DNA from: Emticicia aquatilis
Lineage (GTDB): Bacteria; Bacteroidota; Bacteroidia; Cytophagales; Spirosomataceae
Direction of reading: 5' to 3'
Assembly: GCF_014644295.1 (NCBI RefSeq)
Contig: NZ_BMKK01000009.1
Span: 1 to 64,000 of the forward strand
DNA: 64,000 bases
Every line of letters starts with the position of its first letter. Within the stretch, counting starts at the first letter, position 1. The position numbers were made by a program, and so were the translations under genes. The notes beneath the pieces are model-generated. The model did no database searches, was not told where the DNA came from, and saw only the letters and a list, made by a program, of their open reading frames with translations. Of this stretch, positions 1 to 64,000 are shown piece after piece.

Positions 1-480
1 CCGGCAGTAGTATTGCTTGGGTTTGTCAAAACTTGTGAAATCGTTGAACCTGTGCCTGAACTCGCTCCAGTAATACCGCCTGTAATCGTACCAACTGTCC
101 AACTATACGTACTTGCTACACTTGAACTAATCGCTACCGATGGTGCGGTGCCACTACATATAGCAGCATTGGCTGCTGTGATTGTTGGCAATGGATTCAC
201 CGTCACTAAGACACTCGCTGTGGTCGTACAACCACCTGTCCCTGCTGTGGCCGTGATGATATATTGTACACTTCCGGCAGTAGTATTGCTTGGGTTTGTT
301 AAAACTTGTGAAATCGTTGACCCTGTGCCTGAACTCGCTCCGGTAATACCACCTGTAATCGTACCAACTGTCCAACTATACGTACTTGCTACACTTGAAC
401 TAATCGCTACCGATGGAGCTGTACCACTACATATAGTAGCATTTGCTACTGTGATGGTTGGTAATGGATTCACCGTCACA
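1..480 (-). repeat. Tandem 273-bp coding repeat (91-residue PKD-like domain)
   Basis: The sequence starting at position 1 recurs at 274 with only a few substitutions, giving a period of 273 bp, or exactly 91 codons. The encoded unit begins near NPLPTI, continues with ICSGTAPSVAISS and ends in Thr/Ala-rich strands. The array is cut by the window edge, so its copy number is unknown. Near-identity at DNA level points to recent duplication or gene conversion. Confidence 0.85.
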
Positions 481-1991
481 TTAACTGTCGCTGTTGCTGT
501 ACAGCCATTCCCATCCGTTACTGTTACTGTATATGAAGTTGTAGCTGTTGGAGAAACTGTTTTGCTTGCACCTGCTCCAAGTCCTGCACTCCACGCATAC
601 GTGTATGGAGTTGTACCACCAGCGGCACTTGCATTTAAACTTACCGATTGTCCATTACAGATTACTGGTGCTGTTGGAGCAATAGATGCAGTTAATAAAG
701 TTGGTTGCGTTACGGCAATAGTTGCAGTTGCAGTACATCCTTGCACATCTTTCGCTGTGATTGTGTAGTTATTAGCTGTCAATGCACTAAATACACCCGA
801 CGATTGGAATGCTGTTCCATCTTTACTAAACTCATAAGGTGTAGTTCCGCTTGTTGCCGTTGCTGTAATTGTACCGTTATTTCCACCAAAACAAGATACT
901 GGTGTTGATGTAAGTGATAATACCGGTAGAGGTGCTGCCACCACTTTAATTGGGCAACATCCACCCGTTGGACACGCATTTGGCCCCGATGTGATATTAT
1001 AGGTATATTCACCTATTGAGTAAATTGTCAATGAACCGTTTGCGTTAAGTGTATATTGACCTGCTACTGTACCTGTGATTGTTATTCCATCTTTTTTCCA
1101 AACAATACCTGTGTATGAAGCTAATGTGATATCTATCTTATTTCCGTTACAAAGCTCATAAGGAGTCGAAACACAGACAGTACTTTGGTCGTCTTCACCA
1201 GCATTGTTTGTTGTAGGACTCGAATCTTTATCTGTTTGTGTTTCAGCAGTCAAATTCGCTGAAATAAATTTAACTCCCTCAGTTGTAGATTGTGTATTAG
1301 CAAAAGTCAAAGTTGCATTATTGGTGCTTCCAGGTGCTACCGAAGGAATCGTCCATTTTCCTGTTGCGGCACTATATGTACCGACTGAAGCTGTTGGAGT
1401 TCCAACTGTTAAGCCCGCAGGAATCGTTACTGTTACTTCCAAGCCTGTTGCAGTTGCAGTACCATCATTTTGCACAGTTACAACCGCCGTAAAAGGCGTA
1501 TTTTTAGCAACAAAAGCCCCCCCATTGTGTGAGACGGCTACCATGATGTCTGGCTGAGTTGGAATTGTTGTGAAGTTTGTCTTCTCGAAGTTGACAGTAT
1601 TATCTGTATAACACAAACCATCTGCCGAGTAAACCCTTACATAATAGGTCTGATTAGTGTTTGGAGCATTGGTTTTGATATAACCATTCGTAAAAGACGA
1701 AAATAATGCTGCATTCGTAAATTCAGTATTACTTGTAGGAGCAGCCAAAGCAGTTGTCGAAATCACGACTTTGTTTGTTCCCGTTACATCTCCATAAAGT
1801 TTGATTTTTCCATCAAGAGCTGCATCGGTGCTGGTTCCTTCTGTCTTTAAAAAGTAAACAATCGGACTGGCACATGGTGTAGCCTGACCGAAAGTATCCT
1901 GAAAATTCAATAGTAAAATTGGTATCAGCAAAAGTATCAATTTCTTTCCAAGCCTATCCTTGAAAGTTAAATTGTGTAAAAATTTTTTCAT
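1..1991 (-). CDS. Giant secreted PKD/SprB-repeat protein, N-terminal part (runs off left edge)
   Basis: The frame is open from an ATG at 1991 to the window edge, about 663 codons, so only the N-terminal part is visible. It starts with a basic, hydrophobic signal peptide (MKKFLHNLTF..., then a run of Leu/Ile ending near DTFGQ). Around residues 145-240 there is a DUF11/CARDB-like beta-sandwich that includes TVQNDGTATATGLEVTV. A SprB-type repeat follows (YEFSKDGTAFQSSGVFSAL, then TCTATA-like strands), and then PKD-like domains of about 91 residues that are nearly identical to each other. This is a secreted or cell-surface adhesin-like protein and may be a T9SS substrate; the C-terminal sorting signal lies outside the window. 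It sits downstream of another giant gene on the same strand, with 435 bp between them. The family assignment is good, but a specific ligand or role cannot be told. Confidence 0.85.
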   Translation of the reverse strand, partial: MKKFLHNLTFKDRLGKKLILLLIPILLLNFQDTFGQATPCASPIVYFLKTEGTSTDAALDGKIKLYGDVTGTNKVVISTTALAAPTSNTEFTNAALFSSFTNGYIKTNAPNTNQTYYVRVYSADGLCYTDNTVNFEKTNFTTIPTQPDIMVAVSHNGGAFVAKNTPFTAVVTVQNDGTATATGLEVTVTIPAGLTVGTPTASVGTYSAATGKWTIPSVAPGSTNNATLTFANTQSTTEGVKFISANLTAETQTDKDSSPTTNNAGEDDQSTVCVSTPYELCNGNKIDITLASYTGIVWKKDGITITGTVAGQYTLNANGSLTIYSIGEYTYNITSGPNACPTGGCCPIKVVAAPLPVLSLTSTPVSCFGGNNGTITATATSGTTPYEFSKDGTAFQSSGVFSALTANNYTITAKDVQGCTATATIAVTQPTLLTASIAPTAPVICNGQSVSLNASAAGGTTPYTYAWSAGLGAGASKTVSPTATTSYTVTVTDGNGCTATATVNVTVNPLPTITVANATICSGTAPSVAISSSVASTYSWTVGTITGGITGASSGTGSTISQVLTNPSNTTAGSVQYIITATAGTGGCTTTASVLVTVNPLPTITAANAAICSGTAPSVAISSSVASTYSWTVGTITGGITGASSGTGSTISQVLTNPSNTTA

Positions 1992-2426
1992 GGGACGTAA
2001 TGTGTTTTGATGTTTTGGGTATATGGTAGGTATGTTTATATGACAGCAAAAATTGTTTTAAAACCTTGAGTAATTTCGGAAAAACATTGATGCCTTTGCG
2101 TGCTTTTAAAGATGACCAAAGGCTTACTGTAATTAAGATTTCTATGAAGAAGATTCATTATTTAGTCTTATACATTAATATTTTTATAATTATCAGGAAA
2201 GAACGATACCGTTCAATAATTTTATTAAAGCAATCTTTATGCCAAAAAAAAGCCTACAACAAAAACAGCTCACTGACTATCAGCGAATTATCTCTATTGA
2301 AGGCATTCAAATCTTAAATTTTATATGTAACTCTATTCTTTTTACTCTAATTAGGTATTTTACCTATTCATTTTCTATTCAAATTTTATGGGTTAAACAG
2401 ACCAATAATTACGCAAAAAAAAGATT
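1992..2426. other. Intergenic gap between two giant-protein genes
   Basis: I see no convincing gene here. The short open frames on the plus strand (for example 2066-2317) lack a ribosome-binding context or recognisable protein features. On the minus strand a T-rich run (complement of 2415-2421) lies just after the stop of the upstream gene, but it has no strong stem. A very short palindrome (GAACG ATAC CGTTC) lies at 2201-2214. The promoter of the downstream gene should be near 2000-2060, but I could not pick a clear -7 element. Confidence 0.5.
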
Positions 2427-5400
2427 TTACTTAGTTTTTACGACAGTCGATGGTTCGCAATAGCCTGCTGGACAAACAGAGCATTGATTGCTCAAAGTTA
2501 CGGTTCTATCTACTGTACAATTTTCTGAATTTTTTATTCTAACGGTATATACTATACTCGTACTTGGGTCAGACAAGCCTGTTACGATTTCTCCATTTGT
2601 TGGAATTGCGGCAAAAGCAGAAGCCGTGCCAGAATTATAAGTTGAACCCGTATTATACGAAAATGTATCTGTCGATTTGAATTTTGTTAAAAGCAATTTC
2701 CCATTATTGGTAGGCTGATACCCTAAACAAAGAGAGCCGATTCCAGTTAATGTGGCATCAGGGTTTGAATTAATAGCGGCCACTCCATAGCTCCTTGATG
2801 AACTCACACAAGCATTGGCATCCGCACACGAAGTAAAATATACGGCACTACTCGATAAGGAAGCAATACTATAACTCGTTCCAGTAGCGAGCATTGCAGT
2901 TCCTGTCTGTGAAGCATACCATTGGATAGTTCCGCCCGAACAACCTGTGGCTGTAATCGTAATTGCTCCTACATCGCAACGAGCAGCATTTGCAACCACT
3001 GGTGCTGCTGGTAGAGCATTAACCGTAACAGCTACCGTACCAGTCGAGTTACATGTACTATAATTAGAGGCAACTATGGTGTATGTACCCGCCATAGCAG
3101 TTGTGGCATTGGTACGAGTAATAATAATTTCGTTTGAAGTAAATCCGCCAGGCCCAGTCCAAGTATAAGTAATAGCTCCGCTAACAGTCATGCTGATGGT
3201 TCCGCCCGCACACACAGTGCTTGGTGTTGCCGAGATTGTAGGATATGCACTTACGGTTACGTTGGTAGTGAGAGTTCGGACATATCCCGAAGAGTTTGTA
3301 ATCGTAAGCGTATAAATACCACCCATTGCAGTTGTCGCATTCGGACGAGTTGGTGATTGTAAGTTTGAAGTAAAGCCACCCGGCCCAGTCCAGCTATATG
3401 TCAATAATGTGGTATTTGTAGCATCGCAAATATCAGGTGTTCCATCTCCATCAGTATCCGTAAAGTCAGTTCCAGTACATTTATCCATACAATCAGCGAT
3501 TCCATCGCTATCAGCATCTCTACGTATAAACGAATAATAAACATTTAGTTGAGAAATAAGACTGATTGTACCATATACAACAAGACGAACTTCATCAAAA
3601 GACTGTCCTGTTTTGAAACTCAGCTTAGTCAATGGAGAACTTGGGTTTAATAAACCTACCGTCACCAGATTACTATTGAGAGTTACACTTTCTCGAAGAC
3701 TACCAGCCAGATACGTTTCAATTTTAATATTTCCAAGTAATGAAAGCGACAATAAACCACCCGCATTTTCTACCACAAAACCTGCGTGTGTTCCTGCTGG
3801 TAAAGTTGTAGTTCCTTTCACCGAAACGGCTGTCTGACACACCAAACCAATCGCTAAGTTCATGGTTGCATAATTAGTTGTATCGCTATCTATCAATCTG
3901 CTTGAATTAGCAACACTTCCGAGACATAGTAAACCTGAAACACCTGTACGAGAAGATACTATTGAAGCTCCAAAATTGCTTACTTTCATGGCTTCTTCGC
4001 AGTTTTTCCAGCAAGATGAAGGCTCTTCAAAGGCATAATAAACTCTAAGGCCTGTAAGTAAACTTGCTAAACCTCCTCCGGCAATTATCTGAATTTCGTC
4101 GTAAGTTTTAGTAGCTATAAATCCTACTTTTTGTAGGCCACCGTTGCCCGTAAGTACCGAAACACCTAAAAGGCTATTACTGATTGTGGCTGACTCTTGC
4201 AAAGTTCCATTTAGGTATGTCCTGATAGTAATTGAACTCAAAACACTTAAATCTAAAAGCCCTCCTACTGGTTGAACCACAAAGCCAGCATAATTCCCCG
4301 CAGGATACCTTCGCATCGTATCTTGTACTGATAGGGCAGTTCCCCCACCAATGATTGATACGCCAATAGCTAATTCTGTATAGTTGGTCAAATCACCATC
4401 AATTACGGCTGCTCCGTTGCTTACCGTACAACCAAGACAAATACCAGTAAGGCTCGGATTAAGTCTTACGCCTGTACCTACGATAGCATCATTACAAACT
4501 TTATTGTCTTCTAAAAGCTCAGTTTGAGTAGCGTTACTTGTCAAGTAAATGGTTTGACCTACACAAACAGTATCCCCATTGGCAACTACTGTCGGAAATT
4601 CTGGAGTACACGCATCTGGCACACCGTCACCGTTGCTATCAGCTAAATCATTACCATTAGCACATTTATCCAAACAGTCAGGAATACCATCTCCATCGGC
4701 ATCTCTTCTGATAAACGGATAATACACATTCAGTTGAGTAAGTAAACTTACAGTACCTGCGACTACTATACGTACTTCATCAAAAGATAAACTTGATTTA
4801 AAACTGATTGCAGTTTGGTTGGTCGTTGGATTAAATAAACCTACCGATACTACACTATTGTTGGCACTTATGCTTTCTCTGATAGCACCATTGAGATAGG
4901 TTTCGATTCTGATATTACTCAAAATATCTAAAGATAAAATTCCGCTTGCATTAGCAACTACGTAACCCGCATGAGTTCCTGCCGAGAAAGAAGTATTTGC
5001 TTTGACAGAAAGAGCCGATTGACACAAAGCACCAATCGCTAAACTCATAGCAGCAAAATTAGTTGAATCGGCATCAAGGACATTGGCCGTATTTGTTACA
5101 CTACCCAAACATAATAAGCCAGAGATACCACTTCTTGATGAAACGATTGTGCCGCCAAAACTTGAAGTAGATATTGGTTGTTCACAATTTTTCGCACAAG
5201 AAATTGGTTCTTCGAAAGCATAGAATACTCTCAAACCTGTTAATAATGTAGCTAAGCCACCATTCGCAATTATTTGAATTTCATCATAATTCTTGGTTGT
5301 TTGTAACCCTACTCTTTGCAATGAGCCATAACCAGAAAGTATTGATAATTTTAATAATCCATTGGCAGATGTAGCAGTTTCTTGTAATGTACCATTTAAG

Positions 5401-8400
5401 TAAGTATTGATTGTAATACCACTTAAAATACTGGCACTTAGAATATTTCCTACGGGCTGAACTGTGAAACCTGCGTAATATCCAGATGGATAATCGCTCA
5501 CAGTATCTTGAACCGAAATAGCAACTCCTCCACCAATAATTGATGCCCCAATGGTCATTTCAGCATAATCTCCAAGATTACCATTAACAACTGTCGAAGC
5601 AGCCGTTACACTACATCCAATACAAATACCTGTTCTGCTTGCATTAATTTTGGTAGTTCCGGCAGCTATTGGGTCATTACAAGCCCCATTTCCTTCAATT
5701 CCTGTTCCAGTTGTAGTCGTTACATAGGTTGTAGCAATCGCTTTACAACCATTTGCCGCCGTGACTGTCAATGTATATGTTCCGACTTTATCAGTACCCG
5801 CATTAGTTATTACTGGATTTTGTTGAGTCGAACTAAAGTTACTTGGTCCATTCCAAACATAAGTTCCTGTACCTGTTCCATACAAATTTAATGTTCCACC
5901 TGAAGTATATGGCGAATTTGAAGAAGCGGTTGCTGTAATTGTTGTAAGAATGGTAGCCGTTGCAGAAGCTCTTTGACTAACACAGCCATTTACTGTACAA
6001 TCAACATAATACGTTGTTGAACTACTAATAATTGGGGTAATGTATGAATCTCCAACACTGATACTTGTTCCGCCTGATGCTACGGTGTACCAATTATAAG
6101 TACCACTACATCCGCTGGCAGAAAGGGCAACCGCCCCCGAACCACATAAGGATGCACCAGTTGTAGTTGGAGCAGCAATGCTACTTACCACTACACTTGC
6201 AGTTGCCGTTGCACTACAAGCTGCTGCACTCGTTACTGTAACTGTATATGTACCCGCATTAACGAGTTGAGCATTGGCAATAGATGGAGTAGCCGAAGTA
6301 CTGGTAAATGAATTTGGTCCAGCCCACAAATATGTGCTTCCACCAGATGCACTCAATAAGATTGTTGCTCCAAGACATTCAGTATCGCCAGTTGCTGAGG
6401 CTGTCGGAATCGTATTTACTGTGGCTACGGCACTGTTTCTTGTCGTTGAAATACAGCCATTTAAACTACATTCTAAATAATAAGTCGTGGTTGTTGAGAT
6501 GCTTGGGCTTGTGTAAGTTACTCCTGTTGTCAGGGCTGTTCCGCCTGTTAAGGCTCCATACCATGAAATCGTTCCACCTGCACAACCACTTGCCGATAAA
6601 GTTACAGTTCCCGGTCCACAACGACTTGCTCCTGCACTTGTTGGGGTTGTTGGTATCGTATTCACTACAACACTCGCCGTAGCTGTCGCTGTACATCCGC
6701 CAGTTCCTGTAACTGTAACGGTGTAAACTCCTGCCATTGCTGTGGTCGCATTACTTATCGTTGGGTTTTGCAAAGTAGAGGTAAAACTACTTGGGCCACT
6801 CCATGAATAGGTGCTTCCACCACTTGATGCCAAAATTATTGTTGAACCCACACATTCTGTATCGCCAGTTGCTGAAGCGGTCGGAATCGTATTTACTGTG
6901 GCTACGGCACTATTTCTTGTCGTTGAGATACAGCCATTTAAACTACATTCTAAATAATAAGTCGTGGTTGATGAGATACTTGGGTTTGTGTATGTTGCTC
7001 CTGTTGTCAAGGCTGTTCCACCTGTTAAGGCTCCATACCATGAAATCGTTCCACCTGCACAACCACTTGCAGAAAGGGTCACCGTTCCTGGTCCACAACG
7101 ACTTGCTCCTGCACTTGTTGGAGCTGTTGGTATCGTATTCACTACAACATTTGCCGTGGCTGTCGCTGTACATCCGCCAGTTCCTGTAACTGTAACGGTG
7201 TAAACTCCTGCCATTGCTGTAGTCGCATTACTTATCGTCGGATTTTGCAAAGTAGAGGTAAAACTACTTGGGCCACTCCATGAATAAGTGCTTCCACCAC
7301 TTGAAGTTAGATTTATTGTTGAGCCTACACATACCGTTATACCTGTCGCTGAAGCGGTCGGAATCGTATTTACTGTGGCTACGGCACTATTTCTTGTCGT
7401 TGAGATACAGCCATTTAAACTACATTCTAAATAATAAGTCGTAGTTGCTGAGATACTTGGGCTTGTGTATGTTGCTCCTGTTGTCAAGGCTGTTCCGCCT
7501 GTTAAGGCTCCATACCATGAAATCGTTCCACCTGTACAACCACTTGCAGAAAGCGTCACCGTTCCTGTTCCGCAACGACTTGCTCCTGCACTTGTTGGGG
7601 TTGTTGGTATCGTATTTACTATAACACTCGCCGTAGCTGTCGCTGTACATCCGCCTACTCCTGTAACTGTAACGGTGTAAACTCCTGCCATTGCTGTGGT
7701 CGCATTACTTATCGTTGGATTTTGTAAAGTAGAGGTAAAACTACTTGGACCACTCCATGAATAAGTGCTTCCACCACTTGAAGTCAGATTTATTGTTGAG
7801 CCTACACAAACCGTTATACCTGTCGCTGAAGCGGTCGGAATCGTATTTGCTGTGGCTACGGCACTGTTTCTTGTCGTTGAGATACAGCCATTTAAACTAC
7901 ATTCTAAATAATAAGTCGTGGTTGTTGAGATGCTTGGGCTTGTGTAAGTTACTCCTGTTGTCAGGGCTGTTCCACCTGTTAAGGCTCCATACCATGAAAT
8001 CGTTCCACCTGCACAACCACTTGCAGAAAGGGTCACCGTTCCTGTTCCGCAACGACTTGCTCCTGCACTTGTTGGGGCGGTTGGTATCGTATTTACTATA
8101 ACAATCGCCGTAGCTGTCGCTGTACATCCGCCAGTTCCTGTAACTGTAACGGTGTAAACTCCTGCCATTGCAGTAGTCGCATTACTTATCGTTGGATTTT
8201 GTAAAGTAGAGGTAAAACTACTTGGGCCACTCCATGAATAGGTGCTTCCACCACTTGATGCCAAAATTATTGTTGAACCCACGCATTCTGTATCGCCAGT
8301 TGCTGAAGCGGTCGGAATCGTATTTACTGTGGCTACGGCACTATTTCTTGTCGTTGAGATACAGCCATTTAAACTACATTCTAAATAATAAGTCGTGGTT

Positions 8401-11400
8401 GATGAGATACTTGGGTTTGTGTATGTTGCTCCTGTTGTCAAGGCTGTTCCACCTGTTAAGGCTCCATACCATGAAATCGTTCCACCTGCACAACCACTTG
8501 CAGAAAGCGTCACTGTTCCTGTTCCACAACGACTTGCTCCTGCACTTGTTGGAGCTGTTGGTATCGTATTCACTACAACATTTGCCGTGGCTGTGGCCGT
8601 ACAACCACCTACTCCTGTAACAGTAACAGTATAAATTCCGCTCATTGCAGTTGTTGTGTTACTTAATGTTGGATTTTGGAGTGTACTCACAAAACTACTC
8701 GGCCCACTCCATAAATATGACACAATACCAACTCCAGTTGATGTAAGATTAATAGTATTTCCAGCACACTTAGTGTCGCCCGTAGCTTGTACTGTTAATC
8801 CAGTTGTAATATTTTTTATTGCTTGGTCGAAATATGCTTTTGCTTCTAATGTTAAGTGATTGGTCGGTGAAAAATAGCTACTCGATGGAGCAGGCATTGC
8901 TCCTCCATTTTGTGAATTAGCATAAAGCCCATTCATGTGATAACCTAAATAAACTCTCGCTCCGTGAGTAGAAGGCACTCCAGCCAATACATCCGATGGA
9001 GTATAATAGAAATACAAGCCATTGATGGCCGACGACATATTATTTGCACCAGACCACAAATAAGCATCGGCGTTAGCAAAATAATTACCAATTGTTACGA
9101 CATTTCCGAAAGTCGGATTGATATTATCGTAATTATATATTTTAATTGTATTAGTATTATTGGTGTAAGCATTATCTTGCCAGCTATATGAAGCAGGGGT
9201 AGATGTCAAACCTAAATCATCTGCTTCTGTATAATTCATCATTAATATTCCACCCGAATAACCTTTCAAAGCTGTCAATAAATTTGCTGCTAAATTGGCT
9301 TCGGTCGTTGGCGATATAATTATAGATGTATAATCATTGAGATTAATATTCATCAATGTAGCTGTATTCAATGGATTGTAAAGACCATATCCTGAAGCAT
9401 CTGGTTTGGTATATGTTGCTGTTACGGTTGCTCCTTGTCCTGTCAAGTAATTCATAAATCCGTGGTCCCAAGCATCACCATCGGCTGGTTTATCTGGCCC
9501 ACACAAATACAAAATTTTCTCACAATTAAGATTATCTACCGAACAAGCAGCTGGGGCATTAAAACTCGCAAGTGTATTACAGTTACCACTTTGGAAAGTA
9601 ACCCAACCTGCCGAAATCGGTATGTTGGAGATTCCGCTGGCTGGAACTAAAAATGTAATCGTTTGTGGCGAGGTAGCACCCGCAGCCACATCTATGTATT
9701 CTATTTTATTATTGATTACTACTTTAATCTTATCGCCCGAAGGTGCATTTACCCATGCAATAGACATACTTACGGTAGCAACATCTTGTAATGGTTGATT
9801 AATACAAGCACTCACCACAATATTTGAAATCGTAATATTTGGGTTCGCTACATTCGTTGTAGCTGTTGCCATACATCCACCCGTGCCAGTTACTGTTACA
9901 GTATATACACCCGATGTAGTTGCACTTGCTACCAATGACGGGTTTTGTGTAGTAGAAGTAAATGAGTTTGGACCATTCCACACATAACTTGTTCCGCCAG
10001 TAGCACTCAAATTAATGGCACTACCCACACAAACAGGGGCATTTGATGATGCTGTGGCAGCTATTGCCGCATTGACAGTCGCAACTGATGAGGTACGAGA
10101 ACTCGTACAGCTTCCAACCGTACAATCAACATAATAAGTTGTGGTAGCTGAAATGCTTGGGGTTGTATAGGTTGAAGCATTACCGAGGCTTGTTCCACCC
10201 GATGCTACATTATACCAGTTATACGTACCTGTACAACCTGCTGCCGATAATGTGACAGTTCCTGTTCCACAACGACTTGCACCTGTACTGGTTGGAGCGG
10301 TTGGTATGGCATTAACTGTAGCAACTGCTGAGTTTCGGGTACTGCTCACACAACCATTGAGTGTACATTCTAAATAATAGGTTGTTGTTGCCGAAATACT
10401 TGGTGTTGTATAGGTTGCTCCCGTAGTTAAGGCTGTTCCACCTGTTAAGGCTCCATACCATGAAATTGTTCCACCTGCACAACCGCTTGCTGAAAGGGCC
10501 ACTGTTCCTGTTCCACAACGGCTTGCTCCTACACTGGTTGGGGCTGATGGTATAGGATTCACGGTAACTGTTGCTGTCGAAGTTGTTGAGCAAAGCTTAG
10601 TTCCGCCAATAATCCATTCAGTAAAATTAAGTACACTTTCTCCAGTCAATGTATTCGCACCTGCTAAGAATACATAGCGAATCTCATTACCTATAACATT
10701 TGGAGTTGGTGTAGCAGCAAGGATTCCATCTCCTGTGCTATTCAATATGCTACTTTGATAAACCATCGTACCATTTCGCCAAACTTGCATTACGCCACCT
10801 TCGGCTCTATCCGTACAACAATCGTTTCTACGGTCAAGACTTAAATTATTTATTAAGAAATTTCCACCTAAATTATACGAAATACCCCAATCTGCTCCAG
10901 CAGTAGTACGTGTTGCGTGGAAAGTTTCTGCATTCAAATTATCAATATCATCAAATAATGATGCAGGGCCTCCAAAAGAATTTGTTGCATTAATAAAACT
11001 AAAGTTAGCTGCATTAAAACCTGTTACGTTCGTAACGAGGTCAGTATTTGAAATATTATTTTGATAAACAGTTACCGAATAACTCGTAGTAGCTGTCGGG
11101 TTTACGGTAATGGCTGCACTCGTCGAACCATCTCCCCATACGTAATAATTACCACCAGCAGCGGTCAGTGTTGTTGATTGACCATTACAGATAGTTGTTG
11201 TTCCAGTTATAGAAGCCGTTGGAAGGTTACTAACTGTTACGGTAGCAGTTGCAGTTGCCGCACATCCTTCTGCGTTTGATACAGTTACTGAATATATTCC
11301 AGCCATTGCAGCCGTAGCAGATGTTCTCGTTGGATTTTGTAAGGTCGATACAAAGCTACTTGGCCCAGTCCAGCTATAAGTTAAGTTAGTACCACCCGAA

Positions 11401-14400
11401 GAAGTTACACTTAAATTTATATCGCTATTCAAACATTCGCTATCGCCTAAAACTTTTGATATTGTAACTGCTGGTTTGATAGTCGCCACAACAGGCGTAC
11501 GTGTACTTGTACATCCGGCAGCATTACATTCTACATAATATGTTGTAGTAGCTGATAAACTTGGTGTAGCGAATGTACTTCCAACTTCAACGGCCAAACC
11601 GCCCGTACTGGCTGCGTACCAATAATATGTGCCTGTACAACCACTCGCCGAAAGCGTAACAGAGCCTGTTCCGCAGCGAGTTGCACCTGTACCAGTTGGA
11701 GCAGTGAGTGGCAATGCACAAACGGTTGTATTGAAATTATAACACTTGAAATATAACGAATTTAAACGTTTTTCGTCACTATTACCAGGAGCAGTATCTC
11801 CAAAATCAGCAGTACTTCCATTCCAATCGCCACCATACGTAACTGTTATGCTTGAAGAATTGATATAAGCATACGAAATCATGGCATCTAAAGCCAATTC
11901 GTTGATACCAGCATACGTTGTCAAAGGCCCTTTTGCTTTCAAAGCACCACTCAAAGTCAATGAAGATGGTGTTTGAATTTGATAACTTTGGTAATTACTT
12001 GCTTGAATAAACTCTCTTACCTCATTTGTACTACCATCAATATCTAATCCCGTTGCCAATAAATTAGGAATTGTCTTTGGGGTTGTTGTGCCTGACTGTA
12101 CAAAATCAAATTTAAACGTAATTGATTTCTCACCTGCCGCATCAAACGTACCATTGCTATTTATCCAGTTATAATCAATCATTGGCTGGAAGGCCGCATC
12201 ATATCCTCCATAAGATGCGGCAGGAATATCTAAATCAACGATTTCGACATCGGTGTGTGACCTACTCAAAATCGTTACAATGGCATCTGTTCCTGCGGCA
12301 ACATTACTAAATCTATATTGAGCATTATTTGCCCCTGCTGTACCTGAGATTAGTGTAGGGCTTGAAAAATTCAAAGAAGATACTAAACTACAATCAATAT
12401 CACCTGGGTCGTAGTTGTTAATTACAACCTGAGTTGTGGCAGTTGCCGTACAGCCATTAGTGTTGGCAGTAACAGTATAAGTACCTGCATCTAAGGCAGC
12501 AAGATTAGCAATCGAAACATCTTGTGATGTAGAAGTGAAACCATTAGGTCCTGTCCAAGTATAGGTTGTTCCACCCGTTGAAAACAAGTTTAGCGTTCCA
12601 CCCACAACTATTGGTGAATTTGAACTCGCAGTAGCCGTTGGAATTGCATTAACCGTTGCTACGGCTGGTACAATACTACTTGTACAACTTCCAACTGTAC
12701 ATGCTAAATAATATGTTGTTGTAGTTGATAAACTCGGTGTAGTATAGGTGGCTGCCGAACTAAGGCTTGTTCCTCCCGTAGAGGCGGCATACCAGTTATA
12801 TGTACCTGAACAGCCTGAGCCTGTAAGAACAACTGTTCCAGTTCCACAACGGCTTCCCGAACCTGAAGGGTTTGCAGGTTGAGCATTTACAGTTGCAGTT
12901 GCTGATGCTCTTGCACTCGAACAACCACTTACCGTACAATCAACAAAATAAGTTGTTGTAGCCGAAATGCTCGGTGTTGTATAGGATGCTCCTGTGCCGA
13001 GGCTTGTTCCTCCAGTAGATGCTGCATACCAGTTGTATGTACCTGCACAACCCGAAGCTGATAATGTTACGGTACCAGTTCCGCAACGACTTGCTCCCGT
13101 ACTTGTTGGGGCCGATGGTATAGCAGTTACGGTAGCCGTTACAGCCGTGCGACTACTCACACAAGTGCTTACGGTACAATCTACGTAATATGTTGTAGTG
13201 GCAGAAATACTTGGGGTGGTGTAGGTAACACCAGTACCAAGGCTTGTTCCACCTGTTGATGCCGCATACCAGTTATAAGTTCCTGTACATCCCGAAGCAG
13301 ATAAAGTCACCGTACCAGTTCCACATCTGCTTGCTCCAGTGCCTGTTGGAGCAGCTGTTCCCCCCGAAACTGCCAATGTGATTGTGGTTGTAGCCGTACA
13401 TCCACCTGCATCTTGAATCGTAACTGTGTATGTTCCTGCTGCCAAACCCGAAAAAACATTACTTGTTTGGAAAGCTCCACTATTCAATTTGTATTGATAA
13501 ACTGGTGTTGTAGTTGAACTTGCAATATTTGGTCTGAGGTACTTACCTGGTACAACCTCACTCGGAGCAGTTGTTGCTTCTCCAGGTTTAGCCCAACCTA
13601 ATGAGATATTATCACCGCCAGTTCCTTCTTTATATAAAACTTCAAAATAATATATTTGTCCAGCCGTAAGATTTAAGGCAGCAGTTTTTTGTGAAGCATA
13701 CTTGTTCCATTCTCTATATCCTGTATAACCCGAAACACTTGCTAAAAGTGTTTTATTAGCAGGATTTGCATCGCCACTTCCCCAAAACTCGCTATAATCA
13801 TCCGATGCTACCCAGAAATAATATGTTCCAGTTGTTGGCGGAACGATATACCCTGAAATTCTTCCACCGATATTATCCATCGAATTTTCATATCCCTCGG
13901 CAATTCCCACTAATGTGGATAATGAAGGCGTATTTGGGTAATTTGCATTAGATGTTAAATTAGAAACAAGACTTCCTGTGATACCGTACCATAATTGATA
14001 AGTTGCCTCCCCTAAACCTGTCGTTCCGCCACTACCTGTTACCGTGATACTACCCGTGGTCGAACAAGTAGGGTCAGTTTTAGCAAGACTCAATAAAGGA
14101 TTGTCTGTCGAGGTGGCAACTGTAAAAGTAGCATAAGAAGTACATCCACCACCTTGATAACCAATGGTATATGTTCCTGCAGCTAAATCTACATAACTAT
14201 TTTTATACTGTGTCCAAGCACCACCGTTTATATTAGTCGAATAACCATCTGGTAAATTCGTTACAGTAATACTTCCTGTCGCACCTGTACAACCAGTGCT
14301 AACAACAGTTGCTGTTGGTGTAACTGGCACTGCATTGACTGTTGCTGTTGCCGAAGCTCTACTACTCGTACAAGAAGAAATTGTACAGTCAACGTAATAA

Positions 14401-17400
14401 ATAGTCGTAGCCGAAATACTTGGTGTTATATAGGAAGCACCTGTTCCGAGACTCGAACCTCCAGTAGCTGCGGCATACCAGTTATAAGTACCCGTACAAC
14501 CCGATGCCGTTAAAGTTACAGTTCCTGTTCCACATCGACTTGCACCTGTAGCGGTTGGCGTTGGTGTACTCGAACTAACAGTAACCGTACTTATAGCAGC
14601 AGTAATACACCCTGCTTTTGTCAGAACAAAGTTATCTAAATATAATGTTGTAATTGGGTCAGTCCATGAGTAAACCTGAATCCAAGCTGTTCCTGCTGGA
14701 GCTGTACCCGTAACCGTAAATTGGGCAAAAGACGTAGCATTTATTTCTACTCCAATATCAGACCCCAACTGCGTATTTGATGAATTTAAGAACTTAATAC
14801 CAATTCCGCTCCAAGGAGTCGTTGAACTTACTTTCCCCCAAGCAGTAAGTGTAAATGCTTCGCCTGCAACAGCAGCTACATTTTGTGCAAATCCTCCACC
14901 CGTAATTAATGCACTTACTTTTGACCCATACGTGCCGTTTTGTTTTTCAGTTGAAACTGATGTAATCGAGCTATTAGCCCAGTTAGCCCAGCTCGATAAT
15001 GAACCTGTTTCAAAATCAGGATTTGTTAATAAATTTCCACTAACGGTATTACAATTGGCGGTATAGTTAGTTGTTGTAGTTGGACTTACAGTAATAGAAT
15101 TGGCAGTTACACCATTGCTCCAATATACAGTACCAGTACACCCACTTGCAGTAAGCGTGGCCGATTGTCCACTACAAATAGTTGGACTATTGACGGTTGG
15201 AGAAGTTCCAGAAACTGTTATTGTCGTTGATGCGGTAGATGTACAGCCATTCAAACCACTCGTTACGGTATAAGTAGTTGTTGCAGTCGGATTTACAGTA
15301 ATTGAAGAGGTTGTTGCTCCACCTGGACTCCAACTGTATGTACAACTTGGCGAATTTTGTGTAAGTGTAAAATCATCAACGTAAATCGTTCCTGTGCCAT
15401 ATCTCCACATTCCAATATCGGCCGAAGTATTTGTTGCACCAGTTGTAAATGTTACTGTAAACTGTGTATATGTCGTACCTACTGATGTAGTTGTTGAAGA
15501 AATCCAGTTGCCTGTTCCGTCATAATTTCCTACTTCAACAAAACCATTCTGCCCAGCTGTTGACGCCTTCATATAGCCCGAAAGCGTGTAGGTAGTATTG
15601 GGTAAAAGGTTTGAAATATTCGTTCCAACACCCACGTCATTTCCTATCACCGATACGGCATAAATTCCTGTGCGGGCATTGTTATTAACCAACGTAACTG
15701 TTGATGCTCCCGTCCACCAAGGAGTTAGACTTCCGCTTTCAAATCCACCATTAATCAATAAGTTTGGTGCTAATGATGAGCAATTTGATGTGGTTGTCAG
15801 AGTGGTGGATTGTCCTGAACATATAGCTGAACTACTCGCTGAAACACTCGTAGTTGGTGTAGATTGAAAAATTACATAAGTACTCCCCTTCTCCGATAAA
15901 CAAGTGGCCGTCTGGCATTCAACCAAGTACTGAGTATTCTGACTTAACGAAGGCGTTGTGAATGTACTTCCAGTTGCTAAATAAGTCCAATCTGCACTAA
16001 ACCAATTTACTACTCCTGCACAATTTGATGCAGTAAAGGTAGCAGTACCAGCTGAGCATTTATAAACATTTGGTACAGTTGGAGGTGCTGGTGCAGCAGT
16101 AGGGTTCATTATCACATTTACAGTAGCAGTGGCAGTACACCCATTTAAGGTTGCCATTGCGGTATATGTTCCCCCATTGATTGTCTGGGCATTATTTACA
16201 CAAGGATATTGCTCATTCGTTGAAGTAAATCCATTTGGGCCGGTCCATGAATAAGTCACACCCGCAGTTGTACTATTGGTTTCAAAGTGAATGGTCGAAC
16301 CAAGGCAAACTGGTGAGTTTGAGGTGGCTGTGATATTGGGAGGAGTACATGCACCATTAACCACCACATTTACTGTGGCAGTGGCCGGACAAGTACTTGC
16401 TCCTGATAACGTAGCCGTAACTGTATAAACTCCCGACCTTGCGGTTGTTACACTTGATATACTCGGATTCTGGCTGGTCGATGTAAATCCACTTGGCCCA
16501 GCCCAACTATAAGTTATAGGACCAGAGGCTCTTATTGATATATCATCTATGCCGAAATCATTATTTGCGGCCGAAACTTCATTGTTATAAATGGCAAAAA
16601 CTACTGTACCTGTTGTAGTTGCTGTCCATGTTGTGGTGAGTGCTTGCCAAGTATTACATCCACCTGTTGATAAATTGAGAGCAGTACCTATCTTTGTTCC
16701 GTTTACTCCCCATTGAAGTTTTGCGGCAGAGGTTCCTCCCCAAAAATCATAAGCATTACACGTCAGTGTATAAGTTGTTCCTGCGGTTACGTTGATTGAC
16801 TGATACCAAAATCTTGAACTGGCATTTCCGTTACCATCACCTACCATCAAATTTCCATTAGGATTCGTACAGTTTACAGCCCAACTCCAAATAGTTTGTG
16901 GATTAGTTGTAATATTATATCCGCCACCAAATGTATAATCAGACGAGAAACTATTATTTCCGCCACTGAAATCGCCATTCGTAACCAATTGAGCACCAAT
17001 TCCACCTGAGCTTGTTGATGTTAAATTAATTGTACTTCCCGCATTGACAGGTGAATTTGAGCTTGCTGATACCGTAGGTGCAGTACAAGTAGTCGAGGCT
17101 CCAACACTAGTTGTTGACAAACACATTTGGTCAAGTTTGAGGTAATCTCCGTTGGCAAATGCTTCTACTCGCATATACGACGTACCTGCTGGAGCAGTTG
17201 CCGAGAATGAGTAGAATGCAATGTCATTGTTTGGGTCAACATCATAATCGACACTCACTTGGTTCGAACCAATAAGCGTATTTGAACTATTATAAAATCC
17301 AAGTCGAACGAAGTGATTAAAGGTTGGGTCGTGTGTTCCACCCCAAAACGACATGTAATAAGTAGTACCTACGGTTGCACTTACTTGCTGCCAAAGCCAA

Positions 17401-18890
17401 GCATTGGTAGTTGTAGCTTGTAAGTAGCCATTATAAGTACCACAGACTTCATAGCCAGTGCCATTATAAGCACTTCCTCCCGACGAACTCCATCCAGTTA
17501 TACCATTTTCAAAACTATTATTTGTCAGTAAATTTCCAGTACACGAACAAGGAGGAGCCACACAAGAAATAGTGGCATCCCAGCCACTTGAAGTTACACC
17601 AGCATCGGACACAAACCTTAACGTAAGCGTGCTACCAGTCGAAGTAACTGATGGTGGAAACGTAGTTCCGTTTAATGAATAAAGCAATGTTGAAGATGTA
17701 TTTGGTCCATCGTAGATATACAAATAATCATATCCTGCTTCTGTGCTGAAGCTATTGAAGGTCAATTTAACCGAATTACCAGCAGAAGCTGTGTAGGTAA
17801 CTGTATAATCTTGATTATCTACATATTCAGCAGTGCTACCTCCTGTGTCATAACTATTTCCCGAACATGTTTCAAAAGTAGTTAAGTCACTTACAAACTG
17901 ATAATTATGGATTTCTCCAGCCCCTAATTGTATTGTTTTGGCAATTAATCCCCCCTCTGTATCACCCGTACCAGCCTTAATTAGGTTCATGTTTGGAGCA
18001 AACACCGTTCCTACTACCATACTTGCTGTATTGATAGTAAGGTTATAAGTTGTAGCTCCATAAAAATTCCAAATCACGTAGGGGCCTTGCGTACCAGCAA
18101 TACCCGCCATATTTGAATTATTCCAAACAAAATTGGCAGTTATTGGCACGTTAATGACCAAAATCTTATTAGCACTTGGCACTGCGGCCGTAGCAAAAGA
18201 AAGTTCGGTAATATTATTGAGTGAAGCCGAAGTAAGATTCAGATAGTTAACCCCAGAATTAAGCGAGTTAATCTTTACATTCTGAGCGGAGGAAACTGTA
18301 TTACTTGCAATTGCTGCATTGCTCGAATTGTATAACTGCACATTATTGACTTTCCCACTAAGCGTGGTTGAGGTCGTTCGATAGGTATTAAAAAGCGTTG
18401 TAAAGTCAAATCCAACTGTTTGTAAAACATTAGTTGGCTGATTGACCGAGGCTTCAATTCTTTTGGCATTATTGTATGAAGTACCAGTTGGCAAAACCTG
18501 CGTAAGCCCCGTACCTCCATTATTACTCGTTATAGACCCAGTACTACTTCCAATATGGATATAGTTCCCATTATTCACTTTCAACGTTCCTGTTGTCCAA
18601 GTAATACCACCTTTCACCAACAAACCAGTAGCAACTGAGCCATCACCAGTAAAAATATAAGAACCAGTATTATCCATGTTTATCTCACCCATGTATGGTG
18701 TATTTATCACCAAGTTTCCTCCAACTGCCAGAGGCCCATGAATATGATGAGAGTTTGTAGAAGTAAAGTTTCCTTCACTAAGAATCTGAAAACTCTGATT
18801 GCCCGCTATTGGGTTTTGAGAAAGTGCGTATTGCGAGAAAAATAGTAGAAAAATAAACAACACTCTACCACCTAAACTACCGTAAGGCAT
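2427..18890 (-). CDS. Giant multidomain secreted adhesin-like protein (about 5,490 aa)
   Basis: One uninterrupted frame. I chose the ATG at 18890 because it opens directly onto a signal peptide (MPYGSLGGRVLFIFLLFFSQ). The longer frame starts with GTG at 18965, upstream of a good -7 promoter element. Order of modules (rough nucleotide positions): choice-of-anchor-A-like domain (17880-18790); CUB-like domain (17560-17880); galactose-binding-like segments; many PKD-like and Ig-like (CHU_C-associated type, ASRCGTGTVTLSASGC) domains; PA14-like domain (13520-14010); a discoidin-like segment (10605-11041); an alpha/beta segment (8800-9535); five 477-bp repeats (6191-8580); two duplicated modules ending in thrombospondin type 3 motifs (3420-5696); more PKD domains. 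It ends in CSVCPAGYCEPSTVVKTK rather than a recognisable type A or B T9SS sorting domain. It is probably exported and surface-attached, with a role in adhesion or polymer binding inferred from the modules. Confidence 0.9.
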   Translation of the reverse strand: MPYGSLGGRVLFIFLLFFSQYALSQNPIAGNQSFQILSEGNFTSTNSHHIHGPLAVGGNLVINTPYMGEINMDNTGSYIFTGDGSVATGLLVKGGITWTTGTLKVNNGNYIHIGSSTGSITSNNGGTGLTQVLPTGTSYNNAKRIEASVNQPTNVLQTVGFDFTTLFNTYRTTSTTLSGKVNNVQLYNSSNAAIASNTVSSAQNVKINSLNSGVNYLNLTSASLNNITELSFATAAVPSANKILVINVPITANFVWNNSNMAGIAGTQGPYVIWNFYGATTYNLTINTASMVVGTVFAPNMNLIKAGTGDTEGGLIAKTIQLGAGEIHNYQFVSDLTTFETCSGNSYDTGGSTAEYVDNQDYTVTYTASAGNSVKLTFNSFSTEAGYDYLYIYDGPNTSSTLLYSLNGTTFPPSVTSTGSTLTLRFVSDAGVTSSGWDATISCVAPPCSCTGNLLTNNSFENGITGWSSSGGSAYNGTGYEVCGTYNGYLQATTTNAWLWQQVSATVGTTYYMSFWGGTHDPTFNHFVRLGFYNSSNTLIGSNQVSVDYDVDPNNDIAFYSFSATAPAGTSYMRVEAFANGDYLKLDQMCLSTTSVGASTTCTAPTVSASSNSPVNAGSTINLTSTSSGGIGAQLVTNGDFSGGNNSFSSDYTFGGGYNITTNPQTIWSWAVNCTNPNGNLMVGDGNGNASSRFWYQSINVTAGTTYTLTCNAYDFWGGTSAAKLQWGVNGTKIGTALNLSTGGCNTWQALTTTWTATTTGTVVFAIYNNEVSAANNDFGIDDISIRASGPITYSWAGPSGFTSTSQNPSISSVTTARSGVYTVTATLSGASTCPATATVNVVVNGACTPPNITATSNSPVCLGSTIHFETNSTTAGVTYSWTGPNGFTSTNEQYPCVNNAQTINGGTYTAMATLNGCTATATVNVIMNPTAAPAPPTVPNVYKCSAGTATFTASNCAGVVNWFSADWTYLATGSTFTTPSLSQNTQYLVECQTATCLSEKGSTYVIFQSTPTTSVSASSSAICSGQSTTLTTTSNCSSLAPNLLINGGFESGSLTPWWTGASTVTLVNNNARTGIYAVSVIGNDVGVGTNISNLLPNTTYTLSGYMKASTAGQNGFVEVGNYDGTGNWISSTTTSVGTTYTQFTVTFTTGATNTSADIGMWRYGTGTIYVDDFTLTQNSPSCTYSWSPGGATTSSITVNPTATTTYTVTSGLNGCTSTASTTITVSGTSPTVNSPTICSGQSATLTASGCTGTVYWSNGVTANSITVSPTTTTNYTANCNTVSGNLLTNPDFETGSLSSWANWANSSITSVSTEKQNGTYGSKVSALITGGGFAQNVAAVAGEAFTLTAWGKVSSTTPWSGIGIKFLNSSNTQLGSDIGVEINATSFAQFTVTGTAPAGTAWIQVYSWTDPITTLYLDNFVLTKAGCITAAISTVTVSSSTPTPTATGASRCGTGTVTLTASGCTGTYNWYAAATGGSSLGTGASYITPSISATTIYYVDCTISSCTSSRASATATVNAVPVTPTATVVSTGCTGATGSITVTNLPDGYSTNINGGAWTQYKNSYVDLAAGTYTIGYQGGGCTSYATFTVATSTDNPLLSLAKTDPTCSTTGSITVTGSGGTTGLGEATYQLWYGITGSLVSNLTSNANYPNTPSLSTLVGIAEGYENSMDNIGGRISGYIVPPTTGTYYFWVASDDYSEFWGSGDANPANKTLLASVSGYTGYREWNKYASQKTAALNLTAGQIYYFEVLYKEGTGGDNISLGWAKPGEATTAPSEVVPGKYLRPNIASSTTTPVYQYKLNSGAFQTSNVFSGLAAGTYTVTIQDAGGCTATTTITLAVSGGTAAPTGTGASRCGTGTVTLSASGCTGTYNWYAASTGGTSLGTGVTYTTPSISATTTYYVDCTVSTCVSSRTAVTATVTAIPSAPTSTGASRCGTGTVTLSASGCAGTYNWYAASTGGTSLGTGASYTTPSISATTTYFVDCTVSGCSSARASATATVNAQPANPSGSGSRCGTGTVVLTGSGCSGTYNWYAASTGGTSLSSAATYTTPSLSTTTTYYLACTVGSCTSSIVPAVATVNAIPTATASSNSPIVVGGTLNLFSTGGTTYTWTGPNGFTSTSQDVSIANLAALDAGTYTVTANTNGCTATATTQVVINNYDPGDIDCSLVSSLNFSSPTLISGTAGANNAQYRFSNVAAGTDAIVTILSRSHTDVEIVDLDIPAASYGGYDAAFQPMIDYNWINSNGTFDAAGEKSITFKFDFVQSGTTTPKTIPNLLATGLDIDGSTNEVREFIQASNYQSYQIQTPSSLTLSGALKAKGPLTTYAGINELALDAMISYAYINSSSITVTYGGDWNGSTADFGDTAPGNSDEKRLNSLYFKCYNFNTTVCALPLTAPTGTGATRCGTGSVTLSASGCTGTYYWYAASTGGLAVEVGSTFATPSLSATTTYYVECNAAGCTSTRTPVVATIKPAVTISKVLGDSECLNSDINLSVTSSGGTNLTYSWTGPSSFVSTLQNPTRTSATAAMAGIYSVTVSNAEGCAATATATVTVSNLPTASITGTTTICNGQSTTLTAAGGNYYVWGDGSTSAAITVNPTATTSYSVTVYQNNISNTDLVTNVTGFNAANFSFINATNSFGGPASLFDDIDNLNAETFHATRTTAGADWGISYNLGGNFLINNLSLDRRNDCCTDRAEGGVMQVWRNGTMVYQSSILNSTGDGILAATPTPNVIGNEIRYVFLAGANTLTGESVLNFTEWIIGGTKLCSTTSTATVTVNPIPSAPTSVGASRCGTGTVALSASGCAGGTISWYGALTGGTALTTGATYTTPSISATTTYYLECTLNGCVSSTRNSAVATVNAIPTAPTSTGASRCGTGTVTLSAAGCTGTYNWYNVASGGTSLGNASTYTTPSISATTTYYVDCTVGSCTSSRTSSVATVNAAIAATASSNAPVCVGSAINLSATGGTSYVWNGPNSFTSTTQNPSLVASATTSGVYTVTVTGTGGCMATATTNVANPNITISNIVVSACINQPLQDVATVSMSIAWVNAPSGDKIKVVINNKIEYIDVAAGATSPQTITFLVPASGISNIPISAGWVTFQSGNCNTLASFNAPAACSVDNLNCEKILYLCGPDKPADGDAWDHGFMNYLTGQGATVTATYTKPDASGYGLYNPLNTATLMNINLNDYTSIIISPTTEANLAANLLTALKGYSGGILMMNYTEADDLGLTSTPASYSWQDNAYTNNTNTIKIYNYDNINPTFGNVVTIGNYFANADAYLWSGANNMSSAINGLYFYYTPSDVLAGVPSTHGARVYLGYHMNGLYANSQNGGAMPAPSSSYFSPTNHLTLEAKAYFDQAIKNITTGLTVQATGDTKCAGNTINLTSTGVGIVSYLWSGPSSFVSTLQNPTLSNTTTAMSGIYTVTVTGVGGCTATATANVVVNTIPTAPTSAGASRCGTGTVTLSASGCAGGTISWYGALTGGTALTTGATYTNPSISSTTTYYLECSLNGCISTTRNSAVATVNTIPTASATGDTECVGSTIILASSGGSTYSWSGPSSFTSTLQNPTISNATTAMAGVYTVTVTGTGGCTATATAIVIVNTIPTAPTSAGASRCGTGTVTLSASGCAGGTISWYGALTGGTALTTGVTYTSPSISTTTTYYLECSLNGCISTTRNSAVATANTIPTASATGITVCVGSTINLTSSGGSTYSWSGPSSFTSTLQNPTISNATTAMAGVYTVTVTGVGGCTATATASVIVNTIPTTPTSAGASRCGTGTVTLSASGCTGGTISWYGALTGGTALTTGATYTSPSISATTTYYLECSLNGCISTTRNSAVATVNTIPTASATGITVCVGSTINLTSSGGSTYSWSGPSSFTSTLQNPTISNATTAMAGVYTVTVTGTGGCTATATANVVVNTIPTAPTSAGASRCGPGTVTLSASGCAGGTISWYGALTGGTALTTGATYTNPSISSTTTYYLECSLNGCISTTRNSAVATVNTIPTASATGDTECVGSTIILASSGGSTYSWSGPSSFTSTLQNPTISNATTAMAGVYTVTVTGTGGCTATATASVVVNTIPTTPTSAGASRCGPGTVTLSASGCAGGTISWYGALTGGTALTTGVTYTSPSISTTTTYYLECSLNGCISTTRNSAVATVNTIPTASATGDTECLGATILLSASGGSTYLWAGPNSFTSTSATPSIANAQLVNAGTYTVTVTSAAACSATATASVVVSSIAAPTTTGASLCGSGAVALSASGCSGTYNWYTVASGGTSISVGDSYITPIISSSTTYYVDCTVNGCVSQRASATATILTTITATASSNSPYTSGGTLNLYGTGTGTYVWNGPSNFSSTQQNPVITNAGTDKVGTYTLTVTAANGCKAIATTYVTTTTGTGIEGNGACNDPIAAGTTKINASRTGICIGCSVTAASTVVNGNLGDYAEMTIGASIIGGGVAISVQDTVSDYPSGYYAGFTVQPVGNILSASILSGITINTYLNGTLQETATSANGLLKLSILSGYGSLQRVGLQTTKNYDEIQIIANGGLATLLTGLRVFYAFEEPISCAKNCEQPISTSSFGGTIVSSRSGISGLLCLGSVTNTANVLDADSTNFAAMSLAIGALCQSALSVKANTSFSAGTHAGYVVANASGILSLDILSNIRIETYLNGAIRESISANNSVVSVGLFNPTTNQTAISFKSSLSFDEVRIVVAGTVSLLTQLNVYYPFIRRDADGDGIPDCLDKCANGNDLADSNGDGVPDACTPEFPTVVANGDTVCVGQTIYLTSNATQTELLEDNKVCNDAIVGTGVRLNPSLTGICLGCTVSNGAAVIDGDLTNYTELAIGVSIIGGGTALSVQDTMRRYPAGNYAGFVVQPVGGLLDLSVLSSITIRTYLNGTLQESATISNSLLGVSVLTGNGGLQKVGFIATKTYDEIQIIAGGGLASLLTGLRVYYAFEEPSSCWKNCEEAMKVSNFGASIVSSRTGVSGLLCLGSVANSSRLIDSDTTNYATMNLAIGLVCQTAVSVKGTTTLPAGTHAGFVVENAGGLLSLSLLGNIKIETYLAGSLRESVTLNSNLVTVGLLNPSSPLTKLSFKTGQSFDEVRLVVYGTISLISQLNVYYSFIRRDADSDGIADCMDKCTGTDFTDTDGDGTPDICDATNTTLLTYSWTGPGGFTSNLQSPTRPNATTAMGGIYTLTITNSSGYVRTLTTNVTVSAYPTISATPSTVCAGGTISMTVSGAITYTWTGPGGFTSNEIIITRTNATTAMAGTYTIVASNYSTCNSTGTVAVTVNALPAAPVVANAARCDVGAITITATGCSGGTIQWYASQTGTAMLATGTSYSIASLSSSAVYFTSCADANACVSSSRSYGVAAINSNPDATLTGIGSLCLGYQPTNNGKLLLTKFKSTDTFSYNTGSTYNSGTASAFAAIPTNGEIVTGLSDPSTSIVYTVRIKNSENCTVDRTVTLSNQCSVCPAGYCEPSTVVKTK
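3420..5696 (-). repeat. Two ~1.19-kb duplicated modules, each ending in a thrombospondin type 3 motif
   Basis: Copy A (about 4600-5696) and copy B (about 3420-4512) are offset by about 1,190 bp inside the giant gene. Each encodes two related halves of roughly 150-170 residues. The halves share TNY/TNFA, AGFVV or AGYVV, I.I.TYLNG.L.ES and a DE(I/V)(Q/R) motif, followed by a Ca-binding Asp-rich stretch (RRDADGDGIPDC in A, RRDADSDGIADC in B). That makes four copies of one unit. I recognise the TSP3 caps but not the repeated unit itself. Confidence 0.8.
6191..8580 (-). repeat. Array of five 477-bp coding repeats (Ig-like + PKD-like, 159 aa)
   Basis: Near-identical DNA recurs at a 477-bp spacing five times. 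Each unit encodes an Ig-like domain (PTSAGASRCGTGTVTLSASG) followed by a PKD-like domain (SGGSTYSWSGPSSFTSTLQN). Variant positions show a higher-order pattern. Units 1 and 4 share ATYTNPSISS and GDTECVGSTIILASS; units 2 and 5 share GVTYTSPSISTTT. The array therefore looks like a three-unit block of 1,431 bp that was itself duplicated. The PKD half of the last unit has diverged. Confidence 0.9.
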
Positions 18891-18937
18891 TAAGAGGATT
18901 GTTTTATCTTTTGTGAAGTCACAAATGTTAGATAATG

Positions 18938-18945
18938 CAAAAGTA
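18938..18945 (-). promoter_or_regulatory. Putative -7 promoter element of the giant gene
   Basis: On the minus strand this reads TACTTTTG, a perfect match to the Bacteroidota -7 consensus TAnnTTTG, 48 nt upstream of the chosen ATG. No convincing -33 TTG was found. If used, transcription would start near 18930, which excludes the GTG start at 18965 and supports the ATG at 18890. Confidence 0.4.
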
Positions 18946-18965
18946 TGTTTTGTTGTTAAGGACAC

Positions 18966-19454
18966 CTATATTCTATAACTTATACGTTTTATTCGGAATT
19001 GAAAAAGACACGAAGCCTGTAAAAATTTCTTACGGCAATTACTTTATTATAATAGCAAAACTTATGCCATAAGTTATTAAGTGGTATCAAATTTAGCGTA
19101 GTAAATTATTAATCAGGCTATTATTGCATAAATCAACCTAATAGTCAGTAATTTATGGTTTCGCAGATAAATATTTTTTTATTAGTAAAATTGGTATGGA
19201 GTTTGAGGCTAAGCCGCCGCATTACAAGGTATTAGGAGACCAAACCTTAGAAAAATACAAAAAATGGAAAATTATTTCAGTAAAAATGAACCAGTAGAAG
19301 TTTAAAATTTCATTATTCGGAGGAGTATTTTGAAAGCTAAAATCTTAATTAAGTAGGCTAAAAAATACACCTCATGGCATTATACGTAATAACTACGACT
19401 GAAAACAGAGTCAATTTAAAGGCTTATTTATTTCGCTAAAACCCATTGTTATAG
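18966..19454. other. Long AT-rich intergenic region
   Basis: No clear gene. A 33-codon frame starts at 19196 on the plus strand (MEFEAKPPHYKVLGDQTLEK...); it is locally richer in G/C than its surroundings but too short to identify. An imperfect inverted repeat pairs 19320-19331 with 19362-19373 (11 of 12 positions match). It could be a hairpin or a relic of a small mobile element, but nothing else supports either reading. Confidence 0.4.
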
Positions 19455-19491
19455 AATAAAAAACGCATGATATATTGCTATACCATGCGTT
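19455..19491 (-). terminator. Rho-independent terminator of the YceI gene
   Basis: The arms AACGCATG (19484-19491 read on the minus strand) and CATGCGTT form a perfect 8-bp stem, followed on the minus strand by TTTTTTATT. It lies just after the YceI stop codon. Confidence 0.75.
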
Positions 19492-19513
19492 AAATCTATT
19501 GAAAAAAACGTTA

Positions 19514-20086
19514 TTATTTCTTCTGAAATTCGCCAGTTGCACGAATCGAAATTTCATCTCCAACCATTACGGTTGCCAGTTTTCCACCTATTCCAAAATC
19601 ACTTCTTTTGATGGTAGTCGTTGCTTTAATTCCAAGCTGTGGAGTCTTATTATTTGGATTCGGATGAGCCATTGGGCCGTTCATCGTAACATCTAAAGTG
19701 ATTAGTTTCGTCACGCCCTTGATGGTCATATTTCCTTCCATTTTGTATTTATTTCCTGCTATTTTCGTAAATTTAGTACTCTTGAAAGTTAGCGTCGGAA
19801 ATTTTTCTACATCAAACATATCTTCACTTTTCAGGTGATTGTCACGCATTTCGAGGTCGGTATTGATACTGGCCGACTCAATCGTAATTTCAAAAACAGC
19901 ATCTGATAAATCATCTTTAGCAGCTGTAATTTTGCCATCAAATTTCTTGAAATAACCATCAACTTCTGATAGACCATGATGCTCGGCAATGAACGTAAAC
20001 TTCGTATGCCCTTTGTCGATTGACCATTGAGCAAATGAGGCAAAAGATGCCACTAAAAATGCTAAAACTAAGCTTGTTTTTTTCAT
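19514..20086 (-). CDS. YceI-family secreted lipid-binding protein
   Basis: 190 residues starting with a classical signal peptide (MKKTSLVLAFLVASFASFAQ). The mature part has the YceI signature: WSIDKGHTKFTFIAEHHGLS at its start, GYFKKFDGKI, then DNHLKSEDMFDVEKFPTLTF and a final strand ending in ATGEFQKK. YceI proteins are lipocalin-like beta-barrels that bind isoprenoid-type lipids in the periplasm. Length and motifs match the family over its whole span. The gene has its own terminator, and it follows the BNR-repeat gene by 37 bp, so the two may be co-transcribed. The lipid ligand cannot be told from sequence. Confidence 0.93.
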   Translation of the reverse strand: MKKTSLVLAFLVASFASFAQWSIDKGHTKFTFIAEHHGLSEVDGYFKKFDGKITAAKDDLSDAVFEITIESASINTDLEMRDNHLKSEDMFDVEKFPTLTFKSTKFTKIAGNKYKMEGNMTIKGVTKLITLDVTMNGPMAHPNPNNKTPQLGIKATTTIKRSDFGIGGKLATVMVGDEISIRATGEFQKK

Positions 20087-20123
20087 GATAATAGGTAAAA
20101 AAGAGTGAAAATTTATTTTGATT

Positions 20124-21395
20124 TTATAATACTACACTACTTACTTTTATTGTATTTCTCTTATTTGGCTGTTTCACCTCATAAGCCATAAGCACTTGAT
20201 TATCAACACTCAAGGCCACCATATTTGTAGCATTCGATGTCCCTTCAGCCCATGTAGTGGCCGATACATTATCATTTTTAATTGTTCGGTAAGCAATCTT
20301 TGAAGCTCCATTTTCGGCATTTTGTTCCCACAACATCACAGCCGATTTTGGAGAATCTACCAAGTAAGGATTTTTTGCCGAAGCATCTTCTAAAACAAAC
20401 AATTTCTTTCCTTCACGAGTAGCTAATCTTACTCCCGCTTCTTTTTCTGCACCCGAAAACCACGCAACCAAAGCCGATTTTCCATAAGTACTCGAAACTG
20501 CCCCACTATGCGGACAACCTAAGATTTTCCAACCATCATTATAAATGATTTGAGGCTTAGAAAAACTTTCAGCGTTATCTGTCGAAACGATTCTTGCCAT
20601 ATCTCTGATGTCATCATTATTATCACGGTAAACAATATTCAACGCTCCGTTGGCATCAATGAGCATATTGATTGGGCAACAGTCACACACAACTGGGTCA
20701 ATGAGTTTTTCGGGTTGCATTACGCCATTTTTAGTTACAACCAAACGCAAATCACGCTCTTCGTGCTTAGTGCTATTGGCCACATCTTTCAGATAAACCA
20801 CCGCAATTTCATCATTCGACATCACGATTGCATCAAAAAATCCTCTTACAATACCTTGTTTTGGGTCAGAATCCACTGGAGCAGGTGCCGTCCATGTAGA
20901 GCCGCCATCTTTCGATACACAATACATTATATTTGACGAACGTCCGCCTCGGCCACCACCAGCAGGTTGCGAAGCAGTGCTATTCGTAAAAACAGCCACC
21001 AAGCTTCCATCTTTTTTGGCAAGCACTCTCGCACGCATCATGCGGCTATTGCCAATACCAGCACCACTATAAATGGTTTTCTTATCACCGAAAGTCTTAC
21101 CGTTATCTTTCGAGAAAGCTACACAAAATGAAGTTATTCCTTGAAGGTCTTTTTCTGTCCACGAAAGCATCACTTCGCCTTTTGGTGTTTTGGCAAGCAA
21201 TGGCATCGTGTAGGCTTTTGTTGTATCGTTTTGAAAAGCATTATAGCTATTATCAGGTGCAATTTTTTGATAAATTCCATCGGCAGGCATGGTCATACAC
21301 ATCGTTATTTCGGCAGAGGGACTATCATTTTTAGCAACAAAATTGGCCCATAAACTAATCAGTATGAGCGGCAAAGTGAAAATCAATTTTATCAT
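20124..21395 (-). CDS. Secreted BNR/Asp-box repeat protein, sialidase-like beta-propeller
   Basis: 423 residues with an N-terminal hydrophobic signal segment (MIKLIFTLPLILISLWANF). Two clear Asp-boxes are visible: SKDNGKTF near residue 94 and SKDGGSTW near residue 165. A DNAESF segment may be a third, degenerate one. These mark a sialidase-type beta-propeller. A Cys cluster (VVCDCCPINM) near residue 232 is followed by YRDNNDDIRD. I cannot see the arginine triad and nucleophilic Tyr arrangement that would prove a true sialidase, so it is safer to call it a propeller protein of the exo-sialidase superfamily. The paired cysteines could be structural or metal-binding. It lies directly upstream of YceI with 37 bp between. 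Confidence 0.8.
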   Translation of the reverse strand: MIKLIFTLPLILISLWANFVAKNDSPSAEITMCMTMPADGIYQKIAPDNSYNAFQNDTTKAYTMPLLAKTPKGEVMLSWTEKDLQGITSFCVAFSKDNGKTFGDKKTIYSGAGIGNSRMMRARVLAKKDGSLVAVFTNSTASQPAGGGRGGRSSNIMYCVSKDGGSTWTAPAPVDSDPKQGIVRGFFDAIVMSNDEIAVVYLKDVANSTKHEERDLRLVVTKNGVMQPEKLIDPVVCDCCPINMLIDANGALNIVYRDNNDDIRDMARIVSTDNAESFSKPQIIYNDGWKILGCPHSGAVSSTYGKSALVAWFSGAEKEAGVRLATREGKKLFVLEDASAKNPYLVDSPKSAVMLWEQNAENGASKIAYRTIKNDNVSATTWAEGTSNATNMVALSVDNQVLMAYEVKQPNKRNTIKVSSVVL

Positions 21396-21574
21396 CGGAA
21401 TATATATTTAATACTAATTATGAAGCAAAACTAATAGCAAAAACTTTCTCTTTTATAGTTATTATACGCATCATCTAAAATAATCGACCGATTGACAAAT
21501 AAGGCATATTTATCCGACAACTCGGTATTATCTATCGACGCTTCGGCTGATTTTATATCAAAGAATTTGAAAAT

Positions 21575-22627
21575 CTATTTACGCCAAATAAGGCTAAAGG
21601 TTGTTTGTCCTTTGGGAGCTGTAAGGATAGCATGAGAAACACAAAAATCAATCTTTTTGATACGAAGACTTGCACCAAACGAAAACCCAGCCGCACCGCC
21701 CAAACCCTTGATAAGTAATTCTTCACGACGGAGAAAATTATAACCAAGTAGTAAATTAAAATTCTTATGAATGAGCAATTCAGTGCCGATTACAAAATGG
21801 CGAGAAATCTTATCGGCTGTCGAGATTTTTTTCTGAATTTTGTTACCTTGCTCATCAAATATAAAGTTCGATTCAATACTGTTATAGGCAATGTCGTACA
21901 CATACAAATGATGCCCCGTCAACGAAAAACGCACTGGCATATATTTAGGCTTGAATGTAGTGCCAAGTTGCAAATCAAAAGGAATATCGGGGCGAATAGC
22001 ACCGTAAGATTTCAGCACATAACCCACATTTTTGGCCGCTAAACCAATGCTAAATTCGTGAACTGGGTGCCGAAAAGTAGCTCCCCAATCGGTCAGCATT
22101 GCCACCGAACTATAAGACTCAAGCACTGAGCCTACCAATTTTGCCGATACCCCAAGTGTTATATAATTTACTTTTCGAGCGTAAGTACCAGCCAACACAA
22201 AGTCATTGGCCGAAAATTCGTTTGTCAGATTTCCGACAGCATCAGTTCCTTGAAATGTACCATAATGAAGATTTTGTAAGCTAAACGCCCAAGTGCCTTT
22301 TGAACGAATCTGAGGCACATAATTAAGTGTCAGATAATTGCTTTGTGCTAAATATGGCGAATAACTCAGGCCAATTTGCCCACGCTGAGTAGAGTCGAGC
22401 AAAGCGGGATTGGAAGTAATAAAATTCAAATCTTGGCCTGTAATTGATACATTCACGCCACCAAGTGCATTGACCCGTGCGTGGGTAGGCATATTTAGAA
22501 ACGAAAAACTGTTTTGTGCCGATGCTTCAAGAATATTAAAAAATGAAATAGCCAAACCTAATCCCAAACGAAGCGTGCGGAATATTGTATGCTCTATCTT
22601 TCGAGCCAAAACTACCAAACCATTCAT
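21575..22627 (-). CDS. porQ: Type IX secretion system protein PorQ
   Basis: About 350 residues from the chosen ATG. The signal-peptide core is LRLGLGLAISFFNILEASAQ. It is followed by the PorQ hallmark SFLNMPTHARVNALGGVNVS and a series of amphipathic beta-strands ending in TFSLIWRK, as expected of an outer-membrane barrel. PorQ takes part in T9SS substrate processing and attachment at the cell surface. The start is uncertain: ATGs at 22669, 22636 and 22627 are in frame, and all overlap the end of the upstream beta-barrel gene by about 90-135 bp. I took the shortest because it still includes the whole signal peptide. The overlap suggests translational coupling. Confidence 0.85.
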   Translation of the reverse strand: MNGLVVLARKIEHTIFRTLRLGLGLAISFFNILEASAQNSFSFLNMPTHARVNALGGVNVSITGQDLNFITSNPALLDSTQRGQIGLSYSPYLAQSNYLTLNYVPQIRSKGTWAFSLQNLHYGTFQGTDAVGNLTNEFSANDFVLAGTYARKVNYITLGVSAKLVGSVLESYSSVAMLTDWGATFRHPVHEFSIGLAAKNVGYVLKSYGAIRPDIPFDLQLGTTFKPKYMPVRFSLTGHHLYVYDIAYNSIESNFIFDEQGNKIQKKISTADKISRHFVIGTELLIHKNFNLLLGYNFLRREELLIKGLGGAAGFSFGASLRIKKIDFCVSHAILTAPKGQTTFSLIWRK

Positions 22628-23246
22628 TTCCTCCATAATAAAACCAAGGCGATTCGCTGACTTGAACATCAACTTTATGGTCAATCATTACTCGCCTGAT
22701 ACCCAACCCGATGTATAAATCAAACACGAAGTTAGTATTTTTTTTGAATTCATTTTTAAATCTATGCTGGTAGCCCGCCTTTATTGTTCCGCCCACAACA
22801 TACTTGCTTGCGGGATAATCAAGGTTTTCGTAATAATTACACGGGCCGTTTTCACATTCTCGTCCAATATTCCGATTAATGCGGTCATTGACTTGCTTAT
22901 AAAACACCTCATAGGCCATATATCCACCAGTCATATCAGGTCGTGCGTGTCGATACCTGCGGGCTTCGAGCTTTACTCTGTAATGTTCTCTGGTATTACC
23001 GTATTTACTACTTTCTTCTTGCCAAATATTGGCTACTCCCGCTCCATAACCCAGCTGCTCTGATAGCGTCCAGCGGTTGTTTTTACTGAGACTATGTTCA
23101 GCGGAAAACTCAAAAGTATTGTCGATGTCGAAAATCGTCAAGGGTGCAATCTTGACAATCAAATGCTTTCGGTCAAGTGAGTCTTGTGCTGTTGCTATTT
23201 TTACAAAAATAACGAAACTGGCTATCAAAAATGTATATTTTTTCAT
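22536..23246 (-). CDS. Outer-membrane beta-barrel protein (DUF3575-like)
   Basis: 236 residues with a signal peptide (MKKYTFLIASFVIFVKIATA, then Q). The mature sequence alternates polar and hydrophobic residues and is rich in Tyr and Gly. It contains LIVKIAPLTIFDIDNTFEFS and ends in FGIRFGYFIF, a terminal Phe typical of outer-membrane barrels. The start resembles DUF3575 proteins of Bacteroidota. Its ATG shares one base with the stop of the preceding lipoprotein gene (TAATG), and its 3' end overlaps porQ, so these genes are likely one operon. Function unknown. Confidence 0.75.
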   Translation of the reverse strand: MKKYTFLIASFVIFVKIATAQDSLDRKHLIVKIAPLTIFDIDNTFEFSAEHSLSKNNRWTLSEQLGYGAGVANIWQEESSKYGNTREHYRVKLEARRYRHARPDMTGGYMAYEVFYKQVNDRINRNIGRECENGPCNYYENLDYPASKYVVGGTIKAGYQHRFKNEFKKNTNFVFDLYIGLGIRRVMIDHKVDVQVSESPWFYYGGNEWFGSFGSKDRAYNIPHASFGIRFGYFIF

Positions 23247-23980
23247 TATTCTACCCCGATTTTACTTAATAATTTCAATTCTTTCTGCTCATTGTAACTG
23301 TACTGATAAAGCCCATCTTTACCAGTAATTATCAATACATTATCTTGTGGAATCACATCGACTGCCGCAAAATCTTGGAAATAGCTCAATTGCTTCAACG
23401 CCGCTGGATTTGTTCTATCGAAAACCTTCATTCCATAATCCCCTTCGGTTACAAAGAGTAGATTTCCACCTATACCCAAGCCGTGAGGGCTTTGCATTGG
23501 ATAGCTATTCAATAATTTTGGCGTTTTCAAATCCTTAATATCAATCACATCCAGCACATTTTGTCCACGATTACAATTTGTGCCATTTCTGAGGGTCACG
23601 TAAGCATAATTTCCTTCGGCAACCACGGGGTCGCAGGAAACAATATGGGAGTAAACCGATACAAACTGAGGGTTTTCGGGGGAAGAAATATTGAAGATAT
23701 ACATACCATTTTGAGTTCCTACAAGCAAATGTTCATTGAACGGAAAAATGGATTCGACAACTGTATTTAATGAACTCTTTTTTACAAAAATCGGGTTCGA
23801 TGTATTTTGGATATTATAAGTTTTAAGCGATTGATTATCAACAATATACAAATATCCATTCGCAATCGTAAAGCGTGCCGTTGAACCGCCTGTACCAGAT
23901 GTTGGCGAAACCGAAACAGCATCGCCTTTACACGCATAAATGCTTATCGAAAGTAGTAAAATGGCTAATATCTTTTTCAT
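23246..23980 (-). CDS. LVIVD-repeat lipoprotein
   Basis: 244 residues from the ATG at 23980, which begins the lipoprotein signal MKKILAILLLSISIYAC. A longer frame from 24031 adds 17 residues that do not look like a signal, and part of it is encoded by a REP-like palindrome, so it was rejected. The mature part has repeated blades such as RFTIANGYLYIVDNQSLKTY, YIFNISSPENPQFVSVY and VIDIKDLKTPKLLNSY. These match LVIVD-type beta-propeller repeats found on Bacteroidota surface lipoproteins. It is coupled by TAATG to the barrel gene downstream and follows a shorter LVIVD lipoprotein gene. Substrate unknown. Confidence 0.8.
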   Translation of the reverse strand: MKKILAILLLSISIYACKGDAVSVSPTSGTGGSTARFTIANGYLYIVDNQSLKTYNIQNTSNPIFVKKSSLNTVVESIFPFNEHLLVGTQNGMYIFNISSPENPQFVSVYSHIVSCDPVVAEGNYAYVTLRNGTNCNRGQNVLDVIDIKDLKTPKLLNSYPMQSPHGLGIGGNLLFVTEGDYGMKVFDRTNPAALKQLSYFQDFAAVDVIPQDNVLIITGKDGLYQYSYNEQKELKLLSKIGVE

Positions 23981-24016
23981 AGTAAAATGAGAATATGAAT
24001 AATTATTTCGTAGGTG

Positions 24017-24044
24017 GTAGAGACAGGGCATGCCCTGTCTCTAC
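24017..24044. repeat. REP-like perfect 28-bp palindrome with GTAG/CTAC ends
   Basis: The left arm GTAGAGACAGGGCA (24017-24030) is followed at once by its exact reverse complement (24031-24044). It lies in the 98-bp gap between the two LVIVD lipoprotein genes. There is no T-run on either side, so it is not a standard terminator. It shares GTAG/CTAC ends with the palindromes at 28571, 29998, 30041, 30715 and 30775. Confidence 0.85.
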
Positions 24045-24078
24045 GTGAGTATTGGTGTATTTTTCAAAATAGAACAAC

Positions 24079-24594
24079 CTATCGAGAGCATTTTGGATTC
24101 ACCAAATCGGTATATTGCCAATCAATGACATAGCCTTTCGATGGGTCAACACACTCAAATTTCCCATTTTGTTTTGGATGACTTGGATACGGAAAAGCTT
24201 TTTCTATTCGCTTCACTACCTTTATAGCCAACGGATTAGTAATATCAATCGCTACTAAATCATCGGCGTTATCGGCGTAGAGAATATTATCAGCAATCGA
24301 AATATCTTGATTGGCAGGTATCGAAATAAAAGCAATGGCTTTGGGTTTTGTTTTGTCAGAATTATCAAAAACATGAATCCCCTGCCCTATTTCGTTGATA
24401 TATAAGTATTTATCTTTGGTATAGATTTTACCAGGCTTGCGGAGTTTTTGAGGCGAACCCGAAGAAACTTTTCGAAGGGTTTCGTAACTGGCATAAACTG
24501 GCCGATATCCTTTTACGGTTTCAGTAGTCATGCTTGAATCTGGATTACAAGCATTTATACCAATAATTGCGGCCAATAATAGTAGTTTTTTCAT
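24079..24594 (-). CDS. Short LVIVD-like lipoprotein
   Basis: 171 residues with a lipoprotein signal (MKKLLLLAAIIGINAC). The blades IYTKDKYLYINEIGQGIHVF, KPKAIAFISIP and LVAIDITNPLAIKVVKRIE resemble LVIVD propeller repeats, but there are too few for a full propeller. It ends in a two-Cys segment (FECVDPSKG ... NPKCSR). It is probably attached to the outer membrane. The next gene down encodes a longer relative, suggesting an ancestral duplication. Its start codon directly follows the T-run of a hairpin (24600-24633). Function unknown. Confidence 0.75.
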   Translation of the reverse strand: MKKLLLLAAIIGINACNPDSSMTTETVKGYRPVYASYETLRKVSSGSPQKLRKPGKIYTKDKYLYINEIGQGIHVFDNSDKTKPKAIAFISIPANQDISIADNILYADNADDLVAIDITNPLAIKVVKRIEKAFPYPSHPKQNGKFECVDPSKGYVIDWQYTDLVNPKCSR

Positions 24595-24633
24595 AAAAAA
24601 GTCATAGTAGCGTTTTGTTTTACTACCATGACT
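24595..24633 (-). terminator. Terminator/attenuator abutting the next start codon
   Basis: On the minus strand the arms AGTCATGGTAG and CTACTATGACT form an 11-bp stem with one mismatch and a 12-nt loop, followed by TTTTTT and then directly by the ATG at 24594. It ends transcripts of the 5'-nucleotidase gene and may also control expression of the lipoprotein gene. Confidence 0.65.
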
Positions 24634-24667
24634 CTTAATATACTATAAAGGTTGTAAGATTAGTAAG

Positions 24668-26212
24668 TTATTTTTTCTTAAAATAAGCGATTACAGCCTT
24701 ACGAATATCGTTTCTAACATCACTTTCGAGGAAAGTATCAACTACCGAAATCACATCAGGGTTTTGTTTGGTGAAGAACCCTAAATTTCGCTCTTTACCC
24801 GAAAACAAGAAATCACTCGTAATGATGTTGTATTCTTGATTTACATCCAATAATTTTCCGTCAATTTTCCACTCTTTCTTGGCTTCATCGTATGAAATTT
24901 TCTCCCACTGCAAATATCCACCGCTGCCTTTGTTTTCTAAACCAGTTTGTAGTACTCTTTCCAACAAACGTCCACGAAGTTTTACCTCAACCAACTTTCC
25001 ACCAAACGGTAAAATACGAAGCACATCAAGCTGCGTAAGTTTTCCCGAAACATTATCATCAATACGAATCGAACCGCCATTGAAAAATGCACAATCGAAT
25101 TTGGTTGGTGATGAAGCCAACAAAGCATTGTTTATCATGCTTCCCATGTTTCCTTGCATATTACGCACTACTGTTTCATGGCCATCAAGTGGCTCTTTCA
25201 AATCGGCAATTACTTCATCTTTATTTAAACCGAGAGCCTTAAAAGCTCCGTCTTGAATATCTTCCCATTTCTTCACCACAGCGGCGGTTATTGGTTCGTC
25301 AGCAATTGTATTGTCGATTTTCTTTAATTCAGATTTGACATCTACTTTGCCTGTAACTTTATTAAATGTAATACGGTGAATATAAGCTGTTTTTGCATTT
25401 GCATCGGCTTTGGCCATGATTACATTACCGATTTGTTCTTTCATGTTATCGTGGTCGTGTCCGCCCATAAGCAACTTTACATTCGGAAGCATTTCGGCCA
25501 ATTTTATATCATCAACTTTATTAATGTGCGTAATACCTACCACAAAATCACACTTCGGTTCTAATTCGGCATAAGCTTTTTTAGCTGCCTCGAAGAAATC
25601 ATCGTACATCACAAAATCTTTTTTGTTTGAAGGCAACAAAATACCAAACATACCTACTTTTACTTCGTCGCCTTTGGCATTTTTGAATGTCAAAATTGTA
25701 GTTTTCAAGAATGGCACTTTTACTCCATCAACCACTTTTCCAAATGGTACATACTCGTCTTTTACTTTTTCTAAAGCATTAGTATTCAACCAATTAAACT
25801 TAGATTCATTGATGCGTTCTTGTAAATCTTTTTGGTCTAAATCAAACTCATGATTTCCTAAACAAACCCAATCAACACCAACAGTATTCATCACATCGAC
25901 CATCTGTTTCCCTTTGATACTTTTACCTTCGTAGCGAAGCGTTCCGATTACGGATGGACTAAGAAAATCGCCCGAAAGAACCGTTACTGTATTTGGATTT
26001 TCTTTTAATAACTCTTGACGAACAGTAGCTACACGGGCCATTCCACCAACTTTACCATTATCAAGTGGTGAGATTTCGTAAACATCATTAAGGTGTAAAA
26101 AAGTTACAGAAATTTCGTTTTGGCTATTGGATGTATTATTTTGTGGGGTCTTTGCTGTTCGACAAGCAACCGACACTACCACAAGCAGCATGAGTAGAGA
26201 GAGTTTCTTCAT
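24668..26212 (-). CDS. 5'-nucleotidase / metallophosphatase lipoprotein (UshA-like)
   Basis: 514 residues with a lipoprotein signal (MKKLSLLMLLVVVSVAC). The N-terminal metallophosphatase domain shows its metal-binding motifs in order: FLHLNDVYE near residue 38, SGDFLSP near 82, CLGNHEFD near 118 and MGGHDHD near 250. The C-terminal 5'-nucleotidase domain carries FFNGGSIRID, which contributes to the substrate site, and DILRILPFGG. Such enzymes hydrolyse extracytoplasmic nucleotides for uptake of nucleoside and phosphate. Length and domain order fit the UshA/CpdB family, though the exact substrate is open. It is separated from the next gene by a terminator-like hairpin. Confidence 0.92.
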   Translation of the reverse strand: MKKLSLLMLLVVVSVACRTAKTPQNNTSNSQNEISVTFLHLNDVYEISPLDNGKVGGMARVATVRQELLKENPNTVTVLSGDFLSPSVIGTLRYEGKSIKGKQMVDVMNTVGVDWVCLGNHEFDLDQKDLQERINESKFNWLNTNALEKVKDEYVPFGKVVDGVKVPFLKTTILTFKNAKGDEVKVGMFGILLPSNKKDFVMYDDFFEAAKKAYAELEPKCDFVVGITHINKVDDIKLAEMLPNVKLLMGGHDHDNMKEQIGNVIMAKADANAKTAYIHRITFNKVTGKVDVKSELKKIDNTIADEPITAAVVKKWEDIQDGAFKALGLNKDEVIADLKEPLDGHETVVRNMQGNMGSMINNALLASSPTKFDCAFFNGGSIRIDDNVSGKLTQLDVLRILPFGGKLVEVKLRGRLLERVLQTGLENKGSGGYLQWEKISYDEAKKEWKIDGKLLDVNQEYNIITSDFLFSGKERNLGFFTKQNPDVISVVDTFLESDVRNDIRKAVIAYFKKK

Positions 26213-26390
26213 GGTTAGTAATTAATTTATCAATGAAATAGGTGTTAAATTTTCACAAAAGTAGTCTAAAAAATCACTTGATAAAATCTATATTTATCTT
26301 CAATACTCCGAGTCATTATTATTAGGCAAAAATTAGATGTACCATATCTTTGAGCTATGGCAGTCTTGTGTCGATTCAAAGCAGTTATAA

Positions 26391-28463
26391 CTACATCTTC
26401 ATCAAACTAATTGCACAACCGCCCCCTTTGGCAAGGCTCAAGTTCAAAATGTCTTTTTTCGTAACTATCTTCTTTTCAATCTTGTAGGCTTCTGGCTTGG
26501 TTTTCCAATCAGCATCGGCGGCATCTTGATAGATGATAGCTTCATAGCGAGTATTTTCTTCCAAAAAGTCAAGTTTTAGGGTAGTTGTTCGAGCATTTTC
26601 ATCGGTAATTGCTCCGATAAACCAATTTTCTTTTCCTTTTTGTTTACGAGCAATCGTGATAAAATCACCTGGCTCAGCTTCCAAAACTTTGGTATCGTCC
26701 CAATCGACAGGCACGTCTTTGATGAATTGAAACGCATCTAAATGTTTATCAAAATTTTCAGGAAAATCACCCGCCATTTGTAGCGGACTATACATCGTTA
26801 CATACAAAGCCAATTGTTTCGCCAAAGTCGTTTTCACACGAGTTGAGCGGCTGGCATCATATTGATTGAGCTGAAAATGAAAGAAACCTGGCGTATAATC
26901 CATTGGGCCTCCCATCAGTCTCGTAAAAGGCAGAATTGTTTCGTGTTCGGGTACGAGTCCGAGATTTGGAGCATTATTAAACTCATTTCCACGAGCAGCT
27001 TCATTAGCCAACCAGTTTGGATAAGTGCGATGCAAGCCCGTTGGATGCACAGGTTCGTGGGCTTCCACCATGATTTTATACTCAGCAGTTTTTTCGGCTA
27101 CTCGCTGATAATGGTTCACCATCCATTGGCTATCGTGATGCTCGCCACGAGGAATGATTCGGCCTACATAACCCGTTTTCACGGTATTCATGTTGTGGTC
27201 TTGCATAAATTTGTATGCCTTATCGAAATGACGTTCATAGTTGGTGGCAGAACCCGAAGTTTCGTGGTGCATGATTATTTTTATGCCTTTGGCTTTGGCG
27301 TAGGCAGTAAGTTCGTCAATATTATAATCACTGTATGGCGTTACGAAATCGAATACATTTTCTTTCCAATTACCAAACCAATCTTCCCAACCTTCGTTCC
27401 AGCCTTCTACCAAAACACCATCAAAACCATGTTTGGCGGCATAATCAATATATTTTTTTACGTTTTCGGTATTTGCTCCGTGTTTACCGCCCTCTAAATA
27501 CCAATTCGACTTCCCAACGTGCATTTCCCACCACATTCCGATAAATTTCTGAGGTTTTATCCACGAAACATCGGTGATTTTTGAAGGCTCGTTAAGGTTC
27601 AAAATCAATTTTGAAGAAAGAATTTCAGTGGCTTTATCGCTTACCACAATCGTCCGCCACGGTGTTTGAAACGGTGCTTGTAAATACGCCTTATTTCCAA
27701 CAGCATCGGGTACCAAATGTGAGGTAAAAGTAAACGTAGCTTTATCGAGCGTGATATTCATAGCTGGATAATTCAATAAAGCCGCTTCGTGGATATTAAT
27801 ATAAACACCATCAGCGGTTTTCATCATTAGAGGCGTCTGTACGGTGTTTGCACCAATCACAGCTTGAAAGGCAATATCAGTTTCTTTTTTTGCTGCTTTT
27901 AGGGCATCAATCTCGCTCAGTTTAGTAGTATTATATAGATATTCATTTGTATCATAATCGCCAGGAATCCAAAACGTTTTATGATTTCCTGCGAGATTAA
28001 ATTGTGTCAACTCATCTTTAATAATAAAGTGTTTGATAGCGGTTTCTTGCGGAAACTCATAGCGAAAACCGACGCCATCATCAAAAACTCGAAAGACAAT
28101 GTTTAATAAATTTTCGAACTTTGACTTATCTTTTACTTTGACTATCAGTTGTTTATAATTATTTCTAATACTACTCACTTCTCCCCAAACTGGTTTCCAA
28201 GTTTCATCAACACTGCTCGAATCGACACCTATAAGCTGAAATTTATTCAGCATTATTTCGGGACGTTTCAGAGCAAAACCAAGCGTTGATGGCTCAATAA
28301 TAGTCTTGTTTTTGTACGAAACCTGATAAGACAAACTACCGTTTTCGGCAACTGTAACTTTTAGTATAATTTGTTTATTCGGAGAAGAAATTGAAGAGCT
28401 TTTCTGAGCAAAAAGTGTCATGCAGAAGCACAAAAACACAAGCGAAAGTGTAAAATTTTTCAT
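26391..28463 (-). CDS. Glycoside hydrolase family 97 (alpha-glucosidase-like)
   Basis: 690 residues with signal peptide MKNFTLSLVFLCFCMTLFAQ. The N-terminal beta-sandwich begins SSPNKQIILKV. The TIM barrel carries WWEMHVGKSNWYLEGGKHG, HGFDGVLVEGWNEGWEDW, VEAHEPVHPTGLHRTYPNW and TRLMGGPMDYTPGFFHF, all GH97 landmarks. Near residue 429 the sequence is VKTGYVG. The Asp that acts as nucleophile in retaining GH97 enzymes appears to be replaced by Gly, as in the inverting SusB type, and Glu residues in AHEP and PEHE are candidate bases. It should therefore act on alpha-glucosides in the periplasm. No susC/susD genes are adjacent, so it is not in a typical polysaccharide-utilisation locus here. Confidence 0.93.
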   Translation of the reverse strand: MKNFTLSLVFLCFCMTLFAQKSSSISSPNKQIILKVTVAENGSLSYQVSYKNKTIIEPSTLGFALKRPEIMLNKFQLIGVDSSSVDETWKPVWGEVSSIRNNYKQLIVKVKDKSKFENLLNIVFRVFDDGVGFRYEFPQETAIKHFIIKDELTQFNLAGNHKTFWIPGDYDTNEYLYNTTKLSEIDALKAAKKETDIAFQAVIGANTVQTPLMMKTADGVYINIHEAALLNYPAMNITLDKATFTFTSHLVPDAVGNKAYLQAPFQTPWRTIVVSDKATEILSSKLILNLNEPSKITDVSWIKPQKFIGMWWEMHVGKSNWYLEGGKHGANTENVKKYIDYAAKHGFDGVLVEGWNEGWEDWFGNWKENVFDFVTPYSDYNIDELTAYAKAKGIKIIMHHETSGSATNYERHFDKAYKFMQDHNMNTVKTGYVGRIIPRGEHHDSQWMVNHYQRVAEKTAEYKIMVEAHEPVHPTGLHRTYPNWLANEAARGNEFNNAPNLGLVPEHETILPFTRLMGGPMDYTPGFFHFQLNQYDASRSTRVKTTLAKQLALYVTMYSPLQMAGDFPENFDKHLDAFQFIKDVPVDWDDTKVLEAEPGDFITIARKQKGKENWFIGAITDENARTTTLKLDFLEENTRYEAIIYQDAADADWKTKPEAYKIEKKIVTKKDILNLSLAKGGGCAISLMKM

Positions 28464-28656
28464 AGGTTTTATAGAGGGGCAATTTTGAAAATTGCTCTAC
28501 TGTATAGGTTTAAAGTATAAACAAACTAAAGCCAAAAAACGGAATTATGCAATGGATTTGCTATAAAAAAGTAGAGCCGTTACATGTAACGGCTCTACAA
28601 AGCAAACAAAAATTTATTAATTTCTACGCCATTGTCAGTGTCCTCACTGACAATCA
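28464..28656. repeat. Cluster of REP-like palindromes downstream of the ABC1 kinase gene
   Basis: Three palindromes lie in 193 bp. 28472-28500 is imperfect (GCAATTTT / AAAATTGC core with TAGAG and CTCTAC ends). 28571-28598 is perfect (arm GTAGAGCCGTTACA). 28632-28653 has arms TTGTCAGTG / CACTGACAA and a TCCT loop, just past the kinase stop codon. None has a proper T-run. The GTAG/CTAC feet tie the first two to the other REP-like elements. Confidence 0.75.
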
Positions 28657-29991
28657 TCAAACCAACTCCCCTTTCAAATGTCTTGGTGTTAGCCAATCGG
28701 GTTTGGTGGTTTTTATTTCTGCTTTCAAATCATTCAAAATTGTATAAAGGCCAAAGTACGTGCGGTTTACGTACAAACCGTGTTGCGAACCACGAGCTGC
28801 TTTTGAGTCTTTCAGTTCGGGCAATTTTGATACGTATTCGAAGAAATTATAAATTTCATCAACGTAGCCTTCTTGCCCAAAATCAAATGTATTGGCATTG
28901 AACGGACGACCCAGCAATTCAATCATTTGCTTGAATAAATCTGAGAAAAATACTCTTTTCTGCGGAGAATCTTCTTCTACGATAAACTCTAAAGTCCAGA
29001 AAATTCGTTGAATTTCGGCTTCATCTTCGAGTGTATCTGGGTTTATCAAAGCAAAATAGTTTTGATAATAATCGTCAGGAATCACTTTCACACAACCAAA
29101 ATCTATCACTCCCAAACGCCCATCTGGTGTCATCAGAAAATTCCCCGGGTGTGGGTCGGCATGCACTTGGCGAAGCGTGTGCATCTGATAATCATAAAAA
29201 TCCCAAAGTGCTTGTCCGATTCGGTTTCTTACTTCTTGCGAAGGATTGGTATCCAAAAATTCTTTTAGGTGCACTCCTTCAATCCAATCCATCGTTAAGA
29301 TTCTTTTCGATGAATACTCTGAATAATATTTTGGGAAAAACAAATCGGGAATGTGACTACAAGCATTCGTTATTTCAACCGAACGTTGTAATTCTAATTC
29401 ATAGTTCGATTCTTCGAGTAGTTTCTCTTCAACTTCCTTGAAATAGCGGTCGATTTCGGCATCATTCAGATTTAATAATTGCACCGCCAACGGACGAGCC
29501 ATTTTCAAATCCGAACTGATACTGTCGGCAATACCTGGGTACTGAATTTTCACGGCCAATTTCTTGCCATTTTTTTCGGCCTTATGCACTTGTCCGATTG
29601 AAGCGGCATTTTCGGCTTTCAAATCAAACTTATCGAAAATTTCAGAAGGTGATTTATCAAAATATTTCTTAAAAGTCTTAATAACCAATGGTGCCGACAA
29701 TGGCGGAGCCGAATATTGCGACATCGCAAACTTATCGGTATAAGCACGTGGCAACAAGTTTTTGTCCATGCTCATCATCTGAGCCACCTTCAAAGCACTA
29801 CCTTTCAAATTGCTGAGTGTATCATATACATCGGCTGCATTTTCTTGGTGAAGTTGCTCTTTTGTAAGCGATGGGTCAAAAAGTTTTTTACTGTAATGTT
29901 TGATATAATTACCGCCAACCTTTACGCCTGCTTTGGCAAATTGCGTAGCACGAGCAACTTTCGATGTGGGGATACTTTCTTGTGAATTCAT
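28657..29991 (-). CDS. ABC1/AarF (UbiB-like) atypical kinase
   Basis: 444 residues without a membrane anchor. The ABC1 features are present: the KGxAxK..Q motif as NLKGSALKVAQMMSMDKNLL (K63-Q71 region), the Ala-rich loop AENAASIGQVHKAEKNGKKL with the following Lys (LAVKIQYPG), the catalytic HADPHPGNFLMTPDGRLGVI and the metal-binding VIDFGC. UbiB-family members support quinone biosynthesis or lipid homeostasis through ATPase/kinase-like activity. Bacteroidota use menaquinone, so a UbiB role in ubiquinone is unlikely and the substrate is open. It lies beside a TetR-type regulator and an MpaB-like oxygenase gene on the same strand. Confidence 0.9.
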   Translation of the reverse strand: MNSQESIPTSKVARATQFAKAGVKVGGNYIKHYSKKLFDPSLTKEQLHQENAADVYDTLSNLKGSALKVAQMMSMDKNLLPRAYTDKFAMSQYSAPPLSAPLVIKTFKKYFDKSPSEIFDKFDLKAENAASIGQVHKAEKNGKKLAVKIQYPGIADSISSDLKMARPLAVQLLNLNDAEIDRYFKEVEEKLLEESNYELELQRSVEITNACSHIPDLFFPKYYSEYSSKRILTMDWIEGVHLKEFLDTNPSQEVRNRIGQALWDFYDYQMHTLRQVHADPHPGNFLMTPDGRLGVIDFGCVKVIPDDYYQNYFALINPDTLEDEAEIQRIFWTLEFIVEEDSPQKRVFFSDLFKQMIELLGRPFNANTFDFGQEGYVDEIYNFFEYVSKLPELKDSKAARGSQHGLYVNRTYFGLYTILNDLKAEIKTTKPDWLTPRHLKGELV

Positions 29992-29997
29992 AATCTT

Positions 29998-30063
29998 GTA
30001 GAACAGGTTTGTAACCTGTTTTTTTTGATGTATAGCTTTCGACAGGTTACAAACCTGTCCTAC
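29998..30063. repeat. Pair of inverted REP-like elements (BIME-like) between kinase and TetR genes
   Basis: GTAG at 29998 is followed by AACAGGTTTGTAACCTGTT (30002-30020). After about 20 bp come GACAGGTTACAAACCTGTC (30041-30059) and CTAC. The two units are in opposite orientation, so the block can also fold as one long hairpin. A similar pair lies on the far side of the TetR gene. Confidence 0.85.
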
Positions 30064-30067
30064 AACT

Positions 30068-30709
30068 TTACTTTCTATTCTGAAAAATAAACTTTCCTAA
30101 ATCAAATAACGAATCGAGTGGCGAACGACCCAACAAATCGAAGGCCGTATTAACGGTTTTCTCAATCATTGTGTCAGTTTTTTCGAAGGCCTTACTTGTA
30201 TCATTTATCCAAAAATCAAGCACAAAGAGTGTTTTTGCCCAAAATAAATCTGGATAACGCTGCATTAATTGCGGAATCGGGCGTTGTTCAACCTCACGAG
30301 TTTCACGGGCTTCCATCAAAAGTTCGTTTACGTAATCATAAAACGAAGCCTTGAAATCAACCAACTGAGCATTGCGTTTGGTATAAATTGGCTTCTGAAA
30401 ACCTTCATAAGATTTCAGAATATAACTACGATTTTTCTTCAAAGTCTCAATCCAAGTGTAAAGAAAAGCCAATAATTTCTCACGAACTGAGTAGTTTTGA
30501 TAAACTTCTTCACGCTCAGCAGCAGCACGAGCCTCGATAAAAAGAGCCTTCCAAATTTCGCTTTCTATCTGCGGAAACGACGAATACTCATCATAAAAAG
30601 CTTCTTCCTTAATCTTCAATTTCTTGCAAAAAGCATAAACGGACTCTGGTTGTTTTCCATTTTCGAGTACGTATTCGGTGTATGCTTGTCTTATTTTTTC
30701 TTGTGTCAT
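30068..30709 (-). CDS. TetR-family transcriptional regulator
   Basis: 213 residues. The N-terminus (MTQEKIRQAYTEYVLENGKQ) and the following CKKLKIKEEAFYDEYSSFPQ form a helix-turn-helix of the TetR type. Residues 70-200 are all-helical with aromatic and basic positions, the ligand-binding and dimer domain. Length is normal for the family. The gene lies between the ABC1 kinase and the MpaB-like oxygenase with all three on the minus strand, so it probably regulates one or both. BIME-like palindromes lie at both of its ends. No operator could be recognised with confidence. Confidence 0.82.
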   Translation of the reverse strand: MTQEKIRQAYTEYVLENGKQPESVYAFCKKLKIKEEAFYDEYSSFPQIESEIWKALFIEARAAAEREEVYQNYSVREKLLAFLYTWIETLKKNRSYILKSYEGFQKPIYTKRNAQLVDFKASFYDYVNELLMEARETREVEQRPIPQLMQRYPDLFWAKTLFVLDFWINDTSKAFEKTDTMIEKTVNTAFDLLGRSPLDSLFDLGKFIFQNRK

Positions 30710-30714
30710 AATAT

Positions 30715-30797
30715 GTAGGACAGGTTTCCAACCTGTCAGTTATAGCAATAAAATTGGGGCTTAAATGTCAACAAGACAAGTTAGAAACTTGTTCTAC
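30715..30797. repeat. Pair of inverted REP-like elements upstream of the TetR gene
   Basis: GTAG at 30715 leads into GACAGGTTTCCAACCTGTC (30719-30737). About 37 bp later GACAAGTTAGAAACTTGTT (30775-30793) is followed by CTAC. The orientation and feet are the same as in the pair at 29998-30063, but the cores have diverged. Confidence 0.8.
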
Positions 30798-30800
30798 AAC

Positions 30801-31769
30801 CTAAAATATTTTCGACATCAAAACCGATGTTGTGTTATATACTTTCAACAAAGTGTTTGGAATATTTGTTTCGGCAATGCCCAGCATTTTGGCATATTTT
30901 TCACCAAGAAGCATCCGAGATTGCGATTGCAGAAGATTAGCCGTAATTCCGCTCGGAGCAAATGAGCGAACTACATTCATCAAAGAAGCCGTAAGTTGCT
31001 GACCTTCAAGCGATTCACGAAATTGTCGTTCGGCAATCAGCTTATCTATTTTTACAGCTTCTAAATAACTCTCGGGCATAATTTCTGGCTCTACTGCCAA
31101 TAAAAAACCTATCACATTCCATGTATTGATGTAGGCATCTTCATAAGATTTATCAACCGAATAGACCAGTTTTTCCATTCCACGCAATACCACGAGCGAA
31201 AAAGCTAAATTCGTACCCAACATATCCTCTTGGTTTATGGGGTATCCCCAAGCCATATCCCATTGTTTGCTATGAAGTGTAAAATACCTAATTGCTGCGT
31301 GCAAAAGTCTGACTTTCAAGCAAATCGCAAATATTCGTTCGCTTTGCCAATTATCATAATTCATTACGGCTTTCAGGAAATTTCCTGTTTCGGTCAAACG
31401 TTTATAAGTGTCATTTTTGATTCGCTCCGACATATACAAAACCTTTGCTCCATCAGCACCTAAATAACAATAGGGCAAAGAGTAAAGCCCTAAAATTAAG
31501 CCAATATTTTGTTGATTATCACGGTAAAAATCAGTTGCTCGAATGAGTTTTTTTTTATCGTAAAAAACTGGAAATGAAGAATTTGCAGATAAAAATGCTT
31601 GAAGAATCGGAGATTGATTTTCAAAACTAAGATTCTGATAATCAGAAAGAAACAACATAAACTGTCTCAAATAAGTAAGTCCGTGCTGCAAAACAATTTG
31701 TTCGATAATTTCGTCAGCTTCTTTATCGCCTAAAGTACGGTATATACTTAATTTTTCTTTCGTAACCAT
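30801..31769 (-). CDS. MpaB-family (DUF2236) oxygenase-like protein
   Basis: 322 residues, mostly helical. The family landmarks are IGLILGLYSLPYCYLGADGA, the helix CLKVRLLHAAIRYF whose Arg and His fit the haem-proximal segment of DUF2236/latex-clearing-type proteins, and the later WGYPINQEDMLGTNLAFSLV. Members bind haem b and oxygenate hydrophobic substrates; ER-bound and cytosolic forms are known from the mycophenolic acid pathway. No signal peptide is visible, so it is probably cytoplasmic or membrane-associated. Substrate unknown. It lies upstream of the TetR regulator and ABC1 kinase. Confidence 0.82.
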   Translation of the reverse strand: MVTKEKLSIYRTLGDKEADEIIEQIVLQHGLTYLRQFMLFLSDYQNLSFENQSPILQAFLSANSSFPVFYDKKKLIRATDFYRDNQQNIGLILGLYSLPYCYLGADGAKVLYMSERIKNDTYKRLTETGNFLKAVMNYDNWQSERIFAICLKVRLLHAAIRYFTLHSKQWDMAWGYPINQEDMLGTNLAFSLVVLRGMEKLVYSVDKSYEDAYINTWNVIGFLLAVEPEIMPESYLEAVKIDKLIAERQFRESLEGQQLTASLMNVVRSFAPSGITANLLQSQSRMLLGEKYAKMLGIAETNIPNTLLKVYNTTSVLMSKIF

Positions 31770-31786
31770 AAAATACTTTTCTATGA

Positions 31787-32464
31787 TTACTTAACGGCTT
31801 GATAATCTAAAGTGTTTGATTTCGTTGAAAATAACTTTACATTGGCCAGACCAGAGATAAATAAAAGGTGCCCCACAACAAACGAAAACCTACTAATGAG
31901 TTCAACAAACCAACGAGAATCAGCTAATAAAATTTTACCAAAAATGAGCGAGAAAATCATTAAACAATATCCTAAGTATTTCTGTCGAAAAATTTCACTA
32001 TCGCTTTTTTTCAAAGAAATGAACAGAAAAACAATCGCTACTTGAATACCTAACATATAAGCCAAAATATTACTCTTACCACCAACAAGTGCAGCTATAA
32101 TAGTGAAGATAATGATATAATTAATCGCCCAGCGAAGTAACTTTTTGGTGTAACGTAACTTACCAATATCTATATAAAGCAAATAAAGAAAGAAGCCATA
32201 TTTAATAAAAATAAGTAGAATCATTACAGACTCAACCTTCGCACCAAACTTAAAAAAAATGTAGTCCATAATGGCGGCCATCACTAAAGGGATGCTAATA
32301 AGGGTAGAGCGTTTCTGATTTAACTTTAATTGATTTACCCAAAGCATTAAAACTATCATCTGAGTTGGCCGAAACCATATACTAATTTCTTGACCGGGTA
32401 TTATACAATTTATTAAGTCTATAAGAGCAAGCAACACAAACACAAGCATTAATGCTGTTCTCAT
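31787..32464 (-). CDS. Multi-pass membrane protein, possibly YhhN-like
   Basis: 225 residues with about seven or eight predicted membrane helices, beginning MRTALMLVFVLLALIDLINC and including IIIFTIIAALVGG and FSFVVGHLLFISGLANV near the end. Size, helix count and a conserved-looking Asp in the last third (LLADSRWF) resemble YhhN/TMEM86-type lysoplasmalogenase-like proteins, but the similarity is weak by eye. It lies 17 bp upstream of the MpaB-like gene and may be co-transcribed with it. It could equally be an uncharacterised membrane protein. Confidence 0.6.
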   Translation of the reverse strand: MRTALMLVFVLLALIDLINCIIPGQEISIWFRPTQMIVLMLWVNQLKLNQKRSTLISIPLVMAAIMDYIFFKFGAKVESVMILLIFIKYGFFLYLLYIDIGKLRYTKKLLRWAINYIIIFTIIAALVGGKSNILAYMLGIQVAIVFLFISLKKSDSEIFRQKYLGYCLMIFSLIFGKILLADSRWFVELISRFSFVVGHLLFISGLANVKLFSTKSNTLDYQAVK

Positions 32465-32662
32465 GGGTTATGTTTAATAGGTCTTTTTGGGATATACCAT
32501 CATAAAATTAAACAATAATCACAATATATATATATGATTTACGTCAGTTTTTATTTTTTCACAGATATACATTTATTGGCAAGTTTATTGCACGATTTTT
32601 GCTAAAACAATAATTCAACGACTGAAGTTGTTATATATAGACATTCAGTCATACACCAACTA

Positions 32663-33490
32663 ATGTTTCTGACCAAACCAAAATATCTGTTTTTATTAAG
32701 TTTTTTCTTTATATTTATTGTTTTGCTCTCGTGCAACGACAAAGAGATAACCCTCTTGAAGAACAAACCAGTAATTGAAACCAAAAAACTCTGCTATCTG
32801 AAAGATGCTGACCACGGACATGGTGTAATCTATAATTTAGGGTACAATACCAATAATCAGTTAATTACATTTGATGGTTTCCCTGATTTTAATAAAATCA
32901 ACTACGAAAATAGTCTTCCCAAAAAAGTTTATAGCTCGTTTGATGAATCATACTTTATCACTTACGAATATGATGTAAAAGGCAATCCTACCTTAATTAA
33001 TTTTCTCGGAAAAGACAGTCGAGATAAGCCATTTGAGTTTAAGAGTAAAGTTTATACCAACTCAAAAAAACAAATCGAAAGAATTGATTTAACAATGCCA
33101 GTTTTTGACAATATTTTGGTGACAACATTTGAATATGATGCCAACAACAACATCAAAAAAATGTATTTAGTAGAAAATGGCAAAAACAAACTTCTTCTCG
33201 AAAATCTAAGTTTTGATGATAAAAAATCGCCATACCTCAATACTCCACTCAATAATCTGATGATGTATTTTACGATATTCTCAGCAACCATTGGGGGCGA
33301 AAATACAACTTACTTTCAGAACAAAAACAACGCCACTTCGACCAAAATCTATAATGATAGCGGCGATATGACTTATACCTATAAATACGAATATACTGCC
33401 GAAGGCTATGCCTCTAAGGTGAAAGTAGTAAAAAAACAAAATGGTAAAGAAGAGTCGCACGACGAAACTTACACCTACACTTGTAAGTAA
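32663..33490 (+). CDS. Lipoprotein with YD-like/DUF4595-type repeats
   Basis: 275 residues with a lipoprotein signal (FFFIFIVLLSC, Cys about residue 24). The mature part repeats a short motif: TYEYDVKGNPTLINF, TTFEYDANNNIKKMYL and YKYEYTAEGYASKVKV, with IERIDLTM between. This pattern is typical of beta-solenoid-like DUF4595 or YD-type lipoproteins of Bacteroidota. It is divergent from the membrane gene on the other strand, with about 200 bp between the starts, and it precedes pyrG with a separate promoter. Function unknown. Confidence 0.75.
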   Translation: MFLTKPKYLFLLSFFFIFIVLLSCNDKEITLLKNKPVIETKKLCYLKDADHGHGVIYNLGYNTNNQLITFDGFPDFNKINYENSLPKKVYSSFDESYFITYEYDVKGNPTLINFLGKDSRDKPFEFKSKVYTNSKKQIERIDLTMPVFDNILVTTFEYDANNNIKKMYLVENGKNKLLLENLSFDDKKSPYLNTPLNNLMMYFTIFSATIGGENTTYFQNKNNATSTKIYNDSGDMTYTYKYEYTAEGYASKVKVVKKQNGKEESHDETYTYTCK

Positions 33491-33586
33491 ATTAAATATA
33501 CATTTTTAATCTACTGATAATCAACTCGTTACTAATAAAAAGGCAAATTTATGTTTTTTTAGGCCACAGAATCCGCCAAAATTCCG

Positions 33587-33594
33587 TACCTTTG
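33587..33594 (+). promoter_or_regulatory. Putative -7 promoter element of pyrG
   Basis: TACCTTTG matches the Bacteroidota -7 consensus TAnnTTTG perfectly, 29 nt upstream of the pyrG start codon. The -33 region upstream is T-rich (33553-33560) but has no clean TTG at the usual spacing. Confidence 0.55.
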
Positions 33595-33622
33595 TATCCC
33601 GTAATCAAAGACAACAAACCTC

Positions 33623-35260
33623 ATGTCAGTACACGGGCAAACACGTAACCCTAAGTATATTTTCGTAACGGGTGGCGTAACATCTTCACTCGGCAAAGGC
33701 ATTATTGCCTCTTCTCTTGCCAAACTTCTGCAAGCCAGAGGACTATCAGTAACCATTCAAAAATTTGACCCGTATATCAACGTTGACCCGGGAACACTTA
33801 ATCCATACGAACACGGCGAATGCTATGTAACCGATGATGGAGCAGAAACTGACCTCGATTTAGGTCACTACGAACGCTTCTTGAATGTTCCGACTTCACA
33901 GGCAAACAACGTAACAACTGGCCGTATTTACTACAACGTAATTACGAACGAGCGTCGTGGAAATTATCTTGGCAAAACCGTACAAGTAATTCCGCACATC
34001 ACTGACGAAATCAAGCGTAATATCTTACAACTGGGCGAAACAGGCGAATACGACATCGTTATCACCGAATTAGGTGGCTGCGTTGGTGATATTGAATCAT
34101 TGCCTTTCGTAGAAGCCGTACGTCAATTAAAATGGGATTTAGGAGCAGACAATTTGCTCACAATTCACCTTACACTTGTTCCTTATTTGAGTTCGGCTGG
34201 TGAGCTAAAAACCAAACCGACACAACACTCAGTAAAGATGCTACAAGAGTCTGGTGTGCAGCCCGATATTATTGTTTGCCGCACCGAGCATCCGCTTCCT
34301 GTTGATATTCGCCGCAAAATTGCTCTTTTCTGTAATGTTGAGCAAAGTTCGGTTATCGAAGCAATGGATGCCGAAACTATATATGATGTACCTGTATTGA
34401 TGCAAAAAGAACGCCTCGACCAACGTGTGCTTTATATGCTCGACATCTACAACGACCAAGATGCCGATATGGAAGCGTGGAAAGGCTTCTTGGATAGATA
34501 TAAAAATCCTGTTGAACACGTAAAAATTGGTTTAGTAGGAAAATACGTTGAGCTGAAAGATGCTTACAAATCAATCATCGAAGCATTTATTCATGCTGGA
34601 GCAGCTAATAAATGTAAAGTAACCATTGAGTGGATTCACTCAGAAAGTTTGCAAGTAGATAACAGTGCCGAGAAATTTAAAGGACTTGATGGCGTTTTGG
34701 TTGCCCCAGGTTTTGGAGAGCGTGGTATTGAAGGGAAAATTGCAGCAGTAAGATACGTGCGTGAAAACAACATTCCTTTTTTCGGAATTTGTTTGGGAAT
34801 GCAAATGGCCTGTATCGAATTTGCACGAAACGTAATCGGTCTTACAGAAGCACACTCAACCGAAATGTGTCCAGAAACGCAATTTCCAGTGATTGATTTG
34901 ATGGAAGAGCAAAAAACCGTAACTGATAAAGGAGGCACGATGCGTTTGGGAGCGTATGCTTGTAAAACCAAAGATAAAACTTTGGCTCGTAAGATTTACG
35001 GCAAAGCCAACATCAGCGAACGCCACCGCCACCGTTGGGAGTTTAATAATAAGTATTTGAAAGATTACGAAGCAGCAGGAATGGTGATTTCGGGCGTAAA
35101 CCCAGATAGCGGATTAGTAGAAATCGTTGAATTACCAAATCATCCATATTTCATTGGCGTTCAGTTTCACCCAGAATTAAAAAGTACAGTCATGAATCCT
35201 CACCCACTTTTCGTAAATTTCGTAAAAGCCGCCATTGATTTTTCTAAAACAAAGAAATAA
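33623..35260 (+). CDS. pyrG: CTP synthase
   Basis: 545 residues, full length. The amidoligase domain starts with YIFVTGGVTSSLGKGI, the ATP/UTP site, followed by KFDPYINVDPGTLNPYEHGE and ELGGCVGDIESLPF. The C-terminal class I glutamine amidotransferase domain has its nucleophile Cys390 in GICLGMQMA and the triad partners His516 and Glu518 in GVQFHPELKS. The enzyme makes CTP from UTP, ATP and glutamine-derived ammonia and is essential for nucleic acid and phospholipid synthesis. It has its own -7 element and a terminator-like hairpin downstream, so it is probably expressed alone. Confidence 0.98.
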   Translation: MSVHGQTRNPKYIFVTGGVTSSLGKGIIASSLAKLLQARGLSVTIQKFDPYINVDPGTLNPYEHGECYVTDDGAETDLDLGHYERFLNVPTSQANNVTTGRIYYNVITNERRGNYLGKTVQVIPHITDEIKRNILQLGETGEYDIVITELGGCVGDIESLPFVEAVRQLKWDLGADNLLTIHLTLVPYLSSAGELKTKPTQHSVKMLQESGVQPDIIVCRTEHPLPVDIRRKIALFCNVEQSSVIEAMDAETIYDVPVLMQKERLDQRVLYMLDIYNDQDADMEAWKGFLDRYKNPVEHVKIGLVGKYVELKDAYKSIIEAFIHAGAANKCKVTIEWIHSESLQVDNSAEKFKGLDGVLVAPGFGERGIEGKIAAVRYVRENNIPFFGICLGMQMACIEFARNVIGLTEAHSTEMCPETQFPVIDLMEEQKTVTDKGGTMRLGAYACKTKDKTLARKIYGKANISERHRHRWEFNNKYLKDYEAAGMVISGVNPDSGLVEIVELPNHPYFIGVQFHPELKSTVMNPHPLFVNFVKAAIDFSKTKK

Positions 35261-35310
35261 TAAAATCTTAAACTTTCTAAAAATCGTAGAAAGCCAAAGA
35301 ATATCAACCT

Positions 35311-35358
35311 ATAGCCTCATAACTTTTCCTATTTCGTTGAAGTTATGGGGCTATTTTA
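35311..35358 (+). terminator. Rho-independent terminator of pyrG
   Basis: ATAGCCTCATAACTT pairs with AAGTTATGGGGCTAT (35340-35354) as a 15-bp stem with one G-T wobble, followed by TTTTAT. Confidence 0.75.
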
Positions 35359-35481
35359 TGATTAACGGTCTAAGTGTCAGATACTTGATTAGGATTTATA
35401 ACTAATCTTTGCGAATTTTGTAGTAGAATACGGCAGCTCTCAGTGAGTGCCTTTATATTTTTTACGTATTTTTAAACTTTA

Positions 35482-37347
35482 ATGGAAAAATTAGTAGATA
35501 GAAACCAGCTAATTGGTATCGTGTTGTTGATGTGTATGTGGGCAGGTTACATGTATTTCATGCCACAAACCCCACCCGAACAGCCTGCGAAGGTTGCACC
35601 AAAAACTGAAGCTAAAACAATTGCTACACCTAATGTATTGCAAGATACAACTGCTCTAAAAGCCGCTTTTGGCGATTTCGCAAGTGCAGCCGTAGGTACA
35701 GCCCAAGATATTGTTATCGAAAACCAAGACGCTAAATTCACTTTTAGTACACTTGGTGGCTCAATCAAAGAAGCCGTTCTGAAAAATTACTCAACGTATT
35801 CAGACTTTCAGAAAGGAGCAAAAAATCCGTTGGTTTTATTCGACTCTAAAAGTTCAACAATGAGCTTAGAAGTGCAGACCAACAAAGGCAAAGTTGATTT
35901 AAAGAAACTTTATTTTACTTCTGACTCAAAACCAACAATTTTGAAAGAAGGAGACTCAACTAAAGTTACTTTTCGCCTAACTTTAGGTCAAAACCAATAC
36001 ATCGACCAAGTTTATACCATCAAAGGTAAAGGCTATACGATTGATTATGACATTAATTTTGTAGGTGTTGATGCCCTTGTGCAAAACCAACCAGCAAGAT
36101 TTTTCTGGCAAGATAATCTAAAAGTATTAGAGCATGATATTGCCGAAAACCGTAAATCAGCTCAAATCAATTATTGGAATGCCAAAGAAGATGAATTCGA
36201 TGATTTAGGAGCAAATGCAGCTGGCAATGCCGACTTAGCTGCCGAAGACCCAATCAAATGGTATTCATTCAAACAAAAGTATTTTGTATCAGGTTTTGTT
36301 GCTAAAAATCAGCCATTAACAGGTGCGAAACTCAAATTAGTTACTCCAGAAAACGACCAAAATATTGTAAAAACTGTTGAAGTTGATGCAAATTTGGCCA
36401 TTTCTGATTTGAAAACAGGTAAAGGAAATTTCCGTTTTTATTTCGGACCAAACGATTATGATTTAGTAAAAGTTGTAGCAGATGGTTTCCACCGCAATGT
36501 TTACTTAGGTTATGATTTCGTGAAGCCAATCAACCGTTTTGTATTTGTGCCTCTTTTCAAATTGGCCGAATCGTTTATCAGCAATTACGGTCTTTTGATT
36601 ATTGTGGTGGTAATTGTTCTAAAAACCTTGCTTACACCACTCATTTATAAGTCGTATATTAGTTCGGCTAAAATGCGTGTAATGGCACCCGAACTCGCTG
36701 AATTGAAAGAAAAAGTGGGCGACGACCAAGTAAAAATGCAACAAGAGCAAATGAAACTATACCAACAAGTGGGCGTAAATCCGCTGAGTGGTTGTGTGCC
36801 GATGTTGTTGCAAATGCCAATTTTGATGTCAGTGTTTTTCTTGTTCCCGAACATGATTATGTTTCGTCAGAAAAACTTCTTGTGGGCATCAGACCTTTCA
36901 ACTTATGATTATCCAATTAGTTGGGCAACCAACTTACCAGTTGTAGGCAACCACATTAGTTTGTTTGTGGTATTAATGACTATCTCAAGTTTGGCGTTTA
37001 CTTATTATAACAACCAAATTACGCCAGACCAACCAGGGCCAATCGATATGAAGAAAATGAGTTATGTTTTCCCGATTGTGTTCTTCTTTGTCTTGAATAG
37101 TTTCCCTGCGGCATTGAGTTTTTATTACTTAGTTTCTAACGTTGTTACGATTGCTCAACAACAAATTGTGCGTCGTTTCGTTGATGAAGATAAAATTCGT
37201 AGAATCTTAGATGAAAATAAAGCTAAGTTCAAAGCGAATCCGCAAGCGGCTAAAAAAGGCAAGTTTGCTCAATTCATGGAGAATCAAGTAAAATTGGCTG
37301 AGGAGAATCGTAAGTTACAAAACGACGAAAAGAAAAAGAAAAAATAA
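35482..37347 (+). CDS. yidC: Membrane protein insertase YidC
   Basis: 621 residues with the long Gram-negative architecture. An N-terminal membrane anchor (GIVLLMCMWAGYMYFMPQTP) is followed by a large periplasmic beta-sandwich domain (about residues 65-340). The C-terminal insertase core contains FKLAESFISNYGLLIIVVVI, a cytoplasmic hairpin rich in charged helices (ELKEKVGDDQVKMQQEQMKL) and NPLSGCVPMLLQMPILMSVF. The basic tail ends in EKKKKK, as is common in this family for ribosome contact. It inserts inner-membrane proteins, alone or with SecYEG. The gene ends in a strong terminator, 131 bp downstream of the pyrG terminator. Confidence 0.97.
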   Translation: MEKLVDRNQLIGIVLLMCMWAGYMYFMPQTPPEQPAKVAPKTEAKTIATPNVLQDTTALKAAFGDFASAAVGTAQDIVIENQDAKFTFSTLGGSIKEAVLKNYSTYSDFQKGAKNPLVLFDSKSSTMSLEVQTNKGKVDLKKLYFTSDSKPTILKEGDSTKVTFRLTLGQNQYIDQVYTIKGKGYTIDYDINFVGVDALVQNQPARFFWQDNLKVLEHDIAENRKSAQINYWNAKEDEFDDLGANAAGNADLAAEDPIKWYSFKQKYFVSGFVAKNQPLTGAKLKLVTPENDQNIVKTVEVDANLAISDLKTGKGNFRFYFGPNDYDLVKVVADGFHRNVYLGYDFVKPINRFVFVPLFKLAESFISNYGLLIIVVVIVLKTLLTPLIYKSYISSAKMRVMAPELAELKEKVGDDQVKMQQEQMKLYQQVGVNPLSGCVPMLLQMPILMSVFFLFPNMIMFRQKNFLWASDLSTYDYPISWATNLPVVGNHISLFVVLMTISSLAFTYYNNQITPDQPGPIDMKKMSYVFPIVFFFVLNSFPAALSFYYLVSNVVTIAQQQIVRRFVDEDKIRRILDENKAKFKANPQAAKKGKFAQFMENQVKLAEENRKLQNDEKKKKK

Positions 37348-37358
37348 TATCTCGCCCA

Positions 37359-37387
37359 ATCCCTCTCCGCACGGAGAGGGATTTTTT
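37359..37387 (+). terminator. Rho-independent terminator of yidC
   Basis: ATCCCTCTCC and GGAGAGGGAT form a perfect 10-bp GC-rich stem with a GCAC loop, followed by TTTTT. It lies 12 bp after the stop codon. Confidence 0.85.
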
Positions 37388-37414
37388 AAGGGCTTTAACC
37401 TCCAAATCTAACCT

Positions 37415-39088
37415 ATGAAAAGGTGCTATAGTCTTTTCATCTTTTTGCTGCTCTCTAACGTATTGCTGGCTCAACAAGCCACGCTTTCGGAGCGAGACTA
37501 TGCCTTAAAATACAAAAAAGCGGTGCAGCTATACGCTGACCAGATGTATTTTGAAGCTCAAAATGAACTTACCCCTCTCACCAATCGAAAATACAACAAT
37601 TCGATGGTTCCTTATGCTCACTATTATCATGCTCTATGCTCTTTCAAACAAAATAAATTCTTTGAAACACGCATAGTCTTACGCCAACTCTTCGAGCGTT
37701 TTCCTGATTGGAATAAGATTGATGAAGGCTATTATCTTTATGCCAATGCAGCCCTTGCCGATAATTATATTGATGAAGGGATGCAGTACATCAACCGTAT
37801 TTCGGGGAATGTCATGAAGAAGGACATCGAAAATATGCTTTACTACCATTTCAGTAAAGTAACTGACCGCAACCAGTTAAAACAGCTCAATCAGAAATTC
37901 CCAAATAATGTAATTATTGCCCAATTATTGGTCGATAATATTCAAAAGAGTAAAAATGTAAGCAAAGAGGATTTAGAAATATCTGACCGCCTTACGAATC
38001 GTTTTAACTTGGGAGAAAATCCAACTACAACTAAAAAAACACCTCAAAGAAGAGAAAACAAAGGGGTTGTAAATATTGCGGTATTACTTCCTTTCCGACT
38101 CAATGATTTTGAAGCTGCTCAATCTAATAGAGCCAATCAGTACATATATGATATGTATGCGGGTATGAAATTGGCAAAAAACAGACTTGAGTCTGAACAA
38201 ATCAACGTTAATCTTCTGACATTCGATATTGACCGTGATGCAAGTTTGATTTCATCTTTGGTGGAAGATAGCCAGTTTACACAAGTTGATTTATTGATTG
38301 GGCCGCTTTATCCCGAAGCTAATAGAATAGCCAACAATTTTGCCAAATCAAATGATGTGGTGCAAGTGCATCCTCTTTCAAATAATAGGCAACTAATAGC
38401 GAGCGACAAAAATACTTTTTTAGCTGCTCCATCATTTGAAACCCAGTCAGCAAAGGCACTGGAATACATGAAATCTCAAACGATTGGTAAAACAGTAGCC
38501 ATTTATTACGGGAATACCCGAAAAGACTCGACTTTTGCTTACGCTTATCGTGACGAAGCCCTTAAAGCTGGTGTTGAGGTAATAATGATTAAGAAGTTTA
38601 CGAATGCTGAAGATATTGATACTCGCCGCCGACCAAGTCATATCTTTATTTCGGGTAGCGATGTTACGTTTGGTAGTAAAGTTATCAATGCACTTGATAA
38701 AAAGAAAGTCACATCTCCAATCATAGCTGCATCTTCGGCTTTTGATTTTGAAAGTTCTTCGCTCAATATTTTCAATCGAGAACTATCTTTGATTCAATTA
38801 GACTATGTCAATCGAGATAAAGATGAAGTAAAAAACTTTAGAAGTCTGTATTTCAACGAACAAAATATTGCTCCTTCATATTACAGTTATTGGGGGTATG
38901 ATATGCTTATTTTTTATGCTCGAATGCTAAATGCTGGCAAAAATCAGCTACGTAATAGCCTGAATGCTATTGAATATACGCAAGGATATACTTTAGATGG
39001 ATTTGATTATACCAACGGCTCAAACGAAAATCAGATTGTGCCAATTATCAAATATCAAGATGGGAAATTTATTGAAGTAATGAGGTAG
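37415..39088 (+). CDS. TPR plus type I periplasmic-binding-fold protein (LpoA-like)
   Basis: 557 residues with a signal peptide (FIFLLLSNVLLAQ). Residues 25-190 are TPR-like helices (YKKAVQLYADQMYFEAQNEL, YHALCSFKQNKFFETRIVL). From about residue 218 a periplasmic-binding-protein fold begins (VNIAVLLPFRLNDFE), with LLIGPLYPEANRIANNFAK and IFISGSDVTFGSKVI. This order, helical TPR then PBP1-like domain, is that of LpoA/LppC, the outer-membrane activator of a class A penicillin-binding protein. There is no lipobox Cys, so it may be soluble periplasmic. A role in peptidoglycan synthesis is inferred from architecture only; an amino-acid-binding role is the alternative. Confidence 0.75.
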   Translation: MKRCYSLFIFLLLSNVLLAQQATLSERDYALKYKKAVQLYADQMYFEAQNELTPLTNRKYNNSMVPYAHYYHALCSFKQNKFFETRIVLRQLFERFPDWNKIDEGYYLYANAALADNYIDEGMQYINRISGNVMKKDIENMLYYHFSKVTDRNQLKQLNQKFPNNVIIAQLLVDNIQKSKNVSKEDLEISDRLTNRFNLGENPTTTKKTPQRRENKGVVNIAVLLPFRLNDFEAAQSNRANQYIYDMYAGMKLAKNRLESEQINVNLLTFDIDRDASLISSLVEDSQFTQVDLLIGPLYPEANRIANNFAKSNDVVQVHPLSNNRQLIASDKNTFLAAPSFETQSAKALEYMKSQTIGKTVAIYYGNTRKDSTFAYAYRDEALKAGVEVIMIKKFTNAEDIDTRRRPSHIFISGSDVTFGSKVINALDKKKVTSPIIAASSAFDFESSSLNIFNRELSLIQLDYVNRDKDEVKNFRSLYFNEQNIAPSYYSYWGYDMLIFYARMLNAGKNQLRNSLNAIEYTQGYTLDGFDYTNGSNENQIVPIIKYQDGKFIEVMR

Positions 39089-39131
39089 TTTATTGGTGAT
39101 TTGTTACTGGGAAACTGGTTATTAGATATAT

Positions 39132-39171
39132 AAAAATGGTGGTCAAGAAACTTTTCTGACCACCATTTTTT
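39132..39171. terminator. Bidirectional terminator between convergent genes
   Basis: AAAAATGGTGGTCA pairs perfectly with TGACCACCATTTTT (39157-39170). The outer A/T stretches provide T-runs on both strands. It lies between the LpoA-like gene (plus) and the PspA-like gene (minus). Confidence 0.88.
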
Positions 39172-39192
39172 ATATCAATTATTTTCAGAAAA

Positions 39193-40176
39193 CTATTCAA
39201 ACAACTTATCGTATTGGTTACCCGAAGATTTGCTTGAAGAAACACTACTTCCAGCAATTAAGGCTTTTTTATCATCGCCCAAAAGAAGCGATACGCCTTC
39301 TTTCTCCCATTTCTCCAACATATTTAAGCCTTCTTCTTCAAATACGCCATTTTGTAGGTCAATCGAATCCATAAAGTTTGAAGATACTTCCATGAAACGT
39401 TGCATTTCGCCTACTTTTTGGCTCACATCATCGGTGATTGATTCCATAGCCATATCAAACATTTGGCGTTGGTCTTTGTCTCCGTTCATAATATTCATCG
39501 CCGAACGCATCGCTGAGTGGCTCGCACGAATCGCCTTACGCTCTTGCTCTTTCACTACCACTTGGTCTTTAATATCTTCGAGCATGATTTCTGAATTTTC
39601 GTACATTTTACCCAAAACACGGTAAAGAATTTCCATTTTTTTGTACAAATCATCGAGTTTCATATTCGATTCTTGCAAACGGCCAGCTTTACGGGCTTTT
39701 AGCACCATCATGGCTTGTTTGTCGGTTTCTTTGGCTTTACTTGCCAAAGTAAGGTCATTCTGAATCTGTTTTTTGTTATTTTCGATGATAGTTTTCAGAT
39801 TTATCATCTGCCCTTTCAGCTTCGAAATTTGCTGATTCATCTTACCCAAATTTCCTTGAAGCTCATCAATATAAGTTTTCAAGATTCCAATTGGGTCCAG
39901 TTGAATAAATAATCCCGTAACCCAACGCATGATACTTTTATAGATGTAAAAAATCAAATTTCGCATTTTGGGGTCGAGAATCATGTAGATTACTGCCGCC
40001 AAAACAATCAGCAAACCAGCCAAATAAAGGGTATTTGATGCCAAAGTTATCAGAAATGGCAATGCTTGGTATAGTAAATATCCTCCACCCAACAATGCAC
40101 CTGCGGCAAAAAGCATTCCTGTGGTGCCTTCTGGGCGATTCCAAAATGATTTAGGTTTTGATTCTTGTAATTCCAT
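39193..40176 (-). CDS. Membrane-anchored PspA/ESCRT-III-like coiled-coil protein
   Basis: 327 residues. Two adjacent hydrophobic segments (MLFAAGALLGGGYLLYQALP and LYLAGLLIVLAAVIYMIL, about residues 20-67) are followed by a short cytoplasmic region. A long helical hairpin then runs from about 95 to 270 (LDPIGILKTYIDELQGNLGK, QISKLKGQMINLKTIIENNK, LKARKAGRLQESNMKLDDLY). The DPIGILKTYIDEL-type opening and helix pattern are reminiscent of PspA/IM30 proteins, which remodel membranes as ESCRT-III relatives. Normal PspA has an amphipathic helix instead of transmembrane helices, so this is an unusual form. It ends in a Ser-rich tail. A coiled-coil gene lies 150 bp upstream on the same strand. The assignment is by fold pattern only. 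Confidence 0.6.
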   Translation of the reverse strand: MELQESKPKSFWNRPEGTTGMLFAAGALLGGGYLLYQALPFLITLASNTLYLAGLLIVLAAVIYMILDPKMRNLIFYIYKSIMRWVTGLFIQLDPIGILKTYIDELQGNLGKMNQQISKLKGQMINLKTIIENNKKQIQNDLTLASKAKETDKQAMMVLKARKAGRLQESNMKLDDLYKKMEILYRVLGKMYENSEIMLEDIKDQVVVKEQERKAIRASHSAMRSAMNIMNGDKDQRQMFDMAMESITDDVSQKVGEMQRFMEVSSNFMDSIDLQNGVFEEEGLNMLEKWEKEGVSLLLGDDKKALIAGSSVSSSKSSGNQYDKLFE

Positions 40177-40196
40177 TGTTGAATAACACCCCCCCG

Positions 40197-40208
40197 CCCC
40201 TAAAGGGG
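40197..40208. repeat. Short GC-rich palindrome in an intergenic gap
   Basis: CCCCTAAAGGGG is embedded in a C-rich run between the PspA-like and coiled-coil genes. Its base composition is unlike the surrounding AT-rich DNA. It may be a degenerate interspersed repeat; no function is evident. Confidence 0.4.
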
Positions 40209-40326
40209 AGCCTTGTTTTTGATTGAAAAGAGAAAGAGGCTTTTCTCTCTTTGGTTTAGGTAATATTTTAATGAATAATTGAAAATGGATAATGTAAAAT
40301 TCTATTCTCCAATAAAACTACATTTT

Positions 40327-40992
40327 CTATTTCAAATACTTCTTCATATTCTCAACATCTTGTCCGATTTGGCCAATTAAATCACTGTATGTTGCATGAA
40401 AATCGCTCAAGGTTGTTTCTATTTTCACCACTGCTTCCGAAATCTCAGCTTTCATTTTGCCCATATCTTCTTGGTGGGCAGCTATTTCTTGGGTGAGTTT
40501 GGCAATTTGTTCGCCTTTGGCTTTAATGGTGGCATCAAGGTCTGCAATAGCTTTTTCTTTACTCCCGATTTGCTTTTGGCGTTGAGCATTGACCGACTCT
40601 TGAAATTTCGAATCTTCGGTCTTTAATACATTCAGATAAAATTGTGCCGAATCATTGAGCTGCTGACTCGAAACGCCCATTGCTTGTGCCGCCGCATAAG
40701 CCGAACTGTATCGAGTAGCTTCATCCATTGGCATTTTGGCCAGTGTTTGCAAAGACTTTTTGTACTCTAAATAATCAAACCCAGGCTGATTATTTGTTTC
40801 CATTGCCCCAAACAGAATCTCGTAAAACTTATCCGAAACTTTGCCCGTTGGCGTTACTACCTCAGTTTTGGTAGTTGTTACTGCGGGTTTAGCATTTGCA
40901 TCCGTTTTTGCAGGCGTAGCTTCGGCAGTTTGCCCGTCGGCGGGTGTCTGAACAATAAAAATACCTTTTAGTTTTGATAAAAAATCGCTCAT
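40327..40992 (-). CDS. Coiled-coil protein of unknown function, partner of the PspA-like protein
   Basis: 221 residues, no signal peptide. After a low-complexity Ala/Thr/Lys linker (about 18-50) comes a helical domain (KFYEILFGAMETNNQPGFDY). A long coiled coil then runs from about residue 125 (EKAIADLDATIKAKGEQIAK, LTQEIAAHQEDMGKMKAEIS). It is mostly acidic and helical and ends LIGQIGQDVENMKKYLK. I do not recognise the family. Gene order suggests that it works with the membrane-anchored PspA-like protein encoded just downstream, for example as a cytoplasmic adaptor. Confidence 0.65.
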   Translation of the reverse strand: MSDFLSKLKGIFIVQTPADGQTAEATPAKTDANAKPAVTTTKTEVVTPTGKVSDKFYEILFGAMETNNQPGFDYLEYKKSLQTLAKMPMDEATRYSSAYAAAQAMGVSSQQLNDSAQFYLNVLKTEDSKFQESVNAQRQKQIGSKEKAIADLDATIKAKGEQIAKLTQEIAAHQEDMGKMKAEISEAVVKIETTLSDFHATYSDLIGQIGQDVENMKKYLK

Positions 40993-41229
40993 TGTATTGA
41001 GATTTTGTAAGTTTTAAAAGTCAAAAAATAGACATTTTATTTACCTAAATATTGCTGTTTTATTAAAACGTGCAACATTTACGATACAAACTTTTGGGTA
41101 TTTCGAGGATTCTACAACTCATTTCATACAATCCAAGCAAAAGGTGTGTCGAATGGCTAAATTTAGTGATGATATTTTGAATATAAATTATTCTTAGAAA
41201 ATATTTATATGAAATCAGCACGAAAGTCT

Positions 41230-41237
41230 TAAATTTG
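41230..41237 (+). promoter_or_regulatory. Putative -7 promoter element of the DUF1549/DUF1553 gene
   Basis: TAAATTTG matches the -7 consensus TAnnTTTG, 27 nt before the ATG at 41264. No good -33 TTG is visible. Confidence 0.4.
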
Positions 41238-41263
41238 TAAGACCCATACTTGTATAGACATCT

Positions 41264-44011
41264 ATGAAAAGCTCAAAAATATTTCTTCTAAGTGCTTCCG
41301 TTGCGGCTGCCATTGGCTCAATGGCGTTTAGCTTCAATCCGTTCAAAGACGAAGTTGATTTTAATACCGAAGTAAAGCCTATTTTAAATAAACACTGTGT
41401 TGCGTGTCATGGTGGTGTAAAGAAAGCTGCGAATCTGAGCTTTTTGTTTTCGCACGAAGCTATTAATACTAAGGGAAAATCAGGAAAAATTGCGATTGTG
41501 GCGGGCGATGCCGAGCATTCAGAATTCTATAAACGCCTCATTACGAATGACTTGGATGAGCGAATGCCAAAAAACGAAGAGCCGCTTAAAAAAGAAGAAA
41601 TAGAGATATTAAAAAAATGGATTGATGGCGGAGCAAAATGGGGCGAACATTGGGCCTATCAGCAACCCGAAAAGCCAAGTGTTCCATCGGTAGGCGGATT
41701 TTTTGCTCGAATCGGACTCTTCAAAGATGATGAAACCCGTTTTGCTAAAAACGAAATCGACCATTTTGTGTTGGATAAACTCAAAAAAGAAGGACTCTCG
41801 CACTCACCCGAAGCAGAAAAAGGCACATTGCTACGCCGTGTTTATTTAGATTTAACAGGCTTACCTCCTACCGAACAGCAATTACAAGATTTCTTGAAAG
41901 ATGAATCGGAAGATGCCTATGAAAAAGTAGTGAATAAACTTCTGGCTTCACCTGCGTATGGCGAACGTTGGGCTTCTATGTGGCTCGATTTGGCTCGTTA
42001 TGCCGATACCAAAGGTTACGAACGTGACGTTTACCGAAATATTTGGCGATACCGAGATTATGTAATTAAGGCGTTCAACGAAGATAAACCATTCGACCAA
42101 TTTACGATTGAACAACTGGCTGGTGATTTATTACCACAACCAACTGACAATCAACTCGTAGCGACAGCTTTCCACCGAAATACCATGACTAACGATGAGG
42201 GTGGAACAGTTGATGAAGAGTTTAGAGTAGCCGCTCAAATCGACCGAGTAAATACTACTTTTGATGTTTGGCAAGGAACAACGATGGCCTGTGTACAGTG
42301 CCATACACACCCGTACGACCCTTTCGTGCATGATGAATATTATAAAACGATGGCGTTTTTCAACAATACTCGTGATGAAGATGTAGTGAGCGAAACGCCT
42401 TATTTAAGGTTTTATAAGAAAGAAGATTCGAGCAAGATTCAAGAAGTAAAAAAATGGATTTTGAGCAAAAGTACTCCCCAAAAAGCCCAAGAATTTGAAC
42501 ATTTTGCCCGAGTTTTAGAACCAAAATTTAATTCGCACGATATTGAACAACTATCTCCAGTTACTTCTTCATTACTCGATGCTAAATATTTGGGACTTCA
42601 ACACACTGGCTATGGCAGACTAAGAAACGTTACGCTAACTGGTAAAAACAGAATGTTGATGACCTTCAATACGGGTAATGAAAAAGGTACTTTACTCGTA
42701 AGAGATAATGCTTTAGATGGTAAAGTTTTGGTAAATATTCCGATTTTCAAAACCCGTGATACGGTAATGTTTTATAATTTACCGAAGTTGGAAGGTAAAC
42801 ATGATTTATATTTTGTATTCACAAACCCAAAAACACCGAAAGAGTGGTTACAAATCAAATGGGTGGCTTTTCAGAATACATTTACCGAAACACCTGATTA
42901 TCAATCCGTTGAGGCAAAATACAAAGAAATTCTGAATGCAAAAGCTGATTACAGTCCGATTTTGGTAGAAGGCACTGGAGATTTGGCTCGCAAACAACAT
43001 ATTTTTGAACGTGGAAATTGGCTCGTGAAAGGTAAAGAAGTAAAACCCGATGTCCCGAAATATCTGTCTTCGATGCCAAAAGAATATCCTCGAAACCGAC
43101 TGGGCTTTGCTAAATGGTTGGTCGATGGCCGAAATCCGCTAACTTCGAGAGTGATTGTGAATCGTTTTTGGGAACAACTTTTCGGCACTGGAATCGTGGA
43201 AACAGTTGAAGATTTTGGCACGCAAGGCTTTGCTCCTTCACACCCCGAAATGCTTGATTATCTGGCCATTACTTTTCAAGATGACATGAAGTGGAGCGTA
43301 AAGAAACTGCTTAAAATGATGGTAATGTCTGGCACTTACAGGCAATCTTCGGCGGTCAACCAAACTTTGCTCGATAAGGACCCAACAAATAAGTTTTTGG
43401 CTCGTGGCCCACGAATTAGACTCACAGCCGAGCAAGTACGTGACCAAGCATTGCTCGTAAGTGGACTTTTATCACAGAAAATGTATGGTAAAAGTGTAAT
43501 GCCTTACCAACCCGAAGGAATGTGGCAGTCACCGTGGAGTGGCGAATCTTGGAATACGTCAAATGGCGAAGATAAACATCGTCGTGCCATTTATACATTT
43601 TGGAAACGCACTTCACCGTATCCTTCAATGATGTCGTTTGATGCACCGAGCCGAGAATTTTGTCAGTCGAGACGCTTGCGGACGAATACGCCTTTGCAAG
43701 CACTCGTAACCCTCAACGACCCTGCTTACGTAGAAGCAGCACAAGAGTTGGCAAAAAGTATGTTGAAGAAAGGAAAAACACCAGAACAACAGATTCAGGC
43801 AGGTTTTAATAAAATTATGATGCGAGATATTGACAGCCGTGAACTGAAGATTTTAACAAAACTTTATCAGCAAACCGAGCAACAATATCGCAAAAATCCA
43901 GTAGAGGCTTATAAATTCTTTGGTCGCTCAGATACTTCTCCATCATTAGCAGCTATGGCAGTTACGGCCAATGCCATGATGAATTTAGATGAGGTAGTGA
44001 CTAAGGAGTGA
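41264..44011 (+). CDS. Secreted cytochrome-type protein with DUF1549 and DUF1553 domains
   Basis: 915 residues with a signal peptide (MKSSKIFLLSASVAAAIGSM). A haem-binding site CVACH lies at residues 45-49, in a planctomycete-type cytochrome domain that ends near GGAKWGEHWA. DUF1549 follows (LLRRVYLDLTGLPPTEQQLQ, SMWLDLARYADTKGYERD, VQCHTHPYDPF). DUF1553 fills the C-terminal third (NRLGFAKWLVDGRNPLTSRV, FGTGIVETVEDFGTQG, QSRRLRTNTPLQALVTLNDP). Proteins like this are usually paired with a DUF1501 gene and thought to act in polysaccharide breakdown or electron transfer. No DUF1501 gene is present here. A Tat-exported sugar isomerase gene follows. The biochemical role of the family is not established. 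Confidence 0.9.
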   Translation: MKSSKIFLLSASVAAAIGSMAFSFNPFKDEVDFNTEVKPILNKHCVACHGGVKKAANLSFLFSHEAINTKGKSGKIAIVAGDAEHSEFYKRLITNDLDERMPKNEEPLKKEEIEILKKWIDGGAKWGEHWAYQQPEKPSVPSVGGFFARIGLFKDDETRFAKNEIDHFVLDKLKKEGLSHSPEAEKGTLLRRVYLDLTGLPPTEQQLQDFLKDESEDAYEKVVNKLLASPAYGERWASMWLDLARYADTKGYERDVYRNIWRYRDYVIKAFNEDKPFDQFTIEQLAGDLLPQPTDNQLVATAFHRNTMTNDEGGTVDEEFRVAAQIDRVNTTFDVWQGTTMACVQCHTHPYDPFVHDEYYKTMAFFNNTRDEDVVSETPYLRFYKKEDSSKIQEVKKWILSKSTPQKAQEFEHFARVLEPKFNSHDIEQLSPVTSSLLDAKYLGLQHTGYGRLRNVTLTGKNRMLMTFNTGNEKGTLLVRDNALDGKVLVNIPIFKTRDTVMFYNLPKLEGKHDLYFVFTNPKTPKEWLQIKWVAFQNTFTETPDYQSVEAKYKEILNAKADYSPILVEGTGDLARKQHIFERGNWLVKGKEVKPDVPKYLSSMPKEYPRNRLGFAKWLVDGRNPLTSRVIVNRFWEQLFGTGIVETVEDFGTQGFAPSHPEMLDYLAITFQDDMKWSVKKLLKMMVMSGTYRQSSAVNQTLLDKDPTNKFLARGPRIRLTAEQVRDQALLVSGLLSQKMYGKSVMPYQPEGMWQSPWSGESWNTSNGEDKHRRAIYTFWKRTSPYPSMMSFDAPSREFCQSRRLRTNTPLQALVTLNDPAYVEAAQELAKSMLKKGKTPEQQIQAGFNKIMMRDIDSRELKILTKLYQQTEQQYRKNPVEAYKFFGRSDTSPSLAAMAVTANAMMNLDEVVTKE

Positions 44012-44037
44012 GCATCCGTTCAAACAAAATCCAACAA

Positions 44038-44355
44038 ATGAATCTACTTTTCGTATGTAGCAGAAATCAATGGCGAAGCCCAACGGCTGAGGAAATATTC
44101 AAAAATAATCAAGAACATCAAGCAAAATCGGCTGGAACTGAGCCTTCAGCACGCATAAAAATTACCGAAAAGTTAATCAACTGGGCAGATATTATCTTTG
44201 TGATGGAAAAGAAACATAAAGAACGAATCAAACAAAGATTTGCTACGGTGGTCGATGAAAAAGAATTAATTGTCTTAGATATTCCTGACGAGTATCAATT
44301 TATGGATGAAGAATTAGTAGATTTAATCAAACTTTCGGTTTCGCCTTATTTATAA
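44038..44355 (+). CDS. Small low-molecular-weight phosphatase-like protein
   Basis: 105 residues from the ATG at 44038; a GTG at 44008 would overlap the preceding stop and adds a poor N-terminus. The phosphate-binding loop is visible as VCSRNQWRSPTAEEIF, a C-x5-R-S motif at the very N-terminus as in low-molecular-weight tyrosine phosphatases. It is about 45 residues shorter than typical members. The C-terminal DP(D/Y) general-acid loop is replaced by DIPDEYQFMDEEL, which still offers an Asp. It may be a compact phosphatase or a phosphate-binding relative. It sits between a DUF1549 gene and a sugar isomerase gene without clear functional connection. Confidence 0.75.
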   Translation: MNLLFVCSRNQWRSPTAEEIFKNNQEHQAKSAGTEPSARIKITEKLINWADIIFVMEKKHKERIKQRFATVVDEKELIVLDIPDEYQFMDEELVDLIKLSVSPYL

Positions 44356-44401
44356 AATCATTACATTTAAAATTCAATCTATCAAAACCTACGATAAACT
44401 T

Positions 44402-45304
44402 ATGGAAAGAAGAGAATTTCTTCAAAAAGGTGCATTGGCACTGGCAGGTACAGCCGCTTTTTCGAGCGATTTATTTGCCGCAGCAAAAGAAAAACATGTG
44501 GTTGGTGTGCAGCTCTACTCTATTAGAGAAGATATGAAAAAAGACCCACTTAGCAGCCTAAAGAAATTGGCAGAAATGGGCTATACACACGTAGAACACG
44601 CCAACTATATCGACCGCAAATTTTATGGATATTCGGCTAAAGAATTTCGTAAAGTATTAGATGATTTAGGTTTAAAAATGCCAAGCGGACATACCGTAAT
44701 GGGCAAAAAACACTGGGACGAAACAACAAAAGATTTTACTGATTCTTGGAAACAAACAGTAGAAGATGCTGCCATTTGTGGACAAAAATATGTGATAAGT
44801 CCATCGCTCGATATTAGTATGCGTAAAGATTTAGAGCAATTAAAGTATTTTATGGATGTCTTTAATAAGTCAGGCGAGCTTTGTAAAAAATCAGGTATGA
44901 AGTTTGGTTACCATAACCACGACTTTGAATTTAGTCTGAAACTCAGCAGTATGAAGGTTTATGATATAATTATGCAAAATACCGACCCAAGTTTGGTTGC
45001 TCAACAACTCGACATTGGTAATATGTACGGTGGTGGCGGACGTGCTGCCGATTTATTGAAGCAATATCCAGGCAGGTTTGAATTGATGCACGTAAAAGAT
45101 GAAATCAAAAGTTCAACCGAACACATCGGTTGGGAAAGTGCGATTCTCGGCACAGGCGTTATCGGTGTGAAAGATATTATTGATACAGGTAAGAAATCGG
45201 GTGGTACAACTCAGTTTATCATTGAGCAAGAATCTTATCAAGGCAAAGCTCCGTTGGATTGCATGAAAGAAGATTTGGCAATCATGAAAAAATGGGGTTA
45301 TTAA
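44402..45304 (+). CDS. Tat-exported sugar phosphate isomerase/epimerase-like TIM barrel
   Basis: 300 residues. The N-terminus MERREFLQKGALALAGTAAF has the twin-arginine signal pattern (RREFLQK) and a hydrophobic stretch, so the protein is probably folded before export. The barrel carries VGVQLYSIREDMKKDP, the metal-binding YHNHDFEFS, QLDIGNMYGGGG and MHVKDEIKSS, then IEQESYQGKAPLDCM. These are the Glu/Asp/His ligands of the xylose isomerase-like superfamily. The substrate is unknown. In Bacteroidota such genes often accompany DUF1549 or oxidoreductase genes for sugar-derivative use. Confidence 0.88.
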   Translation: MERREFLQKGALALAGTAAFSSDLFAAAKEKHVVGVQLYSIREDMKKDPLSSLKKLAEMGYTHVEHANYIDRKFYGYSAKEFRKVLDDLGLKMPSGHTVMGKKHWDETTKDFTDSWKQTVEDAAICGQKYVISPSLDISMRKDLEQLKYFMDVFNKSGELCKKSGMKFGYHNHDFEFSLKLSSMKVYDIIMQNTDPSLVAQQLDIGNMYGGGGRAADLLKQYPGRFELMHVKDEIKSSTEHIGWESAILGTGVIGVKDIIDTGKKSGGTTQFIIEQESYQGKAPLDCMKEDLAIMKKWGY

Positions 45305-45350
45305 TCACCCTTTGCTCATAACATTTCTTATAAACCATAGTTTAAATATG

Positions 45351-45390
45351 AAGTACACAAGGTAAATGCTTTGTGTACTTTATATTTTTA
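45351..45390 (+). terminator. Rho-independent terminator after the sugar isomerase gene
   Basis: AAGTACACAA and TTGTGTACTT (45371-45380) form a perfect 10-bp stem with a 10-nt loop, followed by TATATTTTTAA. An ATG at 45366 lies in its loop and was therefore not used as the start of the next gene. Confidence 0.75.
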
Positions 45391-45413
45391 ATTCTTACAA
45401 CAAACCAAGATTT

Positions 45414-46367
45414 ATGAAATATTTCAGTTTTAGTAATGGCGATAAAATGCCTGCTTTGGGCTTGGGTACTTGGAAATCGGCCAAAGGTGAAGTGTATAAA
45501 GCAGTAAGAGAAGCTATTGTCATTGGCTATCGCCACTTTGACTGTGCCTTTATTTACGGCAATGAAGCTGAAATTGGACAAGCCATTGCCGATGCTATCA
45601 AAAACGGAGAAGTAAGCAGAGAAGAACTTTGGATAACTTCAAAGCTTTGGAATAACCGTCATAGAAAGGAAGATATTCAAGGAGCGATTGAAATCACCTT
45701 GCGTGATTTACAACTTGAATACCTCGACCTTTATCTAATTCACTGGCCAATCGTACTCCGCAATGATATTGATTACCCACAAAGTGGCGAACACTTAGTA
45801 AGCCTCAATGAAGTTTCGCTGACTGAAACTTGGGCAGGAATGATTGATTTACAAGCCAAAGGCTTGACTAAGCATATTGGTGTTTCTAATTTTAGTATCA
45901 AAAAAATCGAGCAAATAAAAGCAGATACAGGCGTTTGTCCAGAAGTTTTACAACTTGAACTTCACCCATTTCTACAACAAAAAGCCATCCTAAAATTTGC
46001 CAACGAAAATAAGATTATTCTCACAGGCTATTGTCCGCTCGGTTCGGCAGATAGACCAGCCAGTAGGATTTCAGTTGGTGAACCAAAACTTTTTGAGAAT
46101 CAGACAATTCTAAGTATTGCCTCCGAAATCGGCTGCTCTCCAGCACAAGTAATGCTTGCATGGGCAATTTGCCGAGGTACTTCTGTAATTCCGAAATCAG
46201 TAAATCCACAACGCTTAGCTGATAATTTGGCCGCAGCCGATATTGACCTCTCAGCAATACAACTGGAAGCCATGAGTGCTTTAGACCAACATTATAGATA
46301 TATTAAAGGAGATTTTTGGTGCTTAGAGGGCAGCGATTATACGATAGCTAACCTTTGGGATGAATAA
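45414..46367 (+). CDS. Aldo/keto reductase
   Basis: 317 residues from the ATG at 45414, which opens the standard MPALGLGTWKS-type N-terminus. The upstream ATG at 45366 is inside a terminator hairpin. The catalytic tetrad is visible: Asp in FDCAF and Tyr in IYGNE, Lys in ITSKLWN and His in LYLIHWP. The NADPH site is VIPKSVNPQRLADNL. It reduces aldehydes or ketones with NADPH in the cytoplasm; overall similarity is to the AKR3-5 aldose reductase type. The gene seems monocistronic. Confidence 0.94.
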   Translation: MKYFSFSNGDKMPALGLGTWKSAKGEVYKAVREAIVIGYRHFDCAFIYGNEAEIGQAIADAIKNGEVSREELWITSKLWNNRHRKEDIQGAIEITLRDLQLEYLDLYLIHWPIVLRNDIDYPQSGEHLVSLNEVSLTETWAGMIDLQAKGLTKHIGVSNFSIKKIEQIKADTGVCPEVLQLELHPFLQQKAILKFANENKIILTGYCPLGSADRPASRISVGEPKLFENQTILSIASEIGCSPAQVMLAWAICRGTSVIPKSVNPQRLADNLAAADIDLSAIQLEAMSALDQHYRYIKGDFWCLEGSDYTIANLWDE

Positions 46368-46460
46368 AAGCATTACATGATTACGGTAAAATGATGATGT
46401 CTATCCAACCTTTTCTAAGAAAATGGTATCTTATCAGAAATATCAAAATTTTATTGAATC

Positions 46461-46895
46461 ATGAAAAAGCAAGGTATTAAAATCTTTTTGTTGGCTACTT
46501 TTCTGATTGGCTCGACTATGAGTTGTACTTCCGAAAGCGTCAACACTGACTGCACACCTACCAGCGTGATAGGCGACAAAACATCAAAAGACGAAGATAA
46601 TGCGGTCTTAACACAGCTTTTCAAGGAAATTGAGAGTTTGAGCAACTCTAAAACTTGTGATAATGCAGGACAATGGCTTTTTACACCCATTGGTGCAAAA
46701 GCCTGTGGTGGGCCGAGTGGCTATATTGCTTATAGCTCGCAGATTGATGTTGCGTGTTTTTTGAAAAAAGTTGAGCATTATACCGCACAAACCAAAAAGT
46801 ATAATACAAAGCACGGTATCATATCTGACTGTATGATAAGTCCTTCTCCAAAGAATGTTTCATGCGAAAACGGCAAACCTGTTTTGGTTTACTAA
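46461..46895 (+). CDS. Small lipoprotein with a CGGP-YIAYS motif
   Basis: 144 residues with a lipoprotein signal ending in STMSC. Conserved-looking blocks follow: a Lys/Glu-rich helix (LTQLFKEIESLSNSKTC), KACGGPSGYIAYSSQID, and a helix VEHYTAQTKKYNTKHGIISDC. Four to five cysteines probably form disulfides. This pattern recurs in small uncharacterised Bacteroidota lipoproteins, which I recognise by motif only. A good terminator follows the gene. Confidence 0.7.
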   Translation: MKKQGIKIFLLATFLIGSTMSCTSESVNTDCTPTSVIGDKTSKDEDNAVLTQLFKEIESLSNSKTCDNAGQWLFTPIGAKACGGPSGYIAYSSQIDVACFLKKVEHYTAQTKKYNTKHGIISDCMISPSPKNVSCENGKPVLVY

Positions 46896-46914
46896 ACACA
46901 AAAATATATTTACC

Positions 46915-46948
46915 AAAGCTCTAAATTTCAGTATTTAGAGCTTTTTTT
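46915..46948 (+). terminator. Rho-independent terminator of the CGGP lipoprotein gene
   Basis: AAAGCTCTAAAT and ATTTAGAGCTTT form a perfect 12-bp stem with a TTCAGT loop, followed by TTTT. Confidence 0.88.
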
Positions 46949-47174
46949 CGATACTACTCATTAATTAACTAAGGTTAACTAATTTTTATTTTTAAAGTCT
47001 CAACTTTGCACAGAAGTAGTGAATAGACACACAAAACTGTCTATAAACAGCTATTTTTCAACTATGTTCCATATAGAAATTCGTTTCATCTTACAAGATA
47101 AAGCGACACTCACTCTATAAAAAACTTGTTTTGTGCTTTAAATTTTTCACATAAATCTACATTAATTAAAACCC

Positions 47175-47579
47175 ATGAAAAAGCAATTAAAATCTATTCT
47201 TGCGTTAACCGCACTCGTATTTGTTCTTCAAGCGTGTTCAAAAGATGACGTTGACTCATCGCCAAACAGTAGTGGTAGTAGAGCTATTAAGTATGAAATT
47301 ACTGGTAATTATTCAGGAGAATTACTCGTAGTAGCCACCACAAATAATGATAATTTCGAATTGATTGAGGTAAAAAAGCTCCCGTGGAAACTTGAGTTTA
47401 CCGCAAAAGAATCTATCCAAACTGTGGTAGCAACAGCACAGGGTTCTACACCTGGTTTAGCAGGCCAAACCGCTACTTTGAAGACCTACGTTGGCGGTAC
47501 AGAAGTAAGTTCGGGAACTGGAACCGCTTTAAGCTCAGGATTTATCTCATTGACAAATAAGGCATACATTCTGAAGTAA
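47175..47579 (+). CDS. Small lipoprotein with an MmpS-like beta domain
   Basis: 134 residues with lipoprotein signal ALTALVFVLQAC. The mature region starts IKYEITGNYSGELLVVATT and continues KKLPWKLEFTAKESIQTVVA and TLKTYVGGTEVSSGTGTA. The KYE(I/V)TG opening and LPW-aromatic-strand arrangement resemble the C-terminal domain of mycobacterial MmpS transport-accessory proteins. That is an inference from motif order; there is no MmpL gene nearby. A 279-bp AT-rich leader without a recognised gene lies upstream; it contains a CAACTTTG at 47006-47013 that is one base off the -7 consensus. Confidence 0.6.
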   Translation: MKKQLKSILALTALVFVLQACSKDDVDSSPNSSGSRAIKYEITGNYSGELLVVATTNNDNFELIEVKKLPWKLEFTAKESIQTVVATAQGSTPGLAGQTATLKTYVGGTEVSSGTGTALSSGFISLTNKAYILK

Positions 47580-47700
47580 TATAATCCTAACATAGCCGAC
47601 CTTTAGTTTATTTCATGAAATTTACCATTCATATAAATTCTTTGTAAAAAAGGTAAATATTATGCTCATTTGCGGTTCATTTTTCAAGAAAATTACAAAA

Positions 47701-48282
47701 ATGAATCATTATTACGAAAAACTCTTCGATTATGTATCCGAAATTCTGATAATGCCAGAGTCGGACAAAGAGCTTTGTAGGCAATTATTTAAGCCTGTTT
47801 TTGTGCCAAAAGATACTATAATTGAAAAGGCGGGTACTGTGCATCAGAATCATACATTTATAGTTTCGGGGTTTATGCGGAACTTCTATCTTGATAAAGA
47901 TGGCAACGAAATCACTAATGACCTAAACGACGGCTCAAGGTTTTTTACTTCATATTTTAATTTTATGAATCGTACGGTTTCAAACGAAACCGTACATACT
48001 ATTACTGACTGTGAACTTCTACAAATCAGTCGAGATGATGTCGATATTGCAGCCAGTCAAGGTATCACACAAAAAGATTATACCGTTCAGATTTTAAATA
48101 AACGCTTGGAAATCAACAAACAACGGGCTTTTGATATGGCCAACTTAACAGCCGAAGAGCGTTATAATAAATTTATGAAAGAAAACCCTAATATCATTCG
48201 TCATGTGCCTTTGGGTTATATTGCTTCATTTTTAGGCATTACACAAAGACATTTGAGTAGGTTACGAAAAGAAAATAGGTAA
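47701..48282 (+). CDS. Crp/Fnr-family regulator (first of two)
   Basis: 193 residues from the ATG at 47701; an earlier ATG at 47662 adds 13 residues that do not align to the family. A cyclic-nucleotide-binding-like beta-barrel (VFVPKDTIIEKAGTVHQNH, FIVSGFMRNFYLDKDGNEIT) is followed by a dimer helix and a HTH with the recognition helix ITQRHLSRLRKENR. The phosphate-binding cassette of true cAMP receptors is absent and there is no FNR-type Cys cluster. The recognition helix has RHLSR, so it may bind a different box from its neighbour. It is 10 bp upstream of the second regulator. Confidence 0.88.
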   Translation: MNHYYEKLFDYVSEILIMPESDKELCRQLFKPVFVPKDTIIEKAGTVHQNHTFIVSGFMRNFYLDKDGNEITNDLNDGSRFFTSYFNFMNRTVSNETVHTITDCELLQISRDDVDIAASQGITQKDYTVQILNKRLEINKQRAFDMANLTAEERYNKFMKENPNIIRHVPLGYIASFLGITQRHLSRLRKENR

Positions 48283-48292
48283 AAACACAAAA

Positions 48293-48856
48293 ATGGCGAC
48301 TGAAATTTTAGAAAAAATTGGTTATTTCTCTGACAAAGACATTCAGCTTTTTGAAAAAAGTCTGTCCAAGCGAGTGGTTCAGAAAGGAGAGATTCTCCTC
48401 AAACAAGGTCAAATCTGTCAAACAGTATATTTTATTTCAAAAGGAGCGTTTTTAGAATACAATTTTAAAGATGAAATCGAACAGAATATTATTGATTTAT
48501 ACATTGAAAATGAATGGCTTCTGAATAAACAAAGTTTTGTCAGGCAAGAGCCTTCTGAAACCATCATCGAAGCATTTTCAGAAAGCGTTATTTTTAAGTT
48601 AGACATTCACTCTATCCATAATTTGATTGCCAACTCGCCTGCTTTTCTGCAACTGGGAAGTATTTTAGAGCCAGCCCATTCAAGAATTCAATTTTTTGAT
48701 AATTCTCTTAGCCCTTTGCAGAAATACCAATATCTACTCGAAAATCGTAGAGAGATTGTACAGGCTTTTCCATTGAAAATCATTGCTTCTTATCTAAAAA
48801 TAACGCCCGAAACCTTGAGTAGGGTTCGAGAAAAAATCACCAAAGGGCTTTCTTGA
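48293..48856 (+). CDS. Crp/Fnr-family regulator (second), with FNR-type recognition helix
   Basis: 187 residues. The sensor barrel is visible as VQKGEILLKQGQICQTVYFI, SKGAFLEYNF and ENEWLLNKQS. The HTH is PLKIIASYLKITPETLSRVR. Its ETLSR corresponds to the Glu-Ser-Arg residues of E. coli FNR that read TTGAT half-sites. The [4Fe-4S] cysteines of FNR are lacking (only one Cys is seen), so oxygen sensing by a cluster is unlikely and the signal is unknown. Its stop codon is inside a perfect FNR-type box (48852-48867), which suggests that it controls the genes downstream and perhaps its own 3' region. Confidence 0.88.
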   Translation: MATEILEKIGYFSDKDIQLFEKSLSKRVVQKGEILLKQGQICQTVYFISKGAFLEYNFKDEIEQNIIDLYIENEWLLNKQSFVRQEPSETIIEAFSESVIFKLDIHSIHNLIANSPAFLQLGSILEPAHSRIQFFDNSLSPLQKYQYLLENRREIVQAFPLKIIASYLKITPETLSRVREKITKGLS

Positions 48857-48867
48857 TTACAATCAAG
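48852..48867 (+). promoter_or_regulatory. FNR-type operator 1, with -7 element at 48890-48897
   Basis: CTTGATTACAATCAAG is a 16-bp palindrome containing TTGATnnnnATCAA, the E. coli FNR box consensus. TACTTTTA (48890-48897), one base from the -7 consensus TAnnTTTG, starts 30.5 bp after the palindrome centre. The operator would be centred about 44 bp before the start of transcription of the VOC gene. Confidence 0.75.
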
Positions 48868-48913
48868 TGCTTAAGTGAAAGTAACGCCGTACTTTTAGGA
48901 AAAAAATATATCA

Positions 48914-49285
48914 ATGGAACATAAAGCTATTTCTATCAGGCCATTTATTGGAGCCAAAAACTTTGAAATTTCCCGCAGTTTTTATCGTGACTTAGGATTT
49001 CAAGAAGTCGTTTTAGGTCATAATTTTTCTTATTTCAAAACCGAAAGTATCGGCTTTTATTTACAAGATGCCTATGTTAAAGATTGGATTGACAATTCAA
49101 TGATTTTTTTGGAAGTAGATGATACAGACCGCTATTACAACGAACTTTTAAGTCTAAATTTACCCCAAAAGTATGAGGGTGTAAGGCTAACGCCAGTCAA
49201 AGTGTTACCGTGGGGAAAAGAATGTTTTCTGCACGACCCATCAGGCATATTATGGCATTTTGGTGAATTTTTTAACAAAGGGTAA
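48914..49285 (+). CDS. VOC-superfamily (glyoxalase/bleomycin-resistance-like) protein
   Basis: 123 residues, a single VOC module pair. The opening IRPFIGAKNFEISRSFYRDL shows the beta-alpha-beta fold start, followed by FLEVDDTDRYYNELLSL and FLHDPSGILWHFGEFF, the classic end containing the metal or substrate-binding Asp/His/Glu pattern. It could be a glyoxalase-like enzyme or a binding protein for an antibiotic or small electrophile. Its promoter bears FNR-type box 1, and it is followed by FNR-type box 2. Confidence 0.85.
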   Translation: MEHKAISIRPFIGAKNFEISRSFYRDLGFQEVVLGHNFSYFKTESIGFYLQDAYVKDWIDNSMIFLEVDDTDRYYNELLSLNLPQKYEGVRLTPVKVLPWGKECFLHDPSGILWHFGEFFNKG

Positions 49286-49291
49286 GTCTTT

Positions 49292-49307
49292 CTTGATTAC
49301 AATCAAG
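49292..49307 (+). promoter_or_regulatory. FNR-type operator 2, with -7 element at 49330-49337
   Basis: The same CTTGATTACAATCAAG palindrome recurs seven bases after the VOC stop codon, with CTTT-flank and GTG-flank bases conserved too. TATTTTTG (49330-49337), a perfect -7 element, starts 30.5 bp after the centre, exactly as at operator 1. Transcription would begin near 49344, so the membrane protein must start at 49363 and not at 49315. Confidence 0.8.
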
Positions 49308-49362
49308 TGTAGGCTTGAAGATGAGCATCTATTTTTGTGGCATCACAAAAAATACATACTCA

Positions 49363-50001
49363 ATGAAAACAACATTCACAAAATTTGCAGGCTATTGTTT
49401 AGTTATTGGCTCAGTATTAATGATTCTGACGATGGTTTTGCACCCAGCTGGCGGAGACTTAGAGCATATCGTCAGCATTTCAAATGTGCTAATTATCAGT
49501 CATTCGATTGCTGTTTTTAGCGTACCATTCGTTGCTTTTGGCTTTTATGGTTTATCCGAAAACTTAACAACCAATAACCGACTCTCCTATTTGGGCTTTG
49601 CTTTTATTGTATTTGCATTGTTTGCTGCAATGATGGCCGCTTCAATCAATGGATTGATATTACCGATGTATGCTTCAAAGTTTTCGACCGAATCTGGGCA
49701 AAATCTCGAAAATGTAAAGCTAATTATCAGTTACGGTTCTAAATTCAACAAAGCAATGGATTATATTTTTATCTGGGGGTATTCGATTGCTATGTTTATT
49801 TGGTCAGTAATCATTATTCAAACCTCAAAGCTGCCTCGTTGGATTGGCTTTTACGGTTTTATTCTTTTGGCATTCGTACTTCTTGGATTTTTGTTAGAAT
49901 ATAACTTTATCAGCGTTTGGGGATTCAGAATTTACATTTTCGGAATTGTCAGTTGGATAGTACTTGCGGGCATTTTTATGACTTCAAAAAGAAGCTTCTG
50001 A
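49363..50001 (+). CDS. Six-helix membrane protein under an FNR-type box
   Basis: 212 residues from the ATG at 49363, chosen because the predicted transcription start (about 49344) lies between it and the upstream frame start at 49315. It has six hydrophobic segments: FAGYCLVIGSVLMILTMVLH, LIISHSIAVFSVPFVAFGFY, LGFAFIVFALFAAMMAASIN, YIFIWGYSIAMFIWSVIII, WIGFYGFILLAFVLLGFLLE and FGIVSWIVLAGIF. A conserved-looking HPAGGD follows the first helix. It resembles uncharacterised DUF4386-type membrane proteins of Bacteroidota; no function can be stated. Confidence 0.78.
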   Translation: MKTTFTKFAGYCLVIGSVLMILTMVLHPAGGDLEHIVSISNVLIISHSIAVFSVPFVAFGFYGLSENLTTNNRLSYLGFAFIVFALFAAMMAASINGLILPMYASKFSTESGQNLENVKLIISYGSKFNKAMDYIFIWGYSIAMFIWSVIIIQTSKLPRWIGFYGFILLAFVLLGFLLEYNFISVWGFRIYIFGIVSWIVLAGIFMTSKRSF

Positions 50002-50112
50002 AATATCATTAAAATCAAAAAAAGCCCGCTCATAAAATGTCTTATTATTTTGATAAAACTCAGCATATTTTTAGCTAATCGTTTAATCATTTCTGAAACA
50101 TTTTCAACAATT

Positions 50113-50892
50113 ATGAAACTATTACTTTTAACAATTCTTCTTTTACCATCTGCGTTTGATATTTTTGCTCAACAAGATACCATCGAAGTAAACTCAAAAA
50201 ATCTTAAAATCAATGATATACATTTTGGTAACTCTACTTATATCATTTATTCAAAAAATGGCGAAAACAAGCCAGCTCAACGTAATACTTTAGTGAAAGT
50301 AAATGTATCTAAACAAAATCATAATGGGCGTGAGGCTATTGCAATTAACCAAGTTTGGGAAGCAGCCGACACTACCGAACATAGAGCATTTAGTTTATTA
50401 AGAGCGAACGATTTAAGTACGATTCAGCATGATTATTGGTGGAAGCGAACAGGACAAAAAATAAGCTTAGATTTTGAAAAGCGAACAGCAAACTTAGAAG
50501 GTAAGTTTAACGATACCCAAAAAGAGAAATTTATGAAAGATTTCAATATCGCTACCGAAAGTGGCAATTTCTTGAATTGGCACTGCGATATGGTCATTTT
50601 TCCGCTTTTACCTTTTAAAGAGAATGCGGTTTTTAAAATCAGATTTCATGACCCAGGTATAAAAACTCCAACCAACGAAATTTATACCATCATCAAAAGT
50701 GAAACATTAAAAGGTTTGGGTGACGAAAAAATTGATTGTTGGGTAATGGAGTATGCTCTTCCGAAAGGTATGAATGGGTATCAAAGATATTGGATTGCTA
50801 AGAAAACAAGAGAATTTATTAAAGAAGAAGATAAAGTCAATAATTTTTATCGAATAAAACTTAGAATGATAGTGTCGGAAACAGATATTTAA
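50113..50892 (+). CDS. Secreted protein of unknown function
   Basis: 259 residues from the ATG at 50113, which begins a good signal peptide (MKLLLLTILLLPSAFDIFAQ). The earlier in-frame start adds 21 residues and spoils it. The mature part is beta-rich (STYIIYSKNGENKPAQRNTL, AINQVWEAADTTEHRAFSLL) and includes a central WWKRTGQKISLDFEKRTANL that resembles DUF3108-type lipocalin folds. This is a weak similarity. Transcription may be linked to the gene that starts 23 bp later. Confidence 0.65.
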   Translation: MKLLLLTILLLPSAFDIFAQQDTIEVNSKNLKINDIHFGNSTYIIYSKNGENKPAQRNTLVKVNVSKQNHNGREAIAINQVWEAADTTEHRAFSLLRANDLSTIQHDYWWKRTGQKISLDFEKRTANLEGKFNDTQKEKFMKDFNIATESGNFLNWHCDMVIFPLLPFKENAVFKIRFHDPGIKTPTNEIYTIIKSETLKGLGDEKIDCWVMEYALPKGMNGYQRYWIAKKTREFIKEEDKVNNFYRIKLRMIVSETDI

Positions 50893-50915
50893 GATAACCA
50901 AAAACATTTTGCAGG

Positions 50916-51437
50916 ATGAAATCAAAGTTTTTTATTCTTTCGAGTACTCTTATTGTATTCATTATTTCGACCACCTTATTAGGTTTCAAATCAAAGAAAA
51001 AGCTTTCAATTGATGGTGTTTGGACTTTTATTGAAGTACAGACCGTAAAACCTAATGGGAGATATACTTCCACCTACCCAAAAGAAAGTGTCGCCATCTT
51101 TTCAGATAATCATTACAGTTTTTGTTGGACAAGTCATGTTTCCACTATCCATAGTTGGCAAATAGCTGATAGTGTGAAGTTAAACCGATTCAACCAATCA
51201 ATTATCAATACTGGTACTTTTGAACTTAAAGACTCAATCTTGACCACAAAAGCACTACTCGCTATGAACCCGATGTTTGTCAATGGACTGGCAAAATTCA
51301 AGTGTTCGTTTAGTGGAGACACATTAATTCTGACGGGATTGAGTGTTACCTCATCAGATAAAATTCCTCATCCCATATATGCCGGAGGGTCGCATATAGT
51401 TAATAAACTTTTAAAAGTAAACAGTAAACCAAATTGA
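50916..51437 (+). CDS. Small secreted or membrane-anchored lipocalin-like protein
   Basis: 173 residues with an N-terminal hydrophobic segment (FFILSSTLIVFIISTTLLGF) that is either an uncleaved anchor or a signal. The body begins SIDGVWTFIEVQTVKPNGRY, typical of the GxW start of small lipocalin-like domains, and continues with short strands (YSFCWTSHVS, NTGTFELKDSILTTKALLA, FKCSFSGDTLILTGLS). No enzymatic motif seen. It directly follows the previous secreted-protein gene, so a two-gene operon is likely. Confidence 0.65.
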   Translation: MKSKFFILSSTLIVFIISTTLLGFKSKKKLSIDGVWTFIEVQTVKPNGRYTSTYPKESVAIFSDNHYSFCWTSHVSTIHSWQIADSVKLNRFNQSIINTGTFELKDSILTTKALLAMNPMFVNGLAKFKCSFSGDTLILTGLSVTSSDKIPHPIYAGGSHIVNKLLKVNSKPN

Positions 51438-51544
51438 GATGTTAATTGAAGTATTGGAAAATAACCAAAAGAATTTACGTAATTTTTTGTAACTTTTACA
51501 TCAAAAAATCGCCACTCATCCTAATAGGACATTTGTCTAATTAC

Positions 51545-51595
51545 GCATAAAGAATAGCTCATTAGTTTTGAAAAACAAAACGCTATTCTTTATGC
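51545..51595 (+). promoter_or_regulatory. Perfect hairpin that buries the start codon of the DUF2306 gene
   Basis: GCATAAAGAATAGC (51545-51558) pairs perfectly with GCTATTCTTTATGC (51582-51595), and the ATG at 51592-51594 lies inside the right arm. The loop holds a second hairpin, GTTTTG / CAAAAC. No T-run follows, so it is not a terminator. It may control translation by hiding the ribosome-binding region. Confidence 0.6.
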
Positions 51596-52428
51596 AAAAA
51601 GACACTCTACCTCTCGAAAAAACTACCGAACAGGTTAGTTACAATCCAAAACTATTGAATTTATCAGCAAAATTTTGGTTCATCATTGCCACCATTGGAC
51701 AATGGATTTTTGGCTTTTATGTAGTTTCGGTTTATCATGTCTCAACTTTCAAAGGCAACTTTGAAAAATGGAATACTGTACTTCCAAAAGGCTATGTTGC
51801 GGGCGACTGGAAAGGAAATTTGATGGTCGGCATTCATGTAATTTTAGCCGCAATTATGATAATCGGTGGCCCCTTACAATTTATTCCGCAGATTCGTGAG
51901 CGGCTACCGAATTTTCATCGTTGGTTGGGTAGAATTTATGTTATCACAGCCATTGTAGTTAGTTCGGCGGGGTTCATTATGGTCTGGACACGTGGCACGG
52001 TTGGTGATACTTTTATGCACATAACCAACAGTATTCAAGTCATTTATATTATATTTTTTGCCATTCAAACAATCAGATTTGCTCAAAAACGGCTAATAAA
52101 GCAACACCGAATGTCTGCACTTCGCCTTTTTATGGTAGCCAATGGGGTTTGGTTTTTCAGAGTTGGTCTAATGGCTTGGTTGGTTATCAATCAATCTGCG
52201 GTTGGGTTTGACCCAGAAACTTTTACAGGGCCATTCTTGTGGGTATTATCTACTTTCGCTTATGCAGTTCCTATCTCTTTGATTTTACTTGAAATGTATT
52301 TCTATGCTCAAAAAATGAAACGACAAACCTTTTCTAACCTTACCGCAAGCATTATTTTCTTATTTACAATTATTATGGCAGTCGGGATTTTTGGAGCAAC
52401 AATGGGAATGTGGCTACCAAGAATCTAA
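51592..52428 (+). CDS. DUF2306 multi-pass membrane protein
   Basis: 278 residues from the ATG at 51592; the longer frame begins with a TTG at 51568 in the hairpin loop. About seven membrane helices are visible (WFIIATIGQWIFGFYVVSVY, VGIHVILAAIMIIGGPLQFI and others). The DUF2306 signature HVILAAIMIIGGPLQF-IP-RERLPNFHRWLGRIY is present, with conserved His residues that may bind haem or metal, and a second His/Arg motif QHRMSALRLFMVANGVWFFR. Function of DUF2306 is unknown. Confidence 0.82.
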   Translation: MQKDTLPLEKTTEQVSYNPKLLNLSAKFWFIIATIGQWIFGFYVVSVYHVSTFKGNFEKWNTVLPKGYVAGDWKGNLMVGIHVILAAIMIIGGPLQFIPQIRERLPNFHRWLGRIYVITAIVVSSAGFIMVWTRGTVGDTFMHITNSIQVIYIIFFAIQTIRFAQKRLIKQHRMSALRLFMVANGVWFFRVGLMAWLVINQSAVGFDPETFTGPFLWVLSTFAYAVPISLILLEMYFYAQKMKRQTFSNLTASIIFLFTIIMAVGIFGATMGMWLPRI

Positions 52429-52478
52429 AACAAAACCCTCGATTAAATTATTGATAATAAGAGCATTCATTCAAAATA

Positions 52479-53381
52479 TCACTTGACTAACTTTCTATAA
52501 AGTTCGGTTTTTGAAGGGTCAACGGCTGATAATAAAGTGAATGCTTTTTGCTTTTCATCTTTGGTAGCCTCTGAAAAGATATTGACCATTTCTTGGTTTT
52601 TGGCATTCATAAAGCTCGTAAGCAATACTGAGTTTGTCTTTAATTGCTGCATTGCTTTTATCGAGGTCAGTAAATCCATTACTTGCTTGCGTCCGCCTAC
52701 TGGGTCAATCGTAAAATTATCAAGAGCAATTCGGTGATAATTATACATTCCCTCACGGAAGGCCAAGAGTTGTTGATTTTGTAGGTTTTCTACTAACCAA
52801 TAACGATTACGTTGGTCGCCTGATTGTTCCCAACCACCTTGCCCAGCACTTGAGGCTAAGTTGGCAATGTTATACGCTCTCGTCAGATACGGATTTCCAC
52901 CTAATTTCCCAAACGAATCATAATCAACCGTAAGGGCAATTAAGGAATAGAAGCCCAAAATTGACGTTAAGTTATTGGTAAAAGTTTGCTCGTTGAAATT
53001 CATTTGTCGGTCTTCTGGTGTGAACGAAATATTGAAATTTCGGTCAACATAACTCAACACAATCGTCTCGTAAGTAGTATTATAGACTGGGCGAATGACT
53101 TGAAATTGTGCATTTCCTTGATAGACATTTTGCTGCGGAGATTTCGTAAACGTAATAATCAAATTGCATTTGATGCGTTCTTCTTGGCTGTAAATATCGC
53201 TTGTCCAGCGTTTGCCGTTCATAAAATCGCTTATAGCAGTTTTCATATCAACAAACACCTGCTTTTCCGATGCCTGCTGAGATTGCAACTGGTCAGAAAC
53301 AATCGTTACGTTACAGTTTATTTCCTGAGCATTACTCACAAATGAGCCAGTTAGTAATACTAATAATACAAGTTTTTTCAT
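52479..53381 (-). CDS. porD: Type IX secretion system protein PorD (DUF4835)
   Basis: 300 residues from the ATG at 53381; the two codons before it start with TTG. The signal peptide MKKLVLLVLLTGSFVSNAQ is followed by the DUF4835 opening EINCNVTIVSDQLQSQ. Further family blocks are QVFVDMKTAISDFMNGKRW, GNAQFQVIRPVYNTTYETIV and SLIALTVDYDSFGKLGGNPY. PorD is a component needed for T9SS function in Porphyromonas and relatives. It lies downstream of coaBC as in many Bacteroidota, where it is usually followed by recN; here a convergent DUF2306 gene lies there instead. Confidence 0.88.
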   Translation of the reverse strand: MKKLVLLVLLTGSFVSNAQEINCNVTIVSDQLQSQQASEKQVFVDMKTAISDFMNGKRWTSDIYSQEERIKCNLIITFTKSPQQNVYQGNAQFQVIRPVYNTTYETIVLSYVDRNFNISFTPEDRQMNFNEQTFTNNLTSILGFYSLIALTVDYDSFGKLGGNPYLTRAYNIANLASSAGQGGWEQSGDQRNRYWLVENLQNQQLLAFREGMYNYHRIALDNFTIDPVGGRKQVMDLLTSIKAMQQLKTNSVLLTSFMNAKNQEMVNIFSEATKDEKQKAFTLLSAVDPSKTELYRKLVK

Positions 53382-53430
53382 TTTCAATGAATGTTTTTGT
53401 GTTTGTCAAAACACTATCTTTAAATTAGCT

Positions 53431-53463
53431 AACGTCTGCATGGTTTTGAACCATGCAGACGTT
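53431..53463. repeat. Long perfect inverted repeat between coaBC and porD
   Basis: AACGTCTGCATGGTT pairs with AACCATGCAGACGTT with a TTG loop (15-bp stem). The T-run lies on the plus-strand side, while both neighbouring genes are on the minus strand, so it is not a standard terminator for either. It lacks GTAG feet but resembles the REP-like palindromes in form. Confidence 0.7.
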
Positions 53464-53494
53464 TTTTTTGATGTTATTCGCCTAAATAAAAATC

Positions 53495-54721
53495 CTACAA
53501 TTTATTCATGACAGTTGCCAAAATATCTTGAGCAACTTCTTTTTTTGTTTTAAGGTCAAAATCATACACTTGTCCTTCTCGGTCAATTATTTTGATTTTG
53601 TTTGTATCATAACGAAAACCAGCCCCACTATCTTGTAAAGAATTCAAAACTACGAAATCAAAATTTTTGCGTTCGAGTTTTCCCTTTGCATTTTCAAACT
53701 CATTATCTGTTTCAAGTGCAAAACCTACAATTATCTGACCAGTTTTTTTCTGTTGCCCCAAAGTAGCCGCAATGTCGGTAGTTTTGGTTAATTCAATATT
53801 AAACACATCTTCCTTTTTCTTAATCTTTTTGTCGGCTACATGTAGAGGTGTATAATCAGCAACGGCAGCCGATAATACCACAATATCGCTATCGGCAAAA
53901 TATTTGGCGGTTGTTTCAAACATTTGTTGTGCCGATTGTACTTTTTCAAGCTTCACTCCCTTTGGTGATGCAATCGAAACTGGCCCACTTACGAGCGTGA
54001 CCTCGGCCCCTGCCATCTCAAAGGCCTCGGCAATAGCAAAACCCATTTTGCCAGATGAATGATTACTAATAAACCTCACGGGGTCGATTGGCTCTTGGGT
54101 TGGCCCTGCCGTAATCAATACTTTCTTGCCCTGAAAAGCAGGTATCTTCGAGAAAAAACGGTTCAACTCATGCACTATTTGTTCGGGTTCGGCCAAACGC
54201 CCTTCACCTACCAATCCACTTGCCAATTCACCAAATTCAGCATTAATTATCTGATTGCCATACGAGGTCAGTTTTCGTAAATTCTCAATCGTGCTTGGAT
54301 GCTTGTACATATCTAAGTCCATTGCAGGAGCAAAAAACACCGAGCATTTAGCCGATAAATACGTGGCAACCAATAAGTTATCACAAATTCCGTTGGCACA
54401 TTTAGCGAGCGTATTGGCCGATGCTGGTGCAATTATCATAGCATCTGCCCATAGACCAAGCTCAACGTGATTGTTCCATTCTCCCGAATCTCCTTTCGTA
54501 AAACTTGACAAAACAGGATTTCTGGAAAGCGTCGAAAGAGTAAGAGGTGTAATAAAGTCCTTAGCCGATTCGGTCATTACGACTTTTACTTCTGCTCCTT
54601 CTTTTACCAACAATCGTACTAACAATGCAGACTTATAAGCCGCAATACTGCCCGATACTCCCAACAATATTTTTTTATTTTTTAAGCTCAATGTATATTT
54701 CAGTTTCGGTGAATGATTCAA
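53495..54721 (-). CDS. coaBC: Bifunctional phosphopantothenoylcysteine decarboxylase / phosphopantothenate-cysteine ligase
   Basis: 408 residues. The CoaC half starts KKILLGVSGSIAAYKSALLV with the FMN site, followed by NHVELGLWADAMIIAPASAN and the TLAKCANGICDNLLVATYLS segment. The CoaB half starts KKVLITAGPTQEPIDPVRFI and contains the NHSSGKMGFAIAEAF motif and VLSAAVADYTP. The enzyme converts 4'-phosphopantothenate and cysteine to 4'-phosphopantetheine in coenzyme A synthesis. Its position beside porD and near rpoZ/bamD is conserved in Bacteroidota; here it is separated from rpoZ by the oppositely oriented tamB-tamL pair. Confidence 0.97.
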   Translation of the reverse strand: MNHSPKLKYTLSLKNKKILLGVSGSIAAYKSALLVRLLVKEGAEVKVVMTESAKDFITPLTLSTLSRNPVLSSFTKGDSGEWNNHVELGLWADAMIIAPASANTLAKCANGICDNLLVATYLSAKCSVFFAPAMDLDMYKHPSTIENLRKLTSYGNQIINAEFGELASGLVGEGRLAEPEQIVHELNRFFSKIPAFQGKKVLITAGPTQEPIDPVRFISNHSSGKMGFAIAEAFEMAGAEVTLVSGPVSIASPKGVKLEKVQSAQQMFETTAKYFADSDIVVLSAAVADYTPLHVADKKIKKKEDVFNIELTKTTDIAATLGQQKKTGQIIVGFALETDNEFENAKGKLERKNFDFVVLNSLQDSGAGFRYDTNKIKIIDREGQVYDFDLKTKKEVAQDILATVMNKL

Positions 54722-54840
54722 TTAATAGGTTTACTTGCTTATTTTAGTGCTGGCACAGTTTTTTAGTGTTAAATAATGTCTCACAAAATTGAGATAATTC
54801 ATAATAAAAATCAAAATCTAAATGCGAAGTATTCGCTTTG

Positions 54841-54874
54841 TTCGTTAAAAGTACGTAGTTTTTGGCTAAATTTG
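54841..54874 (+). promoter_or_regulatory. tamB promoter region with a motif shared with bamD
   Basis: TTCGTTAAAAGTACGTAG (54841-54858) is followed by a perfect -7 element TAAATTTG (54867-54874), five bases before the tamB ATG. An 18-nt segment at the same distance upstream of bamD is identical at 15 of 18 positions. If the -7 element is used, the tamB message would have almost no leader. Confidence 0.55.
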
Positions 54875-54878
54875 TTTG

Positions 54879-57800
54879 ATGAAACGACTTCTCCACATAA
54901 TAGGTTGGCTGTTTGTTGGAATTTCTTTACTAATAGGAGGTATTTTGATGTATCTACAATCTCCTACTGGGCAAGATTTTCTGACAAAAGAAATAGTTTC
55001 GTACTTAAGAAAAAAACTACACACTAAGGTTGAAATCGGAAAAGTAAGGTTTGATTTTCCTGACTGGGTTTCGCTCGAAAATGTTTATATCGAAGACCTA
55101 ACGAAAGACACATTGGTATCAGGAAAACGCCTTTATCTTGACATTGATATGCTGGCATTGCTACAAAACCGTGCCGATATTAATCAAATCGAGCTTCAAG
55201 ATATTCGTTTGAAAATTAATCGAACACTACCCGATACTACTTTTAACTTCAATTTTATTCTAAAAGCTTTTGATTCGGGGCCATCGGCTGATACTACTTC
55301 CAAACCATTTGATGTGGGAATGAAAGGCGTAAAACTCCAGAATGTCCATATCACCTACAAAGATGCCGTTTTGGGAACTGATGCCGATGCAAATTTTGCT
55401 TTTTTAGAAACAAAGTTTGATAAATTTAACCTCAACAAATCGCAATATCATCTTGCATCTATTAACGGAAATAAAGGCTCAGTTATTCTGAATCTTTATA
55501 AACCTTTAGAAAAAACTGTAAACATTACCCAAGCTCCTACAACAAGCACAGATACCCTCGATTTTAATTTCAAAAAACTCAACTTTACAAATATAAGTTG
55601 GCTATTTGATAGCAGCGAAGATGGTATCAGGAGTGGTGGTCAAATCGACACGGTTCAAGCCGAAGGTGAAAAGGTTTACTTAGAAAACCAAGAAATCAAA
55701 TTACCAAAAGTACTACTCAACAATGCCACAGCATTTGTAGAGTTTGCAAAAAAAGCTCAACAAAGCTCACCAGTAATAAAAAAAGACACTTCCGAAAACA
55801 AAACTTGGAAGTTAAATTTGGGTGAAGTAATTGTAAAAAACACGAATCTCCGCTACGACGACAATAACAACACCAAGCAAGCAAAGGGATTCGACCCAGC
55901 ACATATTGGTATCGAAAAGTTAGGATTTAAACTCGATAAATTTGTTTTTGCTCAAAATCAGATTTCGGGTATCTTGAAAAATACCACTTTTCAAGAAAAA
56001 AGCGGTTTAAATATTCAGAATATTAGTTCGAACTTCAGTTACACCAACAAAGCTCTCAATCTCAAAAAGCTCATCATCAAAACACCGAATACTTTATTGC
56101 AAGATGAATTGGCGATGCAATACAATTCGGTCGAAGATTTTAATGAAAACTTAGGTAATGTTGGTATCAAACTAAATCTAAAAAAGAGTCAACTGGCCGT
56201 AAAAGACTTACTAATTTTAGTGCCTACATTAGCCGAAAACCCTACTTTTAAAGGTAAAACCAACGAGATAATCAAAGCTGATGGAATAATCAGCGGGCGA
56301 GTAAACAACCTTGTAGTTTCAAAACTAACGGTTGATGGCTTTGGTGAAGCTCATCTTCAAGTAAAAGGTAAAATCGTAGGTTTGCCCAATACCGATAAAA
56401 TGGTTGTCGATATGGAATTAGGGCAACTTAGCATGACCAAAGCAGATATTCTGCGAATGGCGGGCGATAGTGCAATTCCTAAAAGTATCGAACTACCACA
56501 ATTTATTGATGTAAAAGGTAAAATAAAAGGTGGTTTACAAAACTTGGTGCTTGATGCTTCGCTTGATTCTGATTTGGGAGGAGCGGCTTTCAAAGGTACG
56601 CTTAAAAATATTACCGCCGATAAAAATCAAATGTATGATGGGCAAATAAACCTACAAGATTTTGATTTAGGGAAGTTGACTAAACAACCCGAAAAAGTTG
56701 GTAAACTTACGCTAAATGCCACAGTCAAAGGAACAGATTTCGACCCAAAAACGATGAATACTACCGTTGATGGTGTGGCTCAGAAGGCCGTAGTCAATGG
56801 TTATGAGTATAATAACTTACTTCTGAAAGGCTCAGTTAAAGACCAAATAGCTAACTTCAATGCCTCAGTCAATGACGAAAATGCGAAAGTAGTGCTAAGT
56901 ACCAAAATCAATTTAGCAGACGAATATCCAGCCATTGAAGCAAAAGTAAATATCGACGAACTCGACCTCAATAAACTCAAACTTTATACGGGTAGTCTGA
57001 GTCTGAAAGGCGATATTGAAATGAATATGGTTTCGACAAACCCTGATAATCCACTCGGAAAAATATTAATTAACAATGCCGTAATCAAAAAAGACGGAAA
57101 AACTATCCCTTTAGATGGCATTGATTTGGATATTCGTAATACCAACAATCGACGAGATATTACGCTAAAATCGCCATTTCTAAATGCTCAGATTAATGGC
57201 CAATTTATCTATACCCAACTAAGCGATATACTATTAACCGAAGTAAATAAGTATTTTGCTTTGCCCGATATTGCTTATAAACCCATTACAGCACCTTATG
57301 ATTTGAGCATTTCAGCAAAACTAAATAACCACCCAATTATCAAAAGTTTTGTTTCGGGAATCAGCAAATTAGATACAGTAAATTTCGATGCACAAATCAA
57401 TAATCAGCGAGATACAACACTTCAAGCAAACTTGTTTATACCCAAAATCGAATACGATACTTCAAGCATTGATAATGCCCGATTCAAGATTTTTGGAGCA
57501 AATAATCATGCAAAATACGAAGGTAATGTCGCTCAAATCTTTTATAGTGATTACCGCTTCCGTCGTATTTTTATAGGTGGAGATGTTGAAAATAATGTTT
57601 TGGGGCTAAATCTCATTGCCAAAGATTCTCTCAATGCCAATCGTTATGGTTTAGCGGCAAACCTGCGTTCGATTGATAAAAAACTTCGCTTACACCTCGA
57701 CGAAAAAGGCACTTTGATTGATTATAAAGCATGGACGGCAGATTCAACAGGCTATCTTGAGTACAGCCCAGCAGGAATTTATATCAATAACCTACAACTT

Positions 57801-59804
57801 CGACAAGACAAACAGCGATTGACAATTAATAGCCAAAGTACTACTCCCAATTCACCGCTCAACATTCAAATTGATAGTCTCAATATCAAACCATTTGTTA
57901 CGCTCGCTACGCAAGACTCTACGCTTGCGGGTGGTACACTCAACGGTCTTTTCACACTCACCGACTACATGAATGCCCCTGAGTTTACAGGAGATTTGGC
58001 CATCAAAAACTTTGTTTTCACCCAAATCCCTATCGGGAATTTGCAAGTAAATGCTGCCAACGAAACATCCGACCGAATCAATGTTTTAGCAACAATTTTG
58101 GGTAATAATAATGATGTTAATATCAATGGAAAGTATCTTTTGAAAGAAAAGAAACCACTTGATTTCAAGATTAATATCAATAAGATTGGAGCAAAAACCG
58201 TAGAAGCATTTAGTTTTGGGCAGTTGAAAAATGCCCGAGGAAACCTAACGGGCCTACTCAATCTGAAAGGCGAACCAAGCAAACCTGTACTGGATGGAAC
58301 TATCAAATTCGATACAGTTTCGTTTAGTTTGGCACAATTGGGTGCGGTATATCGTATTCAAAATCAGTCAATGATATTTAAAAACAGTGTCATTTCATTC
58401 AATAAGTTTATTATTGCCGATTCGCTTGGTCAGAATATGACTGTCAATGGCAATCTTTCACTGCAAAATATTCCAAACTTCAACTATAAACTCAACATCG
58501 ACACCAAGAACTTCATGGTGTTAAATGGCAACCGCAAAGACAATGATTTCTTTTACGGAAAAGGCTTTGTTGATGCTAACCTAAACATTCAAGGAGTTGG
58601 TACAAAACCAGCCATTGAGGGTAGCGTAAAAGTAAAAGACGGCAGTGATATTACGGTTCTTCTCCCCGACCGAGAAATTGATAAAGCCGAAACCGATGGC
58701 ATTGTTGAATTTGTAAATCTTAAAAATCCATCAGCAGCCAATGTTGCCAAAGTTGATTCAAACGACATTGCCCCTACATTTGATTTTGCTGAAGAAGTTT
58801 CTCTTAATATCGAAGTCGATGATAAATCTCAATTAACAATTATTGTTGATGAGCTAAACGGCGACAACATCAAGGTAAAAGGAAATGCCCAACTCAATAC
58901 TGGTATTACACCCAGCGGGCAGCCTTATGTACTCGGTTTATACGAACTTACCTCTGGTAGTTATGATTTGTCATTCCAATTTCTGAAGAAGGAATTTGCC
59001 ATTAAAAAAGGCAGCAATCTACTCTGGACGGGCGACCCAATGCAAGCCCAAGTGGATATTACGGCGGTTTATAATATTGAAGCTGAAGTACCAAGAGCAG
59101 TTGCTTCTGATAAAAACACCAATAAAACCAAAGTTCCGCTTGAAGTACAACTCAAAATGAGTGGAAACTTATCGAGTCCAGTCATTGATTTTAAAGTTGT
59201 CGTTGCCGACAATGCACCGTCTGATGTAAGCAGCGAAATCGAGAAAGATGGATACTTAAAAACACTTGAGCAAAACCCAGTAGAAATGAACAAGCAGGTT
59301 TTTGCCTTATTGGTTTTGAATAAATTCTTGGGCGAACAATCGAGTGATTTCTTTTCGGGTATAAATCCAGAAGCCATTGCTCGACAAAGTGTGAGTAAAT
59401 TGCTCACTGACCAACTCAACCTACTGGCTGGCGATTTAATTAAAGGTATCAAACTTGATTTTAACCTTAACTCAACCGCAATGAGTACCGATGCTGGAAA
59501 TAAAGCCCGCACTGATTTGAATGTGGGTTTAAGTAAGGCATTTCTCAATGACCGCCTAAAAATTGCGGTTGGCCGCAACTTCCAACTCGAAAACACAACG
59601 GGTTCGGCAGCAAGCTCAAATGAAATCGTAGATAATATTTCGCTTAATTATAGCCTCAGCAAAGACGGACGATACTTGTTTAGTGCTTACCGCAAAAACC
59701 AGTATCAAGCTATTCTCGATGGCTTTGTAGTCGAAACTGGAGTTGCATTTACACTCACCCTCGACTATGCGTATTTTAAAGAGTTATTTGAAAAGAAAAA
59801 ATGA
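54879..59804 (+). CDS. tamB: Translocation/assembly module protein TamB (AsmA-like)
   Basis: 1641 residues from the ATG at 54879 (a TTG one codon earlier is also in frame). An N-terminal membrane anchor (LLHIIGWLFVGISLLIGGIL) is followed by an AsmA-like start (KLHTKVEIGKVRFDFPDWVS). About 1,100 residues of alternating beta-strands come next, the beta-taco that carries lipids across the periplasm. The TamB C-terminal DUF490 domain (about 1230-1641) contains FKNSVISFNKFIIADSLGQN, YELTSGSYDLSFQFLKKEF and the ending GRYLFSAYRKNQYQAILDGF. It works with TamL in outer-membrane protein assembly or lipid transport. Its stop overlaps the tamL start by four bases (ATGA). Confidence 0.94.
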   Translation: MKRLLHIIGWLFVGISLLIGGILMYLQSPTGQDFLTKEIVSYLRKKLHTKVEIGKVRFDFPDWVSLENVYIEDLTKDTLVSGKRLYLDIDMLALLQNRADINQIELQDIRLKINRTLPDTTFNFNFILKAFDSGPSADTTSKPFDVGMKGVKLQNVHITYKDAVLGTDADANFAFLETKFDKFNLNKSQYHLASINGNKGSVILNLYKPLEKTVNITQAPTTSTDTLDFNFKKLNFTNISWLFDSSEDGIRSGGQIDTVQAEGEKVYLENQEIKLPKVLLNNATAFVEFAKKAQQSSPVIKKDTSENKTWKLNLGEVIVKNTNLRYDDNNNTKQAKGFDPAHIGIEKLGFKLDKFVFAQNQISGILKNTTFQEKSGLNIQNISSNFSYTNKALNLKKLIIKTPNTLLQDELAMQYNSVEDFNENLGNVGIKLNLKKSQLAVKDLLILVPTLAENPTFKGKTNEIIKADGIISGRVNNLVVSKLTVDGFGEAHLQVKGKIVGLPNTDKMVVDMELGQLSMTKADILRMAGDSAIPKSIELPQFIDVKGKIKGGLQNLVLDASLDSDLGGAAFKGTLKNITADKNQMYDGQINLQDFDLGKLTKQPEKVGKLTLNATVKGTDFDPKTMNTTVDGVAQKAVVNGYEYNNLLLKGSVKDQIANFNASVNDENAKVVLSTKINLADEYPAIEAKVNIDELDLNKLKLYTGSLSLKGDIEMNMVSTNPDNPLGKILINNAVIKKDGKTIPLDGIDLDIRNTNNRRDITLKSPFLNAQINGQFIYTQLSDILLTEVNKYFALPDIAYKPITAPYDLSISAKLNNHPIIKSFVSGISKLDTVNFDAQINNQRDTTLQANLFIPKIEYDTSSIDNARFKIFGANNHAKYEGNVAQIFYSDYRFRRIFIGGDVENNVLGLNLIAKDSLNANRYGLAANLRSIDKKLRLHLDEKGTLIDYKAWTADSTGYLEYSPAGIYINNLQLRQDKQRLTINSQSTTPNSPLNIQIDSLNIKPFVTLATQDSTLAGGTLNGLFTLTDYMNAPEFTGDLAIKNFVFTQIPIGNLQVNAANETSDRINVLATILGNNNDVNINGKYLLKEKKPLDFKININKIGAKTVEAFSFGQLKNARGNLTGLLNLKGEPSKPVLDGTIKFDTVSFSLAQLGAVYRIQNQSMIFKNSVISFNKFIIADSLGQNMTVNGNLSLQNIPNFNYKLNIDTKNFMVLNGNRKDNDFFYGKGFVDANLNIQGVGTKPAIEGSVKVKDGSDITVLLPDREIDKAETDGIVEFVNLKNPSAANVAKVDSNDIAPTFDFAEEVSLNIEVDDKSQLTIIVDELNGDNIKVKGNAQLNTGITPSGQPYVLGLYELTSGSYDLSFQFLKKEFAIKKGSNLLWTGDPMQAQVDITAVYNIEAEVPRAVASDKNTNKTKVPLEVQLKMSGNLSSPVIDFKVVVADNAPSDVSSEIEKDGYLKTLEQNPVEMNKQVFALLVLNKFLGEQSSDFFSGINPEAIARQSVSKLLTDQLNLLAGDLIKGIKLDFNLNSTAMSTDAGNKARTDLNVGLSKAFLNDRLKIAVGRNFQLENTTGSAASSNEIVDNISLNYSLSKDGRYLFSAYRKNQYQAILDGFVVETGVAFTLTLDYAYFKELFEKKK

Positions 59805-62239
59805 GAAAAGCCTACCTTTTACATACTCAAACTGATATTTTTTCTTTTTTCGGAAAGAAGCTAAAAGGCTATGTCATCTACTTTATTTCTTGTCTCTTAG
59901 GTTTCTTCGTACTTAGTTCTTGCTCCGTAAACAAATACATTCAATCGGGTGAAAGCCTTTATACAGGTGCAAAAATCAAGACCAATATTGATTCAAGCTT
60001 AAATAAAAGCCAAAAGAAAGCCCTCGACGAACAACTAAAAACCATCATTCGGCCAATACCAAACAGTATGATTTTTGGGTTTCCGTATAAAGTTTGGTTC
60101 TATTACGTAGTTGGTAAGCCTAAAAAAGAAAAAAGTCCACGAGCTTGGTTCAGAAAACGTTTCGGTGAAGTACCAGTTCTGGCAAGCAAAAGAGCCGTAA
60201 ATATTAATACTGAAATCATCAGTAATTATCTAAACAACGAAGGGTATTTCCGCTCAACTGCCACGGGCGAATTAGTTGTAAAAGGCAAAAAAGCCGAAGC
60301 TATTTATGTAGCGAATGTGAAACCACGATATTCGATTGGAAAGGTAGAATTTATAAAAAAGGATACTTCAGCATTCAGCAAAAGTCTCATTCAAACCAAA
60401 GATAATTCACTACTAAAAGTAGGCGAACCATACCGATTTGATAATATCAAACTTGAGCGTGACCGAATTGATAAAGCCTTAAAACTCAACGGTTATTATT
60501 ATTTCCGACCTGATTTTCTAATCATCAAAGCTGACTCAAACCAAAATGCTCGACAAGTAAACTTGTATCTGGAACTCAAACCTAACATCACCCAAACCTC
60601 ACTCAAGCAATATACAATCAAAGATGTTTTGGTTTATATTGATACCCCCGATAGCACCACCAACACTGGCGTGCAAATCAGGCGTGGGCTTAAAGTTTTC
60701 GACCCAAAACGGGCATATAATAACAGAGTATTTAATGATGCCATTGGTTTTCGTAGTGGACGGCTCTATAATAGCCAAACGCACGATGCCTCACTTTCAA
60801 GATTAATCAATTTACGAAATTTTAAGTTTGTAAAAAACCGATTTGAGATGGTGAATCGCTCTGATTCTGCACTCATCAATGTGGTTTATGACCTTACTTC
60901 ACTCAAAAATAAATCATTACAAGCAGAAGCGAATTTTCTGACTCGTTCCAATAACCTTGCTGGTACACAATTGGGTGTCAACTGGCTCAATAGAAACATT
61001 TTTAAGGGAGCTGAAATCTTAAAAATAGGTATCAATACTGGTTTCGACTTTCAGTTAGCAAGTAAAAATCTCAATAATACGCTAAATAGCTATTATCGTT
61101 TGGCCGCTGATGCGGATTTGACTTTTCCGAGATTCCTGCTACCATTTTATAGTGTAAGAGCAGGCCGAAATCAGGCCTTGCCCAAAACCAATATCAATTT
61201 AGGGTATGTTCGTTTGGTGCAAAAAGGCGTTGGTATAAATCCCGATAGTAGCACTTATCGTTATAATCAATATACAATTACCTCGCTACGAAGTTCGCTT
61301 AGTTATACTTTAAGAAAAAACGCCTCCGTAGAGCATAATTTCACACCGCTTTCCATCAATCTGATTAAACCACAGAATATTAGTGAGGAATTTACAGAAA
61401 AGATATTTAGAAGTGCAGGTGCAGGAAATGTACAAGATTTGCTTCGTTACGACCAAATTCTAATCACACGTTTGATTTTAGGGGGGCAATACAATATTGT
61501 TTATACCCCCGTACAAACACCCAAAAGCAAGCATTATTTTTATCTCAATGCAGGAGTTGATATTGCTGGAAATATAGCAGGTTTATTTACAAAAAAACAG
61601 TCAGATGATTCAAAACGTATTGCCAATACTGTCTTTGAGCAATACACCCGTTTTGATGTCGAAACTCGTTATTACTTAGACCTTTCACCGAGCATTAGGC
61701 TGGCCAATAGAGCCATATTGGGCTATGGTTTACCGTATGGAAACTCTAAAAACTTGCCAACTCAGGTAAAGCAATATTTTGTAGGTGGTAGCAATAGTAT
61801 CAGAGCGTTTAGAGCAAGGTCTATTGGCCCTGGCAACTATAATATTTTGGGAGATAGCACTGCTATTTTCACAACAGCATACGGAGACGTAAAACTCGAA
61901 TTAAATTCAGAGCTACGCATAAAAGTTAGTCAGATTATAAATTTAGCCGCCTTTATTGATGCAGGAAATATATGGTTGGCAAAATATAATGAATCTTCGG
62001 GTTATCCAGAAAGTAGTGTTTTTGGTAAAAATTTCTACAAACAACTGGCCGTTGGTGGAGGCTTAGGGTTACGTCTTGACTTCACGTATGTCAAACTTCG
62101 CCTCGACTTAGCGACACCATTCTGTAAGCCGTGGTTGCCCGAAGGCGAGCGTTGGGTGATTCAAGACATCAAACCATTTGATAAAGCATGGAGAAAACAA
62201 AATCTGATTCTAAACATTGCCGTCGATTATCCATTCTGA
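59801..62239 (+). CDS. tamL: Translocation/assembly module lipoprotein TamL (BamA/TamA family barrel)
   Basis: 812 residues. Unlike proteobacterial TamA it has a lipoprotein signal ending SCLLGFFVLSSC, the hallmark of the Bacteroidota TamL type. POTRA-like domains (about 90-330) include IISNYLNNEGYFRSTATGEL and IDKALKLNGYYYFRPDFLII. The barrel (about 370-812) has the loop-6-type motif VGGSNSIRAFRARSIGPGNY and ends in NIAVDYPF, a C-terminal Phe. The protein should sit in the outer membrane and partner TamB. Its start overlaps the tamB stop (ATGA), so translation is coupled. Confidence 0.93.
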   Translation: MRKAYLLHTQTDIFSFFGKKLKGYVIYFISCLLGFFVLSSCSVNKYIQSGESLYTGAKIKTNIDSSLNKSQKKALDEQLKTIIRPIPNSMIFGFPYKVWFYYVVGKPKKEKSPRAWFRKRFGEVPVLASKRAVNINTEIISNYLNNEGYFRSTATGELVVKGKKAEAIYVANVKPRYSIGKVEFIKKDTSAFSKSLIQTKDNSLLKVGEPYRFDNIKLERDRIDKALKLNGYYYFRPDFLIIKADSNQNARQVNLYLELKPNITQTSLKQYTIKDVLVYIDTPDSTTNTGVQIRRGLKVFDPKRAYNNRVFNDAIGFRSGRLYNSQTHDASLSRLINLRNFKFVKNRFEMVNRSDSALINVVYDLTSLKNKSLQAEANFLTRSNNLAGTQLGVNWLNRNIFKGAEILKIGINTGFDFQLASKNLNNTLNSYYRLAADADLTFPRFLLPFYSVRAGRNQALPKTNINLGYVRLVQKGVGINPDSSTYRYNQYTITSLRSSLSYTLRKNASVEHNFTPLSINLIKPQNISEEFTEKIFRSAGAGNVQDLLRYDQILITRLILGGQYNIVYTPVQTPKSKHYFYLNAGVDIAGNIAGLFTKKQSDDSKRIANTVFEQYTRFDVETRYYLDLSPSIRLANRAILGYGLPYGNSKNLPTQVKQYFVGGSNSIRAFRARSIGPGNYNILGDSTAIFTTAYGDVKLELNSELRIKVSQIINLAAFIDAGNIWLAKYNESSGYPESSVFGKNFYKQLAVGGGLGLRLDFTYVKLRLDLATPFCKPWLPEGERWVIQDIKPFDKAWRKQNLILNIAVDYPF

Positions 62240-62246
62240 CATAAAC

Positions 62247-62285
62247 CAAAAAAGGAAGACTCCACTTTGGGGTGAAGTCTTCCTT
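62247..62285 (-). terminator. Terminator between tamL and rpoZ
   Basis: AAGGAAGACT-CCAC and GTG-AAGTCTTCCTT form a 14-bp stem with one mismatch and a TTTGGG loop. A T-run follows on the minus strand (complement of AAAAAA at 62248-62253), so it mainly serves the rpoZ transcript. It also separates the convergent tamL gene. Confidence 0.8.
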
Positions 62286-62307
62286 AAAAAGTTCTTTCTG
62301 TAAAAAA

Positions 62308-62613
62308 TTACTCAGCGTCTTTCCAACGGTATTCAACTTTATCTTCAATAAATTCTTCCAATGCTACTGAAGTTGGCTTTGGTTGACGCTCATAGAATCT
62401 TGAGATTTCGATTTGCTCACGGTTCTCAAAAATTTCTTCTAAGTTGTCGATATTTGAAGCAAATTCACCCAATTTTTGAGTCAATTCTTCTTTGGTTTTC
62501 ACAGCCACTTGTCTGGCACGTTGTGATGCAATATAAACCGACTCATAGACATTACCAGTTTTAGCGGCTAATTTATCTACGTCTCTTGCAATGATTGAAG
62601 GATTTACTGCCAT
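62308..62613 (-). CDS. rpoZ: RNA polymerase omega subunit-like protein
   Basis: 101 residues from the ATG at 62613; the upstream ATG at 62640 adds a basic KVGDKNKN tail not seen in the family. The body MAVNPSIIARDVDKLAAKTG, VYESVYIASQRARQVAVKTK and the acidic C-terminus match the Bacteroidota omega/Rpb6 family. It helps assemble RNA polymerase. The adjacent bamD upstream and coaBC/porD beyond tamB/tamL preserve the common Bacteroidota gene order. Confidence 0.9.
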   Translation of the reverse strand: MAVNPSIIARDVDKLAAKTGNVYESVYIASQRARQVAVKTKEELTQKLGEFASNIDNLEEIFENREQIEISRFYERQPKPTSVALEEFIEDKVEYRWKDAE

Positions 62614-62720
62614 ATTTTTATTTTTGTCCCCTACTTTCAAAGGAACTTTATTTTAAGTTTACTTATAATCTATTTTAACTATTATACTTTTTGATACTAA
62701 CCACCCGAATAAGTAATAAA

Positions 62721-63653
62721 TCAAGGATTACTTTTTCCTGCTTTATCATCTTTTTTAGCTGCGGCATCTTCTTTTTCTTTGGCAACTCTTGCAGCTTCTT
62801 TGGCTTTCAATTCTTTTACTTCTTGTTCGTATTTTACGGCTTTTTCTAACCCTTTAGTAGCACCGTCATATACTTTTTCAGCTTGTTTTATATATTTACT
62901 TTTCGGAAATTTATCAATGAAATCTTCATAGAATTTCAAAGCATCTGTATAGCGTTCCCTTTGTTTATTTTCAAAACTAACCGCTGCCAAATCATACTGT
63001 GACTGCACTTTCAGGAATGATAACTCTTCGATAAACTCCGAATCTGGAAAATCTTTTTGGAAATTATCAATCGCCACAACCGCTGCTTTAAAATTAGCAA
63101 TCGTTACACCACTTGTTTTATAATAAAGTTTAGCCTTTTCGTAAGCTTTTTCTTCCAAACGATGTCTTAACTCCTTCAAGTTTTGGTTACAACTTTCAGC
63201 ATACTTACTTTCAGGAAACGAGTTAATGAAAGTCTGTAAAGCATCAATAGCTGTAAGCGTACTTGACTGGTCAAGATTAAAGTTTGGAGAGTCTTTGTAC
63301 ATCGAGTTGGCGTACATATAAAATGCCTCTTCTGCCATTGGGCTATTGGCATAAGTTGCATAAAAACTCTTAAACAAATAAGCACTCATGCTGTATTGTT
63401 TTTGCTGATACTGAGCATAAGCATTATAAAACTGAGCATTTTCGGCGAGAGAGTCACCTTTCAACAATGGAATGATTTCTTCAAAAAGTATGCCTGCTTT
63501 GTAGTAGTCACCTTTTTTATAATAATCATTAGCAGCTTTATATTTCTCATCAGTAGTACCTTTCTTTTGAAGCTTCATAAACTTACTTGAACAAGCCGAA
63601 AGCATCAAAATACTAACAAATAACAGGGCGATATGTGGTCTTTTTAAAAACAT
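62721..63653 (-). CDS. bamD: Outer-membrane assembly lipoprotein BamD
   Basis: 310 residues with lipoprotein signal ending in MLSAC (Cys21). Five TPR-like repeats cover residues 35-260 (YKAANDYYKKGDYYKAGILF, AYAQYQQKQYSMSAYLFKSF, DALKFYEDFIDKFPKSKYIK). The C-terminus is a charged Lys/Glu/Ala-rich tail. BamD is the essential periplasmic partner of BamA in beta-barrel protein insertion. It is followed by rpoZ on the same strand. Its start codon lies six bases after a perfect -7 element. Confidence 0.93.
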   Translation of the reverse strand: MFLKRPHIALLFVSILMLSACSSKFMKLQKKGTTDEKYKAANDYYKKGDYYKAGILFEEIIPLLKGDSLAENAQFYNAYAQYQQKQYSMSAYLFKSFYATYANSPMAEEAFYMYANSMYKDSPNFNLDQSSTLTAIDALQTFINSFPESKYAESCNQNLKELRHRLEEKAYEKAKLYYKTSGVTIANFKAAVVAIDNFQKDFPDSEFIEELSFLKVQSQYDLAAVSFENKQRERYTDALKFYEDFIDKFPKSKYIKQAEKVYDGATKGLEKAVKYEQEVKELKAKEAARVAKEKEDAAAKKDDKAGKSNP

Positions 63654-63658
63654 GGGTG

Positions 63659-63693
63659 CAAAGATAATAAAAATGCTACGTTTTTGTAACGAA
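63659..63693 (-). promoter_or_regulatory. bamD promoter region with a motif shared with tamB
   Basis: On the minus strand TTCGTTACAAAAACGTAG (63693-63676) precedes a perfect -7 element TATCTTTG (63666-63659), which ends six bases before the ATG. The layout parallels the tamB promoter. The message would have little or no leader. Confidence 0.55.
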
Positions 63694-63789
63694 TTTTATA
63701 GCTTAATTATTTCTAATGATTAAAATATAAGTGGTTTATGGTCTGAAACGGCTCAAATCTAAGATATTTGAAATAAGCGAGTTAGAGAA

Positions 63790-64000
63790 TTAGGCTTGCT
63801 CAACCGATACTTTCATATCATTGAGGTAAATATTACCAAATTGTGTGGCAAATGCTACGTCACTGGCATCACGTCCGTAGGCCAATACGACCCTATTCCC
63901 TTTGGGTTGAGCTTGTGTAGCATCGAATGTAAACCATTGGTTTTCGAGATATACTTCAAACCATGCGTGCAAGTCCATGGGGTTAAGTTCATACAAATAT
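63790..64000 (-). CDS. Transglutaminase-like protein, C-terminal end (runs off right edge)
   Basis: The last 69 codons of a longer gene whose beginning is outside the window. The visible sequence YELNPMDLHAWFEVYLENQW-FTFDAT carries the His and Asp of a Cys-His-Asp transglutaminase/protease-like triad (HAWFEVYL and FDAT), then GNRVVLAYGRDASDVAFATQ. This ending is typical of bacterial transglutaminase-like proteins with a C-terminal core domain. The Cys is beyond the edge, and the substrate is unknown. It lies upstream of bamD on the same strand, separated by about 136 bp. Confidence 0.85.
   Translation of the reverse strand, partial: YLYELNPMDLHAWFEVYLENQWFTFDATQAQPKGNRVVLAYGRDASDVAFATQFGNIYLNDMKVSVEQA

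Follow-up and report, generated by a model that had tools for sequence, protein, structure and literature searches.

Tandem Crp/Fnr-type regulators of Emticicia aquatilis as predicted local activators, and a recurrent regulator-operator-promoter layout in the Spirosomataceae

Two identical palindromes behind a pair of tandem Crp/Fnr-type regulator genes raise the questions of which protein reads them, to what effect, and whether the arrangement is peculiar to this locus. The locus lies in a stretch of 64,000 nucleotides, here called the window (positions 1 to 64,000 of contig NZ_BMKK01000009.1), from the 6.75-Mb genome of Emticicia aquatilis, a member of the Spirosomataceae, the host family in the following. 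The features under study are collected in Table 1.

Table 1. Regulators, predicted operators, promoter elements and predicted target genes at the locus (window coordinates; TSS, predicted transcription start)
Feature	Position	Strand	Remark
CrpA, Crp/Fnr-type regulator	47704..48282	+	PF00027; helix TQRHLSR; 29 other loci at 65-93 % identity
CrpB, Crp/Fnr-type regulator	48293..48856	+	PF00027; helix TPETLSR; single Cys42
Operator 1 (predicted), CTTGATTACAATCAAG	48852..48867	+	exact copy; overlaps crpB stop codon
-7 element of VOC-like gene, TACTTTTA	48890..48897	+	22 nt after operator 1; predicted TSS ~48902
VOC-superfamily (glyoxalase/bleomycin-binding-like) protein, predicted target 1	48914..49285	+	weak PF00903, NCBIfam BLMA-type
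Operator 2 (predicted), CTTGATTACAATCAAG	49292..49307	+	exact copy
-7 element of membrane-protein gene, TATTTTTG	49330..49337	+	22 nt after operator 2; predicted TSS ~49342
Hydrophobic protein, probably membrane, predicted target 2	49363..50001	+	HPxGG motif; invariant His27, His47
CrpA operator (predicted), TAGGACATTTGTCTAA	51525..51540	+	same box behind CrpA orthologs; 3.2 kb downstream
-7 element of DUF2306 gene, TAGTTTTG	51563..51570	+	22 nt after CrpA operator; predicted TSS ~51575
DUF2306 membrane protein, predicted CrpA target	51592..52428	+	PF10067 E 1.6e-11

The two regulators follow each other in the order CrpA, CrpB. Both contained a cNMP-binding-type domain (PF00027 above the cut-off), the helix-turn-helix parts had no match in Pfam. 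The start of CrpA was set at MNHYYEK; an alternative ATG further upstream in the open frame is at 47662. The affiliation to the Crp/Fnr superfamily is based on PF00027 in both proteins and on a near full-length alignment of CrpB to 3DN7 and DNR. The initial annotation, made from the letters of the DNA, had credited the regulator upstream of the boxes with the ETLSR residues of FNR and with a lack of FNR-type Fe-S cysteines. Both observations were confirmed: CrpB contains the sequence ITPETLSRVRE, with P172, E173, T174, S176 and R177 invariant in an alignment of 18 sequences, and the helix residues named correlate with an operator base across paralogs (see below). FNR carries four cysteines for its Fe-S cluster, CrpB has a single one (C42). 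As a candidate sensor Cys42 was set aside, it was absent in two of the 18 aligned CrpB-like sequences. The E..SR helix, together with the predicted operator TTGAT-N4-ATCAA, points to an operator recognition of the FNR/DNR type. CrpA and CrpB included, the genome codes for 22 Crp/Fnr-like proteins at E 0.01 or better.

Both 16-mers were present exactly at the positions first noted, 48852-48867 and 49292-49307, and the conservation of flanking bases extended to a block of 22 bp (CTTTCTTGATTACAATCAAGTG, at 48848-48869 and 49288-49309), beyond which the sequences differ. Between each box and its -7 element, TACTTTTA or TATTTTTG, lie 22 nt, in agreement with the distance of 30.5 bp given for the box centres. 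TTGATTACAATCAA occurred exactly twice in the 6.75-Mb assembly, both times at these boxes, and the 14-bp core of CTTGATTACAATCAAG had no further exact copy genome-wide; the chance expectation for the 16-mer was ~0.009 from composition. At up to three mismatches the box showed no excess in the window (18 found, 19.7 expected), thus only the exact pair stands out. In the whole genome, TTGAT-N4-ATCAA was found at 41 sites versus 13 in the control, an excess of loose matches that counts against CrpB as a local regulator, and the box at up to two mismatches gave 148/133 matches versus 61/58. Requirement of TANNTTT at 21-25 nt left four places including both window sites (control one). For the box followed by TANNTTTG at 22 nt, 38 matches (15/23) with up to three mismatches were obtained versus 11 (6/5) in the control. 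The window pair alone reached 0 or 1 mismatch; the other 36 of 38, L198 with two mismatches among them, had two or three. The genome scan proposed for the box upstream of a -7 element at the same spacing thus returned the window pair alone at this stringency, and because no other site came so close the regulon looks local.

A recent local duplication or a mobile repeat might also have produced two copies that are identical over 22 bp. We consider this origin hardly conceivable: the identity stops at 22 bp, the genome has only the two exact copies, a relative with 86 % identity in CrpB has TTGATTAGAATCAA and TTGATTACAATCAA at the two places, and four other loci carry two boxes that differ from each other.

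The box accompanies CrpB-like regulators. Eighteen loci with at least 41 % identity to CrpB (L009-L026, the window's own included) were collected from 150 genomes. Seventeen of them had TTGAT-N4-ATCAA where the regulator gene ends, and the copy in L023 had one arm mismatch; the conserved copies in relatives that the proposed regulon called for were present. At 22 nt after the box, an octamer of the form NANNTTT(G/A) was found in each of the 18. By sequence likeness, the next gene coded for the membrane protein in eight loci and the VOC-like protein in eight; L023 had a GrpB-like protein there, and L020 an unrelated frame. In four loci (L017, L147, L151, L162) the order was box, VOC, crpB, box, membrane protein, each box 22 nt before a -7-like element. 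This gene order differs from that of the window, yet both boxes are present, hence they were kept through reordering. The predicted compact regulon of one regulator, its operators and two targets is supported by this recurrence of the two-target set in another gene order.

The spacing was narrow in its range. CTTGAT-N4-ATCAAG followed after 12-32 nt by TANNTTTG was searched in 222 host-family genomes, with the reversed pattern as control. Twenty-six sites in 23 genomes were obtained (control one). The spacing was 22 nt in 21 of them and 21 nt in the remaining five; the other 19 spacings allowed between 12 and 32 nt had no site in the 222 genomes. A Crp/Fnr gene was within 1.5 kb of 23 of the 26 sites, the remaining three precede a VOC-like gene. 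For the 22-nt sites the neighbour within 1.5 kb was CrpB-like in 18 of 21, the other three having the VOC-like gene downstream. All five 21-nt sites (L138, L142, L145, L150, L161) were behind a different Crp/Fnr gene of 28-29 % identity and had other targets. The next gene at these sites was YdjM-like (below the cut-off) in L138 and coded for a DUF4345 protein in L145. A phylum sample of 395 genomes contained 14 sites of box and -7 element, 8 of them at 21-22 nt (control two). Among the 13 sites outside this genome, seven had 21-22 nt and six another spacing; a Crp/Fnr gene, as detected by the queries used, preceded four of the former and none of the latter. One of these four, a locus of another family (L165), had CrpB at 57 % identity, the membrane protein and the VOC-like protein together. 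In other families of the sample, two of four CrpB-like loci passed the strict palindrome test described below, L307 had a weaker box and L308 none. Conservation of box, position and spacing across genera and families supports the prediction that the adjacent regulator uses the boxes as its operators.

Real operators may serve mainly another of the 22 Crp/Fnr-like proteins, or be shared with it. The same genome contains L189 (G000:C7, about 148387-148402), a regulator with the helix PETFSR that is followed by a nearly identical box, CTTGATTTTTATCAAG, 21 nt from GACCTTTG, and E..SR helices go with TTGAT or TTGAC. We regard a foreign main user as unlikely, since the box is physically linked to CrpB-like genes across genera with different gene orders, and since L189 and the five sites behind the other Crp/Fnr gene have 21 nt where the CrpB clade has 22 nt. 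Cross-talk between CrpB and L189 is possible.

The predicted targets of CrpB had few affiliations. The VOC-like protein matched PF00903 (E 0.009) and an NCBIfam model of the BLMA type (E 3.4e-9), both below curated cut-offs. Its homologs shared 68-93 % identity among the best 80 of 460 loci found; an Emticicia metagenome bin was the nearest named relative of the region (93 %, VOC-like protein). Within ~80 nt before the homolog, TTGAT-N4-ATCAA was found in only five of these best 80 (L039, L053, L074, L096, L116), the VOC gene is thus not usually part of such a regulon. A CrpB-like gene was beside three of the five (L039, L074, L116). For the membrane protein, HPxGG and the invariant H27 and H47 were present in 13 aligned sequences, and one homolog had a weak DUF4386 match below the curated cut-off. 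The start at 49363, originally set by the promoter pattern, is consistent with an alignment of 12 homologs whose starts were picked by the analyst. As a guess, CrpB may respond to a small compound, reactive or foreign, on which the VOC-like protein acts.

CrpA appears to have its own operator. By eye, TTGGACATTTGTCTAA was spotted behind CrpA orthologs in L040 and L041. A window search with TAGAC-N4-GTCTA gave no excess (15 found, 18.8 expected), and one match was upstream of the DUF2306 gene. In combination with its -7 element, TAGGACATTTGTCTAA was the only such site of the genome with fewer than three mismatches. The comparison was extended to the 30 best CrpA loci in 222 genomes, ten further rows at 60-67 % identity were left out. 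Only in this genome and in a near relative (G128) was crpB located between CrpA and the operator (2 of 30). The operator was present in all 28 other relatives, 27 by the standard search and L342 by a looser pattern, and in 26 of 28 DUF2306 came after CrpA and operator in that order. A -7-like element followed at 21 or 22 nt in 26 of the 27 loci read (exception L343; L336 left out). The strict palindrome test detected only 12 of the 30 CrpA loci, because the CrpA operator is an imperfect palindrome. The order CrpA-operator-DUF2306 in relatives reveals the arrangement of the window as a CrpB module inside a CrpA unit, into which the module was presumably inserted.

Two further observations concern this unit. 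In L339 (about 2083-2690) a frame of 107 residues separates crpA from the operator, which stays with DUF2306. An inverted repeat of 25 nt, 80 % complementary (51545-51569 / 51571-51595), encloses the DUF2306 -7 element and extends as far as the start codon; its outer 14 bp (GCATAAAGAATAGC/GCTATTCTTTATGC) are perfect, and the outer arms are also present in the Emticicia relative L039.

Other Crp/Fnr paralogs of the same genome were followed by different palindromes at the same spacing, e.g., ATTGACTTAGGTCAAT, TTTAACTTGGGTTAAA and CTTAAACCAGTTTAAG. Nine of the 21 genome paralogs other than CrpB had such a palindrome with at least 5 of 6 arm pairs. A strict test was defined that required, behind the regulator, a 16-mer palindrome with at least 5/6 arm pairs and ANNTTTG following it at 21 or 22 nt. 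Eighty further host-family paralogs were fetched. Of 131 loci, eight were dropped (L035, L184, L190, L191, L193, L245, L256, L258), five of which (L184, L190, L191, L256, L258) have a palindrome of at least 5/6, and the set was reduced to 84 with less than 70 % mutual identity. The strict test was passed by 30 of the 84 regulators and by 21 of the 73 outside the CrpB clade, for which about 0.6 were expected. The same 73 paralogs yielded a mean of 0.32 loci at any other spacing and a count of 1 in the control upstream of the genes. Behind 305 non-Crp genes, 2 and 2 cases were counted at 21 and 22 nt versus 0.82 per other spacing. With the window locus added to the 30, all but one of the 31 strict cases had the operator start at -10 to +35 relative to the stop codon; a codirectional frame starting within 160 nt of the -7 element was likewise seen in 30 of 31, a figure without baseline.

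Some results count against a wider layout or limit its range. Outside the CrpB clade the strict test was failed by 52 of the 73 host-family paralogs. The 131 loci include 15 with the helix TKETLSR, of which not one passed, though this helix also reads E..SR. Elsewhere in the phylum sample, in families other than the host family, 23 Crp loci had less than 40 % identity and only three of them passed; one odd reading frame (L312) was retained among the loci tested there. Because of this rarity the general layout is claimed for the host family only, in which the predicted succession of regulator gene, private operator at the stop codon, 21-22 nt, -7 element and target is recurrent. Some TKETLSR loci, a subfamily with, e.g., L028, L030 and L227, have TCATC-like half-sites 40-60 nt behind the gene.

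Across the paralogs, palindrome and recognition helix are correlated. For this comparison, the operators were located without use of the protein sequence. With a grouping by E plus R that was picked after the helix-operator table had been inspected, the fourth of the 16 operator bases was G, in both halves, for 22 of 22 E..SR helices versus 1 of 9 others among the strict cases (p 1e-6), and for 12 of 12 versus 1 of 9 without the CrpB clade (p 4e-5). E alone gave 22/25 versus 1/6 (p 0.002). An R before the E coincided with G at position 2 in at least one half-site (3/3 versus 2/28, p 0.002), in both half-sites the numbers were 1/3 versus 0/28 (p 0.10). G at the second position is as in TGTGA of CRP. 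Addition of weaker palindromes changed the counts to 24/27 versus 2/13 for E..SR with G in both halves and to 4/5 versus 2/35 for R with G in at least one half. Since the loci are related, the p-values are only a guide. Such a covariation is already in print: passages of the study by Rodionov and colleagues report that in several Crp/Fnr groups the operator bases correlate with positions 180 and 181 of CRP (PMC1274295).

The position of the boxes at gene ends would also suit RNA hairpins or terminators in place of DNA operators. The 16-mer folds at -3.2 kcal/mol (z -5.7), box 2 with flanks at -10.9 (z -3.1) and box 1 with flanks at -7.4 (z -1.2). A terminator-like site was not found, the distance to the downstream -7 element is fixed, and the box sequence correlates with the recognition helix; on these grounds the RNA reading was rejected as very improbable. 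A search of the window in Rfam at gathering thresholds had no match.

The promoter geometry was deduced from the -7 element. If it spans -12 to -5, as described in passages on Flavobacterium psychrophilum (PMC9723704), the box centre falls on -42.5 with a spacing of 22 nt and on -41.5 with 21 nt; the position near -44 given for the window boxes had to be corrected to -42.5. A -33 element is described for Bacteroides, and none could be identified in Flavobacterium johnsoniae according to passages of PMC7366714. TTG at 17-23 nt before the -7 element was absent in 40 sites, a weak result as the box fills most of the interval and no -33 motif could be identified in F. johnsoniae. In class II promoters of CRP and FNR the site is centred near -41.5 and overlaps the -35/-33 region, close to the centres predicted here. 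A fixed spacing over different operators fits an activator touching RNA polymerase.

Comparison of the loci showed the conservation of the predicted operators, the exact spacing and the correlation between operator and helix. Beyond these, we infer binding, activation over repression, the dimer state and the presence of a signal. CrpB would be a ligand- or state-gated homodimer of the Crp/Fnr type that lacks an Fe-S cluster. Its recognition helix PETLSR would read the TTGAT half-sites. CrpB would bind both CTTGAT-N4-ATCAAG boxes, the one that follows crpB and the one in front of the next gene, with centres ~42.5 bp ahead of the predicted transcription starts, in the place expected of a -33 element. 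By a contact of the class II type with RNA polymerase, CrpB may activate two short transcripts, for the VOC-like and the membrane protein, and CrpA may likewise activate the DUF2306 gene via TAGGACATTTGTCTAA. To this reading as a whole, with CrpB and CrpA as class II-type local activators and cases of a recurrent host-family layout, we assign a probability of about 0.8. Alternatively, CrpB binds the boxes and represses both genes by blocking RNA polymerase near -42, until a ligand releases it. Crp/Fnr proteins can repress and the boxes directly abut the promoters; however, the spacing between box and -7 element is fixed within 1 nt over different operators, a constancy that is needed for activation but not for blocking. 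Repression is thus rather unlikely.

Beyond local activation by CrpB and CrpA, it seems fairly probable that many Crp/Fnr paralogs of the host family are portable modules with one input and one output. In each, the regulator would bring along an operator of its own at the stop codon and, at a constant 21-22 nt, a class II promoter that serves the next gene. Recognition helices and their operators would have diverged jointly, leaving a readable protein-DNA code across the paralogs, and modules could be nested, as the CrpB module between CrpA and its operator-DUF2306 unit, where the operator stayed with its target. Boxes, regulator and targets of the regulon first proposed were supported, the proposal itself was extended by the operator of CrpA and by the recurrence among paralogs.

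Among known systems, DNR, an NO-responsive Crp/Fnr activator of denitrification, has a site consensus, CTTGATnnnnATCAAG, that is identical to the CrpB box, and DNR proteins have no FNR-type cysteines, as far as passages of PMC1274295 state. The DNR chain has the helix PETFSR in the alignment with CrpB. Similarity of DNR to CrpB is marginal (phmmer E 0.0036), far weaker than that of 3DN7, and denitrification genes were not recognised among the neighbouring targets of box sites. The Crp-like 3DN7 is the best solved relative of CrpB by sequence (E 8e-16), its helix PEYLSE goes with CTTAAACCAGTTTAAG in four of four loci and not with TTGAT. In class II promoters of Escherichia coli FNR, the half-sites of TTGAT-N4-ATCAA are read by E..SR, with the site near -41.5. 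CrpB resembles this FNR in its helix and in the predicted half-sites and site position, and differs by its single Cys. HcpR, PgRsp and CrpPg of Porphyromonas gingivalis belong, like CrpB, to the Bacteroidota members of the superfamily. CrpPg binds DNA without cAMP, and the passages of PMC12040651 describe no operator behind the regulator gene for any of the three. The HcpR consensus in Desulfovibrio is CRP-like, TGTGA, in passages of PMC1274295. Among the matches listed, the open-access literature had nothing on the CrpB box, on CrpB or CrpA regulons or on operators behind Bacteroidota Crp/Fnr genes.

Host-family genomes contain many Crp/Fnr regulators, and with an operator beside the main target this target may be readable from sequence alone. 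The varied pairs of helix and operator present a natural data set for the choice of DNA by Crp/Fnr proteins and may be of use for non-interfering regulator-promoter pairs in Bacteroidota. The layout predicts positions of transcription starts and offers two concrete regulons for a search of signals, CrpB with the VOC-like and the membrane protein and CrpA with DUF2306. Apart from this locus, TAAACTACATTCTA was observed five times in the window at steps of exactly 477 nt (6462, 6939, 7416, 7893 and 8370; window 6462-8383), a periodicity that suggests a tandem repeat, perhaps in a gene for a repetitive protein.
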